Shown here: in pieces, positions 1-64,000 of the stretch
How the letters are laid out: every line of letters starts with the position of its first letter
How positions within the stretch are numbered: the stretch's first letter is position 1
From: Rhodohalobacter halophilus
GTDB taxonomy: Bacteria; Bacteroidota; Rhodothermia; Balneolales; Balneolaceae
Assembly: GCF_001715195.1 (NCBI RefSeq)
Contig: NZ_MDWE01000002.1
Span: 1-64,000 of the forward strand
Length of the DNA: 64,000 nucleotides
Direction of reading: 5' to 3'
Made by a program: the position numbers and the translations under genes
Notes under the pieces: generated by a model
Seen by the model: only the letters and a program-made list of their open reading frames with translations
What the model was told of the DNA's origin: nothing
The model's database searches: none

Positions 1-153
1 CACGATTTCCCGCTGCAGGATAACAATCCTCCGCAGCCGGCAAAACAGCAAGAGCGGAAGTCACAGAAAAATCGTGGCAAAAGCAATGGAAGTGGAAACG
101 GCAAACGAAAGAAAAGCAGCAACAGCAGAAAGAGGGTCAGGCGTCCTCAATAA
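1..153 (+). CDS. C-terminal tail of a protein that begins before the window
   Basis: Frame 1 is open from the first base to a TAA at 151-153 and gives 50 residues. The segment is low-complexity and very basic, rich in Lys, Arg, Ser, Asn, Gly and Gln, and ends in RRPQ. Such tails occur on RNA-binding proteins, for example DEAD-box helicases, but nothing here identifies the family. A good terminator follows directly, supporting this as a true gene end. Confidence 0.6.
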   Translation, partial: HDFPLQDNNPPQPAKQQERKSQKNRGKSNGSGNGKRKKSSNSRKRVRRPQ

Positions 154-196
154 GCTCTGACTATTACATCTGCTATCAAGATTATGATCTTATCTC

Positions 197-245
197 AAGG
201 AATTCATGAAGGCATAATTAGTGCTTTGTGAATTCCTTTTTTTGT
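197..245 (+). terminator. Rho-independent terminator
   Basis: A perfect 10-bp stem (AAGGAATTCA at 197-206 pairing with TGAATTCCTT at 229-238) is followed by a run of T. It lies 44 bp after the stop codon of the gene entering from the left. Confidence 0.85.
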
Positions 246-586
246 TTAAAATTAACTACAGCTATGGGATTTATTCAAGATCTGTATCAAGTGAGCTTTT
301 GACCCAATTATGTCCCATTTGAATTAATTCTCAAAAATAAAAAGCCCTACAATTCTATAATGTTTTGAATTACGAGGCTTTAAAAAAAGAGGACCTGATT
401 GATGACCTTCTCAATGAAAGATTGACTCAGGATAAGTAAAATACAGAGTGAGTAAAACTAGAAGCCAGACCAACGCTTGAAGAGATAAGACAGGCACTAA
501 AAATAAATAATGAAACCCCGATTTCCGCATCTGATTGTCTAGAAAAAGCTTCAATCTAAATTATATTAGCAATAAGACAATTCACT
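246..586. other. Gene-free stretch with possible gene remnants
   Basis: AT-rich spacer. On the plus strand a short open segment ends at a TAA near 437-439 with a peptide like LIDDLLNERLTQDK, and another ends just before 560. Both lack plausible starts and look like decayed gene ends. No RNA or repeat was recognised. Confidence 0.3.
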
Positions 587-1288
587 TTACCAATTCATAT
601 TACATTTCTCTTCTATCATTTCATAAGCACTCTCAATACCCAGTTCACCAGCTTTGCTAAGATGTAAACATGCCTTTCTTTTTAAAGCCGAAAGTTGAGA
701 TGAGTATTCGTCTTTATTATTTAGGCTTGCATTAAGACTTTCGACATCATAAACTAAAAACAATGCCTGCCCTGCCTGTAAATGTGCTCCTCCAAAGGTT
801 GGATCTAATTCAGTTGATCTTATAAAATTTTCAGCAATTTCAATTAATGGAAATTGACCTGATAGACCCATGAATCTGGCTTTATTAAAATAATTGATTG
901 CACTTTCTTCAAACTTATTTGCTGTTTTCAAATCATCTACTGCACCTATATAATCATTCATTTCAGCTTTTGCATTTGCTCTAAGAGCATATCCAGGTGA
1001 AAATTCTGGGTGGCGATTAATAACAAAACTTAAATCTCTAACCGCTTCTACATTATTTTTTAATTCAGAGTTTACTAAACCTCTCCAATAGATGAAGAGA
1101 ATCTCCTGATCTTCACTTAGACTTCTTTCTGTTAATACATTTATAGTTTCCAGAGCTTCTGTATAACTGCCACTACTAATTTCTATTTCAGCTTTATTTG
1201 CCAGTTCTTCAACAGATTGTGAAACTGTTTTATTTGGCAAGAAAAATATCGTCACAACTGACAACAATAATAGGCTGATTCTATTCAT
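587..1288 (-). CDS. Secreted TPR-repeat protein
   Basis: A 233-aa protein with a classical N-terminal signal peptide (hydrophobic LLLLSVVTIFFLP, then polar residues ending in TVSQ), so probably periplasmic. The rest is helical with TPR-like spacing: alternating small and aromatic residues in segments such as GSYTEALETI, SPGYALRANAKAEMNDYIGA and INYFNKARFMG, about 30-90 and 90-170. TPR repeats are protein-interaction scaffolds and no catalytic motif is visible. It stands alone, 110 bp upstream of the next same-strand gene, with an AT-rich leader. Partner and pathway are unknown. Confidence 0.6.
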   Translation of the reverse strand: MNRISLLLLSVVTIFFLPNKTVSQSVEELANKAEIEISSGSYTEALETINVLTERSLSEDQEILFIYWRGLVNSELKNNVEAVRDLSFVINRHPEFSPGYALRANAKAEMNDYIGAVDDLKTANKFEESAINYFNKARFMGLSGQFPLIEIAENFIRSTELDPTFGGAHLQAGQALFLVYDVESLNASLNNKDEYSSQLSALKRKACLHLSKAGELGIESAYEMIEEKCNMNW

Positions 1289-1398
1289 ACTAACTTTTAT
1301 TATTTTTGTAATTTTTTTTTAAAAAAAATCAATGTCCAACCATCAGAGGTTCAAATTAAATCGGATACTTATATCATGATAGCTTAACAAAATACTAC

Positions 1399-1893
1399 TC
1401 ATTTCGCAGCCTTATTTTTAAAGAACTTTTTTATTTTTTGGGTTACTGAAATTCTTTTATTCATAGTGGAAAAAAGTATTTCATCTATTTCTTTCTGGAT
1501 CTCTTTATTTAAAGACGGCATCTCAGTTTTTGCATTTTGAATAATTTCATTATCGTCAGGATCTTCTGAACCTCCTAAGATATATACATTTGCCAAATGG
1601 TCTTCAAATTGCTTCAAGCTGGAACTAAGTCTTTCATATTTTAGATAATTAGAATGCAAACCAAGAACACCTAAATCGTCTGATTTAAGGAAATCACCTG
1701 CACCTATCTTTTCTAATTCTAAAGGTATTACAACTGAAAGTTTTGAAACTTTATCAGAGAGATCCAAAAGTGATTTAGCATTTCGAGACCAATAAATTTT
1801 TTGGAACTCTAAAATTGCTTGGTGCTTAATACTCCAAGCACTTGCTAAATAACCAATTATTAAACCAGAGAATAAAGTAAGTACGTATTCCAT
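1399..1893 (-). CDS. Hypothetical protein with one N-terminal membrane segment
   Basis: 164 aa. Residues 3-20 (YVLTLFSGLIIGYLASAW) form one membrane anchor. The remainder is a charged, helical, probably cytosolic domain rich in Lys, Glu and Asp, ending in a basic KKFFKNKAAK. It resembles the many small membrane-anchored proteins of unknown function near island borders. No enzymatic motif is visible. It lies just outside the tRNA-Arg insertion point. Confidence 0.45.
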   Translation of the reverse strand: MEYVLTLFSGLIIGYLASAWSIKHQAILEFQKIYWSRNAKSLLDLSDKVSKLSVVIPLELEKIGAGDFLKSDDLGVLGLHSNYLKYERLSSSLKQFEDHLANVYILGGSEDPDDNEIIQNAKTEMPSLNKEIQKEIDEILFSTMNKRISVTQKIKKFFKNKAAK

Positions 1894-2179
1894 AAAATTT
1901 TAAGATCTAACCTCAGTATATATTAATATATAATTTGTCAGGTTAAAAAAATCGAGAAAAACCGACCTGTCATCTCTAAAAACATTATTCAGTTAAAAAA
2001 ACCAAAACAATGACTGAGATTTACTGTGTAACTCTCAAAAATCAAGGGTAAAGTAATTAAAAATAGATGTGCCTTTCACAATTCCGTTACCCAAATCTTA
2101 AAAACGAAAAAAAAGAAGTGCAAAAAAATAATCCTTTACAGATATGTATAACACTGAACCGCAAAGGCTTATTAAAAGT

Positions 2180-2224
2180 ACACCCGAGAGGATTCGAACC
2201 TCTAACCGCCTGATTCGTAGTCAG
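2180..2224 (-). pseudogene. Displaced 3' half of tRNA-Arg (far-end att site)
   Basis: Read on the minus strand this is the anticodon arm, variable loop, T arm and acceptor strand of a tRNA-Arg(ACG). It shares 21 identical bases (2204-2224) with 30982-31002 in the intact tRNA. Its T stem is AGAGG/CCTCT, whereas the intact gene has CCAAG/CTTGG, and no CCA is encoded. This fits the original chromosomal 3' half, pushed away when the island brought its own. An apparent 61-codon ORF across it is an artefact of the tRNA sequence. Confidence 0.85.
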
Positions 2225-2270
2225 AGAAAATAGCCTTAACGATGCCAAAATCGGCGTTTTTGAAGATTTC

Positions 2271-2289
2271 ATGTACCACCATATGTACC
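2271..2289. promoter_or_regulatory. Putative integrase arm-type site, far end
   Basis: A 19-bp sequence identical to 30831-30849, containing two TGTACC units, 47 bp inside the far att core. Its presence just inside both island ends suggests an integrase or excisionase binding site. Confidence 0.5.
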
Positions 2290-2383
2290 ACCGGTCTTGA
2301 AAACTGTGAATTTATTTCATTAAAATATTTTTGGGTAAGGTGATTTTTGAGAGTGAACTTTCAAATATTGATCTGAGTGAATA

Positions 2384-2431
2384 TGGATAAAAGTGCATAC
2401 ACTTATCGGAATCTGTATGCATTATTATCCA
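2384..2431. repeat. 18-bp imperfect inverted repeat near the island end
   Basis: The left arm at 2384-2401 (TGGATAAAAGTGCATACA) matches the reverse complement of 2414-2431 at 16 of 18 positions, with a 12-base loop. It lies between the AbiE operon's 3' end and the att site. No T run follows on the minus strand, so it is not a typical terminator. It could be a recombination, transfer or transcript-end structure. Confidence 0.5.
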
Positions 2432-2449
2432 CTCGTGAACGGTGCCATT

Positions 2450-3307
2450 TTAGTCGAATTTTATCAGGTTCAATTCCTTCGAGAAATAGGCTTTCAAATC
2501 TTCCATGACAGACTCGAAGCTGACTCGTTCTTCGATTGATATTCGTTTTAGAAAGGCTGCCCACTGTTTGGATTTATTTGAATCCTGAACAAACTCTTTC
2601 TCAAAAATCAGTTTGATATCACCTATCTCTGTATTTCTCTTTTTGAATGTCGTTTCAATAGCTTCCGTCAAACGCTGCTTGTCAAATTTCCTGGTTTTAG
2701 TAAGAAACCAAATATCATAAAAGTCTTTCATACGGCTACCAAAAATCCCAAGGCTTACGATCGCCTGTAGTTTTTCTGCAATTGCTGACTCAAGTGAATA
2801 TGCATTCACTTTGGGTGGTTCGAAGTCCAGCATGGCAGGATAACTCATCTCCACCGGACCGTGAACAATCACATCACCAAAGCCAATATCAATTTGAAGC
2901 CTTTGATGATCTCCTCCAACTAAAGCGGAGAGCCGAACACGCAGACCGGCATAGTCAGCATCCTTGGTGATTTCATCAATTTCAATCTTGTCTCCATGAA
3001 ATTGAACCCCATCCTCTAAATCAATTTCAGTAATTTGCCTGATCGCTGTTTCAATCTCATCGACTTGATTGGAGAGATGGTTTCCCAGAAAATCAATGTC
3101 TTTTGTTGGCCTCACTCTCGATATATCATATGCAAGAAGCAGTAGTGCACCTTTCAAAATAAATCGCTTCTTATAATCAGATTGCTCCAATCTGGCAAGA
3201 AATCGTTCATGCATATATTGAATACAAACAAAGTTATAATCCCTGCCTGATGATCTCGCCAAATTTTTCAGACGATCTTTTACAGATTGATCAATATTCT
3301 TTGTCAT
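2450..3307 (-). CDS. abiEii: AbiEii/AbiGii-type nucleotidyltransferase toxin
   Basis: 285 aa. The N-terminal half has the nucleotidyltransferase core of the AbiEii/MenT family: KGALLLLAYDISRVRPTKDIDFLG, in which KGA replaces the GS motif and DID supplies the metal-binding Asp pair (about residues 47-73). The family comprises type IV toxins of abortive-infection systems, which transfer nucleotides to cellular targets, probably tRNA in MenT members. A second conserved patch, LESAIAEKLQAIVSLG...RMKDFYDIW, is also typical. Its start overlaps the stop of the antitoxin gene by 4 bp, so the two are translationally coupled. Length is normal for the family. Confidence 0.85.
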   Translation of the reverse strand: MTKNIDQSVKDRLKNLARSSGRDYNFVCIQYMHERFLARLEQSDYKKRFILKGALLLLAYDISRVRPTKDIDFLGNHLSNQVDEIETAIRQITEIDLEDGVQFHGDKIEIDEITKDADYAGLRVRLSALVGGDHQRLQIDIGFGDVIVHGPVEMSYPAMLDFEPPKVNAYSLESAIAEKLQAIVSLGIFGSRMKDFYDIWFLTKTRKFDKQRLTEAIETTFKKRNTEIGDIKLIFEKEFVQDSNKSKQWAAFLKRISIEERVSFESVMEDLKAYFSKELNLIKFD

Positions 3308-3903
3308 CCGGCTATCATCGCTTTTACGTAGGGTTCCATCACCGTCTTCACCCTACAGATTTTCATATATTTACTAAGTTCATTGAGGTTTGAATCTGAT
3401 CGATTCAGATAGTTTTGCAGTCCTTCAAGAGCCAGGTCTTCACCGAGTTTATTTCTGTAGCGGAACATATCGCAAACGGTTTTAGGTTTGTTGTATACCT
3501 TAAAACTTCCGTAACCCCTTTCCACCACATCAACACCTGCCTTATACATGTTTTCCCGATAGTAATAGACATTAATTGGGGGATAGTTCAGTTCAAACTT
3601 ATCCGTGTTATTTGGAACAGCCACATCAATTTTAGACGGGTTAAATGTGGTTAGCTCATGATAGGCAAGTGCCGATCCAAGGCATATGATTGCACTATCA
3701 TTGGCAGTATGAACATCAATAAATCCTTCATATTCATCTCTTTGAAAGTCCCGAAGCTTATAAAGTCCGGGCTTGATTTTTATGATAATCGCTTTTTCTA
3801 CGGCTTCGCGAACTTTGCGGGTATGAATTCCTGCTTTTTTAAATTCATTCATAGTGGCGTACCCACTATGTTCTTTCATAAATTGTACAATCTGTTTGCT
3901 CAT
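3304..3903 (-). CDS. abiEi: AbiEi-family antitoxin, HTH transcriptional regulator
   Basis: 199 aa. Residues 1-50 form the winged-HTH antitoxin N-terminal domain (MNEFKKAGIHTRKVREAVEKAIIIKIKPGLYKL). The C-terminal part carries the family pattern IICLGSALAYHELTTF and the Tyr/Arg-rich VYYYRENMY, then CDMFRYRNKLGEDLALEGLQNYL. In the family this protein represses its own operon and counters the AbiEii toxin without direct complex formation (type IV TA). It is the first gene of the two-gene operon, and the intergenic region to the divergent 4103 gene must hold its operator. Confidence 0.85.
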   Translation of the reverse strand: MSKQIVQFMKEHSGYATMNEFKKAGIHTRKVREAVEKAIIIKIKPGLYKLRDFQRDEYEGFIDVHTANDSAIICLGSALAYHELTTFNPSKIDVAVPNNTDKFELNYPPINVYYYRENMYKAGVDVVERGYGSFKVYNKPKTVCDMFRYRNKLGEDLALEGLQNYLNRSDSNLNELSKYMKICRVKTVMEPYVKAMIAG

Positions 3904-4044
3904 CGGGATGGTTCTTTTTCAAGGTCAATAAGTATTAATGACCTTGTATTTGAACCAAAATAACAATTATCATTTCAATTTAGAAATAATTGTTTTACTG
4001 CATAAGGATACTATGAACATCAAGTTCGAAAAGATAATATCTGT

Positions 4045-4076
4045 AACATTCCTATTACGCAGTAATAGGGAATGTT
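4045..4076. promoter_or_regulatory. Long palindrome in a divergent promoter region
   Basis: AACATTCCTATTAC (4045-4058) is followed by GCA and then its reverse complement with one extra G (4062-4076). It lies 27 bp before the ATG at 4103 and 140 bp before the divergent abiEi start. Position and symmetry suggest an operator, perhaps for the HTH protein at 4103 or for AbiEi. Confidence 0.5.
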
Positions 4077-4102
4077 GAAAATCATAAATTAAAGACAATA
4101 TT

Positions 4103-5221
4103 ATGAAACCAATCACTTTCAACAGAGAACAACTTTATAAAGAAGTATGGGAAACACCAGTAAGTAAACTGTCAGAATTATATGGAATATCCTTCGCACA
4201 GTTTAAAAAGGTCTGTAAAGAGTTAAACATACCTACTCCTGATGCCGGATACTGGACCAAAGTAAGAATGGGGAAGTCAGTCAATATAAAACCTCTTCCA
4301 AATTTTGAGAAAGAGGCCTATAGCATAATTCCAGGGAGTGATAAGCAAATAAAACTTCATGAAAAACTTCCGGAAGGATACAAACCCATTACTGTTACTA
4401 ACCAGTTAAGATCTCTTCATCCATTAGTTGAAAGAACCTACGATTATTTAAACAGTAGAGGAAAAGGCCGAAATGACCGCCTGCGATCACATGGCACAAA
4501 GATCCTGGATGTATCAGTTACTCAAAAACATTTAAAAAGAGCGTTGAGAATTTTAGATGCAGTTGTGAAGGAGTTTGAGAGACAAGGATATAAAGTGCAT
4601 ACAACCTCTTACAATGAGCTTTCAAAATCATATGTGAAAATAGATAAAGAGGAAGTTTATTTTCACCTGCATGAAAAAGGAAAAAGAGTTAAAAAAGAGA
4701 ATAGCAAGTATAGCTGGGACTCATATGATCATATAAATACCGGGGAATTGGTTCTCGGTCTGAGTGACAGCATGTATTGGTCCAGAACAAGAGCAATAGC
4801 AGATGGAAAAACTGCAAGGATTGAAGACAAGCTGGATAAATTTTTCATTTCGGTTTTCGATTTAGCTGAAAAGGAAAAAGACAAAAGGATTGAGCATGAA
4901 AACTTCCAAAAAGAGGCAGAACTTAAGAGAAAAAATTTAGCAGAGATCGAAGAGAAAAAACGACTGATTAAAGAGAATAGAGAGCGGAAATTTCAGGAAG
5001 AATTAAACAGGCGTACATCTCTTGAAAATGATAGTAAAACATTCAGCGTTTCAAATGATATTTATCGATTTATTGATGCTGTAGATCGTGAAATCAGGAA
5101 ACACACATTAAATGACATACAGAAAAGCCGCCATAAAGAGTGGAAGGCATGGGCAACTGAACATGCGGACAGATTGAGCCCTGTTAATAGATTGATTAAA
5201 GAGATAGTGAAAGATGGATAA
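4103..5221 (+). CDS. HTH-containing hypothetical protein, defence-island type
   Basis: 372 aa. The N-terminus (about 8-55) has a recognisable motif, LYKEVWETPVSKLSELYGIS then FKKVCKELNIPTPDAGYWTK. This combines an HTH-like helix pair with a conserved GYW, seen in a widespread family of uncharacterised bacterial proteins. Residues about 110-240 form a globular domain. Residues about 240-320 are a highly charged Lys/Glu coiled coil. A DNA-binding role is inferred from the HTH. It lies 130 bp upstream of the large ATPase gene on the same strand, so the two may work together. AT-rich codon use matches the ATPase gene and differs from the R-M genes. Confidence 0.5.
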   Translation: MKPITFNREQLYKEVWETPVSKLSELYGISFAQFKKVCKELNIPTPDAGYWTKVRMGKSVNIKPLPNFEKEAYSIIPGSDKQIKLHEKLPEGYKPITVTNQLRSLHPLVERTYDYLNSRGKGRNDRLRSHGTKILDVSVTQKHLKRALRILDAVVKEFERQGYKVHTTSYNELSKSYVKIDKEEVYFHLHEKGKRVKKENSKYSWDSYDHINTGELVLGLSDSMYWSRTRAIADGKTARIEDKLDKFFISVFDLAEKEKDKRIEHENFQKEAELKRKNLAEIEEKKRLIKENRERKFQEELNRRTSLENDSKTFSVSNDIYRFIDAVDREIRKHTLNDIQKSRHKEWKAWATEHADRLSPVNRLIKEIVKDG

Positions 5222-5351
5222 TAAGTCCAGCTACAAACTAAAATTGAAGCACTATTTGCAGAGCCATTTCATTTATACAATATTGTGCGTATTACATTAA
5301 CTAGGCCTGTTCAATAAGTTTAAACGGCTGATCACAATTTCTATATTCAAA

Positions 5352-8300
5352 ATGAAGCTTAAAGAACTAACAGAAAAACGCCAGAAACATCTCCAATCGT
5401 GTATTGATAATAATGATAGTTCACATGAATTGATTGCGGGGATGTATTCTGATCCTTCCCATTTTATATATGAATTGATTCAGAACGCTGATGATGCAAA
5501 TGCATCAGAGTTAGCATTCAAACTTAATACAAACAGTCTGGAATTAACACATAATGGAACTGAATTATTCAATTACAAAGACGTTGAATCCATTACCTCA
5601 GTTGGACACTCTACCAAGTTAAACGAAATCAACAAAATCGGTAAGTTTGGCGCTGGTTTTAAATCAGTTTTCGCAGTTACAGAGAGTCCAATCATTCATT
5701 CCGGAAATTTTCATTTTGAAATTAAGAACTTCATTGTCCCTTATCAGATTGATGACATAACTGAGAATAGTAGCACGAAAATTATATTACCATTCAATAA
5801 AGAAGGTTCTGATAAGGAAAATATTTACAGCTTCATCAAGGACACATTACTTAACCTTGAAGCAGAATGCCTATTATTCTTGAAGAAGATTTCTACAATT
5901 AACTGGGAGACTAAATCAAGTTTTGGAAGCTATTATCTGGAAGCTGAGGACGATTTCACCAAACGTTTGATTAAGAAAGTAAAGCATGATCTATTTATAG
6001 ATGATTATTTAGTCTTCTCAAACACAATTCAAATTGGAAGTGCCGATAACCTAAATTTAGTTGTAGCATTCAGTTTAAATAATGATGAAGGAGATGATGC
6101 ACCAAAAAGGATTACAGCTTTTCATGAATCAAAACTATTTGTGTTTTTTCCAACGTCAGTAAACACGGGATTAAAATTTCTGATACATGCACCCTATAAG
6201 ACAACGCCAAATAGGGAAACCATTAATTTTAATGATGAAGAAAATAAAATATTAACCCACGAGCTAAGTAAACTAGTTGCTCAGAGTATCATAGCACTAA
6301 AAGAGAGGGGATTTATTGACCTCGATTTTTTAAATCTGTTACCGCTAAGAAGTAATTTCGATCATTCTTTATACAATTCCATCAGAAATGAAATAATTGC
6401 ATTAATCAAAGAGCAGCCTCTCCTTCCTACTTCAAACGGGACCTACGCAAGTGGGCTGGAATCATTAATAGCTACTGAAAAAGAATTACCACAATTATTA
6501 ACAAGAAAAGATACAGTCAGTCTATACCAGAGAAAAGCGTGGCTTAATACTGAAATTAATTCTAAAAAATACCAACAATTAAAAGAGTCAATTCGGGATT
6601 ATGTTGATTGCCCTGAAATATCAATAGATAATTTTTGCGAAAATTTAACTTATGATTTTTTAAAAAATAAAGATGATAGTTGGTTAAAAGAATTTTACAA
6701 GGCGGTATCAACTAAGACTCGATTATACCAAGTTAAATCCTATAGTGTAGGCGTATTAAGAAGTAAACCAATTATAAAACTGACTACAGGTGAGTTTGTA
6801 AATCCCACAAATGAGTCGGGCGACATTCAAGTCTATTTACCTGGAAACCAGAAATCGGAGTTTAAAACAATAAAAAAATCACTGGTTAAAGATCCCGGTG
6901 CTTTAGAATTTTTCCAATCACTCGGAATTACAGAGCCCGACAAAATCTCAGAAATTAAGGAATTTATAGTACCTAAATATTGGGCAATAGATTCTCTACC
7001 TAGTAAAAAAGAATATCAAAATAATTTTAATAAAGTTTATCAGATCTGGCTGGGGGAGGATGACTATAATAAAAATAGAATCACAGATTTGGTAAAAGGA
7101 CTGGATTTTATAGGATGCTACAATCGAGAGAATAAATTTAGCTTGAAGAAAGCCAGCCAAGTATACATCATTAAAAAAGAGATACAACTATGGTATTCAG
7201 GAAACAACATTGATGAATATTATTTCATTGACCAAAATTTCTTCGACAATCAACATCTTGATTTTTTAGAAAGACTTGGCATAATGAGTGCTATCAAATT
7301 GAATAACGATACTCAATACCGAAAAGAGTGGACCGGTCATTACAAGCGTGGTGTTACTGGTTTCAATCCAAATTTTGATATTGAAGGCTTAGAGTATGCT
7401 ATTGAAAATATGAATTATGCCCGATCATTGATTTTATGGAATATTTGCCTCGAAAATGTTAAAAGATTACATGGTCATACTGAATTTAAAACGAATAAAA
7501 ACAAATCCTACGAGAAAGGTGAACTAGAAGATTCTCTGGCACTAAAAAAACTTAGAGATATCTTTTGGTTATATGATTCAAAGAGAAAAAAGATCCAAAG
7601 GGATTACTCTGAAATTGTTATTGATGATATTTCAATGGATTACACCAAGCATCATGAAAACATTGATCGTTTAATTAAAGCTTTAGGCTTTAAGCTTGAT
7701 GAAGTTTCCGAATTTGAAAAAAAGACAGGTAAAAAAGTAGTTTCTAAAGAAGATTTTGAATTACTTCAAAAAATAAAAGTTCAAGAAAATCAGAATAATT
7801 CCGCTCATACTAAAAAATGGATTGCTCAAGTTGAACCAGATGAAGCAGAACCCCAGATTGATAATAACCCATTTAAAAAACGCAAAACTAAAGATCGATC
7901 ATATCAAGACCAAGCACATATAAACAAAAATAATTCAGTCTCTGAGAACATACAATATCCGGAAGATCAACCAAACAACGTAAACTCCGACCAAAATAAA
8001 GAAATAGGAGTTTGGGGTGAAGCTGTTGCCTATAATTATCTGAAAAGAGAGTACAAATCTTCAGATTTTGAAGTCATAAATTTAAATCGAGTGTCGACCC
8101 GTGGTGTCGGATATGATTTTGTCGTAAAGAAAAACAAAATAGAAATAGCGTATTACGAAGTAAAAACTAAGATGGACGACCACCCATCGTTATTCAAAAT
8201 ATCAAAATCTCAATGGAACTGGGCTAAAAGATTACATGAGGAGGAAAACGGCGAAAAGTATCGCATATTAGTTATCACCAATGCTGGTAGTGATAAGCCA

Positions 8301-8381
8301 GGATTACTTGAAGTAATCAATCCAGTCAAACTGTGGGAGCTAGGTGAAATAGAAGCTGACCCTGTAAATCTTATTCTTTAG
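5352..8381 (+). CDS. Sacsin-like GHKL ATPase fused to a DUF3883/PD-(D/E)XK nuclease-like domain
   Basis: 1009 aa. The N-terminus has the Hsp90/sacsin-type GHKL ATPase fold: N box ELIQNADDANASE (Asn45, Asp48) and glycine box GKFGAGFKSVFAV (about 98-110). A long middle region (about 300-850) has no motif I recognise. The C-terminus (about 885-1000) carries GVWGEAVAYNYL, GYDFVV and YYEVKT, which fits a DUF3883/restriction-endonuclease-like fold with Glu, Asp and Glu-x-Lys positions. Similar ATPase-plus-nuclease proteins occur in defence islands; I infer an anti-phage role but cannot name the system. The gene is AT-rich compared with the host flanks. Confidence 0.7.
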   Translation: MKLKELTEKRQKHLQSCIDNNDSSHELIAGMYSDPSHFIYELIQNADDANASELAFKLNTNSLELTHNGTELFNYKDVESITSVGHSTKLNEINKIGKFGAGFKSVFAVTESPIIHSGNFHFEIKNFIVPYQIDDITENSSTKIILPFNKEGSDKENIYSFIKDTLLNLEAECLLFLKKISTINWETKSSFGSYYLEAEDDFTKRLIKKVKHDLFIDDYLVFSNTIQIGSADNLNLVVAFSLNNDEGDDAPKRITAFHESKLFVFFPTSVNTGLKFLIHAPYKTTPNRETINFNDEENKILTHELSKLVAQSIIALKERGFIDLDFLNLLPLRSNFDHSLYNSIRNEIIALIKEQPLLPTSNGTYASGLESLIATEKELPQLLTRKDTVSLYQRKAWLNTEINSKKYQQLKESIRDYVDCPEISIDNFCENLTYDFLKNKDDSWLKEFYKAVSTKTRLYQVKSYSVGVLRSKPIIKLTTGEFVNPTNESGDIQVYLPGNQKSEFKTIKKSLVKDPGALEFFQSLGITEPDKISEIKEFIVPKYWAIDSLPSKKEYQNNFNKVYQIWLGEDDYNKNRITDLVKGLDFIGCYNRENKFSLKKASQVYIIKKEIQLWYSGNNIDEYYFIDQNFFDNQHLDFLERLGIMSAIKLNNDTQYRKEWTGHYKRGVTGFNPNFDIEGLEYAIENMNYARSLILWNICLENVKRLHGHTEFKTNKNKSYEKGELEDSLALKKLRDIFWLYDSKRKKIQRDYSEIVIDDISMDYTKHHENIDRLIKALGFKLDEVSEFEKKTGKKVVSKEDFELLQKIKVQENQNNSAHTKKWIAQVEPDEAEPQIDNNPFKKRKTKDRSYQDQAHINKNNSVSENIQYPEDQPNNVNSDQNKEIGVWGEAVAYNYLKREYKSSDFEVINLNRVSTRGVGYDFVVKKNKIEIAYYEVKTKMDDHPSLFKISKSQWNWAKRLHEEENGEKYRILVITNAGSDKPGLLEVINPVKLWELGEIEADPVNLIL

Positions 8382-8495
8382 ACATTTAAAATTGATGGAC
8401 ATCTTTAATTGTTAAACAAAAACAAACACACTGCCTGTGTAAGTACTAAAAACCGTTAAAATTATTGATTAAACCCCTGAGAGTTATTAAAACAT

Positions 8496-10328
8496 TTAAT
8501 CTACATTCCAAATGTTCTTTGTCATTTCATATAATAACTGAGTTCGCTCAGTAACTGCAATTTTATCAAAATCATTGTAAGGTTTCATGTCGTAACCATA
8601 TTCATTTATAAAATCTCTATTATCCAATTTAGATTTGTAGAACTCCTGTAAAAGGGATTGATTCCAATATAAAGTGCCTGAATAGGTTATTTTCTTCTTG
8701 GTGAATGGCTCATTATTTGATGATTGATTATCCCTGCCTCTTAACAATAACAGCGCACCTAATTTATTTCTTTCCATTTCAAACTCTTCTTCGCTTTCAA
8801 AAAGTTGTCGATTATCGTAATTATCACTGATGATATGTTCAATATGATATCCGTTTTTTTTACCTGTATTACGGACTAAGTTGTACAATTCATCTTGCAT
8901 ATTTTTACCTATTCCATCTGCAAGATACTTTTCAATTCGAGCTAAATAATACCTTAAAAACCGTTTATTGAAATCCTGTCTTGTAAGCCCCCTAAATACT
9001 CTATCCTCCAACAAATTTGTTGTAGGTGCACTTCGTCTTTCATTGATTTCATCCAAAATGTTTTTATTAAATATCACATTGAATTTATCAGCGCTCTGGC
9101 CTCTAATTTCTTCTGAAATTTTATAGACCATCGAATAAAATCTATTACTATCATACGCCTTATTTAAATGAAGTAGAACATAGGCACGATCTACTAAGTA
9201 AGAAACAAGCTTAATCTTCTCTTTCTCTTCCTCATCTTTGACTGTACAAGAAGAAAGTATTAGAACCTCCTGAGAATCCATTTCAGTTAAACTATTAAAT
9301 CGAACATATTCAAATTCTTCATCATAGTTCTTAGAAAGTTTTTTTACTTTTTTAAATAAATCAACATAATAGTTTAAATCAGACTCAAGGAATTTTTTTA
9401 CTCCACTTATTTCATTTATCTGAAGCTCTTCAATGTGTGGTGGAGAATAGATTACGCGTTGATAATCTCCGTCAAACTTTCGCCCTTCTGCGCGAGTACC
9501 TGCAAATCGAGCCTTTAAATATGTTCGAAAGAATTCGTCAGCAGTATCTGCTAAAGGGTTAATTTTACTATCCCATATTTTTTCATAAGGTCTTAAATCA
9601 ACTTTAGGAATTTGACTAAGAAGTTTACCCTTTAAAATTTCATAAGGTTGTAATCCAATTCCTCTATCATTTATTACCTCGAATACCATTGGAACATCTG
9701 TTTGTCCTACTTCAAGGTTTATAATTACAATTCTTAGAAGGGCATAATAAATGAAATGCAAAAGTTTATTTTTGCTATCTAGCCTTTCATTTAGCTCTTT
9801 TGCAAGGAAAAGGTAGTTCTGTTGTATATTTTTTTCGGTAACATTCTTTGGTTTGAATTCTTTTATTTCTTCAATGTCATTTTCAAAAATAAATGATACT
9901 ACTCTCTTTCTGTCTTCATCTCCAATAAAAAATGTCTTACCATCTGAAGTGTATGTAACTATTTTTCTTTCTAGCCAGCCCAATAGTTCTTTGTTTTCAA
10001 TATCCTTCGCTGCTTTTTTATACAACACCATTAAAAATATTGTTAGTGTTGTTAACCGTTGCTGACCATCCACCAGGTAAACTTCATTTTCTCTATTTGT
10101 GATATATGTATTTAAATAATACCAAGAATAGTTTTCGATTATATTTGATCTCGTGGGCTCAATAGATTCATTTTTACTAAAATCTGGTTCAAAATTATGA
10201 AAGAAATCATTGACCATGGTTTCTATCTGCTGTTTTCCCCACTTATACTCTCTTTGATAAAAATCGATTTTATAACTTTCATTAGAAAATAACCTATCTA
10301 TATTCTGTTTCTCTGGCTGAATTTCCAT
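8496..10328 (-). CDS. DUF262/DUF1524 GmrSD-like nuclease
   Basis: 610 aa. The N-terminal DUF262 domain has FYQREYKWGKQQIETMV and the signature VDGQQRLTTL (about 86-95), the nucleotide-handling motif of GmrS-like modules. The C-terminal DUF1524 domain has YHIEHIISDNYDNRQ (about 500), where the His residues fit a His-Me finger nuclease, followed by ERNKLGALLLLRGRDNQSSNN. The single-chain DUF262-DUF1524 layout matches type IV restriction enzymes of the GmrSD type, which cut modified phage DNA using NTP. It is convergent with the ATPase gene at 5352-8381 and 195 bp downstream of the R-M operon's last gene. Confidence 0.8.
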   Translation of the reverse strand: MEIQPEKQNIDRLFSNESYKIDFYQREYKWGKQQIETMVNDFFHNFEPDFSKNESIEPTRSNIIENYSWYYLNTYITNRENEVYLVDGQQRLTTLTIFLMVLYKKAAKDIENKELLGWLERKIVTYTSDGKTFFIGDEDRKRVVSFIFENDIEEIKEFKPKNVTEKNIQQNYLFLAKELNERLDSKNKLLHFIYYALLRIVIINLEVGQTDVPMVFEVINDRGIGLQPYEILKGKLLSQIPKVDLRPYEKIWDSKINPLADTADEFFRTYLKARFAGTRAEGRKFDGDYQRVIYSPPHIEELQINEISGVKKFLESDLNYYVDLFKKVKKLSKNYDEEFEYVRFNSLTEMDSQEVLILSSCTVKDEEEKEKIKLVSYLVDRAYVLLHLNKAYDSNRFYSMVYKISEEIRGQSADKFNVIFNKNILDEINERRSAPTTNLLEDRVFRGLTRQDFNKRFLRYYLARIEKYLADGIGKNMQDELYNLVRNTGKKNGYHIEHIISDNYDNRQLFESEEEFEMERNKLGALLLLRGRDNQSSNNEPFTKKKITYSGTLYWNQSLLQEFYKSKLDNRDFINEYGYDMKPYNDFDKIAVTERTQLLYEMTKNIWNVD

Positions 10329-10334
10329 AACTAT

Positions 10335-10460
10335 TTCTTCTTATTTTAAATTGATGACTTATCCCCAAATCCTCTTCATTCCGAATCGTGATCTCCAAAT
10401 TACCACTTCCGTAGAGACCGATGTTGTAGGACGTCCAGGGTAAAGCCCCTTCATGTCTAT
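10335..10460 (-). pseudogene. Coding-like remnant between two nuclease genes
   Basis: On the minus strand one frame is open from a TAG near 10460 into the next gene's start. It reads EGALPWTSYNIGLYGSGNLE and onward, and looks like real protein, yet has no upstream start and ends inside an unrelated gene. It is probably the 3' end of a lost gene that once preceded the DUF262/DUF1524 gene. Family not recognised. Confidence 0.3.
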
Positions 10461-10522
10461 TCTGTAAGAACTAATACCCCGTCAGTATATATTTAGAAAA
10501 GTTTGATGGCAAAGATTGATCA

Positions 10523-11215
10523 TTAAGCCAATGTTATCTCCAACTTCTCCTTCCACCGCTTCCAGTGTGGCATTTTAGAATTCAAGAGACGGTAGAAAGC
10601 GGCATCGTGTTTATGGTGTATAAGGTGGCATAGTTCGTGTAAAATCACATATTCAATACACCGTTTTGGAGCCTTGATTAAGTGTAAGTTTAAGGTGATA
10701 ACACCTCCGGGTGTACAGCTGCCCCAGCGTGTATTCATCTTGCGAATATTGAGCTCTTTAATTTTCAGATCATGTTTTTCAAATTCAGGCAGCAGATCTT
10801 CCAAAATACTATTGAAGTGTATCTGAGCCTTGAACCGGTACCAGTCATATAACAATTCTTCGGCATTTTTCTTGTTCCTGGTTTTTACCCTCAGATATTT
10901 TCCCTTCAATTTGACTTGGTTATCAACAGCTTTCTCAACTTTTAAAACATACTGTCGACCCAAATACAGATGGGTTTCCCCGGATACATAATCTTTGGGT
11001 TTGGATAGCGGTTGATACTTCTCAAATGTCCGAAGCTGTTTCAAAATCCAGCGGGCTTTGGATTTCACCTTTTCCTGGATTTTCTCTTTACTGACATTTT
11101 CCGGAGCAGTAACTACAACATTCATGTCTGGATAGACCGCTATTCCCAGTGTTTTTCGGTCTGAAAATTGTAATTCATATCCGATCTCCTTTTTTCCGTA
11201 GCTAATTGTGTTCAT
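10523..11215 (-). CDS. YgjP/SprT-like zinc metallopeptidase (DUF45)
   Basis: 230 aa. Contains the zinc site HELCHLIHHKHDAAFYRLL near residue 190, where HExxH is followed by a downstream His, preceded by NTRWGSCTPGGVITLNLHLI. Both are hallmarks of the YgjP/DUF45 family. Its ATG overlaps the end of hsdR by 4 bp, so it belongs to the R-M operon as the last gene. Members of this family are often found beside type I R-M genes; their substrate is not established. Length is normal. Confidence 0.85.
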   Translation of the reverse strand: MNTISYGKKEIGYELQFSDRKTLGIAVYPDMNVVVTAPENVSKEKIQEKVKSKARWILKQLRTFEKYQPLSKPKDYVSGETHLYLGRQYVLKVEKAVDNQVKLKGKYLRVKTRNKKNAEELLYDWYRFKAQIHFNSILEDLLPEFEKHDLKIKELNIRKMNTRWGSCTPGGVITLNLHLIKAPKRCIEYVILHELCHLIHHKHDAAFYRLLNSKMPHWKRWKEKLEITLA

Positions 11216-14200
11216 GTGTAATTCCTGATAGCCAATTCAATAGATTTTTCAATGATATCATCCATCTCTTCCAATGTTAAATTCACACCCTTGTCTCTTA
11301 GTGAATAAAGATAATCATCGATATCCTGACGCATCGCATTTTTAATATCTGTTTTAAACTGCCAGTCTACGACCAAATGGTTTTGAATGATTTCATCAAT
11401 CTTGATGCCCATATCACTCAGCTCAGTTTTTGAGGAATCTGAGCCATAGGGAATACCATCCGACTTTACTTTACCACCATTCATGATCTCATTTACAACT
11501 CCGTATATGGCCTGGGCAGTTTTCTTTCCTTGCAACTCTTCGGGAATGTCATCAGATGACCGGGAGCGGACCTTCTCCATTATATCTCGCACCCGGTTTA
11601 GATACTCAGCATCCGATAATCGTCGAGCCTTCCAGTCGCTTATCGTTTGCTCCAGCATTTCAGAAAACTTCTTATAGAGAGCAGGATCTTCATCCATTAC
11701 CAGGTTGATAGATTTTTTAGTGCGAGTCGCTATCCGGTCAGCCCGAGCCGCATCGCTTTCAACCTTCGCTAATTCCTGCTCAAACTTCTCTTCATCAAAA
11801 ATGTTAACCTGTTCCGTCAATTTCACGACTTCACTTGAGGTCACATGCGTATCTATCAACTTCTGCACCTGTTTTTCGTATTGACCATAATCGATTGAAT
11901 CAGAATACCTGGCTTTCACGGATGAGCGCAAACTCATAAAAAACTTTGCGTCATTCTTGTACTGGTTAACCTTTTTGGGATCTGTATTTTGAATAAAATC
12001 AAAAGTAGAAAGAGCCATTTTCAATGTTCTGGCAAAGAGAGAGAGCCTCTCGTAAAACTCATCCCGAATATCTTCATCTTCCAAATGCTGCTCATAATAT
12101 TGAGCATCAAAACTCCGATCTATTCCATTAAATATATCCCACACGTGAGCATGACGCTCAGGGAGTTTCTCTATTTCCTGCTGAATATCGGCTAAGGTGC
12201 CCTCTAACTCTTCCTCCTCAAACTCTTGCAGTTCACTGTATGTTGTCAAAGCTTCATCCAGCTCACCAAGAATGCCATAGTAATCGATTATGTATCCAAA
12301 ATCCTTCCCTTCAAACAAGCGATTGACACGAGCGATGGCCTGAAGCAGTTTATGTTCTTTCAGGCTCCTTGCAATGTATAAAACCGTATTTCGGGGAGCG
12401 TCAAATCCGGTAATCAATTTATCCACCACGATCATGATCTCCGGATCTTCATCACTTTTGAACTGGTAGATCAGTTGTTTGTTGTACTCTTTTTCGGTGC
12501 CGAACCGCTCCATCATTCTCTTCCAGAATTTCTGGACGATATCGATATTTTCCTCGTCCAAGTCTTCGTGCCCTTCACGAGTATCCGGTCCGGATATGAT
12601 AACCTCGGAACTTACCTTTCCAAATTCATCCAGGAACTGTTTACACCTGATTGCGGCTGTTTTGGAATGAACGGTTAGCTGACCTTTGAAACCGGAACCT
12701 TGCCACGTTTTTGAAAAGTGATCACTGATATCGTAGCAAATGGTCATCAGCTTTTGTTCAGCTTCATTTAGCTGATCGGCCCGGCTGAATTTCTTTTTAA
12801 GATCAGCTCTTTCTTTATCGTTTAGACGCTCCGAAATTCGTTCAAAATAGGTGTCGATGGGTTTTTTATTGACATCCTGCGGAATATGCCGTCCTTCATA
12901 TAACAGTGGAACAACCGCCTTATCGCTGACGGCTTCTTTAATGGTGTAGGTATCAATAATGCCGCCGAACTTTCGTGCGGTATGTTTTTCCTGCTTCATC
13001 AATGGAGTTCCCGTAAAAGCAATGAAGCAGGCATTGGGAAAGGTTTGCTGCATTCGGACATTGGCCGTTCCGTACTGCGTGCGGTGGCCTTCATCCACCA
13101 ACACAAATATATTCGGTGACTCCTCTTTCACCTTGCTCTTTTTAACCACAGCTTCAAACTTATTGATAACCGTTGTAATGACGGCCCTCTTCTTCTGCCT
13201 GAGCAACTCAATCAAATGTTTACCGGTAGATGCCTGAACCGGTTCCAAATCACAGTCATCAAACGTTTCATAGATTTGATCATCCAAGTCCACACGATCA
13301 GTGACTAAAACGATACGGGCATCGGGAATTCCTTTATCCAGCGCAATACCTTTTGCAAGCATCACCATGGTCAGGGATTTTCCGGAACCCTGGGTATGCC
13401 AAATCACACCCCCTTGTCGTTTTCCCTGTTCGAGTGACTGAATGCGTTTCAGCGTCTTTTCTACGGCATAAAATTGCTGATAGCGAGCTACCTTCTTCTC
13501 ACCTGCATCATATAAGGTATAGCGTTTGATAAAGCGCAAGAGACGAGCTGGGCGACATAAACCGTAAAGAATCTTGTCCTGACCTGTGACTTTTTGATCT
13601 CCCTTTTGCAAAGCCTCAAAATGTGATTTTACATAACGAAACCGATCAGAGAAAATATCCTCAAACAGGTCCGGGTATAGTGGTTCATTTTTTAATTCTT
13701 CAAGATTACGCTCATAGAGTTGTTCTTCATCTTGTGTTTCGAACTTCTCTTTCCATGTGCTCCAGAATTTATTCGGTGTTCCGGTGGTCGCGTATTTATT
13801 GCTGTTTACAGCAAGCCCAAGGAGTAATTGTGAATAGACATATAAACCCGGAATTCCATCGTTCTTTTGATTTCTGAGGTGCTGTGAAATAGCCTGATCA
13901 ACCGGCTTTTGGTCTTTTTCCCTCATCTTTAAATCAGGGCGTTTACATTCAATAATGACCAGCGGAATACCATTTACAAACAGCACAATATCCGGGCGGT
14001 ACTCTTTATAACTGCCGGTACGCTGAACGCTGAACTCTTCGGCCACATGAAATACATTGTTCTCCGGGTTTTCCCAGTCAATGTAGTGCAGGCTGAAGCT
14101 TTTGCGGTCACCATCTATGGTTTCTTCAAAACTACTCCCGAGCGTAAGCAAGTGATATAGCTTCTCATTGGTTTTGATGAGTCCGCTTACAAGAGGCAGA

Positions 14201-14445
14201 TCACTTACTTTATCCACGGCTGCTGAAATGTTGTGATTGGAAAAAGGGTATGTTTTACCGTGAAAATCAATGTTGTTGATTTTTCGAAGCTGCTCTTCCA
14301 ATACCGGTTTTAACAATACATCGGAATGGCTGTCTCTCAGCTCTTCCACTTCCCCAGGCGACAAGTATTCATACCCCAACTTGCTCAGCATCATCAGTGC
14401 CGGGATTTGGCTGGAATGGTCTTCTATGTATGAGGGAGTATTCAT
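11212..14445 (-). CDS. hsdR: Type I restriction enzyme, endonuclease/translocase subunit HsdR
   Basis: 1077 aa. The N-terminal nuclease domain has PDIVLFVNGIPLVIIECKRPD (about 151-171), giving the Asp...Glu-x-Lys catalytic residues. The SF2 helicase motor follows: Walker A HTQGSGKS (about 351-358), DEAD-like VDEGHRTQYG, the motif III region FIAFTGTPL, and late motifs IVVDKLITGFDAP and LLQAIARVNRLF. The C-terminal helical region would bind the HsdM2S core. It translocates DNA with ATP and cuts at a distance. It lies near the end of the operon, separated from hsdM and hsdS by CBASS, Fic and small genes. Confidence 0.95.
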   Translation of the reverse strand: MNTPSYIEDHSSQIPALMMLSKLGYEYLSPGEVEELRDSHSDVLLKPVLEEQLRKINNIDFHGKTYPFSNHNISAAVDKVSDLPLVSGLIKTNEKLYHLLTLGSSFEETIDGDRKSFSLHYIDWENPENNVFHVAEEFSVQRTGSYKEYRPDIVLFVNGIPLVIIECKRPDLKMREKDQKPVDQAISQHLRNQKNDGIPGLYVYSQLLLGLAVNSNKYATTGTPNKFWSTWKEKFETQDEEQLYERNLEELKNEPLYPDLFEDIFSDRFRYVKSHFEALQKGDQKVTGQDKILYGLCRPARLLRFIKRYTLYDAGEKKVARYQQFYAVEKTLKRIQSLEQGKRQGGVIWHTQGSGKSLTMVMLAKGIALDKGIPDARIVLVTDRVDLDDQIYETFDDCDLEPVQASTGKHLIELLRQKKRAVITTVINKFEAVVKKSKVKEESPNIFVLVDEGHRTQYGTANVRMQQTFPNACFIAFTGTPLMKQEKHTARKFGGIIDTYTIKEAVSDKAVVPLLYEGRHIPQDVNKKPIDTYFERISERLNDKERADLKKKFSRADQLNEAEQKLMTICYDISDHFSKTWQGSGFKGQLTVHSKTAAIRCKQFLDEFGKVSSEVIISGPDTREGHEDLDEENIDIVQKFWKRMMERFGTEKEYNKQLIYQFKSDEDPEIMIVVDKLITGFDAPRNTVLYIARSLKEHKLLQAIARVNRLFEGKDFGYIIDYYGILGELDEALTTYSELQEFEEEELEGTLADIQQEIEKLPERHAHVWDIFNGIDRSFDAQYYEQHLEDEDIRDEFYERLSLFARTLKMALSTFDFIQNTDPKKVNQYKNDAKFFMSLRSSVKARYSDSIDYGQYEKQVQKLIDTHVTSSEVVKLTEQVNIFDEEKFEQELAKVESDAARADRIATRTKKSINLVMDEDPALYKKFSEMLEQTISDWKARRLSDAEYLNRVRDIMEKVRSRSSDDIPEELQGKKTAQAIYGVVNEIMNGGKVKSDGIPYGSDSSKTELSDMGIKIDEIIQNHLVVDWQFKTDIKNAMRQDIDDYLYSLRDKGVNLTLEEMDDIIEKSIELAIRNYT

Positions 14446-14552
14446 TTACTTGCTCGCTTCGGGTATTCGTATTAATTGCATATATATTGTATATGTATTA
14501 CATTAGTAATGAACCACTGAAAGTCCGAATGGGCCGTAGGTGGTGTTTTATT

Positions 14553-15347
14553 TTATATGGGGTAGTAAACAACTCCATAATCATCTCTTCCACTTGCTTT
14601 TGTATTCAAACTCGGCTTCATTATGTTCAGCATTTCTAATTCATCTCCATAGTCAAGTACATTCAATAACCTGTTTGCCCATGAGATTCTGGGGTTTGTT
14701 AAATTCCTTCTGGCATATAGCATCGTAGTAGAGGCTAACAGATCTGCCATCTGAATGAAATAAGATTCTTCAGAGGGTTTAGGAAGAGGGTCTTCTATCA
14801 AATGCTCAATTTCTTTTCTATAGCTGCCATGATGGTGTTTTGAGGGAATGAAATTTATTCGCTGAATCTTTCGCGTTACTCTTCGCATAGAAGCAACCCG
14901 GCCTTCATCTGAAAGAATAAGAAAATCTTTGTCTGATAATTGTGAGTAGTTCATGTCGTTTTCTATACGCTGGATATTATAAGTAAGGGCATTCTCCAAC
15001 ACATCATAATCAGCTCGTTGAATTCTCCCTTTATCGATTACAACATTGATGCATTTAATTTTTAATGCTGCTATCAATTCACAGAAAAGAAAAGTGATTT
15101 CTTTTCGCACTACCGGTGAATATTTACCGTGATACGGATCTTTATCAGACAGAAAGTGCATGGTATGAAATTCCATTTTGACCGGGAATTCATAATCTAT
15201 CTTAAGTTGCTTTCGGAATGCGCGGATCTTTTCATAGTTCTCTTTCCAAGAGCTCTGATGCATGTATATACTGCTCAACACAAATAGTTGAGATGAATAC
15301 TGAGGGTAACCGTCATCACCGGATTCATCAAAGTAACAGATATACAT
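14553..15347 (-). CDS. DUF3800 protein, RNase H-like fold
   Basis: 264 aa. Starts with the DUF3800 signature MYICYFDESGDDG, the first Asp/Glu pair of a putative RNase H-like active site. It ends its core with EESYFIQMADLLASTTMLYARR, where the Asp of the QMADLLA motif is also conserved. The family is found widely in mobile elements and defence islands and is presumed to act on nucleic acid, but no biochemical function is established as far as I know. It lies 107 bp upstream of hsdR on the same strand, probably within the long R-M operon. Confidence 0.8.
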   Translation of the reverse strand: MYICYFDESGDDGYPQYSSQLFVLSSIYMHQSSWKENYEKIRAFRKQLKIDYEFPVKMEFHTMHFLSDKDPYHGKYSPVVRKEITFLFCELIAALKIKCINVVIDKGRIQRADYDVLENALTYNIQRIENDMNYSQLSDKDFLILSDEGRVASMRRVTRKIQRINFIPSKHHHGSYRKEIEHLIEDPLPKPSEESYFIQMADLLASTTMLYARRNLTNPRISWANRLLNVLDYGDELEMLNIMKPSLNTKASGRDDYGVVYYPI

Positions 15348-15402
15348 AATTAGGGAGTTTTATTTTTACGAAATAGGTACCAAAAAACATTTCAAATGCT
15401 TT

Positions 15403-15513
15403 TTATTTTTTCCCACCACCTTTTGGAGGCCGTACCGGTTTTCATCCTTTGTTTTGCCCCGGAGGTGCTGGCCTCGTAGTTGGTTTTGGTGGTCTTTTCT
15501 GTTCTTTTGCCAT
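15403..15513 (-). pseudogene. Tiny Pro/Lys-rich reading frame with an in-frame TGA
   Basis: An ATG at 15513 lies 4 bp after the stop of the preceding gene. It opens a 23-codon peptide, MAKEQKRPPKPTTRPAPPGQ plus NKG, ending in TGA (15442-15444). The same frame continues with the same composition (KPVRPPKGGGKK) to TAA at 15403. The unbroken composition on both sides suggests a 36-residue basic peptide interrupted by a nonsense mutation. Stop-codon readthrough is possible but unsupported. Confidence 0.45.
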
Positions 15514-15517
15514 GATT

Positions 15518-15916
15518 TTATAGGTTATAGGTTACAAATATGGATATACTAACTACACCAATAGCGAATAAAAAGAGCGAAAAAGGATTTAAAAAATTCA
15601 ACCAGGTTGTGAAATGGCCTCCCGGATCTACATCTTCAAACTCTTTGCCTGAATCCAACTCATCAATTGCCCGGCGAAATGCAAGTGTACTCAGGTAATA
15701 GGAGGCCAGGCTGCACACTATACTCAGGCCCCAAACCAGCCAGCTTGTGATTAACCAGCCTGCCAGTACCGGTTCATTCACAATAAAATTACTCACAAAT
15801 GCGAACGTCACCGCAAATGCACCACCGGAAAGCTTGATCAGCGTCTTATCAAGCTCATCCTGAGCGTGATGTTCAGATTTTATATAATCCTGGCGGTATT
15901 GTTCTTTCAAATTCAT
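15518..15916 (-). CDS. Small membrane protein, about three TM segments
   Basis: 132 aa. The N-terminus is polar and charged (MNLKEQYRQDYIKSEHHAQDELDK). Hydrophobic stretches follow at about 29-49 (GGAFAVTFAFVSNFIV), 53-76 (AGWLITSWLVWGLSIVCSLASYYL) and 110-130 (FSLFLFAIGVVSISIFVTY). Its ATG overlaps the stop of the upstream 100-aa gene by 4 bp, so the two are probably partners. No family name is recognised. Its place between nuclease-like genes in a defence operon suggests a membrane effector or anchor, but this is inference only. Confidence 0.6.
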   Translation of the reverse strand: MNLKEQYRQDYIKSEHHAQDELDKTLIKLSGGAFAVTFAFVSNFIVNEPVLAGWLITSWLVWGLSIVCSLASYYLSTLAFRRAIDELDSGKEFEDVDPGGHFTTWLNFLNPFSLFLFAIGVVSISIFVTYNL

Positions 15917-16215
15917 TCAACTGTTGAATTTGTAATTTGATAAACATAAACCATGTCACTTTTTTCACTACCTCCGCCACCCCCACCTTTCATTCCTTTT
16001 GCTATAAAATGCTTTTCAACGTCTCTCGCTGCCATATGGGAATTGGCGGTATCATATATCCAACATCCAGCATCTTCGTCCACTTTATGATCATTAAACA
16101 ATCTATTCCGAGCATCTTCAGAAATCCCCACATAGTATTCTCTATAATAATTTCCTGAACACTTTTGAATATACGTTTCAATTGCATTTACAATATCCTG
16201 TTTACCATTTGCCAT
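15913..16215 (-). CDS. Small GIY-YIG-like protein
   Basis: 100 aa. The segment NYYREYYVGISEDARNRLFNDHKV (about 21-44) has the Tyr-x-Gly...Arg...His order of GIY-YIG nuclease cores. The Glu of RDVEKHFIAKGM (about 70-80) could be the metal-binding residue. A glycine run and VYVYQI end the protein. Small stand-alone proteins with this pattern are usually annotated as hypothetical. It lies directly after hsdS and overlaps the next membrane-protein gene by 4 bp. Nuclease activity is inferred from pattern alone, and the match is weaker than for canonical UvrC-type domains. Confidence 0.5.
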   Translation of the reverse strand: MANGKQDIVNAIETYIQKCSGNYYREYYVGISEDARNRLFNDHKVDEDAGCWIYDTANSHMAARDVEKHFIAKGMKGGGGGGSEKSDMVYVYQITNSTVE

Positions 16216-16239
16216 ATCTTATCTCCTTGTTTGTTTAAG

Positions 16240-17571
16240 TTAATTTTTCTCCACCTTCACCCTCGTTTTTCCCGTCAACAACTGCTGCATCAGACCCTTT
16301 TTTTGGATCACTAAAAGCTCTTTGTTTTTCTCAAGTGATTTAATCTCTTTATCAATATTGGTTAGAACAGACTCAATCTTGTTGATCTCTTCATTATCCG
16401 CAGGAAGACGAATCTTAAGCTTTTTTACATCACTACTGTTTATCGCCGGATAATTTGATCCAACCGTTAAGGCATAAAATTGACCTGATATATGGTGGCT
16501 GTACAAATAATGATAGAGGTATCTGATGTTGAAGTTCTTTTTTGGAGTCAAAACGGCAAAGCCAGTAGAAGCAATCTTACCATTATGCTCTTTCTTTGCC
16601 ATTGCAAAAGCTTGAAGATTCGGGCGGACAGTCGCCATTAAAATATCACCTTCGGAAACTATCCGTTTTGCCCGAGATGGAGCATCTTTAAATTCATAAA
16701 CTTCTAAATCATTACTGATATGTCCATTTTCTACATCTGACAAGGAGATGTATTCAAACTCATAATCCGGTGAAGTTTTGGAGTTTAACGATTTTGCATC
16801 AATCTTAACTACATCTTTAAATCGAACTTCCCTCCACTCCCCCTCAAACCCCGGAAACTGTTTCTTCCCGGTAAGCAACTGCTGCATCAGGCCTTTTTTG
16901 AGTTCTTCTTTTTTGGCGATGAGCCGGTCCAGGGTTTCAATGGCACGGTCCCAGGTGGAGAGGATGTCGGCAATCTTTTTTTGTTCGGGGAGAGATGGAA
17001 GGGGGATTCTAAGCTTAGAGAGATTACCTTTTGAGATTCCAAAAACAGAAATGCCCGTTGCAATTTTCTTTAGTTCTTTCGCTACCGGCCAGTTTTTCAA
17101 AATATAAGCCCGGTACCGGTCTGCTGTTTTTCCATTTTTATCTCTGGCAACAATAGTGTGAAGTCCAGCGATAAGATTTTTTGAATTCGTCAGCTCACCA
17201 ATTTCAATACATTCCCCCACACCCTCATAATCTTCAGAAGCATCTGCAATTACTAAGTCACCTTCTTCAAGGTATATCAGATCTTTTTCTGGCTTCGAAG
17301 ATTGTTTCAAAAGAGGAATTTCGGCATGATTCTCTTCATGTAGGTGTAGAATTAAAGTGTCAAACTTAGAATGAATGTCACCATAATGGATATAAAAAGT
17401 ATCGCCTTCATCTTCTTCAAAGGTCAAATCATTTCTTGAAAAAGAATAGCTTTTCTTAAAATCAAAAACTTTATCAAATCGGTGTATTCCCCATTCCTCA
17501 GGAATCCAACCTAATTTGGTCTTTTTAAAACCGGTTATTAATTGGTCTTCATTTTGTGTGCTACTATCCAT
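16240..17571 (-). CDS. hsdS: Type I restriction-modification specificity subunit HsdS
   Basis: 443 aa, the usual size for two target-recognition domains. TRD1 (about 20-185) is followed by the first conserved helix (LPEQKKIADILSTWDRAIETLD, then KKGLMQQLLTGKK). TRD2 (about 245-400) is followed by the second (NKIESVLTNIDKEIKSLEKNKELL, then KKGLMQQLLTGK). The repeat of the LMQQLLTGK motif marks the two-fold pseudo-symmetry of HsdS. It determines the DNA sequence recognised by the HsdM/HsdR complex. Unusually, it is separated from hsdM by four other genes. Its start is 6 bp after the fic stop. Confidence 0.93.
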   Translation of the reverse strand: MDSSTQNEDQLITGFKKTKLGWIPEEWGIHRFDKVFDFKKSYSFSRNDLTFEEDEGDTFYIHYGDIHSKFDTLILHLHEENHAEIPLLKQSSKPEKDLIYLEEGDLVIADASEDYEGVGECIEIGELTNSKNLIAGLHTIVARDKNGKTADRYRAYILKNWPVAKELKKIATGISVFGISKGNLSKLRIPLPSLPEQKKIADILSTWDRAIETLDRLIAKKEELKKGLMQQLLTGKKQFPGFEGEWREVRFKDVVKIDAKSLNSKTSPDYEFEYISLSDVENGHISNDLEVYEFKDAPSRAKRIVSEGDILMATVRPNLQAFAMAKKEHNGKIASTGFAVLTPKKNFNIRYLYHYLYSHHISGQFYALTVGSNYPAINSSDVKKLKIRLPADNEEINKIESVLTNIDKEIKSLEKNKELLVIQKKGLMQQLLTGKTRVKVEKN

Positions 17572-17577
17572 AGACTT

Positions 17578-18942
17578 CTATTCTTCCTGGTTGTTAGCAT
17601 TATGATAAGATTCCAGTTCTTCTAATATTGAATTACCGTCCTTGTTTACATAGTCTTCGATTTCTTTTTCATAAAGAGGTCGATCGTAGAGCTTTTTTAT
17701 CTCAGGAAGATTTTTATTTCCATTATGATGCGGATTGATAATATAGAGGTGGTCCTGAAACTCAATATTTGTTTTGAGGAACACTGTTTTTGGCTTTTCA
17801 GGAACAAACTTAAAGGCTATTAGCCGTATCTCAATCCCTAACTCTTTTAAATGATCCGTTTCAGAAATAGCTTCTTTAAACTTCTCCTTAATTTCTGGTA
17901 GCGAAATCTCTCTGGTGCCGGAGAAGGTGGTTCGGTCAACCATATATTGAAGTTCATGATCTGCAAATAGACGATAAAATTTATGAGTGCTATTATATAC
18001 AGATTCAAAAAATGGCCAAATTGAATCTTCAAACCTTTCAGCTATAACTTCTTTAGACCGCTGGAGTTTAATTACATCTTTATCGTCTTGAGTAAGCTTG
18101 CTGCTAAATATCTTTAGTCGCTTATCCAAATCTGAGGGCTCGTTAATATCTTCACCTTTGGCAGCAGATATGTACAGTTTTAATGAGTCTGCCAAGCCAT
18201 TCCCCAAAAATTCATATAAAGATTCGAATTCAGCTGCATCTGCTTGACGTAAACCACTAAAGTAGAGGTCTTTCTGATGAGATTTAATAATTACCGGAGG
18301 CAACTTATTACTCATTAAACAATAATTCATCAACAACCTTGAGACTCGGCCATTACCATCATCAAATGGATGAATTCTAATAAATCGGTAATGCAACTCT
18401 ATTGCTTTTACCAAAGGATGTAATTCATCTTCATTCGCATACCAGTCAACTAGTTCCTGCATTTTTGCGGGAACCTCAAAAGGCTCTGCAAACTTAAATT
18501 TATCTCCACTTTTAGTTTCTACATGATTAGGAGTGGTCTTGTATTCGCCCGGATAGATTGTTTTCGTAGTAACTTTACCATCAGACGTTTTAGTTTTAAT
18601 GGTGTATGGTTCTTTTAAAATCTTGAGGTTCAGCTCTCGAATAAAGCTCTCTGACAATTGCCTACTACTTTGGGCAATATCTTCAACTAATAAGATGGCT
18701 TCCTCGTGGCCTTTGATCTCTCTTTGATCTTTATAAGGCCTCTTTGAACCTTGTCCATATTCTAGTAATTCTCTGGTTTCTCCATATGATAGCTCATTTC
18801 CTTCCAGTTTGCAGGAGTGAAAAGTCCATTCGAGATGAACTTTTTTCATAAGATTATTCTTGTACACTTCCTCTATCGGTGAAAGAACATCCAACTCTTT
18901 TTTGAGCTTATCTATTTCTTGGAGTAATGCTTTTATCTTCAT
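17578..18942 (-). CDS. Fic-domain protein with N-terminal inhibitory motif
   Basis: I place the start at the ATG at 18942 (454 aa), one base after the stop of the E2 gene (TGATATG); a longer frame to 19017 would overlap E2 by 74 bp. The inhibitory helix motif S-x3-E-G is present as SCKLEGN (Ser43, Glu48 in this numbering). The catalytic Fic motif HPFDDGNGRVSR is at 191-202, intact with His191. Fic enzymes usually transfer AMP to target proteins; an N-terminal inhibitor within the chain (class II) keeps them inactive until Glu is displaced. The remaining C-terminal half (about 260-454) includes a winged-helix-like region. It sits between CBASS and hsdS. Confidence 0.9.
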   Translation of the reverse strand: MKIKALLQEIDKLKKELDVLSPIEEVYKNNLMKKVHLEWTFHSCKLEGNELSYGETRELLEYGQGSKRPYKDQREIKGHEEAILLVEDIAQSSRQLSESFIRELNLKILKEPYTIKTKTSDGKVTTKTIYPGEYKTTPNHVETKSGDKFKFAEPFEVPAKMQELVDWYANEDELHPLVKAIELHYRFIRIHPFDDGNGRVSRLLMNYCLMSNKLPPVIIKSHQKDLYFSGLRQADAAEFESLYEFLGNGLADSLKLYISAAKGEDINEPSDLDKRLKIFSSKLTQDDKDVIKLQRSKEVIAERFEDSIWPFFESVYNSTHKFYRLFADHELQYMVDRTTFSGTREISLPEIKEKFKEAISETDHLKELGIEIRLIAFKFVPEKPKTVFLKTNIEFQDHLYIINPHHNGNKNLPEIKKLYDRPLYEKEIEDYVNKDGNSILEELESYHNANNQEE

Positions 18943-18943
18943 A

Positions 18944-19411
18944 TCAGTGCTTACTCTTAGTTGATTTTTCAAACTCGTGTTCTTCCTTTTTACTGGTGGG
19001 ATGGATACCACCACCATGCCAATCCCCCTTACCTAACCAATACTCGTAAAATTCTAACCATTCCACTGCCCAAGGAACTACTGTATGTACTAAAAACATG
19101 TCCGGATACCACTTCCTCTCTCTTACCTCTGCTGAGGGATAATAAAGACAAAGTTCTTGTTTTTTGTGAGAGTAGACATGAGGAAGCCTTTTTTTACCTT
19201 TAGCAAGTTTCAATCGCTTTGGATCAACAACAAAAACATCCACTCCAGAACCTTTTTTATAAGTCAGCTTCAACGTATAAGAATCACTTACAGGGGTAGG
19301 AGTAACGGTATGAGTCCAAGACAGACTAATTTCATTACTAAAAGTCACCTTTGAATCTGGAAAATAAGACTTCAAAGCTCCCGCCTGACTGGAAAGTGGT
19401 ATTCTATTCAT
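18944..19411 (-). CDS. CBASS E2-like protein (type II-short)
   Basis: 155 aa. The core is LPHVYSHKKQELCLYYP, followed by WYPDMFLVHTVVPWAVEWLE and YEYWLGKGDWHGGG. This is the E2 (ubiquitin-conjugating-like) pattern of CBASS operons that lack the E1 and JAB partners. Cys88, in ELCLY, is the only cysteine and matches the catalytic position. Related E2 proteins attach the CD-NTase C-terminus to a target and so prime signalling. The ATG overlaps the CD-NTase stop by 8 bp with GGGAG upstream, so the two are made together. Confidence 0.85.
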   Translation of the reverse strand: MNRIPLSSQAGALKSYFPDSKVTFSNEISLSWTHTVTPTPVSDSYTLKLTYKKGSGVDVFVVDPKRLKLAKGKKRLPHVYSHKKQELCLYYPSAEVRERKWYPDMFLVHTVVPWAVEWLEFYEYWLGKGDWHGGGIHPTSKKEEHEFEKSTKSKH

Positions 19412-20618
19412 CCTTTAATCTCCCATAGTTATCATGATCTTTAACTTTAGTTCTCCCTGCAGTACCTAGAACTCCAGTACCAACTCCCATCATTTTCTGA
19501 CCGGACTCTCTCAGTGACTTTGAATTATCTGCTAAGTTTGTAAAAGCTTCATTAACTACTTGTTTACCAAGTGGCTTTTCAAAAGCTTTTTGGATGTTGT
19601 GTAATCCAGGTTGTTCCAAGGCAGAGAGGATTTCTTCTTTGGCTTTAACTAACCAATCAAAAAAGGCTTTCTTTCTCTCAGGGAAATGCTCCCATTTATC
19701 TGCAAAATTCTCCTCTTTGGGATTGACAGGGTTTTCAACCCAGGCTGTACCATCCTCTTTGAATTTAATATGACCTTTCATTCCGTTTAAAATTGAAACA
19801 AGGGCTTCATATACATTGTCTTCTTGGTTATAGGCTTTAGCAGCAAGAGTTGTGATAATGATAGAAATAGGTTTCTTCTCGTCCTCCCCAAACATCAAGT
19901 CACGATGTCTTTTCAGAATTTGAATCGCTCTTTGAAGAGGTGTCTTTACACTCCATTCTGGAACATCTTCAATACTCCTCTCCATTTTCATGGCAGCTTC
20001 TTTCAAAAGACGATCACGAATAGGTTTCATTTCCTCCTTAAACCACTCCGAATAACCCTTCGGATTTGTTTTCGGCCATTCAGATCTATTATTAGAATCA
20101 TAGTGAGAATGCTCATTATCTGTCATTCTAAGCGCATTTTGATACAAGTTTTTATCAACTACCCCTTCAAATAGTAGTTCTCTAAAATCATCAGGAATAG
20201 CAGGAAGAATGTCCATGTGAAATTTTGTGCCTTCTGCATAATTTAAGGTCCAACAACGCTGCCCTTCCTCATCTAAATGTTCTTTATAACGCCCTTTTCT
20301 TAGTTCATCTCCAACTTTAAGCTTAAGATCTGACTGTGTATCTAAGGGAGGAAGACTTTCCAGCTTGCAAATTAGGTCTATATCAAACTGTCCATCTTTA
20401 TTAATGGGTTTTATCATTGTGCCGAGTAAAAAGGAACCTTGCGGTTCGATAGATGGATTTAAATCCGCCAAGGATGAGCCTTCTCTTTGTAAATACTCAC
20501 CAACTGCTTTGTATCTATCTTTTGCTTCTTCGATCTGTGTATCTGTTAAATCAAGTGATCGTCCCAATTCCTCAAGGATATCCCCGTATTGGGTGATTTT
20601 TTGCTCATTAGTAATCAT
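19404..20618 (-). CDS. CBASS CD-NTase (cGAS/DncV-like nucleotidyltransferase)
   Basis: 404 aa. The catalytic core has IEPQGSFLLGT (Gly61-Ser62), FDIDLIC (Asp79, Asp81) and FHMDILPAIPD (Asp136), the GS...DxD...D set of active CD-NTases. After phage sensing, such enzymes make a cyclic oligonucleotide that activates the effector, here the SAVED protein encoded just upstream. The C-terminal tail is Gly-rich (about 378-388) then charged and ends RLKDE, not the Gly/Ala end typical of E1/E2-processed enzymes. The ATG overlaps the cap5 stop by 11 bp. Confidence 0.92.
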   Translation of the reverse strand: MITNEQKITQYGDILEELGRSLDLTDTQIEEAKDRYKAVGEYLQREGSSLADLNPSIEPQGSFLLGTMIKPINKDGQFDIDLICKLESLPPLDTQSDLKLKVGDELRKGRYKEHLDEEGQRCWTLNYAEGTKFHMDILPAIPDDFRELLFEGVVDKNLYQNALRMTDNEHSHYDSNNRSEWPKTNPKGYSEWFKEEMKPIRDRLLKEAAMKMERSIEDVPEWSVKTPLQRAIQILKRHRDLMFGEDEKKPISIIITTLAAKAYNQEDNVYEALVSILNGMKGHIKFKEDGTAWVENPVNPKEENFADKWEHFPERKKAFFDWLVKAKEEILSALEQPGLHNIQKAFEKPLGKQVVNEAFTNLADNSKSLRESGQKMMGVGTGVLGTAGRTKVKDHDNYGRLKDE

Positions 20619-21756
20619 GTCTGGCCTCTTGCCTTTTTGTTATTGTTAATGTCTCGATAAATCCATCTCTGCTTGAATTTTGGTCGTAAATTTTCATCGG
20701 TAATTCTGCTTTTGGTTGCCACACTCGCCCAAACTCAATAGCTGTAGAATTAGGCATAGCAGGAAACACATGTATCAAGCTATCCTGACCATGCGCCTTC
20801 TTAACTTCTTCAAAAACCTCTCTTACCCTGCTCCTAAAATTTTCCAGAGTTTTATCTGACCTGATTAGATCCTTCCCCGGCTTAGGGGCCGTTAACTTCC
20901 AGATAGAACTATCTTCTCCCATCACCTTTTCAATTCTACTCTCCTCTATTTCAGCTGTTATTGAAATATTTAATACTGGCTCTCCATCAGTATTATCTGG
21001 TTTGATAACTTCAAAATCGATAGGAGCATCGTCTTCGGGGTGTTTCCATGTCTCCGGCTCTCTTAAACGAGTATAAACTTTTGCTCTGAAGATTTCTGAG
21101 AAAAGCACTCCTAATTGTATTAACAAGGGTTGTGGTGCTAATCCAAAAATTGAAAAATGAGGCACATCAGTAGTTTCTTTCAACCGACCCAATTCAGTGT
21201 CAAAATTCCGTTGCAAAGATTCAGACTGTATCTCCCAGTACCTATCTTCTTCATCTTTATGAGGACTAGCCATACTAAGCTCGATAGGTTTATCAGTGGC
21301 CGGATAAAACTCCGGTTTCATTGAATTCACAGCTTCTTTAAAGGTAAGAGGCGAACCATGGTCACCAATTTTTGCCCCATATAACACGATATGAGATCTC
21401 ATTTCTTCATCAATACCACTCACCGTATTGATTCTTTCCTCATGCTTTCTCTTCATCTCCTTTAGCCGTGATACAGAATGCCCATCAACATCATGACTAT
21501 CTACAAGTCTATGATGTCTATCGCAAAGTAGCATAAGGTTAGATAAATCGTCCCCCAGTTCTTCCGAGAGGGTTTCATGACCTCTTGGACCGCCCGGTTT
21601 ATCAGCAATTATATGAGCTATATAGGCTTGGTTAAATTCCGATTTAGTTGTCGGATCTTGATAAAGTTTTTCATTACAGCCCTCATATTGACATCTACCA
21701 GCAGCAATCCCCCAAAGTATATATCTATTAATTGATGATATGCTTGATATGGACAT
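20608..21756 (-). CDS. cap5: CBASS effector Cap5, HNH nuclease fused to SAVED domain
   Basis: 382 aa. The N-terminal HNH domain reads GRCQYEGCNEKL (Cys22, Cys27), AYIAHIIADKPGG (His48) and DLSNLMLLCDRHHRLVD (Asn73, Cys78, His81, His82), a treble-clef nuclease with an intact site. The C-terminal part (about 130-375) matches the SAVED sensor of Cap4/Cap5: FSIFGLAPQPLLIQLG, then a late HVFPAMPNSTAIEFGRV. SAVED binds the CD-NTase product and oligomerises, turning on DNA degradation that kills or arrests the infected cell. The gene starts 1 bp after the hsdM stop, so it is clearly in that operon. Confidence 0.92.
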   Translation of the reverse strand: MSISSISSINRYILWGIAAGRCQYEGCNEKLYQDPTTKSEFNQAYIAHIIADKPGGPRGHETLSEELGDDLSNLMLLCDRHHRLVDSHDVDGHSVSRLKEMKRKHEERINTVSGIDEEMRSHIVLYGAKIGDHGSPLTFKEAVNSMKPEFYPATDKPIELSMASPHKDEEDRYWEIQSESLQRNFDTELGRLKETTDVPHFSIFGLAPQPLLIQLGVLFSEIFRAKVYTRLREPETWKHPEDDAPIDFEVIKPDNTDGEPVLNISITAEIEESRIEKVMGEDSSIWKLTAPKPGKDLIRSDKTLENFRSRVREVFEEVKKAHGQDSLIHVFPAMPNSTAIEFGRVWQPKAELPMKIYDQNSSRDGFIETLTITKRQEARHDY

Positions 21757-21757
21757 C

Positions 21758-23248
21758 CTAAAACCCCAATTCCTTTAGATATTCATCCATCTCGCTTCGC
21801 ACCTCAGCCAGCTCTTGTTCAAGCAGTTCAATTTCATTTTGTACCGCCGGGATGTCCACTTCTTCCTCTTCCTCAAATGTATCCACATAGCGGGGGATAT
21901 TGAGGTTGTATTCGTTCTCTTCCAATTCCTCCGGCCGGGCCTCGTAGCTGTATTTGTCTATGGTTTCATAGTCGCGGTACGTTTGGGAGATTTTTTCGAG
22001 ATCCTGTTCCCGGAGCTTGTTTTGTTTCTTACCATCCCGGTATTCACGACTGGCGTCAATGAATAACACGTTTTCTCTGCTCCGGTTTTTCTTAAAGACC
22101 AACAAGGCGGCCGGAATACCCGTGCCAAAAAAGAGCTGTTCCGGCAGTCCAATCACGGCATCCAGTAGGTTCTCTTTTATAAACTGCTCACGAATCTTGG
22201 CTTCGCGGCTACCCCGGAACAACACCCCGTGCGGAACTACCACCACCATTCGCCCGTGTTCATTCAGGCTTTCCACCATGTGGGTGATGAATCCGTAATC
22301 TCCTTTCGTTTTTGGAGGAATTCCACGCCAAAAACGATTGAAGGGATCGTGTTCGGCCTCTTTTACTCCCCATTTTTTTAACGAGAACGGCGGATTGGCT
22401 GCAACCACATCAAACTTCATAAGTTTATCATCCTCGGTCAGTTTGGGATTTTTGATGGTATCGCCCCATTCTATTCTTGCGTTGTCAATATCGTGCAGAA
22501 ACATATTCATTTTACAGAGTGCCCACGTACTCCCGTTACTCTCTTGCCCATAGACGGAGTAGTTTCTATCAGGCACTTGCTGAACAAGCTTGATCAACAG
22601 GGAACCTGAACCACAGGTAGGATCATACAGTCGTTCGCCTGACTGGGGTTGTAGCAAAAGCGCCATTAATTCGGAGACTTCAGATGGCGTATAGAACTCT
22701 CCGCCTTTTTTACCTGCATCGGATGCAAAGTTTTGAATCAGAAACTCGTAGGTATCTCCAATGATGTCATTCTTACCCGTTCTGGACGGTCGAAAATCGA
22801 GTACCGGATCACTAAAATCTTCAATTAAACTTTTCAGTCGCGAATTGCGGTCTTTTGTCTCACCAAGAGCGGTTGTTGAATTGAAGTCAATATTCCGGAA
22901 TACTCCATCCAGCTTTTCTTTGTTGTTCTCTTCAATATCGTGCAGCGCTTTATTGATAACTTCCCCAATATTCGGTTCGTTACGCTGACTATAAATATGA
23001 TCATAGGTGCAATGCTTGGGAAGAACAAACCGCTCCCTTTTCAAAGCACGCTTAATGCGCTCCTCATTACCATTATATTCTTTCTGGAGCTGCTCCATCC
23101 GATCTTTACGCAAATCCGACAGATACTTGATAAAAAGAAATACGAGGATGTAGTTTTTGTATTCAGAAGCATCTACTACACCCCGAAACGTATTACATGC
23201 TTCCCATGCTACCGAGTTGATTTTGTCCTGTGAAATTTCCTGGCTCAT
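21758..23248 (-). CDS. hsdM: Type I restriction-modification DNA methyltransferase subunit HsdM
   Basis: 496 aa. The N-terminal HsdM helical domain (about 1-150) is followed by the N6-adenine methyltransferase core: GGEFYTPSEV, SAM-binding DPTCGSGSLL (209-218), and catalytic NPPF (285-288). The C-terminus (about 460-496) is a coiled coil for HsdS contact. It methylates adenine in the target set by HsdS and protects host DNA. It starts 4 bp after the upstream half-length S-like gene and is followed at 1 bp by cap5. All key motifs are intact. Confidence 0.95.
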   Translation of the reverse strand: MSQEISQDKINSVAWEACNTFRGVVDASEYKNYILVFLFIKYLSDLRKDRMEQLQKEYNGNEERIKRALKRERFVLPKHCTYDHIYSQRNEPNIGEVINKALHDIEENNKEKLDGVFRNIDFNSTTALGETKDRNSRLKSLIEDFSDPVLDFRPSRTGKNDIIGDTYEFLIQNFASDAGKKGGEFYTPSEVSELMALLLQPQSGERLYDPTCGSGSLLIKLVQQVPDRNYSVYGQESNGSTWALCKMNMFLHDIDNARIEWGDTIKNPKLTEDDKLMKFDVVAANPPFSLKKWGVKEAEHDPFNRFWRGIPPKTKGDYGFITHMVESLNEHGRMVVVVPHGVLFRGSREAKIREQFIKENLLDAVIGLPEQLFFGTGIPAALLVFKKNRSRENVLFIDASREYRDGKKQNKLREQDLEKISQTYRDYETIDKYSYEARPEELEENEYNLNIPRYVDTFEEEEEVDIPAVQNEIELLEQELAEVRSEMDEYLKELGF

Positions 23249-23252
23249 AATG

Positions 23253-23819
23253 TTATTGTCTTAAGATGTTTTTTGTTATCGCCTGAACTAGCTTCTTTCT
23301 GGCAATCACTAGCCGGTTCAAAATTTCTGATTCTTTTTCTTCTAAAATTTTTAGTGACACGATCTTTTTTTGGACATCCAAATCCGGCAGTTCAATCTTT
23401 AATTTTCTTAGATATTTGATGGAAAGTGAACTAATATTAGTGCCTGTTGCGCCTTTTTCAAGCTCCCATTGGGTCCGGGGCAAATTCAGATACCATTGCA
23501 AATATTCTGGCAGAATCCCATCGCGTGTTACCCGAATTATAAACAGTGAAGAAGAAGCAACGGAAGTACAGCTATACTTTTCGGGGACAATAGCTGAAGA
23601 AAATTTACTCCCCTTGGCAGGTAGCAGAATATCTCCTGATTGTAAATAATCATCCCTATCAATATTTACAGATTCCTGAATATAGACCACATGCCCCTCA
23701 TCAATACAGCCCCCTTCAGTTAGATTGTTTACTTGAAAATAGGCCACTGTTCCCTTTTCAGAAGAGCTATATGAGCTCCCAAAGTGAATATCAGCGATAT
23801 TTTCAAATAATTTATCCAT
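23253..23819 (-). CDS. Half-length HsdS-like protein (single target-recognition domain)
   Basis: 188 aa. It matches one half of a specificity subunit: the N-terminal MDKLFENIADIHFGSSY, a GDILLPAKGS turn, a GTNISSLSIKYLRKLKIELP end of the TRD, and the C-terminal helix VQKKIVSLKILEEKESEILN. There is no second TRD, so it is about 40 percent of normal length and looks complete as such. It is the first gene of the operon and lies 4 bp before hsdM. It could dimerise into a working S unit, alter specificity, or bind an unmethylated target as a regulator. Confidence 0.8.
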   Translation of the reverse strand: MDKLFENIADIHFGSSYSSSEKGTVAYFQVNNLTEGGCIDEGHVVYIQESVNIDRDDYLQSGDILLPAKGSKFSSAIVPEKYSCTSVASSSLFIIRVTRDGILPEYLQWYLNLPRTQWELEKGATGTNISSLSIKYLRKLKIELPDLDVQKKIVSLKILEEKESEILNRLVIARKKLVQAITKNILRQ

Positions 23820-23871
23820 TGTAGAATGATTACAAGGTAATAAATTTAATTTACTTCACAAAATTCCTGTT

Positions 23872-23890
23872 ATTGTAGAACTTCTACAAT
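23872..23890. promoter_or_regulatory. Palindromic operator upstream of the R-M/CBASS operon
   Basis: A perfect 9-bp inverted repeat, ATTGTAGAA-C-TTCTACAAT, lies 53 bp upstream of the first start codon. A further half-site, ATTGTAGAA, covers the start codon itself at 23818-23826. This suggests repression by a dimeric regulator. None is obvious nearby, though the half-length S protein is one candidate. Confidence 0.6.
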
Positions 23891-24065
23891 CAATACATAT
23901 GCAATAAGAAGTTAATTAAATGATTACATCTAAAATAGAAGGGAGAGTGAAGGCATGGTGTCAGGGCATTCAATCGCTCAGATTTCAGAATTTATAGTTC
24001 TGAACTTATACCGAGCTTGTTGTATCAATTCATGAATTGACTTATTTCACACCCGAAACGTGATT

Positions 24066-25121
24066 TCATTTTCTTGATTTGAACTGCTGCCAGACCGTTA
24101 CAGCTAACGTAATGACGGTTATAGGTATCACAAACCAGATCATGACGGAGCTGAATACGGGTAGCGCATCGTGGTGTGTGGCTGCCAGTATCAGGTAGAG
24201 TGTATATGCGGAATAGTATCCCAAAAAGAGAATACCTTCACCGCGGCTGATGATTCCGCCGCTAAAAAAGATCGGCAGGCAAGCTAGTGCCACGGCAATC
24301 ATTACCGGAATATCGAATTGAATCATTGAATCTGATATATCAATCCCATCGGCGGCAAACAGTGCTGAAATACCCAGCACGCCCAGGATATTAAAGATAT
24401 TACTGCCAATCACATTACCAACGGCAATCTCACGTTCACCGCGAATAACCGCCATTATGGAAGTAACTACTTCCGGCATGGATGTGCCCGCAGCAACAAT
24501 AGTTAACCCGATGATGGTTTCACTCAGGCCGAAATTTTGCGCAAGATAGACTGCACCATCCAGGAACCAGTTGGAACCTGCCATCAGCAATCCAAGTCCG
24601 CTGGCAGCCATGATGATATTCAGAATCCACCCTTTCTTTTTTACCGGAGTCTCACCTGCTTCTACAGGTTCTGCGTTTCTTCGGCTCCCCACGATTAGAA
24701 AAGATGTATAGATGATGAGTCCGGCTGTCAGTGCAATTCCCTCGATCCGGCTCAGCACCCCGTTCAACGATAAGAGCAACAATACAACCGAAAGAGTGAT
24801 CATAAAGGGCACATCCATCCGCAGAAGCTTTCTGGAGACAGAGAGCGGCAGGATCACAGCCGATACGCCAAGGATAAACAGTATGTTGAAAATGTTGCTT
24901 CCCACTACCGTTCCAAAAGTAATGCCCTCTTTGCCGGTCAGTGATGACTCTATCCCCACTGCCAGTTCAGGTGAACTGGTTCCGAATGCCACAACCGTCA
25001 GACCGACAACTAATGATGAAATACGAAAATTGAGGGCAATTCCCGATGAGCCTTTTACAAGCAGTTCGGCACCGGCTATCAGAAGCAGTAAACCTGTAAT
25101 GAATAGAATAATGGTCATCAA
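24066..25121 (-). CDS. Na+/Ca2+ antiporter (CaCA family, YrbG-like)
   Basis: 351 aa with about ten membrane segments. The two alpha-repeats of CaCA exchangers are clear: VAFGTSSPELAVGIESS with FGTVVGSNIFNILFILG in the first half, and VAAGTSMPEVVTSIMAV with VGNVIGSNIFNILGVLG in the second. The GTSxPE and GSNIFN motifs line the ion site, including the conserved acidic residues. A cytosolic loop lies near residue 160. It would exchange Ca2+ for Na+ across the inner membrane. It is an odd passenger in a defence island, sitting between the R-M operon and the Rep module. Confidence 0.9.
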   Translation of the reverse strand: MMTIILFITGLLLLIAGAELLVKGSSGIALNFRISSLVVGLTVVAFGTSSPELAVGIESSLTGKEGITFGTVVGSNIFNILFILGVSAVILPLSVSRKLLRMDVPFMITLSVVLLLLSLNGVLSRIEGIALTAGLIIYTSFLIVGSRRNAEPVEAGETPVKKKGWILNIIMAASGLGLLMAGSNWFLDGAVYLAQNFGLSETIIGLTIVAAGTSMPEVVTSIMAVIRGEREIAVGNVIGSNIFNILGVLGISALFAADGIDISDSMIQFDIPVMIAVALACLPIFFSGGIISRGEGILFLGYYSAYTLYLILAATHHDALPVFSSVMIWFVIPITVITLAVTVWQQFKSRK

Positions 25122-25410
25122 AGAAGAAGGTTATGAATGGAGAACATCTCTTCTTATAGTACAAAGATCTGTGATGATAAAGCGAATTGAGTAATCGTTG
25201 TGGCGTATTGGGTATTCTCGATTTTTTATAAATCAAATACGGAATTACCGATTTCCTTAATAAAACTGGCCTTCTATGAGTATTTCAAACATCTATGGAA
25301 TTGCATGGAATCTCCCGGAATTAAATGAGTTCTCTGGAATTAGCATTTCTATCTATCGGTTTTCTCTTCATCTTTCTATCAGATCATTAAAAAAACCATC
25401 TGTTTTTCTC

Positions 25411-25642
25411 TGCTAAGCTGCTGAATAGTGCTAAAGAGTAGGTAAAACGGGCTTTTATGACTGTATAAAGCGATTATTGGTCAAGCAGTTTGTTTAACAA
25501 ATTGCTAATAAGTGCTAACTACTGCTAAGAAATTTAGCAACGATTAGCACCTCTTAGCAGGGTTTAGCAGTAGATATTATTAATAGAATTGATGTTTTTG
25601 ATAGTGTATGGATAATTTTATTAGACTTTTTAGCAGTTAGCA
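25411..25642. repeat. Helically phased TGCTAA iterons, possible replication origin
   Basis: Eleven exact copies of TGCTAA or its complement lie in this stretch. Seven in a row start at 25503, 25513, 25523 (forward) and 25534, 25544, 25554, 25564 (reverse), at 10 or 11 bp steps, so all face one side of the helix and form a large inverted array. Outer copies lie at 25411, 25429, 25630 and 25637. The array sits between the Rep-like helicase 3' end and the antiporter start. Iterons next to a Rep gene suggest an origin. The flanks of this 640-bp gap are AT-rich without genes. Confidence 0.7.
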
Positions 25643-25687
25643 GTGTTTTGTTAAATTTAACATCCCATTTTTCCTAGTAAAGTACTT

Positions 25688-25756
25688 CAACCACCCCTGC
25701 CCTCCGGACGAGACCTCGGAAGGCGGGCCTGGCCCCTCCTTGAGAAGGAGGGGAAA
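25688..25756. repeat. Hairpin repeat of the DUF559-associated family, with an insertion
   Basis: The stretch begins CAACCACCCCTGCCCT and ends CCCCTCCTTGAGAAGGAGGG. It matches the hairpin repeats found throughout 41-50 kb, with about 30 extra bases in the middle that themselves form a GC-rich inverted repeat. It lies just downstream of the Rep gene's stop and may serve as its terminator. Confidence 0.65.
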
Positions 25757-25761
25757 TTCTA

Positions 25762-28101
25762 TTATAAACTTAATCTTTCGACTCGAGTTTTTTCGTAGTC
25801 ACGGGCTTTTTCTATGAGTTCTTCTAACATTCCTTTTTTGAAGAGCTCCATTACGTTGAGTTGGTAGCAGCGGACATTGCTCTCTTTTTTTGCACCCAGA
25901 GATTTTGTTAACAATACCTGGGCACTTTTATCTAAGAAATAACTACTGTTTTGCAGGTGTGATTCCAATAGGGACAGATAGATCTCCTTCGTTATAGGTG
26001 CCCGGTGATCTTGCAAAGTATTCCAAATCCGCTTGATATGAATGGCCAGTACCGGCCCTTTGTAAATGAGCTCCCCGTTATGGTCTCTAACTTCCTCAAA
26101 TCCTTTAAACCGAAAATGGCGGTGGTCTAACAACATGTGCTTTGTGTTAAAGTCGGATGCCGGATCAAAAGTCTGCGTAGCATGGTGCTCCACGCTTTGA
26201 AGAAAGTCGTGAATCGGGTTGTGTTCCTGCTGCAACGAATGCTCTTTTCGGATGGCGTTGCAAATTTCGCTTCTAAAGGCCTCAAAATTTTCAAACCATG
26301 GTTTTAGTCCGGGAAAAGTAGATTTTATTGACTGTAATCCGGCCAAAATGATCGCCCAGTTGTTCACGGTTCTCCCCTCAAAGCCTTCATTGCTTAAATT
26401 GTTTTGATAGTTTCGAAGGTGAATGAAGAAGTGATCTCTTATCACATCATAGTTTTCAAGAATAAGTGATAGAAACTCTGAGAAACGAGGAGTAAAGTCT
26501 GACACCTCACTAATCTGCTGCAGTTCCTCTTTCTTTAGAAATTTATTGTAGTTGAGGATCACCAATCGGCTAAGAACTGCCGGGTCGGTCGGCTTATCGT
26601 TACCGGTCATTACCACACACGCCTTCATCGGGGTTTCGATGGTCTGATGATCCGTACTCTTCTTTGCCATCGCGGTACCGATACGGTGGTACCAGTTTAA
26701 AATACTGCTTGTCATATCCGGGGCCTGGGTGTTGGTCTCATGGTTCCGGAAATCATCCAGGAAAAATGGAAACGATCGGGGCAGGGTCATTCGCCGGATC
26801 ACACTCTTCACTGTATTCTGCTTCGAAACTGACTGACGATTTCCATTCAGATAGCCGAACAGAGACATGAACCAATCCATACTGGAACTCTTACCGGTTC
26901 CACGCTCTCCAAATTTGAAAAGAATCGGAAATCCATCCAGTTTATGAATAATCTCACGACTGAATATACACGCAACTGCATATCCCAGGGTGGTTCGTAC
27001 ATTCAATGAGCCGTTAAACTTTTCCCACAGCAAGAACTTTTCAGTCAAAAGATCTACACTGTTATCCTTAACGGTTGACAGAACCGGCGGGGTCACCTGT
27101 TCACTCCCGCTTGGACAGGTAAAGAGCTTATTTCCTACACGAATTCGAAGTTGATCGTCTGCTTCGATAAAACGCTTCTCTTTTATACTATAGATTCCAT
27201 TTTCAAACAGAAACTCACCCGGCTGAAATTCTCCCCAGGAGTTCATGTTTCGGATGGTTGGATAGTCCTGCTCATTGATCAGAAACTCATGAAACATATC
27301 AAAATGGTGGTTTTCACCAATAAACTTGATGAATCCTTTAGATACCAAAAAACTGGAGAAACGGGTTTTGGTCGTCAATTCTTCATGCGTTACCTCCGTC
27401 ACTACCTGCTTTCCCTTTCGGTCGTTTAATTCAAGCCGATACCTTACCTCTTTATCATCTGCACGTCTTCCTTGTTGTTCAGTCACATACTCAACCGCTT
27501 CAAGAACATGAACTTCACAATCGGTGATTTTGGTCAATTTCATTAAATAATCTTTCTCATTCTCCGGAATATCTTCCCGCTTCATATATGGGTGGAAATA
27601 ACAAGCTCCTGCCCTATTTACAATGGAATTTGGAATGAACGACTTCATCTGACTCGGGATATGACGCTCCCTTGTAATTGCAAGGTTGGATTCTAATGTA
27701 TCTGATGCCTTCAACTCTTCGGCAACTTCCTGCATGATTGTTTTTAGTGGCGGACGCTTTTTCTGCTTCCCTTTTCTCAATGCTTTCGGTATCCATCCGG
27801 TCTTTTTTGCCCGGCGATAGATCTCCTGGTTCAGATAATCATCCAGCGTGTGCAGCTGATAGCTGGTAAAACTCAAATCTTCCCACATGGATTCAAAATC
27901 TGATGGGAAAGAATTCTTTGATTTATGGTACCAATCAAGTGCAAGCTCTTTCCCCTTTTCCGGGTAGATCGTTTTCAGTGCTGAACAGATCAGCTTTTGG
28001 TCAATGTTAGGCGGTAAATAGTAGATCGCCTCATTCAGGTCCGGTTGGTGATGAGTGAGATCCGCTTCATGGTGTATCGGTTTACTTTCTGATGGTTTCA
28101 T
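25762..28101 (-). CDS. Rep-like primase-C/SF3-type helicase
   Basis: 779 aa. The N-terminal part has a PriCT-like helical motif (IDQKLICSALKTIYP... KELALDWYHKSKN, about 33-65). The central ATPase has Walker A FGERGTGKSSS (398-405), Walker B FPFFLDDFRN (about 445) and a sensor ACVVMTGNDKPT, the layout of SF3/D5-like replicative helicases of plasmids, satellites and phages. No archaeo-eukaryotic primase catalytic domain is visible. It would open the element's origin, probably the iteron array just beyond its 3' end. It is followed upstream by the small HTH protein and integrase genes. Confidence 0.75.
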   Translation of the reverse strand: MKPSESKPIHHEADLTHHQPDLNEAIYYLPPNIDQKLICSALKTIYPEKGKELALDWYHKSKNSFPSDFESMWEDLSFTSYQLHTLDDYLNQEIYRRAKKTGWIPKALRKGKQKKRPPLKTIMQEVAEELKASDTLESNLAITRERHIPSQMKSFIPNSIVNRAGACYFHPYMKREDIPENEKDYLMKLTKITDCEVHVLEAVEYVTEQQGRRADDKEVRYRLELNDRKGKQVVTEVTHEELTTKTRFSSFLVSKGFIKFIGENHHFDMFHEFLINEQDYPTIRNMNSWGEFQPGEFLFENGIYSIKEKRFIEADDQLRIRVGNKLFTCPSGSEQVTPPVLSTVKDNSVDLLTEKFLLWEKFNGSLNVRTTLGYAVACIFSREIIHKLDGFPILFKFGERGTGKSSSMDWFMSLFGYLNGNRQSVSKQNTVKSVIRRMTLPRSFPFFLDDFRNHETNTQAPDMTSSILNWYHRIGTAMAKKSTDHQTIETPMKACVVMTGNDKPTDPAVLSRLVILNYNKFLKKEELQQISEVSDFTPRFSEFLSLILENYDVIRDHFFIHLRNYQNNLSNEGFEGRTVNNWAIILAGLQSIKSTFPGLKPWFENFEAFRSEICNAIRKEHSLQQEHNPIHDFLQSVEHHATQTFDPASDFNTKHMLLDHRHFRFKGFEEVRDHNGELIYKGPVLAIHIKRIWNTLQDHRAPITKEIYLSLLESHLQNSSYFLDKSAQVLLTKSLGAKKESNVRCYQLNVMELFKKGMLEELIEKARDYEKTRVERLSL

Positions 28102-28183
28102 TAATATCTGTGATTGTCTGATTGTGGATGGTTTTAAAGTATTACCAGTACCCCTCCACGAGTTATCAGAGCTGAACTTGAGC

Positions 28184-28528
28184 CTATCGTCTGCCGGATG
28201 GTGTTAGAATTCTCTCGATCACTTTTCGTTCGAAATATTTACGTCTCCCCTGCAGCCTCAAGCTTGGAATGAACCTATTGTCTCTCTGACTCAGATTACT
28301 TCGGTTGAGAATGGTCCGCTGATCGATTCCAAACTCCTGTTCAATTTGCTGGGCGGTAAGGTATTTGGAGTTGCTTGGCCCTCCTTTTAGTACACTCAAT
28401 ACCAGGTCCAGTTTGTTTTCAATTGATGTGGTTTTTTCTACTACATCCTGAAGGGCAGAGTTACTGTTTGACTGTATTTTACTGTTCGATTTCATATGTC
28501 TTTTTGATTTGTTTGTTGATGTTAACAA
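28184..28528 (-). CDS. Small HTH protein, candidate excisionase or element regulator
   Basis: 114 aa; a second ATG at codon 12 (MKSNSKIQ) is also possible. The C-terminal half (about 55-110) reads YLTAQQIEQEFGIDQRTILNRSN, then RRKYFERKVIERIL, a winged-HTH pattern like AlpA/Xis or MerR-type DNA-binding domains. The N-terminal part is polar and low-complexity. Position between the Rep gene and integrase fits a recombination directionality factor or copy-control protein. A palindrome lies 33-53 bp upstream of its start. Confidence 0.6.
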   Translation of the reverse strand: MLTSTNKSKRHMKSNSKIQSNSNSALQDVVEKTTSIENKLDLVLSVLKGGPSNSKYLTAQQIEQEFGIDQRTILNRSNLSQRDNRFIPSLRLQGRRKYFERKVIERILTPSGRR

Positions 28529-28560
28529 AACAAAGAAAAGGCTTATATGAACTTAATTCA

Positions 28561-28581
28561 CCGATTTAGAAGCTAAATCGG
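28561..28581. promoter_or_regulatory. Perfect palindrome upstream of the small HTH gene
   Basis: CCGATTTAG (28561-28569), three bases, then CTAAATCGG (28573-28581). It lies 32 bp before the 28528 start with no T run on either side, so an operator is more likely than a terminator. The HTH protein could bind it to control itself. Confidence 0.5.
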
Positions 28582-28721
28582 CGTAACTGTTTTATGAATC
28601 ACCCCATGAAAATACTGCCCGTTTAAAACAAATATTTTTGACCTGATTTGTGCCCTTTGTACAACATTAGATGAGCTTGCCCCTGTAATCTGTTTTACTC
28701 AATCCCGTTAACTTTTTCTCT

Positions 28722-29561
28722 TTACCTATGCAGTTTTCTCTTGATCTTATTTCGCACCGCATTCCTGAAGCCATTTTCATCTAACAGATAAACCGGATTT
28801 GATAAAATTTCGTAACCACTCACAGCTTCGTCCACCAGTTCATCCGTTGACTGTTTTGCTTTTACCGGATTCACGATGTTCTGCTCTTTCACAATCAGCA
28901 TCTCATCAATCAAAGCATCCAAATCCATTACTCTCTTTTTAAATCGATAGACTCCTTTGATTTCAGCGATTCGTCTTGCGTGCTCAATCGCTTCATCAAT
29001 TGTAGCATAGCGAAGGAATTTCCCCAGCTTTCCTTCCAGGCGATTCAGATTTGTCCTGGAAACTCCAAAGATTGTGATCTCATGCTGATTGTTTCTCGAC
29101 TCCCCTGCTTCTGCAAATACCGGCACTTTGTTCACAAAATCAGATCGCAGGTAACTAAGAATAATCGGATCTGTCAAATCTGTACTCTCGAAGTTCAGGG
29201 TTTCAACATTCAGCCGATTTATTGACTCCTTACAGAATTGGATGATGTCTTGTGTAATCTTCTCAATCTGCTGCTGATAGATCTCTATGATCGCTTCAAC
29301 CCGTGAGCTGTCGAACTCACCTTGCTTAAATCCATCCAGATCTCTTAACGATTTTTCAAACAGAGGTTCATATCGATCTACAGATTTAAAATAGTGTTCC
29401 GATAGCTTGAAAATTCTCCAAATTCGCTCTTTATCCCATTCATCCAAAAGGTTGGGACGAGGATCTTCAGCAATAATATTCGCCACGACCTTTAACCAGT
29501 GTATCCGGTAAAAGTCGTGATCAGTTTTAGAAATAGTGGTTACATCACCCCGTTTTATCAT
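28722..29561 (-). CDS. Hypothetical protein coupled to the integrase
   Basis: 279 aa, soluble, rich in charged residues and long helices. No catalytic motif or known domain was recognised. Segments such as RVEAIIEIYQQQIEKITQDI look coiled-coil. The start shares one base with the integrase stop (29561), so translation is coupled. Position in the integration module suggests a role in element maintenance, but the sequence does not show which. Confidence 0.55.
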   Translation of the reverse strand: MIKRGDVTTISKTDHDFYRIHWLKVVANIIAEDPRPNLLDEWDKERIWRIFKLSEHYFKSVDRYEPLFEKSLRDLDGFKQGEFDSSRVEAIIEIYQQQIEKITQDIIQFCKESINRLNVETLNFESTDLTDPIILSYLRSDFVNKVPVFAEAGESRNNQHEITIFGVSRTNLNRLEGKLGKFLRYATIDEAIEHARRIAEIKGVYRFKKRVMDLDALIDEMLIVKEQNIVNPVKAKQSTDELVDEAVSGYEILSNPVYLLDENGFRNAVRNKIKRKLHR

Positions 29562-30715
29562 TATTTAATCAGTCCTGTTCTGCTTGCTGTTGTAATCAAA
29601 TCATTTGCGACCAGATGTACGTATCGGTTGGTGACCTCCAGACTCCTATGCCCCAACATATTTTTTACCTCAATCACATTAAAACCCTTTCTCAAAAGAA
29701 ATGTCGCGCATGAGTGACGCAGTCCATGGAAGTTAGCCGTCTTTTTGATACCTGCCTCTTTCGCAAATGCGTTAAAGGTCTTTGAAATATGATTCCCAAG
29801 CAATGGGAATTTTAACTTTTCGGTCGATCTCGGATGAGGGAATACCAAACCGTGATCCGGAGTCCCATGTTGCTGATGCCATTCGTTCAATATGATATAG
29901 AGCGGATCAAAAATCGGGACTGTTCTCTCCTGTCCGTTTTTGGTATCGGTAACCCGGAGAAATCGCTCTTTCAGTTTTACGTGAGACCAATCCAGGTTGA
30001 TGATCTCCTTTCGTCTCATCCCGGTATAGAACGCCATAGTCATAAGTGGGCGAAACCAGAGCTTTTCGGCCATAGCATTTTTCAGCTCTCCATTAGCCCT
30101 TCTCTTTTCTTGTACTTCAGTGAATTTGGAGAGCATTTTTTTGAGCTGTGACTCGTCAATTATTTTGTCAACCACATTCTCTTTCACTTTAGGCACTTTC
30201 ACCTCATTGCACGGATTCTTTTGAATCAACTCTTCCTTCACAGCCCAGTTGAAAAAAGCTTTCAGGTGGCGCAGGTAGTTTTTCTTTGATGCGTTGGCGA
30301 GGTCTGGATTAAGACAGTACTCCTTTAGATCCTTGACCGTCACCCTATGGATCGGCAGTGATTCACCGACAGTCTCAACAAAGCGGCCGATCACATCATC
30401 ATAAGCATCCTTCGACTTTTGGGTGATGTTGGTTTTGCTATCCAGGAATTCTTCCTTCAGATCGGACAGATAGAGGGAGCGGTCTCCGGCTCCTTCGATA
30501 TCCATTTGCCGCTGCTCAAACTCCTTGAGATTCCATCCCGGCTCAAAAGGATTCAGCTCTCCACTCTCGTATAATTTCTCATATTGATTTTTCTTCTGCT
30601 CAGCAATCTGCTTTCGTCGCGTACCAAGTGCGAAAGTTTTTTTAATCGTCTTTCCGTCAACAGTAGTTTTGAAAGATAAGGAGTAGTATCCGTTTCGTTT
30701 TTTAAGGCTTGCCAT
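29561..30715 (-). CDS. int: Tyrosine recombinase, island integrase
   Basis: 384 aa, typical for tRNA-targeting integrases. An N-terminal arm-binding segment (about 1-75) is followed by a SAM-like core-binding domain (about 85-180) and the catalytic domain. Active-site residues are Arg in FYTGMRRKEIINLDW, His-x-x-Arg in FHGLRHSCATFLL, His in MLGHRSLEV, and the nucleophile Tyr in TNRYVHL. It cuts and rejoins att sites in tRNA-Arg. The start lies 240 bp from the tRNA 3' end, with clustered GTAC-type sites between. Confidence 0.95.
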   Translation of the reverse strand: MASLKKRNGYYSLSFKTTVDGKTIKKTFALGTRRKQIAEQKKNQYEKLYESGELNPFEPGWNLKEFEQRQMDIEGAGDRSLYLSDLKEEFLDSKTNITQKSKDAYDDVIGRFVETVGESLPIHRVTVKDLKEYCLNPDLANASKKNYLRHLKAFFNWAVKEELIQKNPCNEVKVPKVKENVVDKIIDESQLKKMLSKFTEVQEKRRANGELKNAMAEKLWFRPLMTMAFYTGMRRKEIINLDWSHVKLKERFLRVTDTKNGQERTVPIFDPLYIILNEWHQQHGTPDHGLVFPHPRSTEKLKFPLLGNHISKTFNAFAKEAGIKKTANFHGLRHSCATFLLRKGFNVIEVKNMLGHRSLEVTNRYVHLVANDLITTASRTGLIK

Positions 30716-30720
30716 AGGGG

Positions 30721-30870
30721 TACATTTAGTGGTACATCCGGTGGCTCATATAGGGGTACATGAGACCGGATGAGTTTCAGTTTTTTGATGGTATTTGAAT
30801 AAGCTCTCGCCGCGATTCATTACACTATAAATGTACCACCATATGTACCCCCGAAGCAATAGATATGTAC
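30721..30870. promoter_or_regulatory. Cluster of integrase arm-type sites and integrase promoter region
   Basis: GTAC-centred units recur here: GGTACATCC, GGGGTACATGAG, ATGTACCACCATATGTACC (30831-30849) and TATGTACCCCC. The 19-bp unit is identical to 2271-2289 at the other island end. Location between the att core and int fits arm sites, which would also overlap the int promoter and allow autorepression. Confidence 0.55.
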
Positions 30871-30913
30871 CCCCAGTGAAAATTTTTACCCGTGAAGAAT
30901 CACTCCAAAACAT

Positions 30914-30951
30914 AAAAAAACCCCGTTTAAAGCTAATTAAACGAGGTTTTT
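30914..30951 (-). terminator. Terminator of tRNA-Arg
   Basis: Nearly perfect stem on the minus strand, AAAAACCTCGTTTAA with TTAAACGGGGTTTTT, starting 3 bp after the encoded CCA and ending in a T run. It therefore belongs to the part of the tRNA unit carried by the island. Confidence 0.8.
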
Positions 30952-30953
30952 AG

Positions 30954-31030
30954 TGGTACACCCGCCAAGATTCGAACTTGGAACCGCCTGATTCGTAGTC
31001 AGGTACTCTATCCAGTTGAGCTACGGGTGC
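30954..31030 (-). tRNA. tRNA-Arg (anticodon ACG), encodes CCA
   Basis: 77 nt. On the minus strand it begins GCACCCGTAGCTCAACTGG, has the anticodon arm CCTGA-CTACGAA-TCAGG (anticodon ACG), T loop TTCGAAT on stem CCAAG/CTTGG, acceptor strand CGGGTGT and A-CCA. The acceptor stem pairs throughout with one G-U at the end. Because the island recombined within the anticodon arm, everything 3' of that point was probably delivered by the island. Confidence 0.95.
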
Positions 31031-31216
31031 ATTTCAGTAAAAATTTGTCTTACGACTTTAAAATCGTATTTATTACAGACCCCAAATATAGGAACCTTTA
31101 TCCGTAAGTTTCAACCGATTTTGTAAAGTTTATCTGCCTCCTCATTTCTAAGCAGGAAACATCAATTCTATATTTATCGTTAAATTATCAAGAGTTGCAA
31201 TATATAAATAACTCGT

Positions 31217-32479
31217 ATGCAGGAACTTCACGATATATCGCTTTCTCTTTTGGTAGCCCTGTCCATAGGCCTGCTGATCGGTATAGAGCGGGGCTGGAGT
31301 GAACGAGATGAGAAAGAGGGGGATCGTATGGCCGGTATCCGTACCTTCTCGGTTGTGGGTCTGTTGGGTGGAGTCTGGGGATTACTGGCTCTTGAAATTG
31401 ACGAGTGGGTCATGGCCGCGGCTTTTCTGGCCGTCACGGCAATGATTATCTCGGCTCACATCATGGATGTAAAAAGAGATGAAGATGTCGGAGCCACTAC
31501 GGCATTTACCCTGATGCTGGTTTTTGTACTCTCTGCCTGGTCCGTTTTTGGGTATGAGCTCCCCGCACTGGGTGCTACGGTTATCGTTACGGCACTTTTG
31601 GGATATAAACCTACACTCCACCGGTGGCTGCGAAATATCAACCGCAAGGAGATCTACGCATGGACCAAGCTGCTGGTCATCTCGTTGGTTTTACTGCCAC
31701 TTTTACCAAATGAAGGGTACGGCCCCTGGGAGGCCTTCAATCCCTATTGGGTGTGGTGGATGGTGGTACTCATCAGCGGACTCTCTTTTGTGGGATATGT
31801 CGCCATCAAAATTGCAGGGAAAAATCTGGGTACAATGCTCACTTCTTTTGTGGGCGGCCTCGCCTCCTCCACCGCTGTTACCATCAGTCTGGCACAGTTT
31901 TCGAAGAAGAGCAAAACAACGTTCATCTTTATGGCCGGAGTGCTGCTGGCTTCGTCCATTATGTTTATCCGGGTCCTGATTGAGGTCAGCGTGGTTAACT
32001 ATCAGCTGCTCGATCAACTTTGGCTTCCCATCAGTTTGATGTTCACCGGGCTTATTATTGCAGGTTTTTGGCTTTGGCAATTTAAAGTTCATACGGAAGA
32101 ATCTTCACCCATCAAGCTCAAAAATCCCTTTCAGCTGAAAACCGCCATTCAATTTGGTCTGCTATTGGGAGCTATCCTTATCCTCTCGGAGGGAATGCAG
32201 GAGTGGTTTGGGGATCAGGGTGTTTACGTTCTCTCTGTCATATCCGGACTGATGGATGTGGATGCAATCACCCTCTCATTATCCCGAATGTCTCAGGATA
32301 ATCTGAGAGAAGAAGTAGCTGTGATGGGAATTATCCTTGCTGCAGTTACGAACACACTCGTCAAAGGCCTGATTTTCTCCTTCTTTGTGGGAATCAAAAG
32401 AAGCCTCACACTGCTCATCCTGCTAATTTTAGCCATCACGCCCGGCATTTTAGCCGCCGGATTTATGGTTTGGTTCTGA
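31217..32479 (+). CDS. MgtC/SapB-DUF4010 family membrane protein
   Basis: 420 aa with about twelve hydrophobic segments. The N-terminal third is MgtC/SapB-like (LVALSIGLLIGIERGW, RMAGIRTFSVVGLLGGVWG); the rest is DUF4010, with SFVGGLASSTAVTISLAQ and VSGLMDVDAITLSLSRMSQD. Family members are inner-membrane proteins of unclear transport role, some linked to Mg2+ stress. It stands alone just outside the island, convergent with the hydrolase gene 6 bp away. Confidence 0.85.
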   Translation: MQELHDISLSLLVALSIGLLIGIERGWSERDEKEGDRMAGIRTFSVVGLLGGVWGLLALEIDEWVMAAAFLAVTAMIISAHIMDVKRDEDVGATTAFTLMLVFVLSAWSVFGYELPALGATVIVTALLGYKPTLHRWLRNINRKEIYAWTKLLVISLVLLPLLPNEGYGPWEAFNPYWVWWMVVLISGLSFVGYVAIKIAGKNLGTMLTSFVGGLASSTAVTISLAQFSKKSKTTFIFMAGVLLASSIMFIRVLIEVSVVNYQLLDQLWLPISLMFTGLIIAGFWLWQFKVHTEESSPIKLKNPFQLKTAIQFGLLLGAILILSEGMQEWFGDQGVYVLSVISGLMDVDAITLSLSRMSQDNLREEVAVMGIILAAVTNTLVKGLIFSFFVGIKRSLTLLILLILAITPGILAAGFMVWF

Positions 32480-32485
32480 TTCAAA

Positions 32486-33169
32486 TCAAGCGAAAAAGTC
32501 GTTCAGAGAGTCGGCCAGAAGTTTGATATTTGCGCGTTCTACCGGGTGGGGTGTATCCGGCAGCACCATCAGCTCGCCGTTCTTAAGCTCTCTGTAAACA
32601 GACATACTCTGTTCAATTCCTGCCGTGGCATCCCGGTCGCCCGTGTGAATTCGAACCGGCTGTGATATTGAACTCCATTCCGAATCAGAAATGCGCGGAT
32701 TATCACCCAGATCGAGCAGCAGGTCTTTTGTCTTCGCTGCCACATTCTCCCATCCGGCCGGGTGACGCTTCTCCAGCTCGGCCGCAAATGCCGGAACCTT
32801 CTCTATGATTTTATCCGGATTCAGAAACTTCACTTCCCGCTCTGCAATTTCCGAACTCCATTTCAAGACCGTGCCCAGAGTGGAAATCTTCCCAACTCTT
32901 TCGTGATGACCTTTCGCCAGCATCATCGCTATATATCCTCCCATACTGTACCCGAAAAAATCTGCCCGGTCAATTCCGTGCTGATCCATAAAATCGATCA
33001 CATTCTCCATAAAATGCTCCATCCGAAAAGGGCGGACAGAGATGGAATCTGCCCCGTGCCCTTCAAAGTTCATCAGATGGATCGATTGTTCAAGATCAAG
33101 TTGTTCAGCTAGAGGTTTTAGCTGACCGGACGTACCTAGTGCACCGTGCAGAAAGATAATAGGAGTCAT
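32486..33169 (-). CDS. Alpha/beta hydrolase
   Basis: 227 aa. The oxyanion motif IIFLHGALG lies at the N-terminus, the nucleophile elbow is GYSMGG (Ser about 97), the acid is in HTGDRDATAG, and the catalytic His is in PDTPHPVE. It is an intracellular serine hydrolase of the general esterase/MhpC type; its substrate cannot be told. No signal peptide. Separated from the SusD gene by a strong terminator. Confidence 0.85.
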   Translation of the reverse strand: MTPIIFLHGALGTSGQLKPLAEQLDLEQSIHLMNFEGHGADSISVRPFRMEHFMENVIDFMDQHGIDRADFFGYSMGGYIAMMLAKGHHERVGKISTLGTVLKWSSEIAEREVKFLNPDKIIEKVPAFAAELEKRHPAGWENVAAKTKDLLLDLGDNPRISDSEWSSISQPVRIHTGDRDATAGIEQSMSVYRELKNGELMVLPDTPHPVERANIKLLADSLNDFFA

Positions 33170-33230
33170 TGTTAATAGATTCTTTGTTTTTAGTTTTACA
33201 GAAGATAGGATAAAATCGGATAGAAATAGA

Positions 33231-33262
33231 AAAAGCCCGTCGAACTACATCAACGGGCTTTT
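33231..33262 (-). terminator. Terminator after the SusD gene
   Basis: AAAAGCCCGT (33231-33240) and ACGGGCTTTT (33253-33262) form a perfect 10-bp stem with A and T runs on both sides, so it can also act in the other direction. On the minus strand it ends the SusCD operon. Confidence 0.9.
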
Positions 33263-33287
33263 GAACTTGTGGAGTTTGAAATGCTAT

Positions 33288-34769
33288 TTAGTCATTTGTA
33301 GGATTTTGTTCCATTTCAGGGTTCGCATTCAATTCATCCTGTGGAATCAGGTAAACCCATTCGTTTGTACCTGCTTCTATGAACATCACATTTGATGCAG
33401 AAGTTGTGTTATGGTTAGAATTTGTACGGTCCATGTCCTGGTTCAGACGTTTCAGGTCATAGAATCGAAAACCTTCGCCCCAGAACTCAAGGCGCCGGTT
33501 TAAGTAGATCTCATCCAGCAAAGCCTGTCCGGTATTGGTGGATCTCACATAGTCATCATCCCGTTCGCTTACCAGGTCAAAAAGGACATCAGCGGCCGTT
33601 GGATCACCGAGATTGGCTTTAGCCTCAGCTTCAATCAGGTACATCTCTGCAGCCCGCATATAAGGCACATCTACACGGCTGTCTGATTCACTCACTGCAA
33701 TAAACTTCTCATTAGTATATGGTGCTTTTGAAAAGTTTGACGGTAAATCGAGATCTTCGTGTTCTCCGGTTGGATCGAAGTTTGCCAATCGAATATCAGA
33801 TGCAGGGAATGCACTGTAGAGGTTTTCATTAATCGCCATCGGATTGGTTCGGATAAATGTGGTACTGTTGTTTCGTGAAATCTGAGCACCAAAGTTTCCA
33901 AATCGATCTGATTGGTCCTCGGCAATATGAGAACCCCACATCCATTCAACATTTGTGTAATCGTTGAATCCTGCTGTGTATTCAGACTGGGTCATCAATG
34001 AGTAGCCGGCTCTCGCATCTTGCGCATAGGTGATCGCATTTGGCCAATCTTGCTGAACAAGATATACCCGGGCTTTCAACCCTCTTGCAACACTGGCATC
34101 GATGTGAGATTTATTGGGTCGGCTGTAATTCTCCAGCCTGTTAATAGCCTCTGTTAAATCGTCGTGAATCTGCTGATAAACCTGCTCCACAGTGGCTCTG
34201 GGCTGACCCACATTTTCCGGCAACGTAACAATTGGAATTCCCGGCTGGGAGTTGGTTTCGCCGCCACGGTAGCGCTCCGCGTAGAGCTGCACCAGTTGGA
34301 AGTGGCTGAAGGCTCTGTAGAAGTACGCCTGACCCACTGGGATATCGATTTCAGCCTGTGGACCTTCTGCGTTTTCTTCACCATCAATAATTACGTTCGC
34401 ATTTCGAACAACCTGATAGTAAATGGTCCATGGTAATAGATTATCACGGGCAGTAGCATTTCGGTGTACCTGCCATCTGTAAGCCCCGTAAAACCAGGTT
34501 GAGGATGTTCGGGTCATGACTAAATCATCACCCATTGCATCATTGTGTATCATCAACGCTCCCAAACCAACACAGCCCTGACATCCATACCGAACGTATA
34601 GTGACCGGTGAATACCGTTAATGCCGAGCATCATGTTTGCCGGTGAAGTTGTTACAATTTCATTTGACACATCCTCGGTCGGGTATGTGCTCAGAAAATC
34701 TTCTCCACATCCACTAATACTGACAAGCAGTAAAAGTATAAGTCCAAACTTTAGAGTTAAATTTTTCAT
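33288..34769 (-). CDS. SusD/RagB outer-membrane nutrient-binding lipoprotein
   Basis: 493 aa. Signal peptide with lipobox LVSISGC (Cys21). The N-terminal DFLSTYPTEDVS motif and TPR-like helices (EAEAKANLGDPTAA) are typical. The C-terminal end has EIYLNRRLEFWGEGFRFYDLKR and WVYLIPQDELNANPEMEQNP, both SusD signatures. It covers the SusC transporter barrel and delivers a glycan or other large nutrient; the substrate is not evident. It starts 28 bp after the SusC stop. With SusC broken by a frameshift, its function is in doubt. Confidence 0.93.
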   Translation of the reverse strand: MKNLTLKFGLILLLLVSISGCGEDFLSTYPTEDVSNEIVTTSPANMMLGINGIHRSLYVRYGCQGCVGLGALMIHNDAMGDDLVMTRTSSTWFYGAYRWQVHRNATARDNLLPWTIYYQVVRNANVIIDGEENAEGPQAEIDIPVGQAYFYRAFSHFQLVQLYAERYRGGETNSQPGIPIVTLPENVGQPRATVEQVYQQIHDDLTEAINRLENYSRPNKSHIDASVARGLKARVYLVQQDWPNAITYAQDARAGYSLMTQSEYTAGFNDYTNVEWMWGSHIAEDQSDRFGNFGAQISRNNSTTFIRTNPMAINENLYSAFPASDIRLANFDPTGEHEDLDLPSNFSKAPYTNEKFIAVSESDSRVDVPYMRAAEMYLIEAEAKANLGDPTAADVLFDLVSERDDDYVRSTNTGQALLDEIYLNRRLEFWGEGFRFYDLKRLNQDMDRTNSNHNTTSASNVMFIEAGTNEWVYLIPQDELNANPEMEQNPTND

Positions 34770-34797
34770 AATACTATGATTTATATAGTTTTACTGA

Positions 34798-37700
34798 TTA
34801 AAATGTGAAGTTTACACCCAGAGTTAATACTCGGGAAGGTGTGTAGCGAGGATTTGTGGTCCCGTTAAACTGCTGAATCGGCTCAAGCCCCTTTCGGCCG
34901 GTAATGGCGGTCAGATTTTCAGCATTTACATATACACTCGCATTTCTAATCCCAAACTGATTCACAAAGGTTGGATCAAACGAATAGGAAAGGTTCACAT
35001 TTCGAAGTGCAAGATAGCTTGATGAAACCAACCAACGGCTTGAAGCTGCGTTAAATGCAGCCGCCTGATCTCTGTCAAGACGGGGAACATTTGTCTCATC
35101 GCCCGGCTGCTGCCATCTGTCTAAAATATCAGAATGCAGGGCACGTCCGTCGGTACTTCCGGGATGCATCAAACCTGAATAGTTAGAGTCGTAGGTTTTT
35201 CCACCAATCTGGTAGGTCAACAGCGCAGAAAGGGTAAACCCTTTAAAGCTGAATCTGTTTGTTACACTTCCAAAAAGATCAGGAATGGCTGTACCAACAT
35301 ATGCATACTCTGCATTATTCTGGTTGGTTGTAACCGTTGTCCCGTCCACTGTTCGGATATCACTTCCGCCTGCTTCAATGGCCTCTTCACTGGCAATATA
35401 CAGAGCGGAACCATCAGACGGATCCACACCATACCACTGCCTCAGCCAGTAGTCGTAAATAGAACGCCCCACCATCAACTTCTTGGTTCCATTAATAATC
35501 TCATCCTGTGGAAGCTCCTTGAACTCATTTCTCAGGGTTGAACCCTGAAGTACTAAATTCCACTGGAAGTTCTGCTTACGGATTACATCCATATCGAAGG
35601 TGAGCTCAATACCTCGGTTAAACATTGTACCGATGTTATCGGGATATTCGCTGATACCGGAGGATACCGGAAGAGGAACATCAAACAGAAGATCACTTGT
35701 CTCTCTGTGATACCACTCTACAGTTCCACGGAATCTGCTGTCGAATAACTCAAATTCAAGGGCAATATCCGTTTGTGCATTGGCTTCCCAAAGAAGGTCC
35801 GGGTTACCGGCCGTACCTAACAAAATACCGGCTTCGCTGGCATTGTTATATCCAAGCTCATAAAGCGCCTGATAAGCGTAAAATGAAAGAGAGGCATGTG
35901 ATGTATGAGAATCGTTTCCAACTTCACCATAGGAACCTCTTAACTTGAGTGAATTAACCCAGTCAATATCACGCATAAAGTCTTCCTGGTCGAGCCTCCA
36001 TGCAGCACCCAGAGACCAGAATGTATCCCAGCGAACTCCGGATCGGAATCTGGATGAACCATCATACCGAAGTGACCCTGAGAGGTAGTATGTGCTTGCA
36101 TAATCATAGCTTACCCGGGTAAAATACCCTTCCTTACGATATTCACGCTTGTTTGACGTACCGCTCATCAGGTTTACGTAGTTAATCAACTCTGTATTCC
36201 CTTCTACTACCTGCTGCTCTCTTCTCATGTAGGTGTAATCCCGCTCATACTGGAAGCTCTCATGACCAACCAGTGCATTGATGCTGTGATCACGGATATC
36301 CGTCTGATAGTTGAGTAGCTGGTTGAATGTAATTCCGGTATAAACATATCCATACCGGTAAGCATCACCGCCCGGCGCCGCATCCCCAATAATCGCATTT
36401 CTTGCGCGCTCACGATTGTTGTACCGTCTGTCAATCGTAGCATTCACTGTAAACGTAAAGTCATCCAGGAAGTAGAAATCTGCAAAAGATCGTACGTTCA
36501 GATTCGTATCTTTTCTGAGATCTTCATTCAATTTATTCTCCCATACTGCATGACGGCCGGACGCTTCAGGGCGGAAATCCCCGCGATCATATGTACCGCC
36601 CTCAATCAGCTCACCGGTAAACCGGTCTCTTTCATAAAGCGGATAGATTGGCCATAAATCGAGTAGCACGATATGGGTTAACAAAAGATGAACTGCTCGC
36701 AACACCATCAATTGCAGCATTTGATTCTGAAACTGCACCCGAGAGATTTATTCCGGTTCTGAACCAATCGCGCGGTCTTGAATTGATATTCAGCCGGCCA
36801 TTCAGTCTTTCAAAGTCTGAGTTGATGATATATCCCGTTTCGTTCAGGTAGCCAACAGATGCATAATAGCTTGTGTTATTTACACGGCCACTGTATGCCA
36901 TCTCCATATTACTCCTTAAACCGGTTCTTACAAGCTCCTCCTGCCAATCGTCATCATACATTAGAGATGCATTCGGATTCAACTCACCGTTTGGCAGTAC
37001 AATTTCATCAGTCGGCACACCAAAAGGGTTGTAACCCAAAATATCAAACACTTCAGCCGATGCTTCCTGCCCGGCAAGTTCCGGGTCCATTCCGCCGGAG
37101 TAAACTTTTTGATTTCTGAGAGCTTCCCAGAAAAGCGGATAGTAATCAAAAGCATTCACCCGATCATATTCAGGAACGGAACGAGTTACCACACCCTGAC
37201 TCATGCGAACATCTACCTGTCCCTGTTCACTTCGTCCCTGTTTTGTCTGAATCATGATCACGCCATTGGCCGCACCTGAACCGTAAAGTGATGTAGAGGC
37301 TGCATCTTTTAAAACTGTGAGTGACTCAATATCATTTGGGTTAATACTGGAGAGCTGACCGCTAAAAATAGCACCGTCCACAACAATAAGCGGGGCATTG
37401 GATGTACCCACAGAACCGATACCACGCACACGAATATTTGGAGATGATCCCGGCTGACCGCTGCCCGGTGATATTAACACACCCGGAGCGGCTCCTTCAA
37501 CAATTTGAGTAGCATTTGTTATTGCACGTTGCTCAAACTGCCGACTGGTTACCTGAGTTGCAGAACCAACAAACTCTTCACGGTTTACAGCACCAAAAGC
37601 CACAACCAACAGGCCTTCACCTTCAATGATCTCCATCTGAAGGGATACATTAATCTCGGTTCGGCCGTCAATTTCAATTTCCTGAGACTGATAACCGATA

Positions 37701-38287
37701 TAGGTAAAAATCAGTGTTTGGTTTAAATCTTCCACATTGATTGAGTAGAATCCGTCACCGTCAGTTGATACACCTCTTGTAGTACCTGCAATCTGAATAT
37801 TAACGCCGGGCAGCGGTTCTCCTGTATTAGAATCAGTAACCCGACCGGTTACCGTTTCCTGGAAAATTTCAACTCCAGGCACTTTCTCTTTAATGACCAA
37901 ACTTCTGCCATTTGGCGCCAAGTCAGTAATCAGATTTGTATCCTTAAGCAGATCGTTTAACGCCTGGTAGATATAGGTCTGATTGTAATTTTTCGACACT
38001 TTGGTGTCGGGCACTAAATCAGAATCAAAAGACAAACCTACTTTCGCTTCACGAGCTACCATTCGCAAAGCTGTTGCCAGAGGAATGTCCTCAAATTTCA
38101 AGTCGATAAAGAATTGATCATCGTCAATCTGCGCACTTGTCAGATAGTTATCGGTCCTGTTTTGGTCATCCAAACTTAAAGCCATACCCGAAGAGAGTGC
38201 AAAAGTCATAACTATGCACAAACTCAACATCACCTTTTTAAGCTGAATGAGCTTACTGAAAGATATAGTAACGTTATCCATACTCAT
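34798..38287 (-). pseudogene. SusC/RagA TonB-dependent transporter, split by a frameshift
   Basis: The N-terminal part (36632-38287) has a signal segment, an STN domain (FEDIPLATALRMVAREAKVG), a carboxypeptidase-like domain (TGRVTDSNTGEPLPGVNI) and a plug (NIRVRGIGSVGTSNAPLIVV). The barrel (34798 to about 36655) is in another frame and ends in VNFTF. The join falls near 36649-36656: one frame reads ATRFMA and the other PIYPLYERD, where family members usually read through MAPIYP. Two missing bases there would restore the protein. It is a true pseudogene or a sequencing error. The STN domain fits control by the FecR/sigma pair upstream. Confidence 0.9.
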
Positions 38288-38330
38288 ATAAAGTTATATG
38301 TTGTTGTTTTATTTTAATGTACAGGTTGTA

Positions 38331-39320
38331 TTAGCTGCTCCAGTAAACAACCCCATCCTCTATACTCACTTCTATTTCGAGAGAATATGCGATTGTTTGA
38401 GCTACCTCTTCCGGGGTTAACCCGGAAAGTTCAGCTGTTAGCCTAAGCTCCTTCAGTTCATCATTCAATAATACATGTGGTATATCATAGATATGACTCA
38501 ACTGCCGGGCTGCATCTTCAAAGTTCGTTTTCTCAAATAGGATTCTGCCATGCATCCAGCTCAGATAATTATCTGCAAGGTGCTGCTCTTTTATAAACTC
38601 ATTACGGCTTTTGTCAAAAATTCCTACCCGATTTTTTGTAAGCTGAATTCTTCCATCAACTGAATTATGTATACCAAAAGAGACGGCCCCTTCCGTTACT
38701 GCCACCAGCACAAAGTTAGATTGATCATTGGATTTAACGGAAAACTCAGTGCCCAATACCCGAATATCTGTTTCGCCGGCTTGAACAATAAAGGGTTTAT
38801 TTTCATTGGACTGAATCTGAAAAAAGGCCTCACCGGTTAGCTTAACACGCCTTTCATCCCCGGAAAAATATTCAGGCACTTCAATTGAAGCCCCACTGTT
38901 TAATCGAATTTTTGACCCGTCATTCAGCGATAGAACTCGCTGTTCATAGGTATTTGTGGAGTAGACAAGTGTAGTATTTTCTACAGACTTAAATTCGCCA
39001 TTCTCTTGTATTGAATAGGCAAAAAACGAAATCAAAAAACCAAGAAGGAGCACGGCGGCAAATGCCATCCACTTCATCCTATCAAATGATTCACTCCCCT
39101 TAGAAACAGTTATTCTTTTCCGAATCTGCCGGTACGACTCCTCAGATGCACCCTCATCATTTACACTTACATTTGGTGAGTAGAAATCCTTTCTGAATTG
39201 CTGATTAAAATAACTCTTCCCTTCATCCGTATTCAGCCACCCCAAGACCATCTCGGCCTCTTCAGGTGTTACGGTGCCGTTTAAATATTCTTCAAAAAGT
39301 TTTCTGTAGCGCTGTTTCAT
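38331..39320 (-). CDS. fecR: FecR-type anti-sigma factor
   Basis: 329 aa. Cytosolic N-terminal domain (about 1-82) with LNGTVTPEEAEMVLGWLNTDEG, one membrane segment (about 86-106, MAFAAVLLLGFLISFFAYS), then the periplasmic FecR domain (YSTNTYEQRVLSLNDGSKIR, LTGEAFFQI, VLGTEFSVKS) and a C-terminal STN-like region. It holds the sigma factor until the STN domain of the SusC transporter signals ligand. It lies between the sigma gene (102 bp upstream) and SusC (44 bp downstream), the usual order. Confidence 0.93.
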   Translation of the reverse strand: MKQRYRKLFEEYLNGTVTPEEAEMVLGWLNTDEGKSYFNQQFRKDFYSPNVSVNDEGASEESYRQIRKRITVSKGSESFDRMKWMAFAAVLLLGFLISFFAYSIQENGEFKSVENTTLVYSTNTYEQRVLSLNDGSKIRLNSGASIEVPEYFSGDERRVKLTGEAFFQIQSNENKPFIVQAGETDIRVLGTEFSVKSNDQSNFVLVAVTEGAVSFGIHNSVDGRIQLTKNRVGIFDKSRNEFIKEQHLADNYLSWMHGRILFEKTNFEDAARQLSHIYDIPHVLLNDELKELRLTAELSGLTPEEVAQTIAYSLEIEVSIEDGVVYWSS

Positions 39321-39421
39321 TCAATAATTTTTGGAAGCGTTTCCATGTACTACAACGCCAAACAGAAAAAGTATGCCGAATTAATTTCAACCTGATTAAA
39401 TTGAATGGGTATTACTCTGCT

Positions 39422-39979
39422 TCAAATCTCTTCCAGCTGCTCACTCAGGTACTCTTGAAGTATTTTATTGGCCCGATAAAACTGAGATTTTACTGTATGA
39501 ATAGATATATCCAGTTTCTCTGCAATCTCCCGGTTTGATAAGCCCTCAAATCTTTTTAGTTCAAAAATCACCCTTTTATTCTTTGGTAATTTTTTGAGAG
39601 CCTCTTCAATTATTTCCTCAAGCTGAAACTGGTAAACCTTTTCATCCGGCAATACTTTTCTTCTCTTGTTTAATGAGAGATATTCAAAGTTACGGAGGAC
39701 CCTTCTCTTGTTCATTTTAATCACATTCAGCGTGTGATTTTTTAGAAATGTAAACAGCAGAGCTTCAAAAGACTTTTCTGAATCTATCTCACTCCGGTAG
39801 TTCCAAATTTTCACAAAAACATCCTGAATCACATCCTCAGTTAAATCGGAGTCTTTCAGATAGCGATGAACCAACCCAAATGCACGAGCCCGGTAATTCA
39901 AATAGAGCTCTTCAAATGCAGATTCATCCCCGCGATTCAATTTCTGTACCAATCTTCTATTTTCCGAAGAGCATCCCAT
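39422..39979 (-). CDS. ECF sigma factor, FecI/Bacteroidetes type
   Basis: 185 aa. Region 2 has FEELYLNYRARAFGLVHRYLKD and DVIQDVFVKIWNYRSEI; region 4 has LPKNKRVIFELKRFEGLSNREIAEKLDISIHTVKSQ, split here by family convention into two helices of the HTH. It directs RNA polymerase to the SusCD promoter when released by FecR. First gene of the sigma-FecR-SusC-SusD locus. The 234-bp upstream stretch to 40213 shows no obvious repeat. Confidence 0.93.
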   Translation of the reverse strand: MGCSSENRRLVQKLNRGDESAFEELYLNYRARAFGLVHRYLKDSDLTEDVIQDVFVKIWNYRSEIDSEKSFEALLFTFLKNHTLNVIKMNKRRVLRNFEYLSLNKRRKVLPDEKVYQFQLEEIIEEALKKLPKNKRVIFELKRFEGLSNREIAEKLDISIHTVKSQFYRANKILQEYLSEQLEEI

Positions 39980-40213
39980 CCAGTTAATTTAGAGCAAATC
40001 CAATATTAATGACTTTCAAAAAGTGAGGGTGTTCAAACCACATCCTGAAAATGCATAAAATTAATTTCCTGAACTGTTAAAATTCGAGCGGTTGTGTAAA
40101 ATTCTATACCGGCCATTTTTTTATGAGAATAGAAAACATCGAATTACTGTTTAATAAGCGTATAAGTGAACAGCTGTGGATTGAGTTTTGCTTGTATAAT
40201 ATTGATTCGAACA

Positions 40214-41296
40214 TCACAACCGGACTTCATACACATCCAGCACATACCCCTCATCATCAGACAGAAGCGTGTATATCCGCCCTCCATTCACATGCAAAAT
40301 CCTCCTCTCTCCCTCCAGATCAAAACTACCAATGGGCTCACCATTCGAATCCAGAACCAGGTACTCCGGCGAATCGTGGGTTTGCAGCCAAATATTTTGT
40401 TGACGATCTACCCACATCGCTTCGGCAACCGGTTTAGTATCGGGCATGTGTTCCGCTGCAAGGGATCGAAATTGATCCAGACGGTCTAATCGCTCCCAGC
40501 GCTCTTCCGTGGTAATCGGCTGATTTGGAATCGCAGCACGGACGGAATCAGCCGGCTCCAGTTTTGCATTGTACACGGCAACTTCAAAATCCTCATTCCA
40601 GGTCATATAGAGTTTACCGTCGTGACCTCTTGCAAGAAGTGTGGTTCTGCCAAACGGGATTGTATTCATCAAACCGTCATCTCGCACCAGGTAGCCCATC
40701 TCCCTGAACTCTACTACATCATCATCCAGCAATCCCTCCTGCAGAGAACCGGTCCCAAGAACATGGACATACCAGTAAGCCCCCGGATCAGGCATTTGAT
40801 TGCGGCTCTGCCTGAGGATATAGTTTCCTGCTTTGTCAATAGTTTGAACTCCAAACCGTGTTCCCTCTATCGTTACAAACTCTTCAGGCTGCCACGATCC
40901 ATTCACTTCCCGGAAGAATACGCTTCGGTTATTTGCCATGTCGAAGATGATCAACTGATCGTTCTCATCCACAAACATATTCAGAATCGCCCTGAACTCA
41001 TCCGGGCCCGCACCCTCACGGCCAATGGTCGTATTAAAATCCCCGGTCTCATCGTAAACCAGAATGTGATTGGTCTCCTGGTCTGCCACAAAAATCCTTC
41101 CCTTTGAATCAGTTTGCAAGAATCGAATTCTCTCGAAAAAGATTCCTTCCGGTTCTTCAAGCATGAACAGGTGATTTAATTCAATTTCGGGCAGCTGGGC
41201 CGTATGTATTTCGTTCGCGCTCTGTTCTCCTGAAGCGCAGGAGATCAAAATTACAGTTGTTGATATTAACAAAATGGCTCTCACGATTGGATACAT
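40214..41296 (-). CDS. 6-bladed beta-propeller lipoprotein
   Basis: 360 aa. Lipobox ILISCAS (Cys20) gives an envelope lipoprotein. Propeller blades are seen as repeated segments such as SKGRIFVADQETNHILVYDE, with the family hallmark IGREGAGPDEF (about 96-106), DENDQLIIFD, WVDRQQNIWLQTH and YLVLDSNGEPIGSFDLEGER. It is clearly a paralogue of the gene at 41649-42734 (near-identical C-termini, YVLDVYEVRL and YTLDVYEVRL). The family is common and multi-copy in Bacteroidota, with no established function I can name. Confidence 0.85.
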   Translation of the reverse strand: MYPIVRAILLISTTVILISCASGEQSANEIHTAQLPEIELNHLFMLEEPEGIFFERIRFLQTDSKGRIFVADQETNHILVYDETGDFNTTIGREGAGPDEFRAILNMFVDENDQLIIFDMANNRSVFFREVNGSWQPEEFVTIEGTRFGVQTIDKAGNYILRQSRNQMPDPGAYWYVHVLGTGSLQEGLLDDDVVEFREMGYLVRDDGLMNTIPFGRTTLLARGHDGKLYMTWNEDFEVAVYNAKLEPADSVRAAIPNQPITTEERWERLDRLDQFRSLAAEHMPDTKPVAEAMWVDRQQNIWLQTHDSPEYLVLDSNGEPIGSFDLEGERRILHVNGGRIYTLLSDDEGYVLDVYEVRL

Positions 41297-41648
41297 AACT
41301 GATATATTTGATTTAGCATTTTAATGTTCACCGCAGTGGTGCTGGGAACGCGGAGGATTGTTCGAAAACCTGTCAGCGGTTAAGTTTGAGATCGAATTTC
41401 AACATTCGCAAAATCCCCTCCTTATGAAGATCCTGTCCCGAAAAGTATCGGAAAGGGTCCAGGGGTGGTTGGATCGGAATTTCTTCCTCCAAAAAAACAT
41501 AAAAAATAAACTCTATCTGTTTGAACCACCCCTTAATCCCCTCCTTGGAAAGGAGGGGAAGGTTTGTTGCACAATAAGTTATTTGATAATTCAAACCCAC
41601 AACTCCCACTGCGGCTCTGCGGTGATCTTTACAACCTTTTCGAAATCA
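41297..41648. repeat. Intergenic repeats between two propeller genes
   Basis: Contains a copy of the DUF559-family hairpin (AACCACCCCTTAATCCCCTC onward at 41524-41560, with CCTTGGAAAGG as loop). It also has two pieces of a second dispersed repeat: GCAGTGGTGCTGGGAACGCG at 41333 and CACTGCGGCTCTGCGGTG near 41608. No gene seen. Confidence 0.6.
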
Positions 41649-42734
41649 TTACAACCGGACTTCATACACATCCAGCGTATAGCCTTCATCATCACTCAGC
41701 ATGGTGTAAACCCGTTCTCCATCCACATGCATAATTCGCCTCTCTCCATCCAGATCGAAACTCCCGATCGGCTCGCCGGATAAATCCAGGACCAGATATT
41801 CAGGAGAATCGTGGGTTTGCAACCAGAAATTTTGATCGCCGTCGACCCACATTTGATTTGCTACCGGTTTGGTGTCCGGTATATACTGCCGAACCAGAGA
41901 TTTAAATCTCTCAGACGTATTTTCAATTGCCTCCGCTCTCTCCTCAGATGACACTTCAAGATTTGGAATCTCGGCGCTGACAGAGTCGACCAGGTCCAGG
42001 TCCATATTGTAAACTTCTACATCAAACCGTTCACTCCAGGTCAAATAAAGCCGCCCTTCATTCCCGTTTGATACGAGAGTTGTTCGTCCGAACGGTTTTC
42101 TGATAAAAGACAAATCATCCGCAACCAGGCTTGTCGTCTGACGAAATTCAATTCTGTTGTCATCTCTGATTCCGGAATCCAGATGAGCCGGCAAAAATTC
42201 GTGAACTGACCAATCCATACCCGGCTCCATTCTGCTCCCTGTATCTCTGCGCAGTATCACTTCACCGTTCTCATTGATCACTTCTGATCCGGCGGGTGAA
42301 CCCTCTACTGTTAAAAACTGCTCGGGACTCCACTCTCCGGCCACTTCCTCAAATAAAACGTTACGATTGTTGCCAATATCGAACACCAGCAGACGATCCT
42401 GTGGATCGACCAGAAGCCTCATAATTAATGAAAATTCATTCGGGCCTGATCCTTCTCTTCCGATAGCTCCCACAAAATTACCCTCACTGTCATATTGAAG
42501 GATGTGACGCGCTGCCTGATCAGCCACAAATATTCGCTTTTCCGAATCAGATTTTATATCAAATATCCTCTGAAAATAGTATCCGTCCTGCTCTTCAAGA
42601 GTGAACAGGTGATTTAATTCAATCTCGGGCAGCTCAGCTGTTCTGATATGGTCCGTGCTGTGTTCTCCTGATGTACAAGAGATCAAGGTTGCGGTTGTGG
42701 TAATCAGCAAAATAGTTTTCAAGGTTAACTGCAT
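41649..42734 (-). CDS. 6-bladed beta-propeller lipoprotein (paralogue)
   Basis: 361 aa. Signal peptide with lipobox TLISCTS (Cys20). Blade motifs include SEKRIFVADQAARHILQYDS, the hallmark IGREGSGPNEF and WVDGDQNFWLQTH. It resembles the 40214-41296 protein along its whole length and is probably a tandem duplicate of it, with the repeat-rich spacer between them. An extracytoplasmic sensor or binding role is typical speculation for this fold. No catalytic residues are recognisable. Confidence 0.85.
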   Translation of the reverse strand: MQLTLKTILLITTTATLISCTSGEHSTDHIRTAELPEIELNHLFTLEEQDGYYFQRIFDIKSDSEKRIFVADQAARHILQYDSEGNFVGAIGREGSGPNEFSLIMRLLVDPQDRLLVFDIGNNRNVLFEEVAGEWSPEQFLTVEGSPAGSEVINENGEVILRRDTGSRMEPGMDWSVHEFLPAHLDSGIRDDNRIEFRQTTSLVADDLSFIRKPFGRTTLVSNGNEGRLYLTWSERFDVEVYNMDLDLVDSVSAEIPNLEVSSEERAEAIENTSERFKSLVRQYIPDTKPVANQMWVDGDQNFWLQTHDSPEYLVLDLSGEPIGSFDLDGERRIMHVDGERVYTMLSDDEGYTLDVYEVRL

Positions 42735-43080
42735 GAATGAAGTTTTTTGATTTTAATTTAATGATATTCACCGCTGGGGCGCTGGGGCGCTGGGGGCGCG
42801 GAGGTCTATTCATAAACCTGTCAGCATCCCGACAGCAGTCGGTACGCTCGGTACGCTGTCAGGTCGTCATTTATCGACTCTGTGGACTTGCAACAAAAAA
42901 ACATAAAAAATAAACTCCACCTGTTTGAACCACCCCTTAATCCCCTTCCCGACGGTTCAGGACAGGCTCTTGGAAAGGAGGGGAAAGCTTGTTGTTCAAT
43001 AAATTATTTGATAATTCAAACCCACAACCCATTTACGGGTTATACATACGAGCGCGGGTTTTATCCCCGCGATGAACAAT
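42735..43080. repeat. Repeat-rich spacer between RND permease and propeller genes
   Basis: Holds the GC-rich run CTGGGGCGCTGGGGCGCTGG near 42775, an inverted repeat at about 42828-42865 (CCTGTCAGC... GCTGTCAGG), a hairpin-family copy at 42927-42987 with about 25 extra bases, and a CTGCGGCTCTGCGGTG repeat running into the next gene's end. No gene recognised. Confidence 0.55.
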
Positions 43081-46000
43081 TTAATCTCCGCGGTTACTGC
43101 GGCTCTGCGGTGAAACTTGTTTTTTATCTTTCTCCCAGACTCCCATCAACAGTAAAATGAGTGTCAAACTCGTGCCGAGGCCCCAGATGACTACCACAGC
43201 CAGGTCGGTCCAGAAATCGTTACTTCCGAACAGGATCAGCGGAACCAGTCCGCCCATGGTGGTGAGGGAGGTGATCATCACGGTTCTCATCTTATTACGA
43301 TACACCCGCACCCAGCTTCTCAAACCGTGAATATTCAGTGACCGGCATCGCTGCTTTTCATGGATCAGCAGTATGGAGTTATTCACCACCACCCCGACGG
43401 CCAGAAGCGTTCCGGCAATGGCACCCTGGTCAAAATTGATATCGTGCCAGAGGGCGCCGGCCATCACCCCGATAAGACTGAGCGGAATTGCCAATAGCAC
43501 CACCAGCGGATCTTTCCAGCTTTCGAGCAGTGCCGACACAATCATCCAAACGCTCAGAATGGTAAGCAGAAAGAGTAACAGATAGTTATCAAACTGATCG
43601 CTTTGGCCCCATGAGAAAAATCCTCCGCCAAACTGAATGGACGCTCCCACCGGAACGGGAACCTCATCCAGCACCGACTCGATAAAGTTGTTGGCCAGGC
43701 GGGGCGGTCCCAGAAAATCGACCCGAAGTGTTCGGCTGTAGGATTGATCTTCCCGAATGATCTGATTCATCGTACGCTCGCGGGTCAAATCGGCAATTTC
43801 ATTGATCTTAAACAGCCGGTTATTTGAGCGGCGCGCCTGCTCCAGAAAATCCTCCTCGTACTGCGTTTGTGCAATATTGGCTCCAATCAAATACATTCGC
43901 TCCCCCTCCAGCTCTACCTGTCCACGAATGTTGGTTGGGTTTACATCGAGCTGAATGGCGTCAAGAACCGAACGGCGGTCCAGATCTTTCATTGCCATCA
44001 GCTCTTCATCCAGATTCAGCACATATTGAAACAGATCATTAGCACCCCAGCCCACGCTGTGAATATCCACCTCCTGCACACGCGGATTCCGTTTCATCCG
44101 GGCGGCAATATCCTCAGCCAGGAGAAGCAGTTCATCATAGGAAAATCCGTGAAGCGTGATGCGCTGTCCCGAAACACCGCCGCCAAAACCGGTACTGTGT
44201 CCGTCCCCAAGTCCGCTAACCGATATCCCCGAATTGCCGGTTTGTGATGCCAGATATATCGCCTCCCCGTAGTATTGATAGGGTTCATTCTCAAACAGGT
44301 ATTCATCTTTGATAATAAACTGAAGTCTTGCACCGGAATATTCGGAGATATCCGTTTCAAAATACTCAAAAGCCTCAGCATAGGGAATAGCAAGTAATTC
44401 AAAACTCCGGGCCATCTTATTGATCTCATCCAGGGGGGTTCCCTGCGGGGTGCGGATGTTAATAAAAATCCTCTCCTGCTGTCGTCTGCCCCACGGTGTT
44501 CCGAAATAGGTCTCATTAAAAAACTTGTAGGTCAGTCCGCCAATTTTCGGATCAATCTCGCTACGATTATCAAAATAGGTGCGGGTGATCTCCGGCCAGT
44601 TTGTGTCATCCCAGTCGGGTTCCTCGATAGCAAACAACGGAATTCCGAAAAGAGCGAGCAGCCCGATATAAAAGACCCATCGGAATTTGTGCCGCCAGTA
44701 AAACGTCCGATGAAGCATGCGGTCGATCCATCGGCTCACCTTTTTCTTCAGCGACTTCTCCTCTTTTTTGATCGCTGAGGGCACCAGCCAGATCAGCGAG
44801 TAGGGAATCCAGGTGAGGGCGATCAGCACGGAACACATCAGCGTCAACGTGAGCGCCACGGCCAGCGGCACAAGAAATAGCTGAAGCTCCTCCATGGCAA
44901 AGAAGAGCGGTATGAAAATTCCCACGGTGGTGAGTGTACTTCCAAAAACAGGCACAAGCGTGTAGGGTAGCTCCTTGCGAACGTGCTCAATCCGTTCATC
45001 CCTACCCGATGGAAGTTTTGGGTTGAGCTGTTCAAACACTACAACGGCGTTATCGATAATCATTCCCAGGGCAACCGTCAGCCCGGCCAGTGTGAGCACA
45101 TTCAGCGTGTAATCGATAAAAAAGAGGATAGAGAGGCTCATCATCAAGGAGAAGACAATGCTTCCCAGAATCACAAACGGGGCACGAAACCTGCGGATGA
45201 AGAGCATCAGAATCACAAACACAAACAGAAGGCTGAAGGCCGACTGATACTGAAGATCCCCGAACTGCTCCCGCAGGTCCTCGGTCGAATCGCGCTCAAG
45301 CTGAATGGTGATATCATCGGGCAGAACGGATTGAATGCGTTCCATTTCCGATCTCATCTGCTCGCCCAGTTTCATGGCATCGGACCCGCTCTCCCGTACA
45401 AAAATCATGGTGAGGGCCGGTTTACCGTTCAGGCGCTTCAGGCTTTTCACGGGATAATCCTCAATCTCCACTCTTGCGATATCCCCAAGAACTACCTGAC
45501 GGGAGCTGTTCGGGACCGTAATTTTCATTTTTCGAATATCCTCAACCGATTCGAACTGTGGAGGAATCAGCATGCTGAGCCGGTTGTGGCTCTGTTCGAT
45601 AAAACCGCTCGATCTCCAGGTAAGACGGTCGCGAATCTGCATCAGGATCTGATCGGAGTTGAATCCATACTGCTCCAGGATTCGCGTGTCGAACCGAACG
45701 GTAAGGGCGGGATCTTCCGCTCCCTGGATGTCAATATCGGCCAGCCCCTCGAACCCCAAAAGCGGGAGCCGAATCTGCTGCATGGCAAACCGGTAGAGCT
45801 CCCTCGACGATCTCTCCCCGCTGATGGACCACGCCATGAAGGTCTCCTGCTCCTGAAGCTCCTGTGGAATGGATCGGCTGATGTTGGGCTGACGCACCTG
45901 GGGCGGAAATTCATCCTGCAGGCCGTAGAGATACTCCTGAAGCTCCAGAACCCTGTATTCGACGGGTGTATTCTGCTCAAACGTGATGGTTGTACTAGAC

Positions 46001-46254
46001 CGTCCTTCCTGGGAGACCGACCGAATCCGTTCTACATTCCGCAACCGGGTAGCCACTGACTCCACCCTGCGGGTAATCTCCTGCTCCATCACTTCCGGTG
46101 AGGTGCTGCCCCAGCCGTAGCTCACTGTAACCGACGGCAGCCGAAGCTCCGGGGCCATCTCCATAGGAATGTTCATCCACGCAACAATCCCTACCACAGC
46201 AATAAGCATGTAGCTAAGCGAGATGAAATATTTTCGACGGAAGATTTCGCGCAT
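43081..46254 (-). CDS. RND efflux permease, first of two
   Basis: 1057 aa, full length for the AcrB/MdtB superfamily. Has the N-terminal TM1 (YFISLSYMLIAVVGIVAW), the docking/porter domain, the TM4 motif LTLAGLTVALGMIIDNAVVVFEQ, and the second-half repeat VGVVVNNSILLIHEK. The TM4 acidic pair DD of AcrB is Asp-Asn here. The proton-driven trimer would export drugs, lipids or peptides with the HlyD-type adaptor and a TolC-like channel, which is not in the window. The C-terminus runs into a short repeat (last residues SRSNRGD). Separated from the adaptor by repeats and a DUF559 gene. Confidence 0.92.
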   Translation of the reverse strand: MREIFRRKYFISLSYMLIAVVGIVAWMNIPMEMAPELRLPSVTVSYGWGSTSPEVMEQEITRRVESVATRLRNVERIRSVSQEGRSSTTITFEQNTPVEYRVLELQEYLYGLQDEFPPQVRQPNISRSIPQELQEQETFMAWSISGERSSRELYRFAMQQIRLPLLGFEGLADIDIQGAEDPALTVRFDTRILEQYGFNSDQILMQIRDRLTWRSSGFIEQSHNRLSMLIPPQFESVEDIRKMKITVPNSSRQVVLGDIARVEIEDYPVKSLKRLNGKPALTMIFVRESGSDAMKLGEQMRSEMERIQSVLPDDITIQLERDSTEDLREQFGDLQYQSAFSLLFVFVILMLFIRRFRAPFVILGSIVFSLMMSLSILFFIDYTLNVLTLAGLTVALGMIIDNAVVVFEQLNPKLPSGRDERIEHVRKELPYTLVPVFGSTLTTVGIFIPLFFAMEELQLFLVPLAVALTLTLMCSVLIALTWIPYSLIWLVPSAIKKEEKSLKKKVSRWIDRMLHRTFYWRHKFRWVFYIGLLALFGIPLFAIEEPDWDDTNWPEITRTYFDNRSEIDPKIGGLTYKFFNETYFGTPWGRRQQERIFINIRTPQGTPLDEINKMARSFELLAIPYAEAFEYFETDISEYSGARLQFIIKDEYLFENEPYQYYGEAIYLASQTGNSGISVSGLGDGHSTGFGGGVSGQRITLHGFSYDELLLLAEDIAARMKRNPRVQEVDIHSVGWGANDLFQYVLNLDEELMAMKDLDRRSVLDAIQLDVNPTNIRGQVELEGERMYLIGANIAQTQYEEDFLEQARRSNNRLFKINEIADLTRERTMNQIIREDQSYSRTLRVDFLGPPRLANNFIESVLDEVPVPVGASIQFGGGFFSWGQSDQFDNYLLLFLLTILSVWMIVSALLESWKDPLVVLLAIPLSLIGVMAGALWHDINFDQGAIAGTLLAVGVVVNNSILLIHEKQRCRSLNIHGLRSWVRVYRNKMRTVMITSLTTMGGLVPLILFGSNDFWTDLAVVVIWGLGTSLTLILLLMGVWEKDKKQVSPQSRSNRGD

Positions 46255-46311
46255 ATTATTAGGTGAAAAGGCAAAAGTGAAAAATTACATCAACCTGTTT
46301 CAGGCACCAAC

Positions 46312-46548
46312 ACTCCCCTCTTTTTTAAGGAGGGGCTGGGGGTGGTTCAATCAATCATTTCCATTCTGTTCGATTTTAAATTCATAGGCACGGTCGTTTT
46401 GATTTTTTAAACATTTATCTGAGAATTGGCTTTTTTAAGTATTCACGATTTATCCAAATATCTTACTGTAAAATCATAACTCATCTATCTGATTCAAATC
46501 CTCTACACTCAACCACCCCTTAATCCCCTCCTTGCGAAGGAGGGGGAA
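46312..46548. mobile_element. Miniature hairpin-bounded element with a DUF559 3'-end relic
   Basis: Left hairpin ACTCCCCTCTTTTTTAAGGA onward (46312-46349, ending GGGGGTGGTTCA) and right hairpin AACCACCCCTTAATCCCCTC onward (46511-46548) are inverted copies of one another. Between them, TTTTAAATTCATAGGCACGG matches the last codons of the DUF559 genes, with the rest of the gene missing. Length 237 bp. Confidence 0.75.
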
Positions 46549-46772
46549 ATGATTTAATCAAACATCACCAAGTAATTCAAGGTTAAATTCTTAGGCACAG
46601 TCATTAGTAAATCACGTTTATTTTGATTTATAAGAGTTATTCATTCGTTTCAAAAATCAAATAGCTAATCCGTTATCAATAAATTTTGATGCTGAATATT
46701 CGTAAATCACAGTGTTAAATAAAGTTTTGCGCACTCAACCACCCCTTAATCCCCTCCTTGCGAAGGAGGGGA
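46549..46772. mobile_element. Second miniature DUF559-derived unit
   Basis: Starts at the right hairpin of the previous unit and ends with another right-type hairpin (46737-46772). Inside, GGTTAAATTCTTAGGCACAG near 46580 is again a relic of the DUF559 3' end, followed by an AATCACGTTTATTTTGATT stretch shared with sister units. Confidence 0.65.
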
Positions 46773-46782
46773 AATGGTTCAA

Positions 46783-47178
46783 TCAATAATCTTCATTTAC
46801 CTCAATCTTAAATTTACTGGCACGGTTTTTAAATACATCTTCCAAATAGAGAATGGTACTTTCGTAATCCTCTTCAAAATCAAGATTCTTAATCCTGACC
46901 AGTTTAATTCCTTCAGCTTTCAGTAATCGATCTTTTTCCAAGTCTTTCTTCACCTTCTCATGATAGTGATGGACATCACCATCAATTTCAATGGCCAGTT
47001 TTAGTTGTGGACAGTAAAAATCAATAATATAGTTTTCGATTCCGTGCTGACGTCTAACTTTAAACCCAAACATCTTTTTTCCCTTCAGCTCATTCCATAG
47101 CCGCACTTCCCACTTCGTCATGTGACCACGAAGGTACTGACGCTGCTTCTTGGTTTTCTTTGGATTTAACTTTGTCAT
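46783..47178 (-). CDS. DUF559 (Vsr-like) endonuclease-domain protein, copy 1
   Basis: 131 aa. After a basic start comes HMTKWEVRLWNELKGKKMFGFKVRRQ, then the core YIIDFYCPQLKLAIEIDGDVHH (about 53-75) and IKLVRIKNLDFEEDYESTI. Asp, Glu-x-Asp and downstream acidic residues fit the PD-(D/E)XK/Vsr fold of DUF559. The gene lies between two hairpins in inverted orientation (46737-46772 and 47210-47245), making a unit of about 509 bp. About 85 percent identical to copy 2 at 48794. Possible role: nuclease for movement of the element. Confidence 0.85.
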   Translation of the reverse strand: MTKLNPKKTKKQRQYLRGHMTKWEVRLWNELKGKKMFGFKVRRQHGIENYIIDFYCPQLKLAIEIDGDVHHYHEKVKKDLEKDRLLKAEGIKLVRIKNLDFEEDYESTILYLEDVFKNRASKFKIEVNEDY

Positions 47179-47209
47179 TGAATCAGACTATATCGCTTTT
47201 TTTAAGTTT

Positions 47210-47368
47210 CTCCCCTCCTTTTTAAGGAGGGGTTAGGGGTGGTTTAATCAATATTTTTCAATCATTTTAATTTTAAATTCTTTGGCACAGTCTTTGATAA
47301 ATCACAATTTCAAATAGAGTACTCAACACTCAACCACCCCTTAATCCCCTCCTTGCGAAGGAGGGGAA
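47210..47368. mobile_element. Miniature DUF559-derived unit, 159 bp
   Basis: Left hairpin CTCCCCTCCTTTTTAAGGAG onward (47210-47245), relic TTTTAAATTCTTTGGCACAG near 47270, then right hairpin (47331-47368). Shares its left hairpin with DUF559 copy 1. It is the shortest unit. Confidence 0.75.
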
Positions 47369-47404
47369 TTCTCGCCTATAGTTTAATATCCAGCTTTAAA
47401 CGCC

Positions 47405-48514
47405 TCACTCATCAACCTCCTCTCTTACAATCTGCCCGGACATTCGGGGGCGAACGGGTTGAAGGTGGCTGATGGCGAAGTGCCGGTCCACGGCAATGGT
47501 GTCGCCCGGTGCAACATCTTCGTGGTTGATGATGGCCCAGTCGGCCGTGGCGTATTCAGGATCTACGTAGACCCACTCCACTATTTCTCCATTCAGCTTA
47601 AACAGCAAGGTTCGACCGCCGTCCCGTTCCAGAATTGCGGATCTCGGCACCCGGGCAATTCCGGTATGCGACTCCACCCGTATCCGTCCCTCAACGGTCA
47701 TTCCCGGACGCAGTATCCGGTCCGGGTTTTCCAGTTCTACCACAATCTGCCCGGTTTTACTTTCCGAGTCCACCACAGGAGAGAGGGACCGAATCACTCC
47801 CTCTTTTCTCTCACCGGATGGAGTGGTCAGCTCGGCAACCATTCCGGTATTCAGGCGATTCAGCTCCGATTCCAGCACATCAAACCGAATTAATACCGTG
47901 GTGTCGTCAATCAGCCTGCCCAGTTCACTTCCCGAACTGATATAGGCGCCGGTGGTGATCCGTTCCTGTACGGAGAGCTCTCCTTCAAACGGAGCTTTTA
48001 TTGTGGTATATGAAAGATCCAATTCAGCACGCTCCAGAGCCAGTTCCGCTGCGGCCAGACCCGTGGTAATTCGCACCAGCCGTTCGACATTTCCGGATTG
48101 ATTCCCGCTGTCTCCATTTCTGATCTGACGCTGCCCCATCTCTATATTATAGGCCGATAGTGCCGTTTCGTACTCATTTTCTGCCTGACTCAGCTGATAC
48201 CTCCACTCCTGGTCGTCGAACTCCAGAATGGTTCCTCCCGCGTCAACCCGGTTCCCGTCTTCTAACTGGCTTTCGGTTACAAAGCCGCTGATTCTCGGCC
48301 GGATGGAAATTTCACGAATCGGTTCCACCACACCCTGGCTTTGAATGTAGATATGAAGCGGATCATCATCCGCAATCGTAAACACCACATCCGGGCGGAT
48401 CTCCACATCATCCGGCCTCTCCGGCCGCTCACGCTCTTCGGAGGAGGTGCAGGCGGGAAATATTACTATTATCATGAATATTGATAATAAGGTAACAGTA
48501 TGCTGAATTTTCAT
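47405..48514 (-). CDS. RND efflux periplasmic adaptor (HlyD/MFP lipoprotein)
   Basis: I choose the ATG at 48514 (369 aa); a GTG at 48538 would fall inside a hairpin repeat. Signal peptide with lipobox VIFPACTS. The barrel-sandwich half motifs are SIRPRISGFVTESQLEDGNRVDAGG and LDLSYTTIKAPFEGELSVQERITTG, flanking a short helical hairpin (about 105-155); then beta-barrel GMVAELTTPSGERKEG and RPGMTVEGRIRVES. It bridges inner-membrane RND permeases and an outer-membrane channel. It lies between two permease genes but is cut off from each by DUF559 and repeat DNA. Confidence 0.9.
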   Translation of the reverse strand: MKIQHTVTLLSIFMIIVIFPACTSSEERERPERPDDVEIRPDVVFTIADDDPLHIYIQSQGVVEPIREISIRPRISGFVTESQLEDGNRVDAGGTILEFDDQEWRYQLSQAENEYETALSAYNIEMGQRQIRNGDSGNQSGNVERLVRITTGLAAAELALERAELDLSYTTIKAPFEGELSVQERITTGAYISSGSELGRLIDDTTVLIRFDVLESELNRLNTGMVAELTTPSGERKEGVIRSLSPVVDSESKTGQIVVELENPDRILRPGMTVEGRIRVESHTGIARVPRSAILERDGGRTLLFKLNGEIVEWVYVDPEYATADWAIINHEDVAPGDTIAVDRHFAISHLQPVRPRMSGQIVREEVDE

Positions 48515-48536
48515 AATACGAGTTTGTTTGGTTAAC

Positions 48537-48782
48537 ACTCCCCTCCTTATTAAGGAGGGGCCAGGGGTGGTTCAGATAAATATCTAAATTCAATTCAAAT
48601 TTAAATTCTTTGGCACGATCTTTAAGAAATCGCGCTGTTTTTTAAGTAGTTCATTTGCGATTTAGCTTGTTTATTTGTTTACGCTTATCCAAAGATCTCA
48701 CTGTTAAATAATTACTCAATATTCTGAATCTAATCCTCTGCACTCAACCACCCCTTAATCCCCTCCTTGCGAAGGAGGGGAA
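48537..48782. mobile_element. Miniature DUF559-derived unit, 246 bp
   Basis: Left hairpin CTCCCCTCCTTATTAAGGAG onward (48537-48573), relic TTTAAATTCTTTGGCACGAT near 48605, and right hairpin (48745-48782). It directly abuts the start region of the adaptor gene on one side and DUF559 copy 2 on the other. Confidence 0.75.
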
Positions 48783-48793
48783 GGATGGCTCCA

Positions 48794-49189
48794 TCAATAA
48801 GCTTCATTTATCTCAATATTAAATTCTTTTGCACGCTCTTTAAAAACATCTTCCAAATAGATAATCGTGCTCTCATAATCCTCTTCAAAGTCCAAATTCT
48901 TTATTCTGATAATTTCAATTCCTTCATTTTTCAATAACAGATCTTTTTTCAAGTCTTTTTCCGCTTTCTCTTTAAAATGATGAACGTCACCGTCTATCTC
49001 TATGGCCAATCTCAATTCCGGGCAGTAGAAATCAACTATATAGTTTCCAATGCCATGCTGTCTCCTCACTTTAAACCCAAACATCTTTTTACCCTTCAGC
49101 TCATTCCACAAACGTACTTCCCACTTCGTCATGTGACCGCGAAGATACTGACGCTGCTTCTTTGTCTTTTTTGGATTTAGCTTAGTCAT
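48794..49189 (-). CDS. DUF559 (Vsr-like) endonuclease-domain protein, copy 2
   Basis: 131 aa, same length as copy 1 and identical over the first 47 residues. Changes cluster in the second half (for example KEKAEKDLKKDLLLKNEGIE). The predicted catalytic stretch YIVDFYCPELRLAIEIDGDVHH is kept, so selection probably still acts on the active site. It lies between a right hairpin (48745-48782) and a left hairpin (49242-49281), a unit of about 537 bp, the same arrangement as copy 1. Confidence 0.85.
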   Translation of the reverse strand: MTKLNPKKTKKQRQYLRGHMTKWEVRLWNELKGKKMFGFKVRRQHGIGNYIVDFYCPELRLAIEIDGDVHHFKEKAEKDLKKDLLLKNEGIEIIRIKNLDFEEDYESTIIYLEDVFKERAKEFNIEINEAY

Positions 49190-49241
49190 GTCATTACACG
49201 GAATCGATTTATTTTAAAAGTAAAGTGCTGAAATACCAATG

Positions 49242-49497
49242 ACTCCCCTCCTTTTTAAGGATGGGGCTGGGGGTGGTTCAAACATATCTCATCATGTACT
49301 TCAATCTTAAACTCACTAGCACGGTCTTTAATAAATCACGATTGTTTTGATTTTTTAAACGTCTATCTGCGTTTTGAATTGGTTATGAGTTCACAATTTA
49401 TCTAAACCATCTTACTGTTTTATCATTACTCAAAATTCTGAAACAAATCTTTTGTACTCAACCACCCCTTAATCCCCTCCTTGCGAAGGAGGGGAAT
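49242..49497. mobile_element. Miniature DUF559-derived unit, 256 bp
   Basis: Left hairpin GACTCCCCTCCTTTTTAAGG onward (49242-49281), relic CTTAAACTCACTAGCACGGT near 49307 and AATCACGATTGTTTTGATTT, then right hairpin (49460-49497). It lies 18 bp from the end of the second RND permease gene, so its hairpin may also end that transcript. Confidence 0.75.
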
Positions 49498-49514
49498 TCA
49501 ATATCAAAACCTTC

Positions 49515-52500
49515 TCACGATTCACTTTTTACTTTTTCCTTCTCACTTCCAATGCCCCCTTCCATCCAGCCAAAAATGACCGGAATCAAATAGAGGGTTA
49601 AAATGGTGCTGGTGATCATCCCGCCCATCAGGGCCAGGGCGAGTGACTGCCTGAAGGCGTAGCCCTCGCCGAAGGGGATCAGCATGGGAACAAGGCCTAA
49701 AATGGTTGTCACACTGGTCATCACGACGGGACGGAACCGGTGCTTGCCGGCCAGTTCAATCGCCTTACGGAGATCTCCGGTATCGGCCAGGTATCGTCGC
49801 ATAAAATCTACTTTCAATATGGAGTCATTCACGGCAATTCCGGTCAGAATCAACACCCCCATGAACGACATCGCATTGAGCCCGGTGCCGGTAACCCACA
49901 TGATCAGCAGCGAGCCCACCCAGGCAAACGGCACAGCCAGGATAATGATCAGCGGATATTTCAGGTTTTCGAACTGAACCGACAGGATGATATAGATAAT
50001 CAGGATACTGAGCAGCAGCAGTTTGCCCATATCCAGCATCAGTCCCTGCACCATCAGCGCATTCCCGGCCACCTGCACCTCCTGACCGGTCGACTGCATA
50101 AAATCCCGCATGGTGTCCATCGTCTTCCCGCGATTCCACCACCAGTCCGCCAGATCCCAGTTCGCGACAAAACTGAGTACAGGTGTCTGATCCACCCGTT
50201 CAAGCTGCTCCAGTTCGGCGGCCCGCTCAATCTCGGCGATATAGCTGAGTGGAATTTCCCGGCTTCCCATTCTCAGGGTGATCTCCTCCGGTGCATAAAT
50301 CTGAGACTGACTTCCCATCAATCGGATGGCGATCCGTTCATCCTCCCGGCTCCAGTCGGTCACAAAACTGCCGCGTGTGATCGACTCCAGGTATCGAATG
50401 ACATCCTGTTCCAGTATTCCGAGCTGCAGCATCCGGTCTGTTCGAAATCTCAGATTCCAGGTATCCACCTCCTGCTCATACTGTTTGCGAAACTCAACGG
50501 GCATACCCGCTTCATTTAATCTATTCTTCAATTCGGCAGACATGCGCTCACTTTCTGCACGATTCATTCCAATCATCCGGAACAGTACGGGCGGCTGATC
50601 CGCCCCAATCAGCGCGCTCCAGCTTTGGGTGGATGCCACCCGTTCCACCGACCATCCCGGAAAATCCAGATCAAACTGCTCCATCCTCTCTCTTACCCTG
50701 TCCGCTTCGTTTTGACCGTTAACCGGCACAGAAACGGTAAACTTATTCAGGCCTTCGCGGGCCAGGTTGGCAAGATTCGACTGATCGGTAAAACCGCCCT
50801 CAACCTGAATATTTTCTCCACCCAGGCCGTCAGACTGTAGCCGGACCCGAAGCGCATCCGCAGCCTGCATGGTGGAAGTAAGCGATGTGTTCCCCGGCAG
50901 CTGCACGCGGTAGGTAACCAGGGACGGCTCATCTTCAGGAAGCATATTTTTGGGAACCACCATAAACGCATAGACAGAAACAGCGATCAAAACCGTGGCC
51001 AGGGCCACTACGGGAGCGGGACGTTTCAGCACGCTCTGCAGGGTCGACTCATAACGATCCAGCAGTTTATTGAAAAAGGGTCTTGTATTTAGCTGACCGT
51101 CACCCTCGTTATCCAGGTTTTTCCCGGCTCTGCGTTCCAGAATCTGAACCACCAGAACCGGCAGAATAATGAGCGCTACAAACAGGGAAGCCAGCAGACT
51201 GATCGAAAGCGTATAGGCCTGATCCTGGAAAAAAGCTCCCTCAAATCCGCCCAGAAAAATCAGGGGCAGAAAAACGGATATGGTTGTAAACGTGGAGGCC
51301 GTGACCGCAAGGGCGATCTCCTTGGTTCCGGCTCTTGCCGCATGGTTTACCGACTTTGTGAGCGGCATGTGCCGGTTGATGTTCTCGAGCACCACAATCG
51401 CGTTATCCAGCAGCAGCCCGATCCCCAGGGTGAGTCCGCTCAACGATACAATGTTGAGCTGAATCCCGGAGATGAACATCACAAAGAAGGTGATAAAGAT
51501 AGAGACGGGAATGGCCACCCCGACTGTAAAGGGTGTGCGAACATCATTCAGAAAAGTAAACAAAACAAAAAAGGCAAGTACTCCTCCGAAAAGAAGGGTC
51601 TGCAGAAGGTTCGCGACTGCTTTGCGAATAAACGTGGCGTCCTCCCTAAGCACCTCAATGCTGATATTCGGGTAGAGCTCGCGCATCTCCTCCACCAGGG
51701 GCATTAGTGTGTCGTAGACCTCCACGGTGTTGCTTCCATACTCTTTTTTTACCAGAAGGTTGAGTACCCGCTCCCCGTCGAGCGTGGCGAATGAGACCGG
51801 GTCGGTCTCCTGCAGGGAGATCTCCGCAATTTCACCCAGGGTGAGAATCCGCCCCATACCCAGGCGGGTGAGCGGCACATTCTCAAGGTCTTCCAGTTCG
51901 TTAACGCGGCTCTCAATCTTCACCGAATAGCGATACCAGCCATCGCGCAGCTCTCCGCTGGAAGTGAAAATATTGGCATCCCGCACCAGGCTCTGCACCC
52001 GGCTCAGACTCAACCCGTAGCGGTCGATTTCGCGTGGGAGATAGCGGATCTGCACCTCAGGTTCCACTGCACCCACCGATACAACCTGCGCAATGCCCTC
52101 GGCCTGCTCCAGCCTACGCGACAGTACCTGCTCTGCCCAGCGCTTAAGCGCAAGGCGGGTTTCAAACTCTTCGTTGGGGCGATCTTTAGACGTAACGGCA
52201 AGCACGGCAATCGGCTCGTCGGCGGTGGTGTTGAAAATGAGCTGCGGACGCGACGCCTGCTCCGGCATGATGTACTGCACCTGGTCCAGCTTCTCCCTCA
52301 CATTCAGAAATGCGAGATCCATGTTGTGCCCCCACCGGAAATTGAGGTAGATCACGCTCTGCCCCTGTCGTGCAAACCCGTGCACACTGTCGATGCCCGG
52401 AACCGTGCTCAATACCGCTTCCAGGCGCTCATTAATCCGGCCCTCCACCTCTCGCGGCGACGCCCCCTGCCAGTCGGTGCGCACCACCAGGTTGGGAGAG

Positions 52501-52607
52501 TCCACATCGGGAAGCAGATCTACCGAAAGTTCATTCAGTGCCAGGCTGCCGAAGATAAACGCAGCCAGGATCAGGATGATCGCAGTAATGGGACGGTTAA
52601 GCAGCAA
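49515..52607 (-). CDS. RND efflux permease, second of two
   Basis: 1030 aa. Motifs: TM1 region NRPITAIILILAAFIFGSLA, porter DSPNLVVRTDWQGASPREVE, TM4 LSGLTLGIGLLLDNAIVVLE (single Asp followed by Asn), and TM10-11 MGVLILTGIAVNDSILKVDF. Distinct from the 43081 permease, so the two may form a mixed trimer or work separately with the adaptor. No ATG lies in frame between the upstream TAA (52614-52616) and the first motif; TTG at 52607 is the only likely start, and the usual 10-15 residues before NRPITA are missing. The N-terminus may have been cut by rearrangement (compare 54940-55191). Confidence 0.88.
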   Translation of the reverse strand: MLLNRPITAIILILAAFIFGSLALNELSVDLLPDVDSPNLVVRTDWQGASPREVEGRINERLEAVLSTVPGIDSVHGFARQGQSVIYLNFRWGHNMDLAFLNVREKLDQVQYIMPEQASRPQLIFNTTADEPIAVLAVTSKDRPNEEFETRLALKRWAEQVLSRRLEQAEGIAQVVSVGAVEPEVQIRYLPREIDRYGLSLSRVQSLVRDANIFTSSGELRDGWYRYSVKIESRVNELEDLENVPLTRLGMGRILTLGEIAEISLQETDPVSFATLDGERVLNLLVKKEYGSNTVEVYDTLMPLVEEMRELYPNISIEVLREDATFIRKAVANLLQTLLFGGVLAFFVLFTFLNDVRTPFTVGVAIPVSIFITFFVMFISGIQLNIVSLSGLTLGIGLLLDNAIVVLENINRHMPLTKSVNHAARAGTKEIALAVTASTFTTISVFLPLIFLGGFEGAFFQDQAYTLSISLLASLFVALIILPVLVVQILERRAGKNLDNEGDGQLNTRPFFNKLLDRYESTLQSVLKRPAPVVALATVLIAVSVYAFMVVPKNMLPEDEPSLVTYRVQLPGNTSLTSTMQAADALRVRLQSDGLGGENIQVEGGFTDQSNLANLAREGLNKFTVSVPVNGQNEADRVRERMEQFDLDFPGWSVERVASTQSWSALIGADQPPVLFRMIGMNRAESERMSAELKNRLNEAGMPVEFRKQYEQEVDTWNLRFRTDRMLQLGILEQDVIRYLESITRGSFVTDWSREDERIAIRLMGSQSQIYAPEEITLRMGSREIPLSYIAEIERAAELEQLERVDQTPVLSFVANWDLADWWWNRGKTMDTMRDFMQSTGQEVQVAGNALMVQGLMLDMGKLLLLSILIIYIILSVQFENLKYPLIIILAVPFAWVGSLLIMWVTGTGLNAMSFMGVLILTGIAVNDSILKVDFMRRYLADTGDLRKAIELAGKHRFRPVVMTSVTTILGLVPMLIPFGEGYAFRQSLALALMGGMITSTILTLYLIPVIFGWMEGGIGSEKEKVKSES

Positions 52608-52698
52608 AGAGAGTTAAAATTCGTTAAAAGCTACGAACAGTATAGTTAATGAATTTTATAGATTCAATGAAATAAGTGGGATAGTGTTTTCCCCTTTT

Positions 52699-53142
52699 TT
52701 ATTGATAATCAGAAATCCTATCCCAATTGAGAACTACAGCAATTGCTTCATATCTTTTACTTGTTATTGTAATTGATGAATATTCAAATTCACCAACTTC
52801 GGAAAATTTATAGTTTACAATGAAATAATGATCAGCAACTTTATAAAAAGAATGAAGACGGTCATCTTCTGATAAATTCAAACTCTCTATTAATCTTTCA
52901 CATTCAGTTTGATTTAACTCATTTTTAAGGGCGTTGATTTTAGTGTACGAAGTATGGTCAATATTCATATTATATTGTCTGCGCAAATCTTCTATTGCTC
53001 TTTCACTTTCTAAATATTCATGAAGTACTTCTTCTGCTTTTTCATGATTAGAAGGACATTGGAATCCAATAACTTCAGAATTATCAGGGCCATCTAAAAC
53101 AGCGAAAAATATAAATAGTAATATAGCAGTAATTGTTTTCAT
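52699..53142 (-). CDS. Hypothetical secreted protein
   Basis: 147 aa. N-terminal signal segment MKTITAILLFIFFAVLD, then two Cys (in FQCPS and TECERL) that could form a disulphide. The middle is helical (about 30-95) and the end is beta-rich (HYFIVNYKFSEVGEFEYSSI). No known domain was recognised. It follows the JAB-like lipoprotein gene by 37 bp on the same strand, so the two may be one operon. Confidence 0.5.
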   Translation of the reverse strand: MKTITAILLFIFFAVLDGPDNSEVIGFQCPSNHEKAEEVLHEYLESERAIEDLRRQYNMNIDHTSYTKINALKNELNQTECERLIESLNLSEDDRLHSFYKVADHYFIVNYKFSEVGEFEYSSITITSKRYEAIAVVLNWDRISDYQ

Positions 53143-53179
53143 TGTAAGTTAACTTTTTGTATTGAAAATTATTTTAGAC

Positions 53180-54334
53180 TTAATATCCACACCGATTGAA
53201 TGTTTGGCTATATTGATTAGGATTTGAGGGCTGAATGATCCGAATTTTATCTTTGTCAATTACATACATAGGTATAGAGGGTAAGCTAGGCTCATCATGA
53301 ATTGTCTGCACCAGAGCAGCATCACTACTACTTACACTATTCCCATTATACGCCCCGGCAGGACATTTCGAATCCTCGATTGTATCATTATGCCCATAAG
53401 GGTGAGTATGAATTAGAGCAACAATATTCGATGGGATCGAAGTACCAGGAGCACTAAAATGACACGAGGAAGTTTCCGGTCCGGGCGGTATTTCTTCAAA
53501 TGCATAACCACTACTTGTCGCTGTTACGATGACCATAGTCTCATTTCTTTGATCATGTGCGTAAGGTTCATCATCTGGACCATAGGAATCAAACCATGCC
53601 TGATACATCGCATCTTGAAATGGCACATCGTCCAGATGGGCATTACCTGTATCGCAGGGTTCCAAAAACTCTGGCAATTCTTCATCATTATCGCCTCCTC
53701 CACCATCTCCTGGTGGAGTGCCTCCACCTCCGTCACCATATGGAGGTCCGTCTCCGTTTTCTTCATCTTCACCACCGTCACAAGGTGGAGCAGTGCAAAC
53801 ATACTCTTGCCTTGAATGATCCCATTCCAGCTCACACTCATAGTCACCACAGTCGGACATGATAGTCAGTGTGCTATCGTTGCTCTGCCGATTTGAATGT
53901 TGTGAACCTGAGCGATTGCCGTCAAAAGCTTTTTTAATTAAATTAATCGCATCCTCCGAATCAGGCACTGTACAACCTGCATATCGAATAAGATTACCAT
54001 TAAATTTGTTTTGCTTGTATACAAAGCGAGTAGTTTTCGAACCAGCATTTTCGGTTATTTTATTTGGAAAGATAACCTGCCAGACATGAGCCTCTACACC
54101 TTTGTAGCCATTCTCGCCGCCCCTCCAAATGTAGCATATATATGGATTTTCGCTATTTATTGATCCCTTACCGCCAGGCTTAACCCATTGTAATTGATAG
54201 GCAGAAATTTTAGCTTCTTCCTGAATTGTATTCTTATTAAATAGAGTGAGTTCTTCTTTGAAAGAAGTTGATGGGGTGTCGCAACTCCAAAATACAAAAA
54301 GAAGGAATGTACATACAAGAAAATGCTCTTTCAT
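53180..54334 (-). CDS. Lipoprotein with a C-terminal JAB/DUF4329-like peptidase domain
   Basis: 384 aa. Lipobox VFWSCDT (Cys19). The first half (about 30-165) is a folded region with few clues. A Gly/Asp/Glu/Pro linker (about 185-225) follows. The C-terminal domain has LIHTHPYGHND with a later SVSSSDAAL, giving the His-x-His-Pro...Ser-x2-Asp order of JAB1/MPN+ metalloproteases, also seen in DUF4329. An upstream Glu for zinc-bound water would be expected; several are present but none is certain. Possible cell-surface isopeptidase. Start ATG at 54334. Confidence 0.6.
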   Translation of the reverse strand: MKEHFLVCTFLLFVFWSCDTPSTSFKEELTLFNKNTIQEEAKISAYQLQWVKPGGKGSINSENPYICYIWRGGENGYKGVEAHVWQVIFPNKITENAGSKTTRFVYKQNKFNGNLIRYAGCTVPDSEDAINLIKKAFDGNRSGSQHSNRQSNDSTLTIMSDCGDYECELEWDHSRQEYVCTAPPCDGGEDEENGDGPPYGDGGGGTPPGDGGGGDNDEELPEFLEPCDTGNAHLDDVPFQDAMYQAWFDSYGPDDEPYAHDQRNETMVIVTATSSGYAFEEIPPGPETSSCHFSAPGTSIPSNIVALIHTHPYGHNDTIEDSKCPAGAYNGNSVSSSDAALVQTIHDEPSLPSIPMYVIDKDKIRIIQPSNPNQYSQTFNRCGY

Positions 54335-54439
54335 ATTGAAAGTTAATCTTTAATTGGGTTACTAAACTTTTATAAAAGAGAACCGAATTAAGAAAATGTT
54401 ACAGAAAATCTTACATTTGTTAAGTTTCAATAAAATATT

Positions 54440-54949
54440 TTAAACAGGATATTCAGCCCTATAAATCGTCGGCTCCATGGAATCCACAAAAAGGATTGTT
54501 TGTCGATCAGGTGCAATTCGGAAGCGAAGAAGAAAGCTTTTTTCAACTTCGGGATATTCGATCAACCGGATGTCTTCCCCGCTGTTGGAGACCCATAAGA
54601 CCGTAACAGGGTTTTGCTCCGCAGTTTGGAGCAGGATGGCAGCTCCCTCCTCATATACATGAATGCCACGGGCGTATGAGAGCTGTGGGATGAACCGCTC
54701 CTGTGTTTTCGCTTCCTGCAGGTATTCCTCATAAACTCCTTTCAGAGCCGGCAGGTCGATAAAATCTTTCTCCCATAGAAGTTCGCCGCTGCCGGAGAAT
54801 TTTTGGAGCCTGGCTTCTGCCTGTTGAAAGGAAAAGATCCCCGACTCATTCACTCCCAAAAACACCAGGTTTCGGACACGTTCAGGAATCTCGCCCCGGC
54901 GGACCATCGTCGCTTCATCTTCGTGAGAACGATCCCGATGCTCTGCCAC
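54440..54949 (-). pseudogene. C-terminal fragment of a 6-bladed beta-propeller gene
   Basis: About 165 residues, less than half the family length. It has propeller-type strands such as NLVFLGVNESGIFSF, ARLQKFSGSGELLWEKDF, VTVLWVSNSGEDIRLIEYP and TILFVDSMEPTIYRAEYPV, but no signal peptide or early blades. Its 5' part is joined, out of frame, to the start of an RND permease gene at about 54940-54949. The fusion marks a deletion or recombination that removed the first half of the propeller gene. Confidence 0.7.
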
Positions 54950-55191
54950 TGCCGGGCAAAACCCTGTACACGGTCCACACCGGGAATGGTACTCAGCACT
55001 GCTTTCAGCCGTTCGTTGATGCGATTTTCGATCTCCCGCGGAGCGGCTCCCTGCCAGTCGGTACGCACCACCAGGTTGGGAGAGTCCACATCGGGAAGCA
55101 GATCCACCGAGAGTTCACTCAGTGCCAGGCTCCCAAAGATGAGAGCCGCCAGAATCAGGATGATTGCCGTTATGGGTCGGTTTAGTAGCAA
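54940..55191 (-). pseudogene. 5' fragment of an RND permease gene
   Basis: 84 codons closely match the N-terminus of the permease at 49515-52607: NRPITAIILILAALIFGSLA, then VDLLPDVDSPNLVVRTDWQG, up to GFARQWQS. There the similarity stops and the frame passes into propeller sequence. Both copies start to match at the same TTG codon, with unrelated DNA upstream. It is therefore a duplicated or relic end of the permease gene. Confidence 0.85.
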
Positions 55192-55444
55192 ATGGGATCG
55201 ATAAAATCTGTCGGTTTAATAAGAGCGAAAGAGATGAGCTTAATACAGCCGGCACATTCATTTTCACTACGATGATATTAGTTTTCAAAAACGAGAACTG
55301 CAAGTATTTATTTCCGTTTCGAATAGAAAGGAGTTTTATAAATTTAGAACTTACTACACACAAACAAGAAAACTCTATTGATAACTATCCCCCTAACATA
55401 ACCCTCTTCCAAATAAAGACCTCTTCTTCGGTAAATAAATCAAC
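55192..55444. other. Gene-free spacer
   Basis: 253 bp, AT-rich. A plus-strand ORF here has no recognisable features and overlaps the fragment next door, so it was not called. No hairpin or repeat was found. Confidence 0.4.
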
Positions 55445-55885
55445 TCATTTTATGAGATATACCGACTTATTTAAGTAAACGATCAAAACTAATAGTAAAA
55501 GTAATCCTTCAACCCCTAAGATTAAGTATGGATTTCCATTAAATATTGCATTACTGCAAGATGACACAGTCCCATAAAACAACGATATCAAAACAGCTAC
55601 TACATTTATAGACACTATAACAAATACAGTCAACACTGAAATATTGAACATTTTTTTTGAATACATTAAACATGCCGAAAAGGTTTGAAGTAATAACATT
55701 GAGTAAACTATTACATTGTATTTATCAACACTATCATTGATTGGATCGTTTAATACAAAACTAATCAGTTCGCTAATGTTTTGATATAATTCGGGAGAAA
55801 CTATTTTCATATAAGCAAAAAACAAAATCAAAAGAGTAAGCATATTTCTTGCTACATACGGCACGATGTTCTTTATAAACTGCAT
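55445..55885 (-). CDS. MauE/DoxX-like membrane protein
   Basis: 146 aa with four hydrophobic segments at about 8-28, 57-78, 83-107 and 120-142. The pattern MLTLLILFFAYMKIVSPELY in TM1, a Cys in SACLMYSK and Cys in TVSSCSN fit the MauE/DoxX-like family, membrane partners of envelope redox or peptide-maturation systems. It begins 17 bp after the stop of the propeller gene at 55903 and ends the operon. Cys residues could be redox partners for the Cys-rich peptides nearby, which is inference. Confidence 0.6.
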   Translation of the reverse strand: MQFIKNIVPYVARNMLTLLILFFAYMKIVSPELYQNISELISFVLNDPINDSVDKYNVIVYSMLLLQTFSACLMYSKKMFNISVLTVFVIVSINVVAVLISLFYGTVSSCSNAIFNGNPYLILGVEGLLLLLVLIVYLNKSVYLIK

Positions 55886-55902
55886 TTAGCTCACCCAAAA
55901 AA

Positions 55903-57024
55903 CTAAAGTTTAAATTTTTTAAGCTTAATCTCAGGACTTACTGAAATTGCGTATACGTCATTACCATCCAACACTAAACTTCTCAAAGGAACATCCAGAT
56001 CAACAGATTCCAGATAGCTAGAAGTTTTTTTATCGAAAATATGAAGTATGGATCCCTCATTTGCTCTATCCGCATCCAAAAAGTCTTGTCTGTTGTTTAT
56101 TTGGAACCCTGAATACACCCCAATTATATAGTCATCATTTACTCCGACTGATACATAGTGTTTGGGAAACATATTTAAAGGAGGACTTATTAAACCACCA
56201 CGTAAACTCGCAGGTAAATCAATTTTAGTTAAATCCGGTAGAGCCCCCATATTAACCGGCTCCTCATTCATGAATATCACATTCCCATCAACATCAAACC
56301 CTATAATCAAAGAGCTATTATTCAATGCTATAAAAGCATTTGAATTACTATCAGTTGCCACATCACCTTGTTTTAATAGATGATTATTTTTTGCCGGGAG
56401 CAACTTTTTAAGTTCTTGATAATATCCATATACAGTTGTATCAGTATCCGTTGACAAATCACTCAATAAACTTACCCCATATGCGAAATGATCAAATGGT
56501 ACTGCTGCCCTGCTGATCAATTTATTTCCATGTAAATATGGAAATGTCTTTAAGGAAACAGATTTTTCATTTACAAAATGACCATCACTAATATTAAAAG
56601 ATAGTATACGACTGGTCTCACGGTCATAAATTAATATTTGTTCATTTTGTATACCTATAACCGTATGACCATCTCTGCTAAACTCCCCCGGGCCTTTTCC
56701 CCAGCTGCCAATGAAATGTGAAAACACTCCATCTACTTTAAATACAGGTAAAGGTTTTTGTGAGCTATTGTCTTGAACGATTAGATAATCATGAAATTTA
56801 TACAATGAGTATGGATTAGCTAAGTTATCAGATGTGACCTCCCATTGTTTCTTAAATTCTAATGGATAACCTTTACTGGTTACAATTTTACCAGTAGGCA
56901 CTACACCCTCCTTCTCTTCTTGATAATTTGACTTTACCAAGTCGGTACTAACATACAAGTTTATTACTAAGAACATGCTAATGATCACACTCAGGCCTGC
57001 CAATATTACTTTTAGTATTTTCAT
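55903..57024 (-). CDS. 6-bladed beta-propeller protein, membrane-anchored
   Basis: 373 aa. N-terminal anchor (about 4-26, KVILAGLSVIISMFLVINLYV) without a lipobox Cys, so anchored by TM rather than lipid. Hallmark HFIGSWGKGPGEFSRDGH at about 111-128, blades such as NEQILIYDRETSRILSFN, and LVLDGNDVYAIS near the end. It lies just downstream of the small secreted peptide gene at 57095 and a 16-bp-stem hairpin. Partner of the peptide by position; biochemical role unknown. Confidence 0.85.
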   Translation of the reverse strand: MKILKVILAGLSVIISMFLVINLYVSTDLVKSNYQEEKEGVVPTGKIVTSKGYPLEFKKQWEVTSDNLANPYSLYKFHDYLIVQDNSSQKPLPVFKVDGVFSHFIGSWGKGPGEFSRDGHTVIGIQNEQILIYDRETSRILSFNISDGHFVNEKSVSLKTFPYLHGNKLISRAAVPFDHFAYGVSLLSDLSTDTDTTVYGYYQELKKLLPAKNNHLLKQGDVATDSNSNAFIALNNSSLIIGFDVDGNVIFMNEEPVNMGALPDLTKIDLPASLRGGLISPPLNMFPKHYVSVGVNDDYIIGVYSGFQINNRQDFLDADRANEGSILHIFDKKTSSYLESVDLDVPLRSLVLDGNDVYAISVSPEIKLKKFKL

Positions 57025-57042
57025 AATTAATAATACTTTACA

Positions 57043-57080
57043 AATAGTAGGTGTCTGTTTTCTTCAGACACCTACTATTT
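57043..57080 (-). terminator. Strong hairpin between peptide gene and propeller gene
   Basis: A perfect 16-bp stem, AAATAGTAGGTGTCTG (57043-57058) with its complement at 57065-57080, six-base loop. The T run after it on the minus strand is weak (TATTTGTAAAG), so it may be a partial terminator or an RNA-stabilising element. Either would allow more peptide than propeller mRNA. Confidence 0.75.
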
Positions 57081-57094
57081 TAATATTATTTTTT

Positions 57095-57307
57095 TCACTC
57101 TAAGACTTGTTCACATGGACCAATAACAACATTTCCTTGAGCCTTAATTATCCACAGTTCAAGGCATGTATTATTACTTGGTGCACAAGTAAAACAGGTT
57201 TCAGACTCTACTGATGCTTCAGCAACCGAGTTAGTAGCTATGACTGTACCTAACGCCAGTACAATGGCTATCAAAATTGAGAAAATTGAAATTTTATCAT
57301 TGTTCAT
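57095..57307 (-). CDS. Small secreted Cys-containing peptide, NVEALA-like
   Basis: 70 aa. The leader MNNDKISIFSILIAIVLALG is a hydrophobic segment followed by SVAEASVES, which resembles the NVEALA-type cleavage region of small Bacteroidota peptides. The mature part (about 38 residues) has four Cys (CFTCAPS, NTC, GPC). A strong ribosome-binding site GGAGG lies 7 bp before the ATG. It is the first gene of a unit with the propeller and MauE-like genes, separated by the hairpin. Function unknown; signalling or bacteriocin-like roles are possible. Confidence 0.65.
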   Translation of the reverse strand: MNNDKISIFSILIAIVLALGTVIATNSVAEASVESETCFTCAPSNNTCLELWIIKAQGNVVIGPCEQVLE

Positions 57308-57605
57308 TTTACCCTCCTTTTTATTAGTAATTAAATGGCATGGTTACTCTATATAAGGTTGCAACCATTTTTAATTCACCTACAAACTGCAAAGGTGTAA
57401 TTCACGGAAAACATTACCAGTAATCGAAGTAATATTATCTCACTAATAATAGTCTAATTTGGGAACCCTAAATAGTCAACCTAAACTGTTATTATTCTTT
57501 ACTTTTATATTTTACTATTATTTTTTTCTGGTAAGCTTTGATTAAATACCTAATTCACTTTTTTTAGAATCCAATATTCACGAGGGTGGATTTTCATTTT
57601 CGAAG
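57308..57605. other. AT-rich promoter region of the peptide gene
   Basis: About 300 bp, very AT-rich, no gene. It should hold the promoter of the 57307 peptide gene. No palindrome over 8 bp was seen by eye. The AraC-type gene lies upstream. Confidence 0.4.
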
Positions 57606-57953
57606 TTATTGCTGATTTTTACTTTTAAAATTACACGCACGATAATATGAAGGAGCATTACCTGTCTGCTTTTTAATAAAATGATACAGTGCTTGTTCAT
57701 CTCGTTTTCCAATTAATTTTGCTATTTCGTAATGACTTTTATCTGAGTTAGCAAGTAACTTTAACGCTTTTCTTACCTTTATCCTTAATAGATAAACTCG
57801 AGGGCGTTTACCGTAATAATTTCTGAAATCTCTTGAAAATAGTTTTGGAGAATCATACCCCATCATCCTACCCCATTCATTCACCCTATCAATTGTATGT
57901 AAGTTATCTTTTAATAACTCAATAGATTTTTTTATCTGATATCTCTCTTTCAT
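57606..57953 (-). CDS. AraC-family HTH regulator, stand-alone DNA-binding domain
   Basis: 115 aa. Essentially only the double-HTH domain: KDNLHTIDRVNEWGRMMGYD with SPKLFSRDFRNYYGKRPRVYL (first HTH and AraC linker), then ALKLLANSDKSHYEIAKLIG and ALYHFIKKQTGNAPSYYR (second HTH). No N-terminal sensor domain, so its activity is probably set by its level or by a partner. It could regulate the adjacent peptide/propeller genes, since it lies 300 bp upstream of the peptide gene on the same strand. Confidence 0.8.
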   Translation of the reverse strand: MKERYQIKKSIELLKDNLHTIDRVNEWGRMMGYDSPKLFSRDFRNYYGKRPRVYLLRIKVRKALKLLANSDKSHYEIAKLIGKRDEQALYHFIKKQTGNAPSYYRACNFKSKNQQ

Positions 57954-58035
57954 CTATCCTAATATTAAATATCAATTCAACATGGACCCTCTAATCTATA
58001 AGAGTGAGATTTTGAGATTTCCTTACAGAGTTATT

Positions 58036-59217
58036 TTAAATTTTAATCAACGTTAAACTACCCTTCACATTCAGTACTACACCACTTTTTGTGACATGTA
58101 TGTTCCTGCCCTGATAAATGGGGAACTCAACATCATCCCCAACTTTATAGAGCTTGGATGCCTCGACATCAAACAGATAGTAGGAGTGCCATTCGCAACC
58201 GTCAAACCCATCAACAAGTGAGATAAATTCTACACCTCTTTCCTCTTTGATTCTCATGAACAACCATTTCTGATCCAATACAGTCAGTTCTGATATTTTC
58301 GAATTGCTTTTATAAACCTCTCCGCTTGTCCATTCCCCGCTATCATTCCGCTCTTCATATTCATATAGCGGCTGTATTAATTCAGGCAGCTCATACTTTT
58401 CAATTAACTCCTGCTCTTCGTCATAAATAAATAAGTAAGGATAGTGATCAATCGTTACGATGGTCTTACCCAGATCAGGGAGCGATCGTACCTTACCCCC
58501 GGATGAGAGAGCGTCTCTGACAACCGGAGCTTTAAAATTGTACACCGGCATGAATGAGTTTTGAACATTTCCATCCATGTCGATTTTATAAATTAAGTTC
58601 TGATTTGCAGAAGTATGCGGATTATCTCCGCCGAACGGTGCGAGGCCTAAATAGAATAAAACCTCTCCATTTGAAGAAACCGAGTAGTTATTGTGCTTCG
58701 TTGGAATCGTTTTTTCATACTCGCAAATAACCTGTCTACAATCAAATACAGATATTTGAAAACCCTGCATGGCAACGTAGGCTTTCCCATCATGGAATGT
58801 TAATTCCTGTGCAAATAGTATATCGCCGGGGCCCCTTCCCTGACTCGCCAAGACCGTATAACTCTCATCGGATAAATCGTACTCTAAAAGCCTGTTATTG
58901 TCTCTCTCAAGAATTAAAACCGTAGAGTGATCTTTTGATACAACATCTATCCGATCGGTGGTTAAAAGATCCAGTTGATTGTTTTGGTCTATCTCAATAC
59001 TACCGGTAAGATAATTGTAAAACGTTCGGATACTTTCGGGAAATTGATCCAGTTCCTCCGAGGTAAGGTCATTAACCTGAAGAAGTTCCGGAGTGAAATC
59101 AGAATAAGGAATTCGGTCCGGCTCCGGATGTTGGGTAACTTCCATTTGTCGTCGATTTTCTCCACAGGAAACTATAAAACAAAGTGTTGTTAAAGCTACA
59201 AGATAGATGCGTATCAT
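58036..59217 (-). CDS. 6-bladed beta-propeller lipoprotein
   Basis: 393 aa. Lipobox CFIVSCGE (Cys18). Hallmark LASQGRGPGDILFAQELTFH near 125; blades at HSTVLILERDNNRLLEYDL, GKAYVAMQGFQISVFD and YPYLFIYDEEQELIEKYELP. Cys pair in FDCRQVIC (about 160) is unusual for the family and may be a disulphide. No small peptide gene lies directly upstream; the next same-strand gene is another propeller 236 bp away, with a CCCCTTACTAGGGG hairpin near 59370 between them. Confidence 0.85.
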   Translation of the reverse strand: MIRIYLVALTTLCFIVSCGENRRQMEVTQHPEPDRIPYSDFTPELLQVNDLTSEELDQFPESIRTFYNYLTGSIEIDQNNQLDLLTTDRIDVVSKDHSTVLILERDNNRLLEYDLSDESYTVLASQGRGPGDILFAQELTFHDGKAYVAMQGFQISVFDCRQVICEYEKTIPTKHNNYSVSSNGEVLFYLGLAPFGGDNPHTSANQNLIYKIDMDGNVQNSFMPVYNFKAPVVRDALSSGGKVRSLPDLGKTIVTIDHYPYLFIYDEEQELIEKYELPELIQPLYEYEERNDSGEWTSGEVYKSNSKISELTVLDQKWLFMRIKEERGVEFISLVDGFDGCEWHSYYLFDVEASKLYKVGDDVEFPIYQGRNIHVTKSGVVLNVKGSLTLIKI

Positions 59218-59453
59218 ATATCAATAATATATTAAAACCGGATTGATAAATTTATTATGTGAGAATCCTGATAAGAAGGCACAAAAGATGAGAATGTTCA
59301 TCAGAATATTGAATAGTCCAACGAACACCCCTCTAAATTTCGTTTCACGTGTCGCTAACGTTCGGAGCCCCTTACTAGGGGAGACTTTTACATTAATCAA
59401 ACTCAGGTAAATAGATAATAAAATTCATCATTGATCATACCTTCATGCATTTA

Positions 59454-60620
59454 CTATACGCCGACCCGATAGATTCGAATTGAATGCCCTTCAACCGGAT
59501 CCTTATGGATTGTGTATATCTGCCTGTCATTTACAAAATGAATGTCATCGTGTACAGAGAGGTAAAATGTGCCTTCCGGCTCGCCTTCCATCGTATATAA
59601 AACGATCTGACTGCCTTCTTTCTTTGTATCCACATGCAGCCAGAAATAGCTTTCAGACACCCAAACATTTAAAAAAGGCGGTTTAACATCCGGTATACGA
59701 TCTTCCAGGGCTCTGCGAACCTCATTTGTGGCATTTCTCAATTCAAATAAAAAATCCAAATCTGATTTTTCCACCACCCGATCTTTTACATGAAGCGGAA
59801 TCTTTCTTTTAAATTCATGATTATCGATATAAATATAGAGTGCAGAGCTGTCGGCTCGGGCTATTACATAACGGTTATTTTTCATCACTCTAAATTGATC
59901 AGAATATTGATATGGAGGCCACCCGAGAATTGTCAGTGCCCCTCCTTCAGACATTCGCACAGCGGGTGTTGGCTTTTTTAGAAGATGAAGAGAATCCACA
60001 AGAACATTCTCATTTGGATCCACGATCGTTACCGGTACCCACCCAAATTCTGCACGATCTGCAATGATGGATCGCAGCTGCTGATTATTCCAGGACTCCC
60101 GGGCATAATATTCTGTTTCAGAACGGGGAGCGATGGTAAGTAACGTTCTCTCCCTGAACGTTTCCGGAAGCCACGATTTACTGTGTCTGTACACATGATC
60201 CTCTCCCCGGCCGAAGAAATCAATCTGTTGAGACATACCTGTATAGCGTACAATCAGGGTGTCATTTACTCCTTTCCGAAGCGAAAAAAATTCCCGTAAC
60301 TCGCCGGGACCTCTGCCCTCTTTAGCAACAGTAGCAATATGTTTGCCTTCTGCATTAAATTGCTCAATTGTCATTTTTCCCCAATCGGCTACCAGCATCG
60401 TCTTATCAGAGAAAATAACAAGGTCACCCAATGCACCCGGTACATATTCAGAACTCTCTCCAATTTCCCTCTCCATCTGAATATCTATTAAATTCAGATC
60501 TTCGTAGTCGATGAGAACTGGTACCGTTTCATCACTGCTGCAACCAAACGATAACAATAAAAATAACCCAATCAGTATGAAAAACTCATGTAAGAAAAGC
60601 CGGGGTTTAAAAACTCTCAT
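59454..60620 (-). CDS. 6-bladed beta-propeller lipoprotein
   Basis: 388 aa. Lipobox LLSFGCSS (Cys27). Hallmark VAKEGRGPGELREFFSLRKG at about 98-117, with blades such as GDLVIFSDKTMLVADWGKMT and NVWVSESYFWLHVDTKKEGS. It lies 90 bp downstream of the Cys-rich double-glycine peptide gene at 60711, the nearest partner. The C-terminus RIYRVGV is the common family end. Role unknown; an envelope receptor or processing partner for the peptide is a reasonable guess. Confidence 0.85.
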   Translation of the reverse strand: MRVFKPRLFLHEFFILIGLFLLLSFGCSSDETVPVLIDYEDLNLIDIQMEREIGESSEYVPGALGDLVIFSDKTMLVADWGKMTIEQFNAEGKHIATVAKEGRGPGELREFFSLRKGVNDTLIVRYTGMSQQIDFFGRGEDHVYRHSKSWLPETFRERTLLTIAPRSETEYYARESWNNQQLRSIIADRAEFGWVPVTIVDPNENVLVDSLHLLKKPTPAVRMSEGGALTILGWPPYQYSDQFRVMKNNRYVIARADSSALYIYIDNHEFKRKIPLHVKDRVVEKSDLDFLFELRNATNEVRRALEDRIPDVKPPFLNVWVSESYFWLHVDTKKEGSQIVLYTMEGEPEGTFYLSVHDDIHFVNDRQIYTIHKDPVEGHSIRIYRVGV

Positions 60621-60710
60621 TATTCATCTGCATAGATAAAATATTAAAATATAATATTCATAGAGATATTAATCCTCTCTGAGCCTTCACCTTCAAACTA
60701 TTGATATTCA

Positions 60711-60884
60711 TTAAATACAGTGCCGATCAAACTGGCAGCACCAATGGGCGCAATTTGAAGAACAACCTCTTTCGCCCGTAGAGCAACAGCACATGTATTG
60801 AACCTGGCACGGATATACAACACAGTCATCATTTATATTTCCACCTATTATATTTTTCATCTCTTCGCGATTTAGTACTTCCAT
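60711..60884 (-). CDS. Cysteine-rich peptide with double-glycine leader
   Basis: Start set at the ATG at 60884, because AGAGGA lies 6 bp before it (an upstream start at 60920 has no site). 57 aa. The leader MEVLNREEMKNIIGG ends in GG, the processing site used by C39-peptidase ABC exporters of bacteriocins and related peptides. The core is 42 aa with ten Cys (including CCC and CC) and few hydrophobic residues. No maturation enzyme or C39 exporter is in the window. It precedes the propeller gene at 59454-60620. Confidence 0.8.
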   Translation of the reverse strand: MEVLNREEMKNIIGGNINDDCVVYPCQVQYMCCCSTGERGCSSNCAHWCCQFDRHCI

Positions 60885-61377
60885 AATTATCCTCTTTACA
60901 TTATATCCAATTTCTCCCACGGATTAATCCACGAGACGGGCATGAATGTTTAATCCCTAAGGAATTATAATGAAAATATTTAGATCCTAAACCCATATTA
61001 TTTTGTGGGATGAGGTTTAATTATTTTTTAGTATGTTGAGGTGATTTGAGATTATTTTGTTTTTTTTTGGAGTGGTGACAAAAATAAAATTAGCCGGTTT
61101 TAGCAGTAAATCATCCCCCAACCCCTTATTCAGACCGGAGACATCCTTTATAGGTGTTCGGAGACATGGTTTACACTTTTATCGCATGATGTTAATTTGA
61201 TTTAGATGAATTGTCATTTACTGCAAAAAGATTACCCCCCTCACTCCCCCCTTGTTAGGGAGGAATTATTATTACCCTACACATACTTTGAGTTCTGAAA
61301 AATCTCTGTGGCCTTCCGTGGTTTCGTTTCACGTCAAATGATGAGATTGGCAAAGTTGTAGTAATTCAAACTCATCA
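60885..61377. repeat. Duplicated upstream region of the peptide gene
   Basis: Most of 60890-61110 is closely similar to 63025-63240: shared blocks include CCAATTTCTCCCAC, GTTTAATCCCTAAG, TAATGAAAATATTTA and GGGATGAGGTTTAATTATTT. It must hold the peptide promoter. Further left, 61300-61330 carries the dispersed repeat CTGTGGCCTTCCGTGGTTTC, and 61230-61265 a decayed hairpin-family copy (CTCCCCCCTTGTTAGGGAGG). No gene seen. Confidence 0.7.
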
Positions 61378-62610
61378 CTATTCCTCAAATTCTATCCGAT
61401 ACCGAACCACTTGCTGCAGGCCGGTTTCAGCATCGGTCTGGCGAGTGTACATGTAGCCGTTTTTTACGACCTCTATCGGCTTATTCCGAGGCCAATCAAA
61501 TTTAGTAATCACTTCACCTGTGTTTTCAAGCACCCACCATTCATAGATATCAAAATTTTCTACGATAGTAGAGACCCAGATACGATTTTCGTTGTCAATG
61601 AGAATCTCATTCATGACAGGCCACACATCCGGCAGGTTCTCAGCTTCACGAATCATTTGCAATGCCATATTATCACCCTCATTAAAATCCAGACGACTCA
61701 TGTCTATTCTTTCATATTTACCGATTAATTCTCTTCTTGTCGTTTGGATGGGATTAAATGAGTGTTCTATACTTCGAACGATTTCTCCGTTTGTAGCTCT
61801 AACGTCAATACGAAATTCATCCGAAAATGCCGTATAGAGGTATCCATCTTCCGAAACTGTAAATATTGATTTGCCATAAAAAGGAAATGCATAGTAGTTA
61901 TATCCTATTCCTTGATGAACCTGGTAAAGATAGGTACGGTCTTTCTGCTCCAATATCGGTCCCCCTACAATTGCACCATTTTGATCGTGAAGGTAGTACA
62001 TAATCTTATTCTCACCTCCTTCAAGGTATTCAGGTGAACGCACCTGTTCATAGGCCACCAAAAATTTCTCATTTTCCAAAGGGTATACACTTCTTGGAAA
62101 ATAGTTTTCCAGTTGTGGGCTGAATTTCTTTTTATCAGATTCTCTAAAAAGCACTCCTCCTGATAATGAATAATCATTTAATGAAAATACCTGCACGTTA
62201 TTAGAGAACATCCATTCGGTACCGGTTACGAACAGTTCATCTTGTTTTGCGTGTATTCGAGTATGCTGAGTAATGTGTGGAAATTCGCCGGGACCCCGCC
62301 CCTGCCGCCCAATAGATGTTTCATAACTCCCATCGTAGTCATAAACATGAATCGTTACATTTCCCGCATCTGCGATATAAACCCGGTTTTCAGAATCCAC
62401 ATCTACATCCCATATCCTACCCAAAAACACCGTATCCGTATCACCAAAAACTTGATCTTTTACAAACCTTATAGTTTGGAATGAAGAGGAGATCATCTCT
62501 TGATTTAAACATCGCCGTATCTCACTTGAAGAACAGTCCGGGTTTTCCAGTGCAAGATCCGTATTAAATAATAAAAATCCCGTTAATATAGGCAGGGTAT
62601 AAATCAGCAT
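61378..62610 (-). CDS. 6-bladed beta-propeller protein, secreted
   Basis: I choose the ATG at 62610 (410 aa): it starts a signal peptide (MLIYTLPILTGFLLFNTDLA) and avoids the hairpin region that a longer frame would include. Hallmark SIGRQGRGPGEFPHITQH near 115; blades such as VDSENRVYIADAGNVTIHVY, DELFVTGTEWMF and DNENRIWVSTIVENFDIYEW. Two Cys after the signal (NPDCSSSEIRRC) may form a disulphide. It follows the second Cys-rich peptide gene across a terminator-like hairpin. Longer than its paralogues by 20-40 residues. Confidence 0.85.
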   Translation of the reverse strand: MLIYTLPILTGFLLFNTDLALENPDCSSSEIRRCLNQEMISSSFQTIRFVKDQVFGDTDTVFLGRIWDVDVDSENRVYIADAGNVTIHVYDYDGSYETSIGRQGRGPGEFPHITQHTRIHAKQDELFVTGTEWMFSNNVQVFSLNDYSLSGGVLFRESDKKKFSPQLENYFPRSVYPLENEKFLVAYEQVRSPEYLEGGENKIMYYLHDQNGAIVGGPILEQKDRTYLYQVHQGIGYNYYAFPFYGKSIFTVSEDGYLYTAFSDEFRIDVRATNGEIVRSIEHSFNPIQTTRRELIGKYERIDMSRLDFNEGDNMALQMIREAENLPDVWPVMNEILIDNENRIWVSTIVENFDIYEWWVLENTGEVITKFDWPRNKPIEVVKNGYMYTRQTDAETGLQQVVRYRIEFEE

Positions 62611-62684
62611 TATGTCAAGGTTACAATCAAAATATTGTCGATTAATAGTAATATTACATCTAACTATACATTGCATTACTTGTT

Positions 62685-62731
62685 TAAAAATAAGAATATG
62701 ACCCAACCTTTTTGAAGTGGATCATATTCTT
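62685..62731 (-). terminator. Hairpin with T run after the second peptide gene
   Basis: AAGAATATGACCC (62692-62704) pairs with GGATCATATTCTT (62719-62731), 12 of 13 bp, and on the minus strand is followed by TATTTTT. It lies between the peptide stop (62776) and the propeller start (62610), as in the 57 kb unit. Confidence 0.75.
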
Positions 62732-62775
62732 TCAACCAAGTTTTAACTATATGCTATTTAATTTTAATATTATCA

Positions 62776-63015
62776 TTAAATACAAGTACAAGTCCAACCT
62801 GTATCGTGTGCCCCGCACATAGGCCAAACACTTTGTATTGAACAATCACTTACATAACCTTGACAAACTTCGTTTTGACAATTACCACATGTTAAATAAC
62901 AAGAACCCTCTCCGGGTTCCAGTTCTTTTGGATCATTTCCACCAGCCATTATATTCTTCATTTCGCTTCGCGTTTCTACACTTCGTTACGAATCTTCGCG
63001 ATTTAATACTTTCAT
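62776..63015 (-). pseudogene. Second Cys-rich double-glycine peptide, leader broken by an in-frame stop
   Basis: The true leader start is at 63015 (AGAGGAT 5 bp before ATG): MKVLNRED-S, then TAA (62986-62988). The same frame resumes as SEMKNIMAGG and a 53-aa core with eight Cys (SCYLTCGNC, EVC, SDC, MC, TCTC). Against the sister leader, 30 extra bases carry the stop. They hold the palindrome TTCGTAACGAA and are flanked by CGCGAAG repeats. A reinitiation start at 62961 (MKNIMAGG) would give a peptide with an 8-residue leader. Pseudogene or altered expression. Confidence 0.65.
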
Positions 63016-63412
63016 ATCTATCCTCTTTACGTTATATCCAATTTCTCCCACACATGGGATGGGCGTGGATGTTTAATCCCTAAGAGAGTATAATGAAAAT
63101 ATTTAAACCGTAAACCCATGTTATTTTGTGGGATGAGGTTTAATTATTTTTTAGTATGTTGATAAGCTTTGAGATTATTTTGTTGTTTTTTGGAGTGGTG
63201 CTAAAAATAAAATTAGTCGATTGTGACAGTAAATCATTCCTACTACTTCGCATATGCTACAAAGTGAAGCCCTCACCCTTTCCAAGGTGGTTTTCTGCAG
63301 TTCTGTGGCCTTCCGTGTTTCCGTGGCAAACTTACCTATTTGCAATTTCTTTCCTGCTTTTTGAACTCCATCCGATACTTCACCACATAATGCTCACGTT
63401 ACTTCATCGAGC
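63016..63412. repeat. Upstream copy of the duplicated peptide promoter region
   Basis: Matches 60890-61110 over 63025-63240 and also holds the dispersed repeat TCTGTGGCCTTCCGTGTTTC near 63300. It begins the second peptide unit. The rest (63330-63412) is a plain spacer downstream of the next propeller gene. Confidence 0.7.
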
Positions 63413-64000
63413 TCAAATAGGTGGATCTTCAAGATTTAAAATTTGAACCGCTTCATCCCCATTCTCTCTGTTTTCGATTCCATATAATAAACCGTTTCCA
63501 GCCTGAATCCTCCATAATTTTAGGGGAAGATCTATATAGTGCACGTTACCGGTTTCTTCTTCAATACGAATGATTTCAGTTCGTTCATCCTTTGAAGGAT
63601 TAAAAATAGTCAAGTAGAGTATGTTGTCATGAACCACAAATTCACTGAATAATGGTAGAAGAGTTACAGATTCCATTGTTTTCCTTAAAGATGGAAACCT
63701 GGTCATTATATTGGAAGCAAGCTCCATTAAATGCCCCCGGTTTTCCGGTGTGATTTCTCTTTCAGCCAGATCAAAAAAAGTTTCAAACGAGGTTTCACCC
63801 GTTCGTAGATTGTATCGATTAATCGTTGCATTATGGGATGTGATATAATAAAACCATTCACCGTCCAGATCCCATAACGTCTTTTGCCCCACTATATGGT
63901 CGACATGAGACCATTCGCTCAACGACATCTTTTCATTTCCGGGCATCTCGAACAGAGGTTCAGTCTGAATAAAAGAAGCATCCAGTTTGTATAAGTGATA
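63413..64000 (-). CDS. 6-bladed beta-propeller protein, N-terminus beyond the window
   Basis: 195 residues visible, with the frame open to base 64000. Propeller-type strands: LWDLDGEWFYYITSHNATIN, RYNLRTGETSFETFFDLAER, FVVHDNILYLTIFN, RIEEETGNVHYIDLPL and GNGLLYGIENRENGDEAVQI. The hallmark GxGPGEF blade would lie outside the window. A shorter internal ATG at 63946 is not needed as start because open coding sequence continues upstream. It continues the row of propeller genes transcribed leftward. Confidence 0.75.
   Translation of the reverse strand, partial: YHLYKLDASFIQTEPLFEMPGNEKMSLSEWSHVDHIVGQKTLWDLDGEWFYYITSHNATINRYNLRTGETSFETFFDLAEREITPENRGHLMELASNIMTRFPSLRKTMESVTLLPLFSEFVVHDNILYLTIFNPSKDERTEIIRIEEETGNVHYIDLPLKLWRIQAGNGLLYGIENRENGDEAVQILNLEDPPI

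Follow-up and report, generated by a model that had tools for sequence, protein, structure and literature searches.

DUF559, a large protein family of unassigned function, is represented in both E. coli and Neisseria. Palindromic repeats that lie in frame in conserved protein genes and are translated with them occur as Rickettsia palindromic elements; no DUF559-type gene is known in the latter. Intrastrand triplex motif repeats, named TM_ECO in E. coli, were described by Holder et al. in 2015 (PMC4666352) and consist of a C-rich arm, a G-rich arm and a third G-rich strand with a short second loop. They pair in inverted orientation, type A with a TTA loop and type B with a CCG loop, lie between genes and vary among strains; that study reported no mobility gene near them (PMC4666352). 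Such triplex repeats are on record for more than 260 genomes and have been tied to genome instability, with the agent of their spread left unnamed.

The window analysed here, 64,000 nucleotides of Rhodohalobacter halophilus (NZ_MDWE01000002.1), contains both DUF559 genes found in the genome; they and five miniature units occupy two gaps within an RND-type operon (Table 1). The two gene copies share 84% amino acid identity, and dN/dS values of 0.06–0.08 (0.06 for copy 1 against copy 2) indicate purifying selection. Each gene lies in a right-to-left hairpin bracket of about 509 or 537 bp, exactly as a sequence-only reading had claimed, and its observation of DUF559 genes, inverted hairpins and miniatures is confirmed. 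That reading was also correct that the shorter units keep the terminal DUF559 codons, which all of them do, although they number five and not four: aligned to the last DUF559 codons and stop region, the miniatures scored 46–70, against 28 for the best of 300 random window pieces. The miniatures have the same ends as the DUF559 units, the feature by which a MITE is paired with its transposon; the shared ends and codons support the proposed relation of an autonomous element to internally deleted partners. Ordinary terminators, CRISPR, integron-like arrays and an IS with a missed transposase were ruled out by anatomy.

Table 1 DUF559 genes, triplex ends and miniature units in the window (positions counted from its first nucleotide).
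Feature	Position	Strand	Evidence or remark
Solo hairpin (25733-25753)	25691..25753		Small second hairpin and CCACCCC tag before the hairpin
Dispersed miniature element	41410..41559		Triplex end 41524-41559(-); similar copies in own and other genomes of the genus
Triplex end (hairpin and tag), left type	46315..46347	(+)	Triplex-motif scan
Miniature unit U1	46315..46545		DUF559 C-terminal codons kept, alignment score 56
Triplex end, right type, hairpin common to next unit	46511..46545	(-)	Triplex-motif scan; alignment to genome G044
Miniature unit U2, left hairpin common to U1	46546..46772		DUF559 C-terminal codons, score 46
Triplex end, right type	46737..46772	(-)	Hairpin also directly 3' of DUF559 copy 1, inner tag degenerate (AACCATTT)
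DUF559 (PF04480) nuclease gene, copy 1	46783..47178	(-)	131 aa; Pfam E 1.5e-23
Triplex end, left type, directly 5' of DUF559 copy 1	47212..47244	(+)	Triplex-motif scan
Miniature unit U3	47212..47367		DUF559 C-terminal codons, score 66
Triplex end, right type	47332..47367	(-)	Triplex-motif scan
Triplex end, left type	48540..48572	(+)	Triplex-motif scan
Miniature unit U4	48540..48781		DUF559 C-terminal codons, score 50
Triplex end, right type, 3' of DUF559 copy 2	48746..48781	(-)	Triplex-motif scan
DUF559 (PF04480) nuclease gene, copy 2	48794..49189	(-)	131 aa; Pfam E 4.9e-24
Triplex end, left type, 5' of DUF559 copy 2	49245..49278	(+)	Triplex-motif scan
Miniature unit U5	49245..49495		DUF559 C-terminal codons, score 70
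Triplex end, right type	49460..49495	(-)	Triplex-motif scan

Matches to the hairpin CCCCTCCTTnnnAAGGAGGGG with up to three mismatches number 11 in the window (0.02 expected), nine of them within 46315-49494, and the genome holds 30 perfect hairpins and 46 with up to two mismatches; a control pattern gave 0. The hairpin stem is mirrored by a flanking tag (CCCCTCCTT / AAGGAGGGG / GGGGTGGTT). This 9-nt tag, GGGGTGGTT, which the sequence-only reading did not mention, accompanies each complete window hairpin and turns it into a full intrastrand-triplex motif of C-rich stem, loop, G-rich stem, loop and mirrored G-rich third strand, with 9–10 triads per complete window end by sequence; shuffled windows contained no full triplex motif. 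The duplex part, folded alone, is a predicted hairpin with folding z of −3.5 to −4.3. Across 28 stem types, third strands matched their own stem at 8/8 positions in 52% of cases, compared with 2.9% when set against other stem types and 0.6% when scrambled, revealing that the tag covaries with the stem. The architecture is that of TM_ECO, and both of its loop types recur in Balneolaceae, where 62 ends had CCG (15) and ATTAA/ATTTA (19) among their second loops; E. coli inverted pairs carry CCG/TTA. The Balneolaceae stem sequences differ from TM_ECO, and here DUF559 lies inside or next to the repeats. The loops flip at one orthologous site; they are strongly polar overall despite this, and hairpin inversion was dropped as a marker of cruciform cutting.

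Hairpin numbers within the genus follow the gene. The median was 29 hairpins per genome in 11 genomes with a close DUF559 and 0 in 17 without (p = 2.6e-5), so the hairpins are not spread equally in genomes that lack it; a few genomes without a cognate DUF559 still have 6–13, among them G046 with 13 hairpins and zero DUF559. Units are present in some genomes and absent from others at orthologous sites, and G000 and G044 differ in unit number, with the junctions at triplex motifs.

We found inverted triplex-type ends flanking stand-alone DUF559 genes in Balneolota, Bacteroidota, Bacillota and Pseudomonadota. A flank inverted-repeat score of at least 30 was reached at 68 of 109 stand-alone loci and at 0 of 102 distant flanks (p = 1e-19), and triplex density was 1.63/kb near DUF559, 0.20/kb far from it and 0 after shuffling. 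Inside or next to triplex repeats the gene found is DUF559, including ycjD in E. coli; in several phyla no other ORF fits between the ends, and the elements occur in multiple scattered copies per genome. The end type changes 25 times on the DUF559 tree, against 39.4 times when shuffled (0/200 shuffles), a correlation between DUF559 clade and end type that physical linkage alone could explain. The nearest tag faced the gene, as opposed to away from it, by 43:7 among tags 5' of DUF559 and by 31:12 among those 3' of it; 36 of 112 stand-alone loci lacked any gene-facing hairpin whose tag matched at least 7/8. The units as parsed in the sequence-only reading leave the tags on the outside. This holds for the window genes, whose tags are intact on the outward side only and degenerate on the inner side because neighbouring units share hairpins; close relatives usually show another form, and tags point toward the gene at 14 of the 19 loci that have a single triplex end per side. 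Gene-facing tags thus prevail, but tags point outward at LeuS borders and in E. coli miniatures, and direction was rejected as a universal rule.

In-frame DUF559 insertions were identified in LeuS, MetH, RecG, PheT and an Eco57I-type methylase, and DUF559 is joined to HemF or HemD in other genes. In Flavobacteriaceae LeuS, filled alleles carrying an in-frame hairpin-DUF559-hairpin stand beside empty alleles with flanks 93–95% identical, the direction of gain or loss being unpolarised. The empty alleles, the kind of site that the sequence-only reading had proposed to seek, contain no triplex motif and miss the entire hairpin-gene-hairpin block; LeuS relatives such as G188 suggest that a complete unit may have been inserted where no palindrome existed before. 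Clean insertion with target duplication did not hold up: no target-site duplication was detected in 35 hairpin pairs, whose border repeats were no longer than those in mismatched pairs, and about 18–25 bp of target are replaced in filled LeuS alleles. At four E. coli sites (phnK-phnL, yhjE-yhjG, tktB-ypfG and recA-recX) we observed allele swaps and no clean empty site. The alternative alleles are REP/BIME at three of the four and an unclean replacement at recA-recX, and therefore give no target-site duplication or exact border there. Intergenic empty sites in the genus show clear presence and absence, with borders blurred through divergence. Rickettsia palindromic elements are alike in their in-frame insertion, whereas the structure of the DUF559 elements is a triplex motif.

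A single-sequence AlphaFold model was too poor (pLDDT 49), and an alignment-based AF2 model of DUF559 copy 1 (pLDDT 86.9) was used instead. Its nearest PDB structures were 3hrl, I-Bth0305I and Vsr (Foldseek: 3r3p E 7e-5, 1cw0 E 0.017), and invariant E24, D53, H70 and D79 are putatively the EDxHD motif residues; by its model the enzyme resembles a homing endonuclease of the Vsr/EDxHD kind. It shares with EDxHD homing endonucleases such as I-Bth0305I the fold, the invariant E, D, H and D and a proposed selfish cut-and-repair copying, but the DUF559 elements are not introns or inteins, have structured inverted ends and miniature derivatives, and occupy many unrelated genes as well as intergenic sites. 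The likeness to REP sequences and RAYT drawn in the sequence-only reading holds for function only. REP/REPIN and DUF559 elements both comprise short tagged hairpins in inverted, intergenic pairs with no obvious target-site duplication, multiplied in genomes that carry one or a few genes for a cognate nuclease. Here, however, the gene lies within the paired ends and encodes a PD-(D/E)XK/Vsr-like enzyme, not an HUH Y1 transposase, and the foot tag is GGGGTGGTT or another stem mirror acting as third strand, not GTAG/CGTC. MITEs are likewise non-autonomous, 100–250 bp long, inverted at the ends and internally deleted from an autonomous element, but DUF559 elements lack a classical transposase and target-site duplications, and their ends are triplex-capable.

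Alongside the association and its generality, the stem–tag covariation, the clade-specific ends, the gain and loss of units and the in-frame insertions with empty sites, all established in silico, we accept a mobile element that encodes DUF559 and has given rise to non-autonomous derivatives. Inverted triplex hairpins around DUF559 and their gene-less copies point to tiny mobile DNA of a class not recognised before, and suggest DUF559 elements as the origin of the triplex repeats known since 2015. We infer, as the best account, that DUF559 itself moves the element; stand-alone DUF559 genes would then, with fair probability, be the coding form of widespread tiny triplex-ended mobile elements that spread in a homing-like manner by DUF559 cutting. 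A full element would measure about 0.45–0.7 kb, with one DUF559 gene between inverted triplex motifs, each a GC-rich hairpin with an adjoining third-strand tag that mirrors its purine arm; dispersed hairpin pairs (100–250 bp), some with the last DUF559 codons, would be its non-autonomous derivatives. At its cognate ends and targets the Vsr/EDxHD-fold protein would nick or cut DNA folded as triplex or hairpin, and the host's break repair, or template switching during replication, would then copy the element, without target duplication and with a tendency to replace hairpin-bearing sequence. The hairpin itself may be a favoured target, and a hairpin common to adjacent units is as expected if so. 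Since the modelled fold resembles I-Bth0305I and Vsr, homing-like break-and-copy would fit better than RAYT-type transposition.

A trans-acting transposase for tagged hairpins (RAYT/TnpA-REP or IS200/IS605-type HUH) could instead move the elements, with DUF559 as passenger or helper nuclease. The tagged inverted hairpins do resemble REP/REPIN ends (PMC3116915, PMC3733652), and the REP/BIME alternative alleles at three of the four E. coli sites favour such an agent; yet DUF559 is the sole fitting ORF, the miniatures derive from DUF559-bearing units, cognate hairpin counts follow a close DUF559 and the triplex tag is unlike those of known REPs, which leaves this reading rather unlikely. Somewhat less likely is a pure homing endonuclease gene that copies itself into pre-existing triplex repeats, the hairpins being homing sites of separate origin and not ends. 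The miniatures keep DUF559 codons between their hairpins, and hairpins and gene therefore moved as one unit; the LeuS empty alleles without any motif likewise argue against it, even though the fold match to I-Bth0305I, the placement of a DUF559 intein protein in the EDxHD homing family (PMC9403480) and the hairpins common to neighbouring units in arrays would suit it.

A reading without any mobile element, in which DUF559 serves the host as a nuclease of repair or defence (VSP repair, modification-dependent restriction) and lies near hairpins because these act as terminators or recombination hot spots, is in our view very unlikely. The DUF559 protein VsrA of Caulobacter has been proposed to have a part in VSP repair, and scmA mutants depend on it for their SOS response (PMC12907096); a weak PADLOC match to a methyl-directed REase agrees. 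Such a role would not account for two-sided inverted, clade-specific, stem-matched ends in several phyla, for in-frame LeuS insertions with empty relatives or for many scattered copies per genome. Passive recombination or replication slippage between palindromes, duplicating and deleting the intervening DNA with DUF559 included, could produce the G000/G044 differences and shared array hairpins by unequal recombination, but is scarcely credible: it would leave unexplained the spread to unlinked sites, the in-frame insertions into conserved genes, the conserved stem–tag covariation and the purifying selection on DUF559.

For the homing-like DUF559 element, a more far-reaching form is possible though doubtful: a transposase-free class in which one Vsr/EDxHD nuclease would read the end triplex and cut and copy into hairpin DNA, displacing REP/BIME and other hairpins. 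If true, it would explain the triplex repeats of hundreds of genomes, in E. coli K-12 via ycjD, and a triplex-reading DUF559 would be a natural triplex-recognising enzyme and new enzymology for mobile elements; if the mechanism is plain homing, the element would rank as a variant of the homing-endonuclease element. The DUF559 link supplies a probable biology for triplex repeats and opens the question to tests in E. coli K-12. For annotation, parts of some LeuS, MetH, RecG, PheT and HemF/HemD genes are elements translated in frame.

In the window, the two gaps of a three-gene RND-type operon contain nine copies of the hairpin CCCCTCCTTnnnAAGGAGGGG; two 131-codon DUF559 genes each lie between hairpins, and five shorter units have the same hairpins and retain the end of the DUF559 gene, its final codons and stop region. 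The window's genome holds 30 perfect and 46 near-perfect hairpins, versus only two DUF559 genes, the window pair. Most differences between these two genes are at silent sites (dN/dS ~0.06), so both are under selection. Across the genus, the same gaps are a recurrent home of at least two DUF559 element families (loci L096-L106), and the same-genus genome G062 is an example of another family there, with ends TCCCCCCT.

Features of the window and loci of the element cases compared
Feature	Position or loci	Strand
Operon gene, reads as RND efflux type (by inspection)	43081-46254	minus
Operon gap	46255-47404	
DUF559 gene	46783-47178	minus
Operon gene, reads as RND efflux type (by inspection)	47405-48538	minus
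Operon gap	48539-49514	
DUF559 gene	48794-49189	minus
Operon gene, reads as RND efflux type (by inspection)	49515-52607	minus
Other-type triplex-like motif	61234-61264	minus
HemF, HemD, MetH, RecG, PheT and Eco57I-type cases	L193-L196, L197, L229, L083, L234, L239, L198, L071, L072, L192	
Flavobacteriaceae LeuS in-frame DUF559 elements, one site before the editing domain	L230 (genome G156), L227, L243, L256-L269	
E. coli site loci compared	L127, L132, L133 vs L160, L134, L137	

A tag, GGGGTGGTT, stands 2-5 nt from the foot of every complete window hairpin, and the reversed tag pairs position by position with the purine arm AAGGAGGGG (G on G, T on A); judged by sequence, complete hairpin plus tag is a purine-motif intrastrand triplex motif of nine or ten triads. 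Shuffled windows contained no triplex motifs. These ends match TM_ECO, found in E. coli and >260 genomes (Holder et al., PMC4666352), in layout and in both types of second loop (TTA and CCG). Holder et al. reported never finding mobility genes near TM_ECO (PMC4666352), and no paper linking DUF559 to the triplex motif was found in the open-access literature searched. Among 62 Balneolaceae ends, hairpin loops were strongly strand-polar (TCC 16, CGC 15, GGA and GCG none), and the hairpin would therefore be functionally asymmetric.

The unit proposed in the sequence-only reading, a gene bracketed by hairpins, holds in the window with intact outward tags, whereas close relatives have their intact tags turned toward the gene (e.g. 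L046, L047, L049). Window hairpins are common to adjacent units, and their gene-facing tags have decayed (AACCATTT instead of AACCACCCC). Since tags are outermost in LeuS (leucyl-tRNA synthetase) and E. coli minis, the non-autonomous units with the same ends, both layouts exist.

The sample of DUF559 loci covered the window's genus and family, Flavobacteriaceae, Oscillospiraceae and plasmid records. Strong inverted repeats surrounded the gene in 68 of the 109 stand-alone loci whose flanks were long enough, versus 0 of 102 control flanks 0.6-1 kb away. Triplex motifs were eight times as dense near the gene as far from it, and the closest tag was gene-facing in 43/50 cases on the 5' side and 31/43 on the 3' side. 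The triplex detector requires a tag; in a separate test, hairpins were picked blind to tags and the sequence beyond was compared with their own stem, giving an 8/8 mirror match in 52% (controls: 2.9% with other-type stems, 0.6% after scrambling). This relation was kept over 28 stem types, some of which have a further small hairpin within their loop. Furthermore, several DUF559 clades inside one genus have different ends, and end type tracks the DUF559 tree (25 changes vs 39 in shuffles), a correlation that physical linkage alone could produce. On Sinorhizobium meliloti pSymB (L117), nearly perfect 114-bp inverted repeats surround DUF559, with two hairpins in each.

The sequence-only reading inferred that DUF559 mobilises the hairpins as RAYT proteins do REP sequences. 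Across 28 genomes of the genus, the median number of perfect hairpins is 29 where a close DUF559 is present (11 genomes) and 0 where none is (17 genomes; p 2.6e-5), with exceptions such as G046 (13 hairpins, DUF559 absent). The E. coli DUF559 gene ycjD is present in ~3362 of 5426 complete genomes; one triplex motif overlaps its 3' end and a second lies ~180 bp downstream. In an evenly spread sample, motif places had a median of 16 in ranked ycjD-site carriers vs 3 in the remaining genomes, a by-rank split that is approximate and phylogroup-confounded.

Between the window's genome and G044 (same genus, 85-91% DNA identity), unit counts differ in the same two gaps, with joins at motifs; elsewhere, the orthologous site in relatives is either free of any element or occupied by one of a different family. 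Locus L156 (genome G042), orthologous to G000:C28:68288 in the window's genome, is chimeric, one end being of another family (CCCCTCTTGAGAGGGG) and the other of the window's, which looks like conversion of one end. The record LKNA01000050.1 (L042), titled Chitinophagaceae, matches a contig of G044, and its label looks wrong.

DUF559 with its ends also lies in frame within LeuS, methionine synthase (MetH), RecG, PheT and an Eco57I-type methylase. It occurs, too, as an in-frame fusion with HemF or HemD. The end motif is translated in these cases (e.g. HPPAPPSKGD). The LeuS insert is ~620 nt in G156; G183, also Flavobacteriaceae, has ~18 nt at that spot, forming a small hairpin (GCTCGCCTCCGGCGAGC), with flanks 93-95% identical, and further members of their genus have inserts of other kinds there. 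The Flavobacteriaceae LeuS elements are absent from relatives. For the putative movement these coding-gene cases are the best evidence, LeuS as a presence/absence difference. No target duplication was seen at LeuS or at 35 intergenic hairpin pairs. In E. coli, four places were searched for clean empty sites. REP/BIME sequence occupies the position of the motif in three of the motif-less alleles, and in the fourth the replacement is not clean. Together with LeuS, these sites, not themselves a clean test, suggest as a lead that elements often replace other hairpins.

Structural matches to the DUF559 model (pLDDT 86.9) are PDB 3hrl, I-Bth0305I (a homing endonuclease) and Vsr, and E24, D53, H70 and D79 are invariant across aligned relatives. 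Enzymes of this fold cut DNA and are not known to rejoin it; homing-like cutting or nicking with host copying is therefore favoured, as the probable route, over RAYT-type strand transfer. DUF559 would cut or nick the folded ends, and host copying would follow. Sequence comparison supports the mobile element itself, and we infer DUF559 to be the agent acting at its ends. Published work places a DUF559 intein protein in the EDxHD homing family (PMC9403480), and a Caulobacter mutant requires a DUF559 protein for its DNA-damage signalling (PMC12907096).

The window's other-type triplex-like motif reads TCCTCCCT AACA AGGGGGGA GTG AGGGGGGT.
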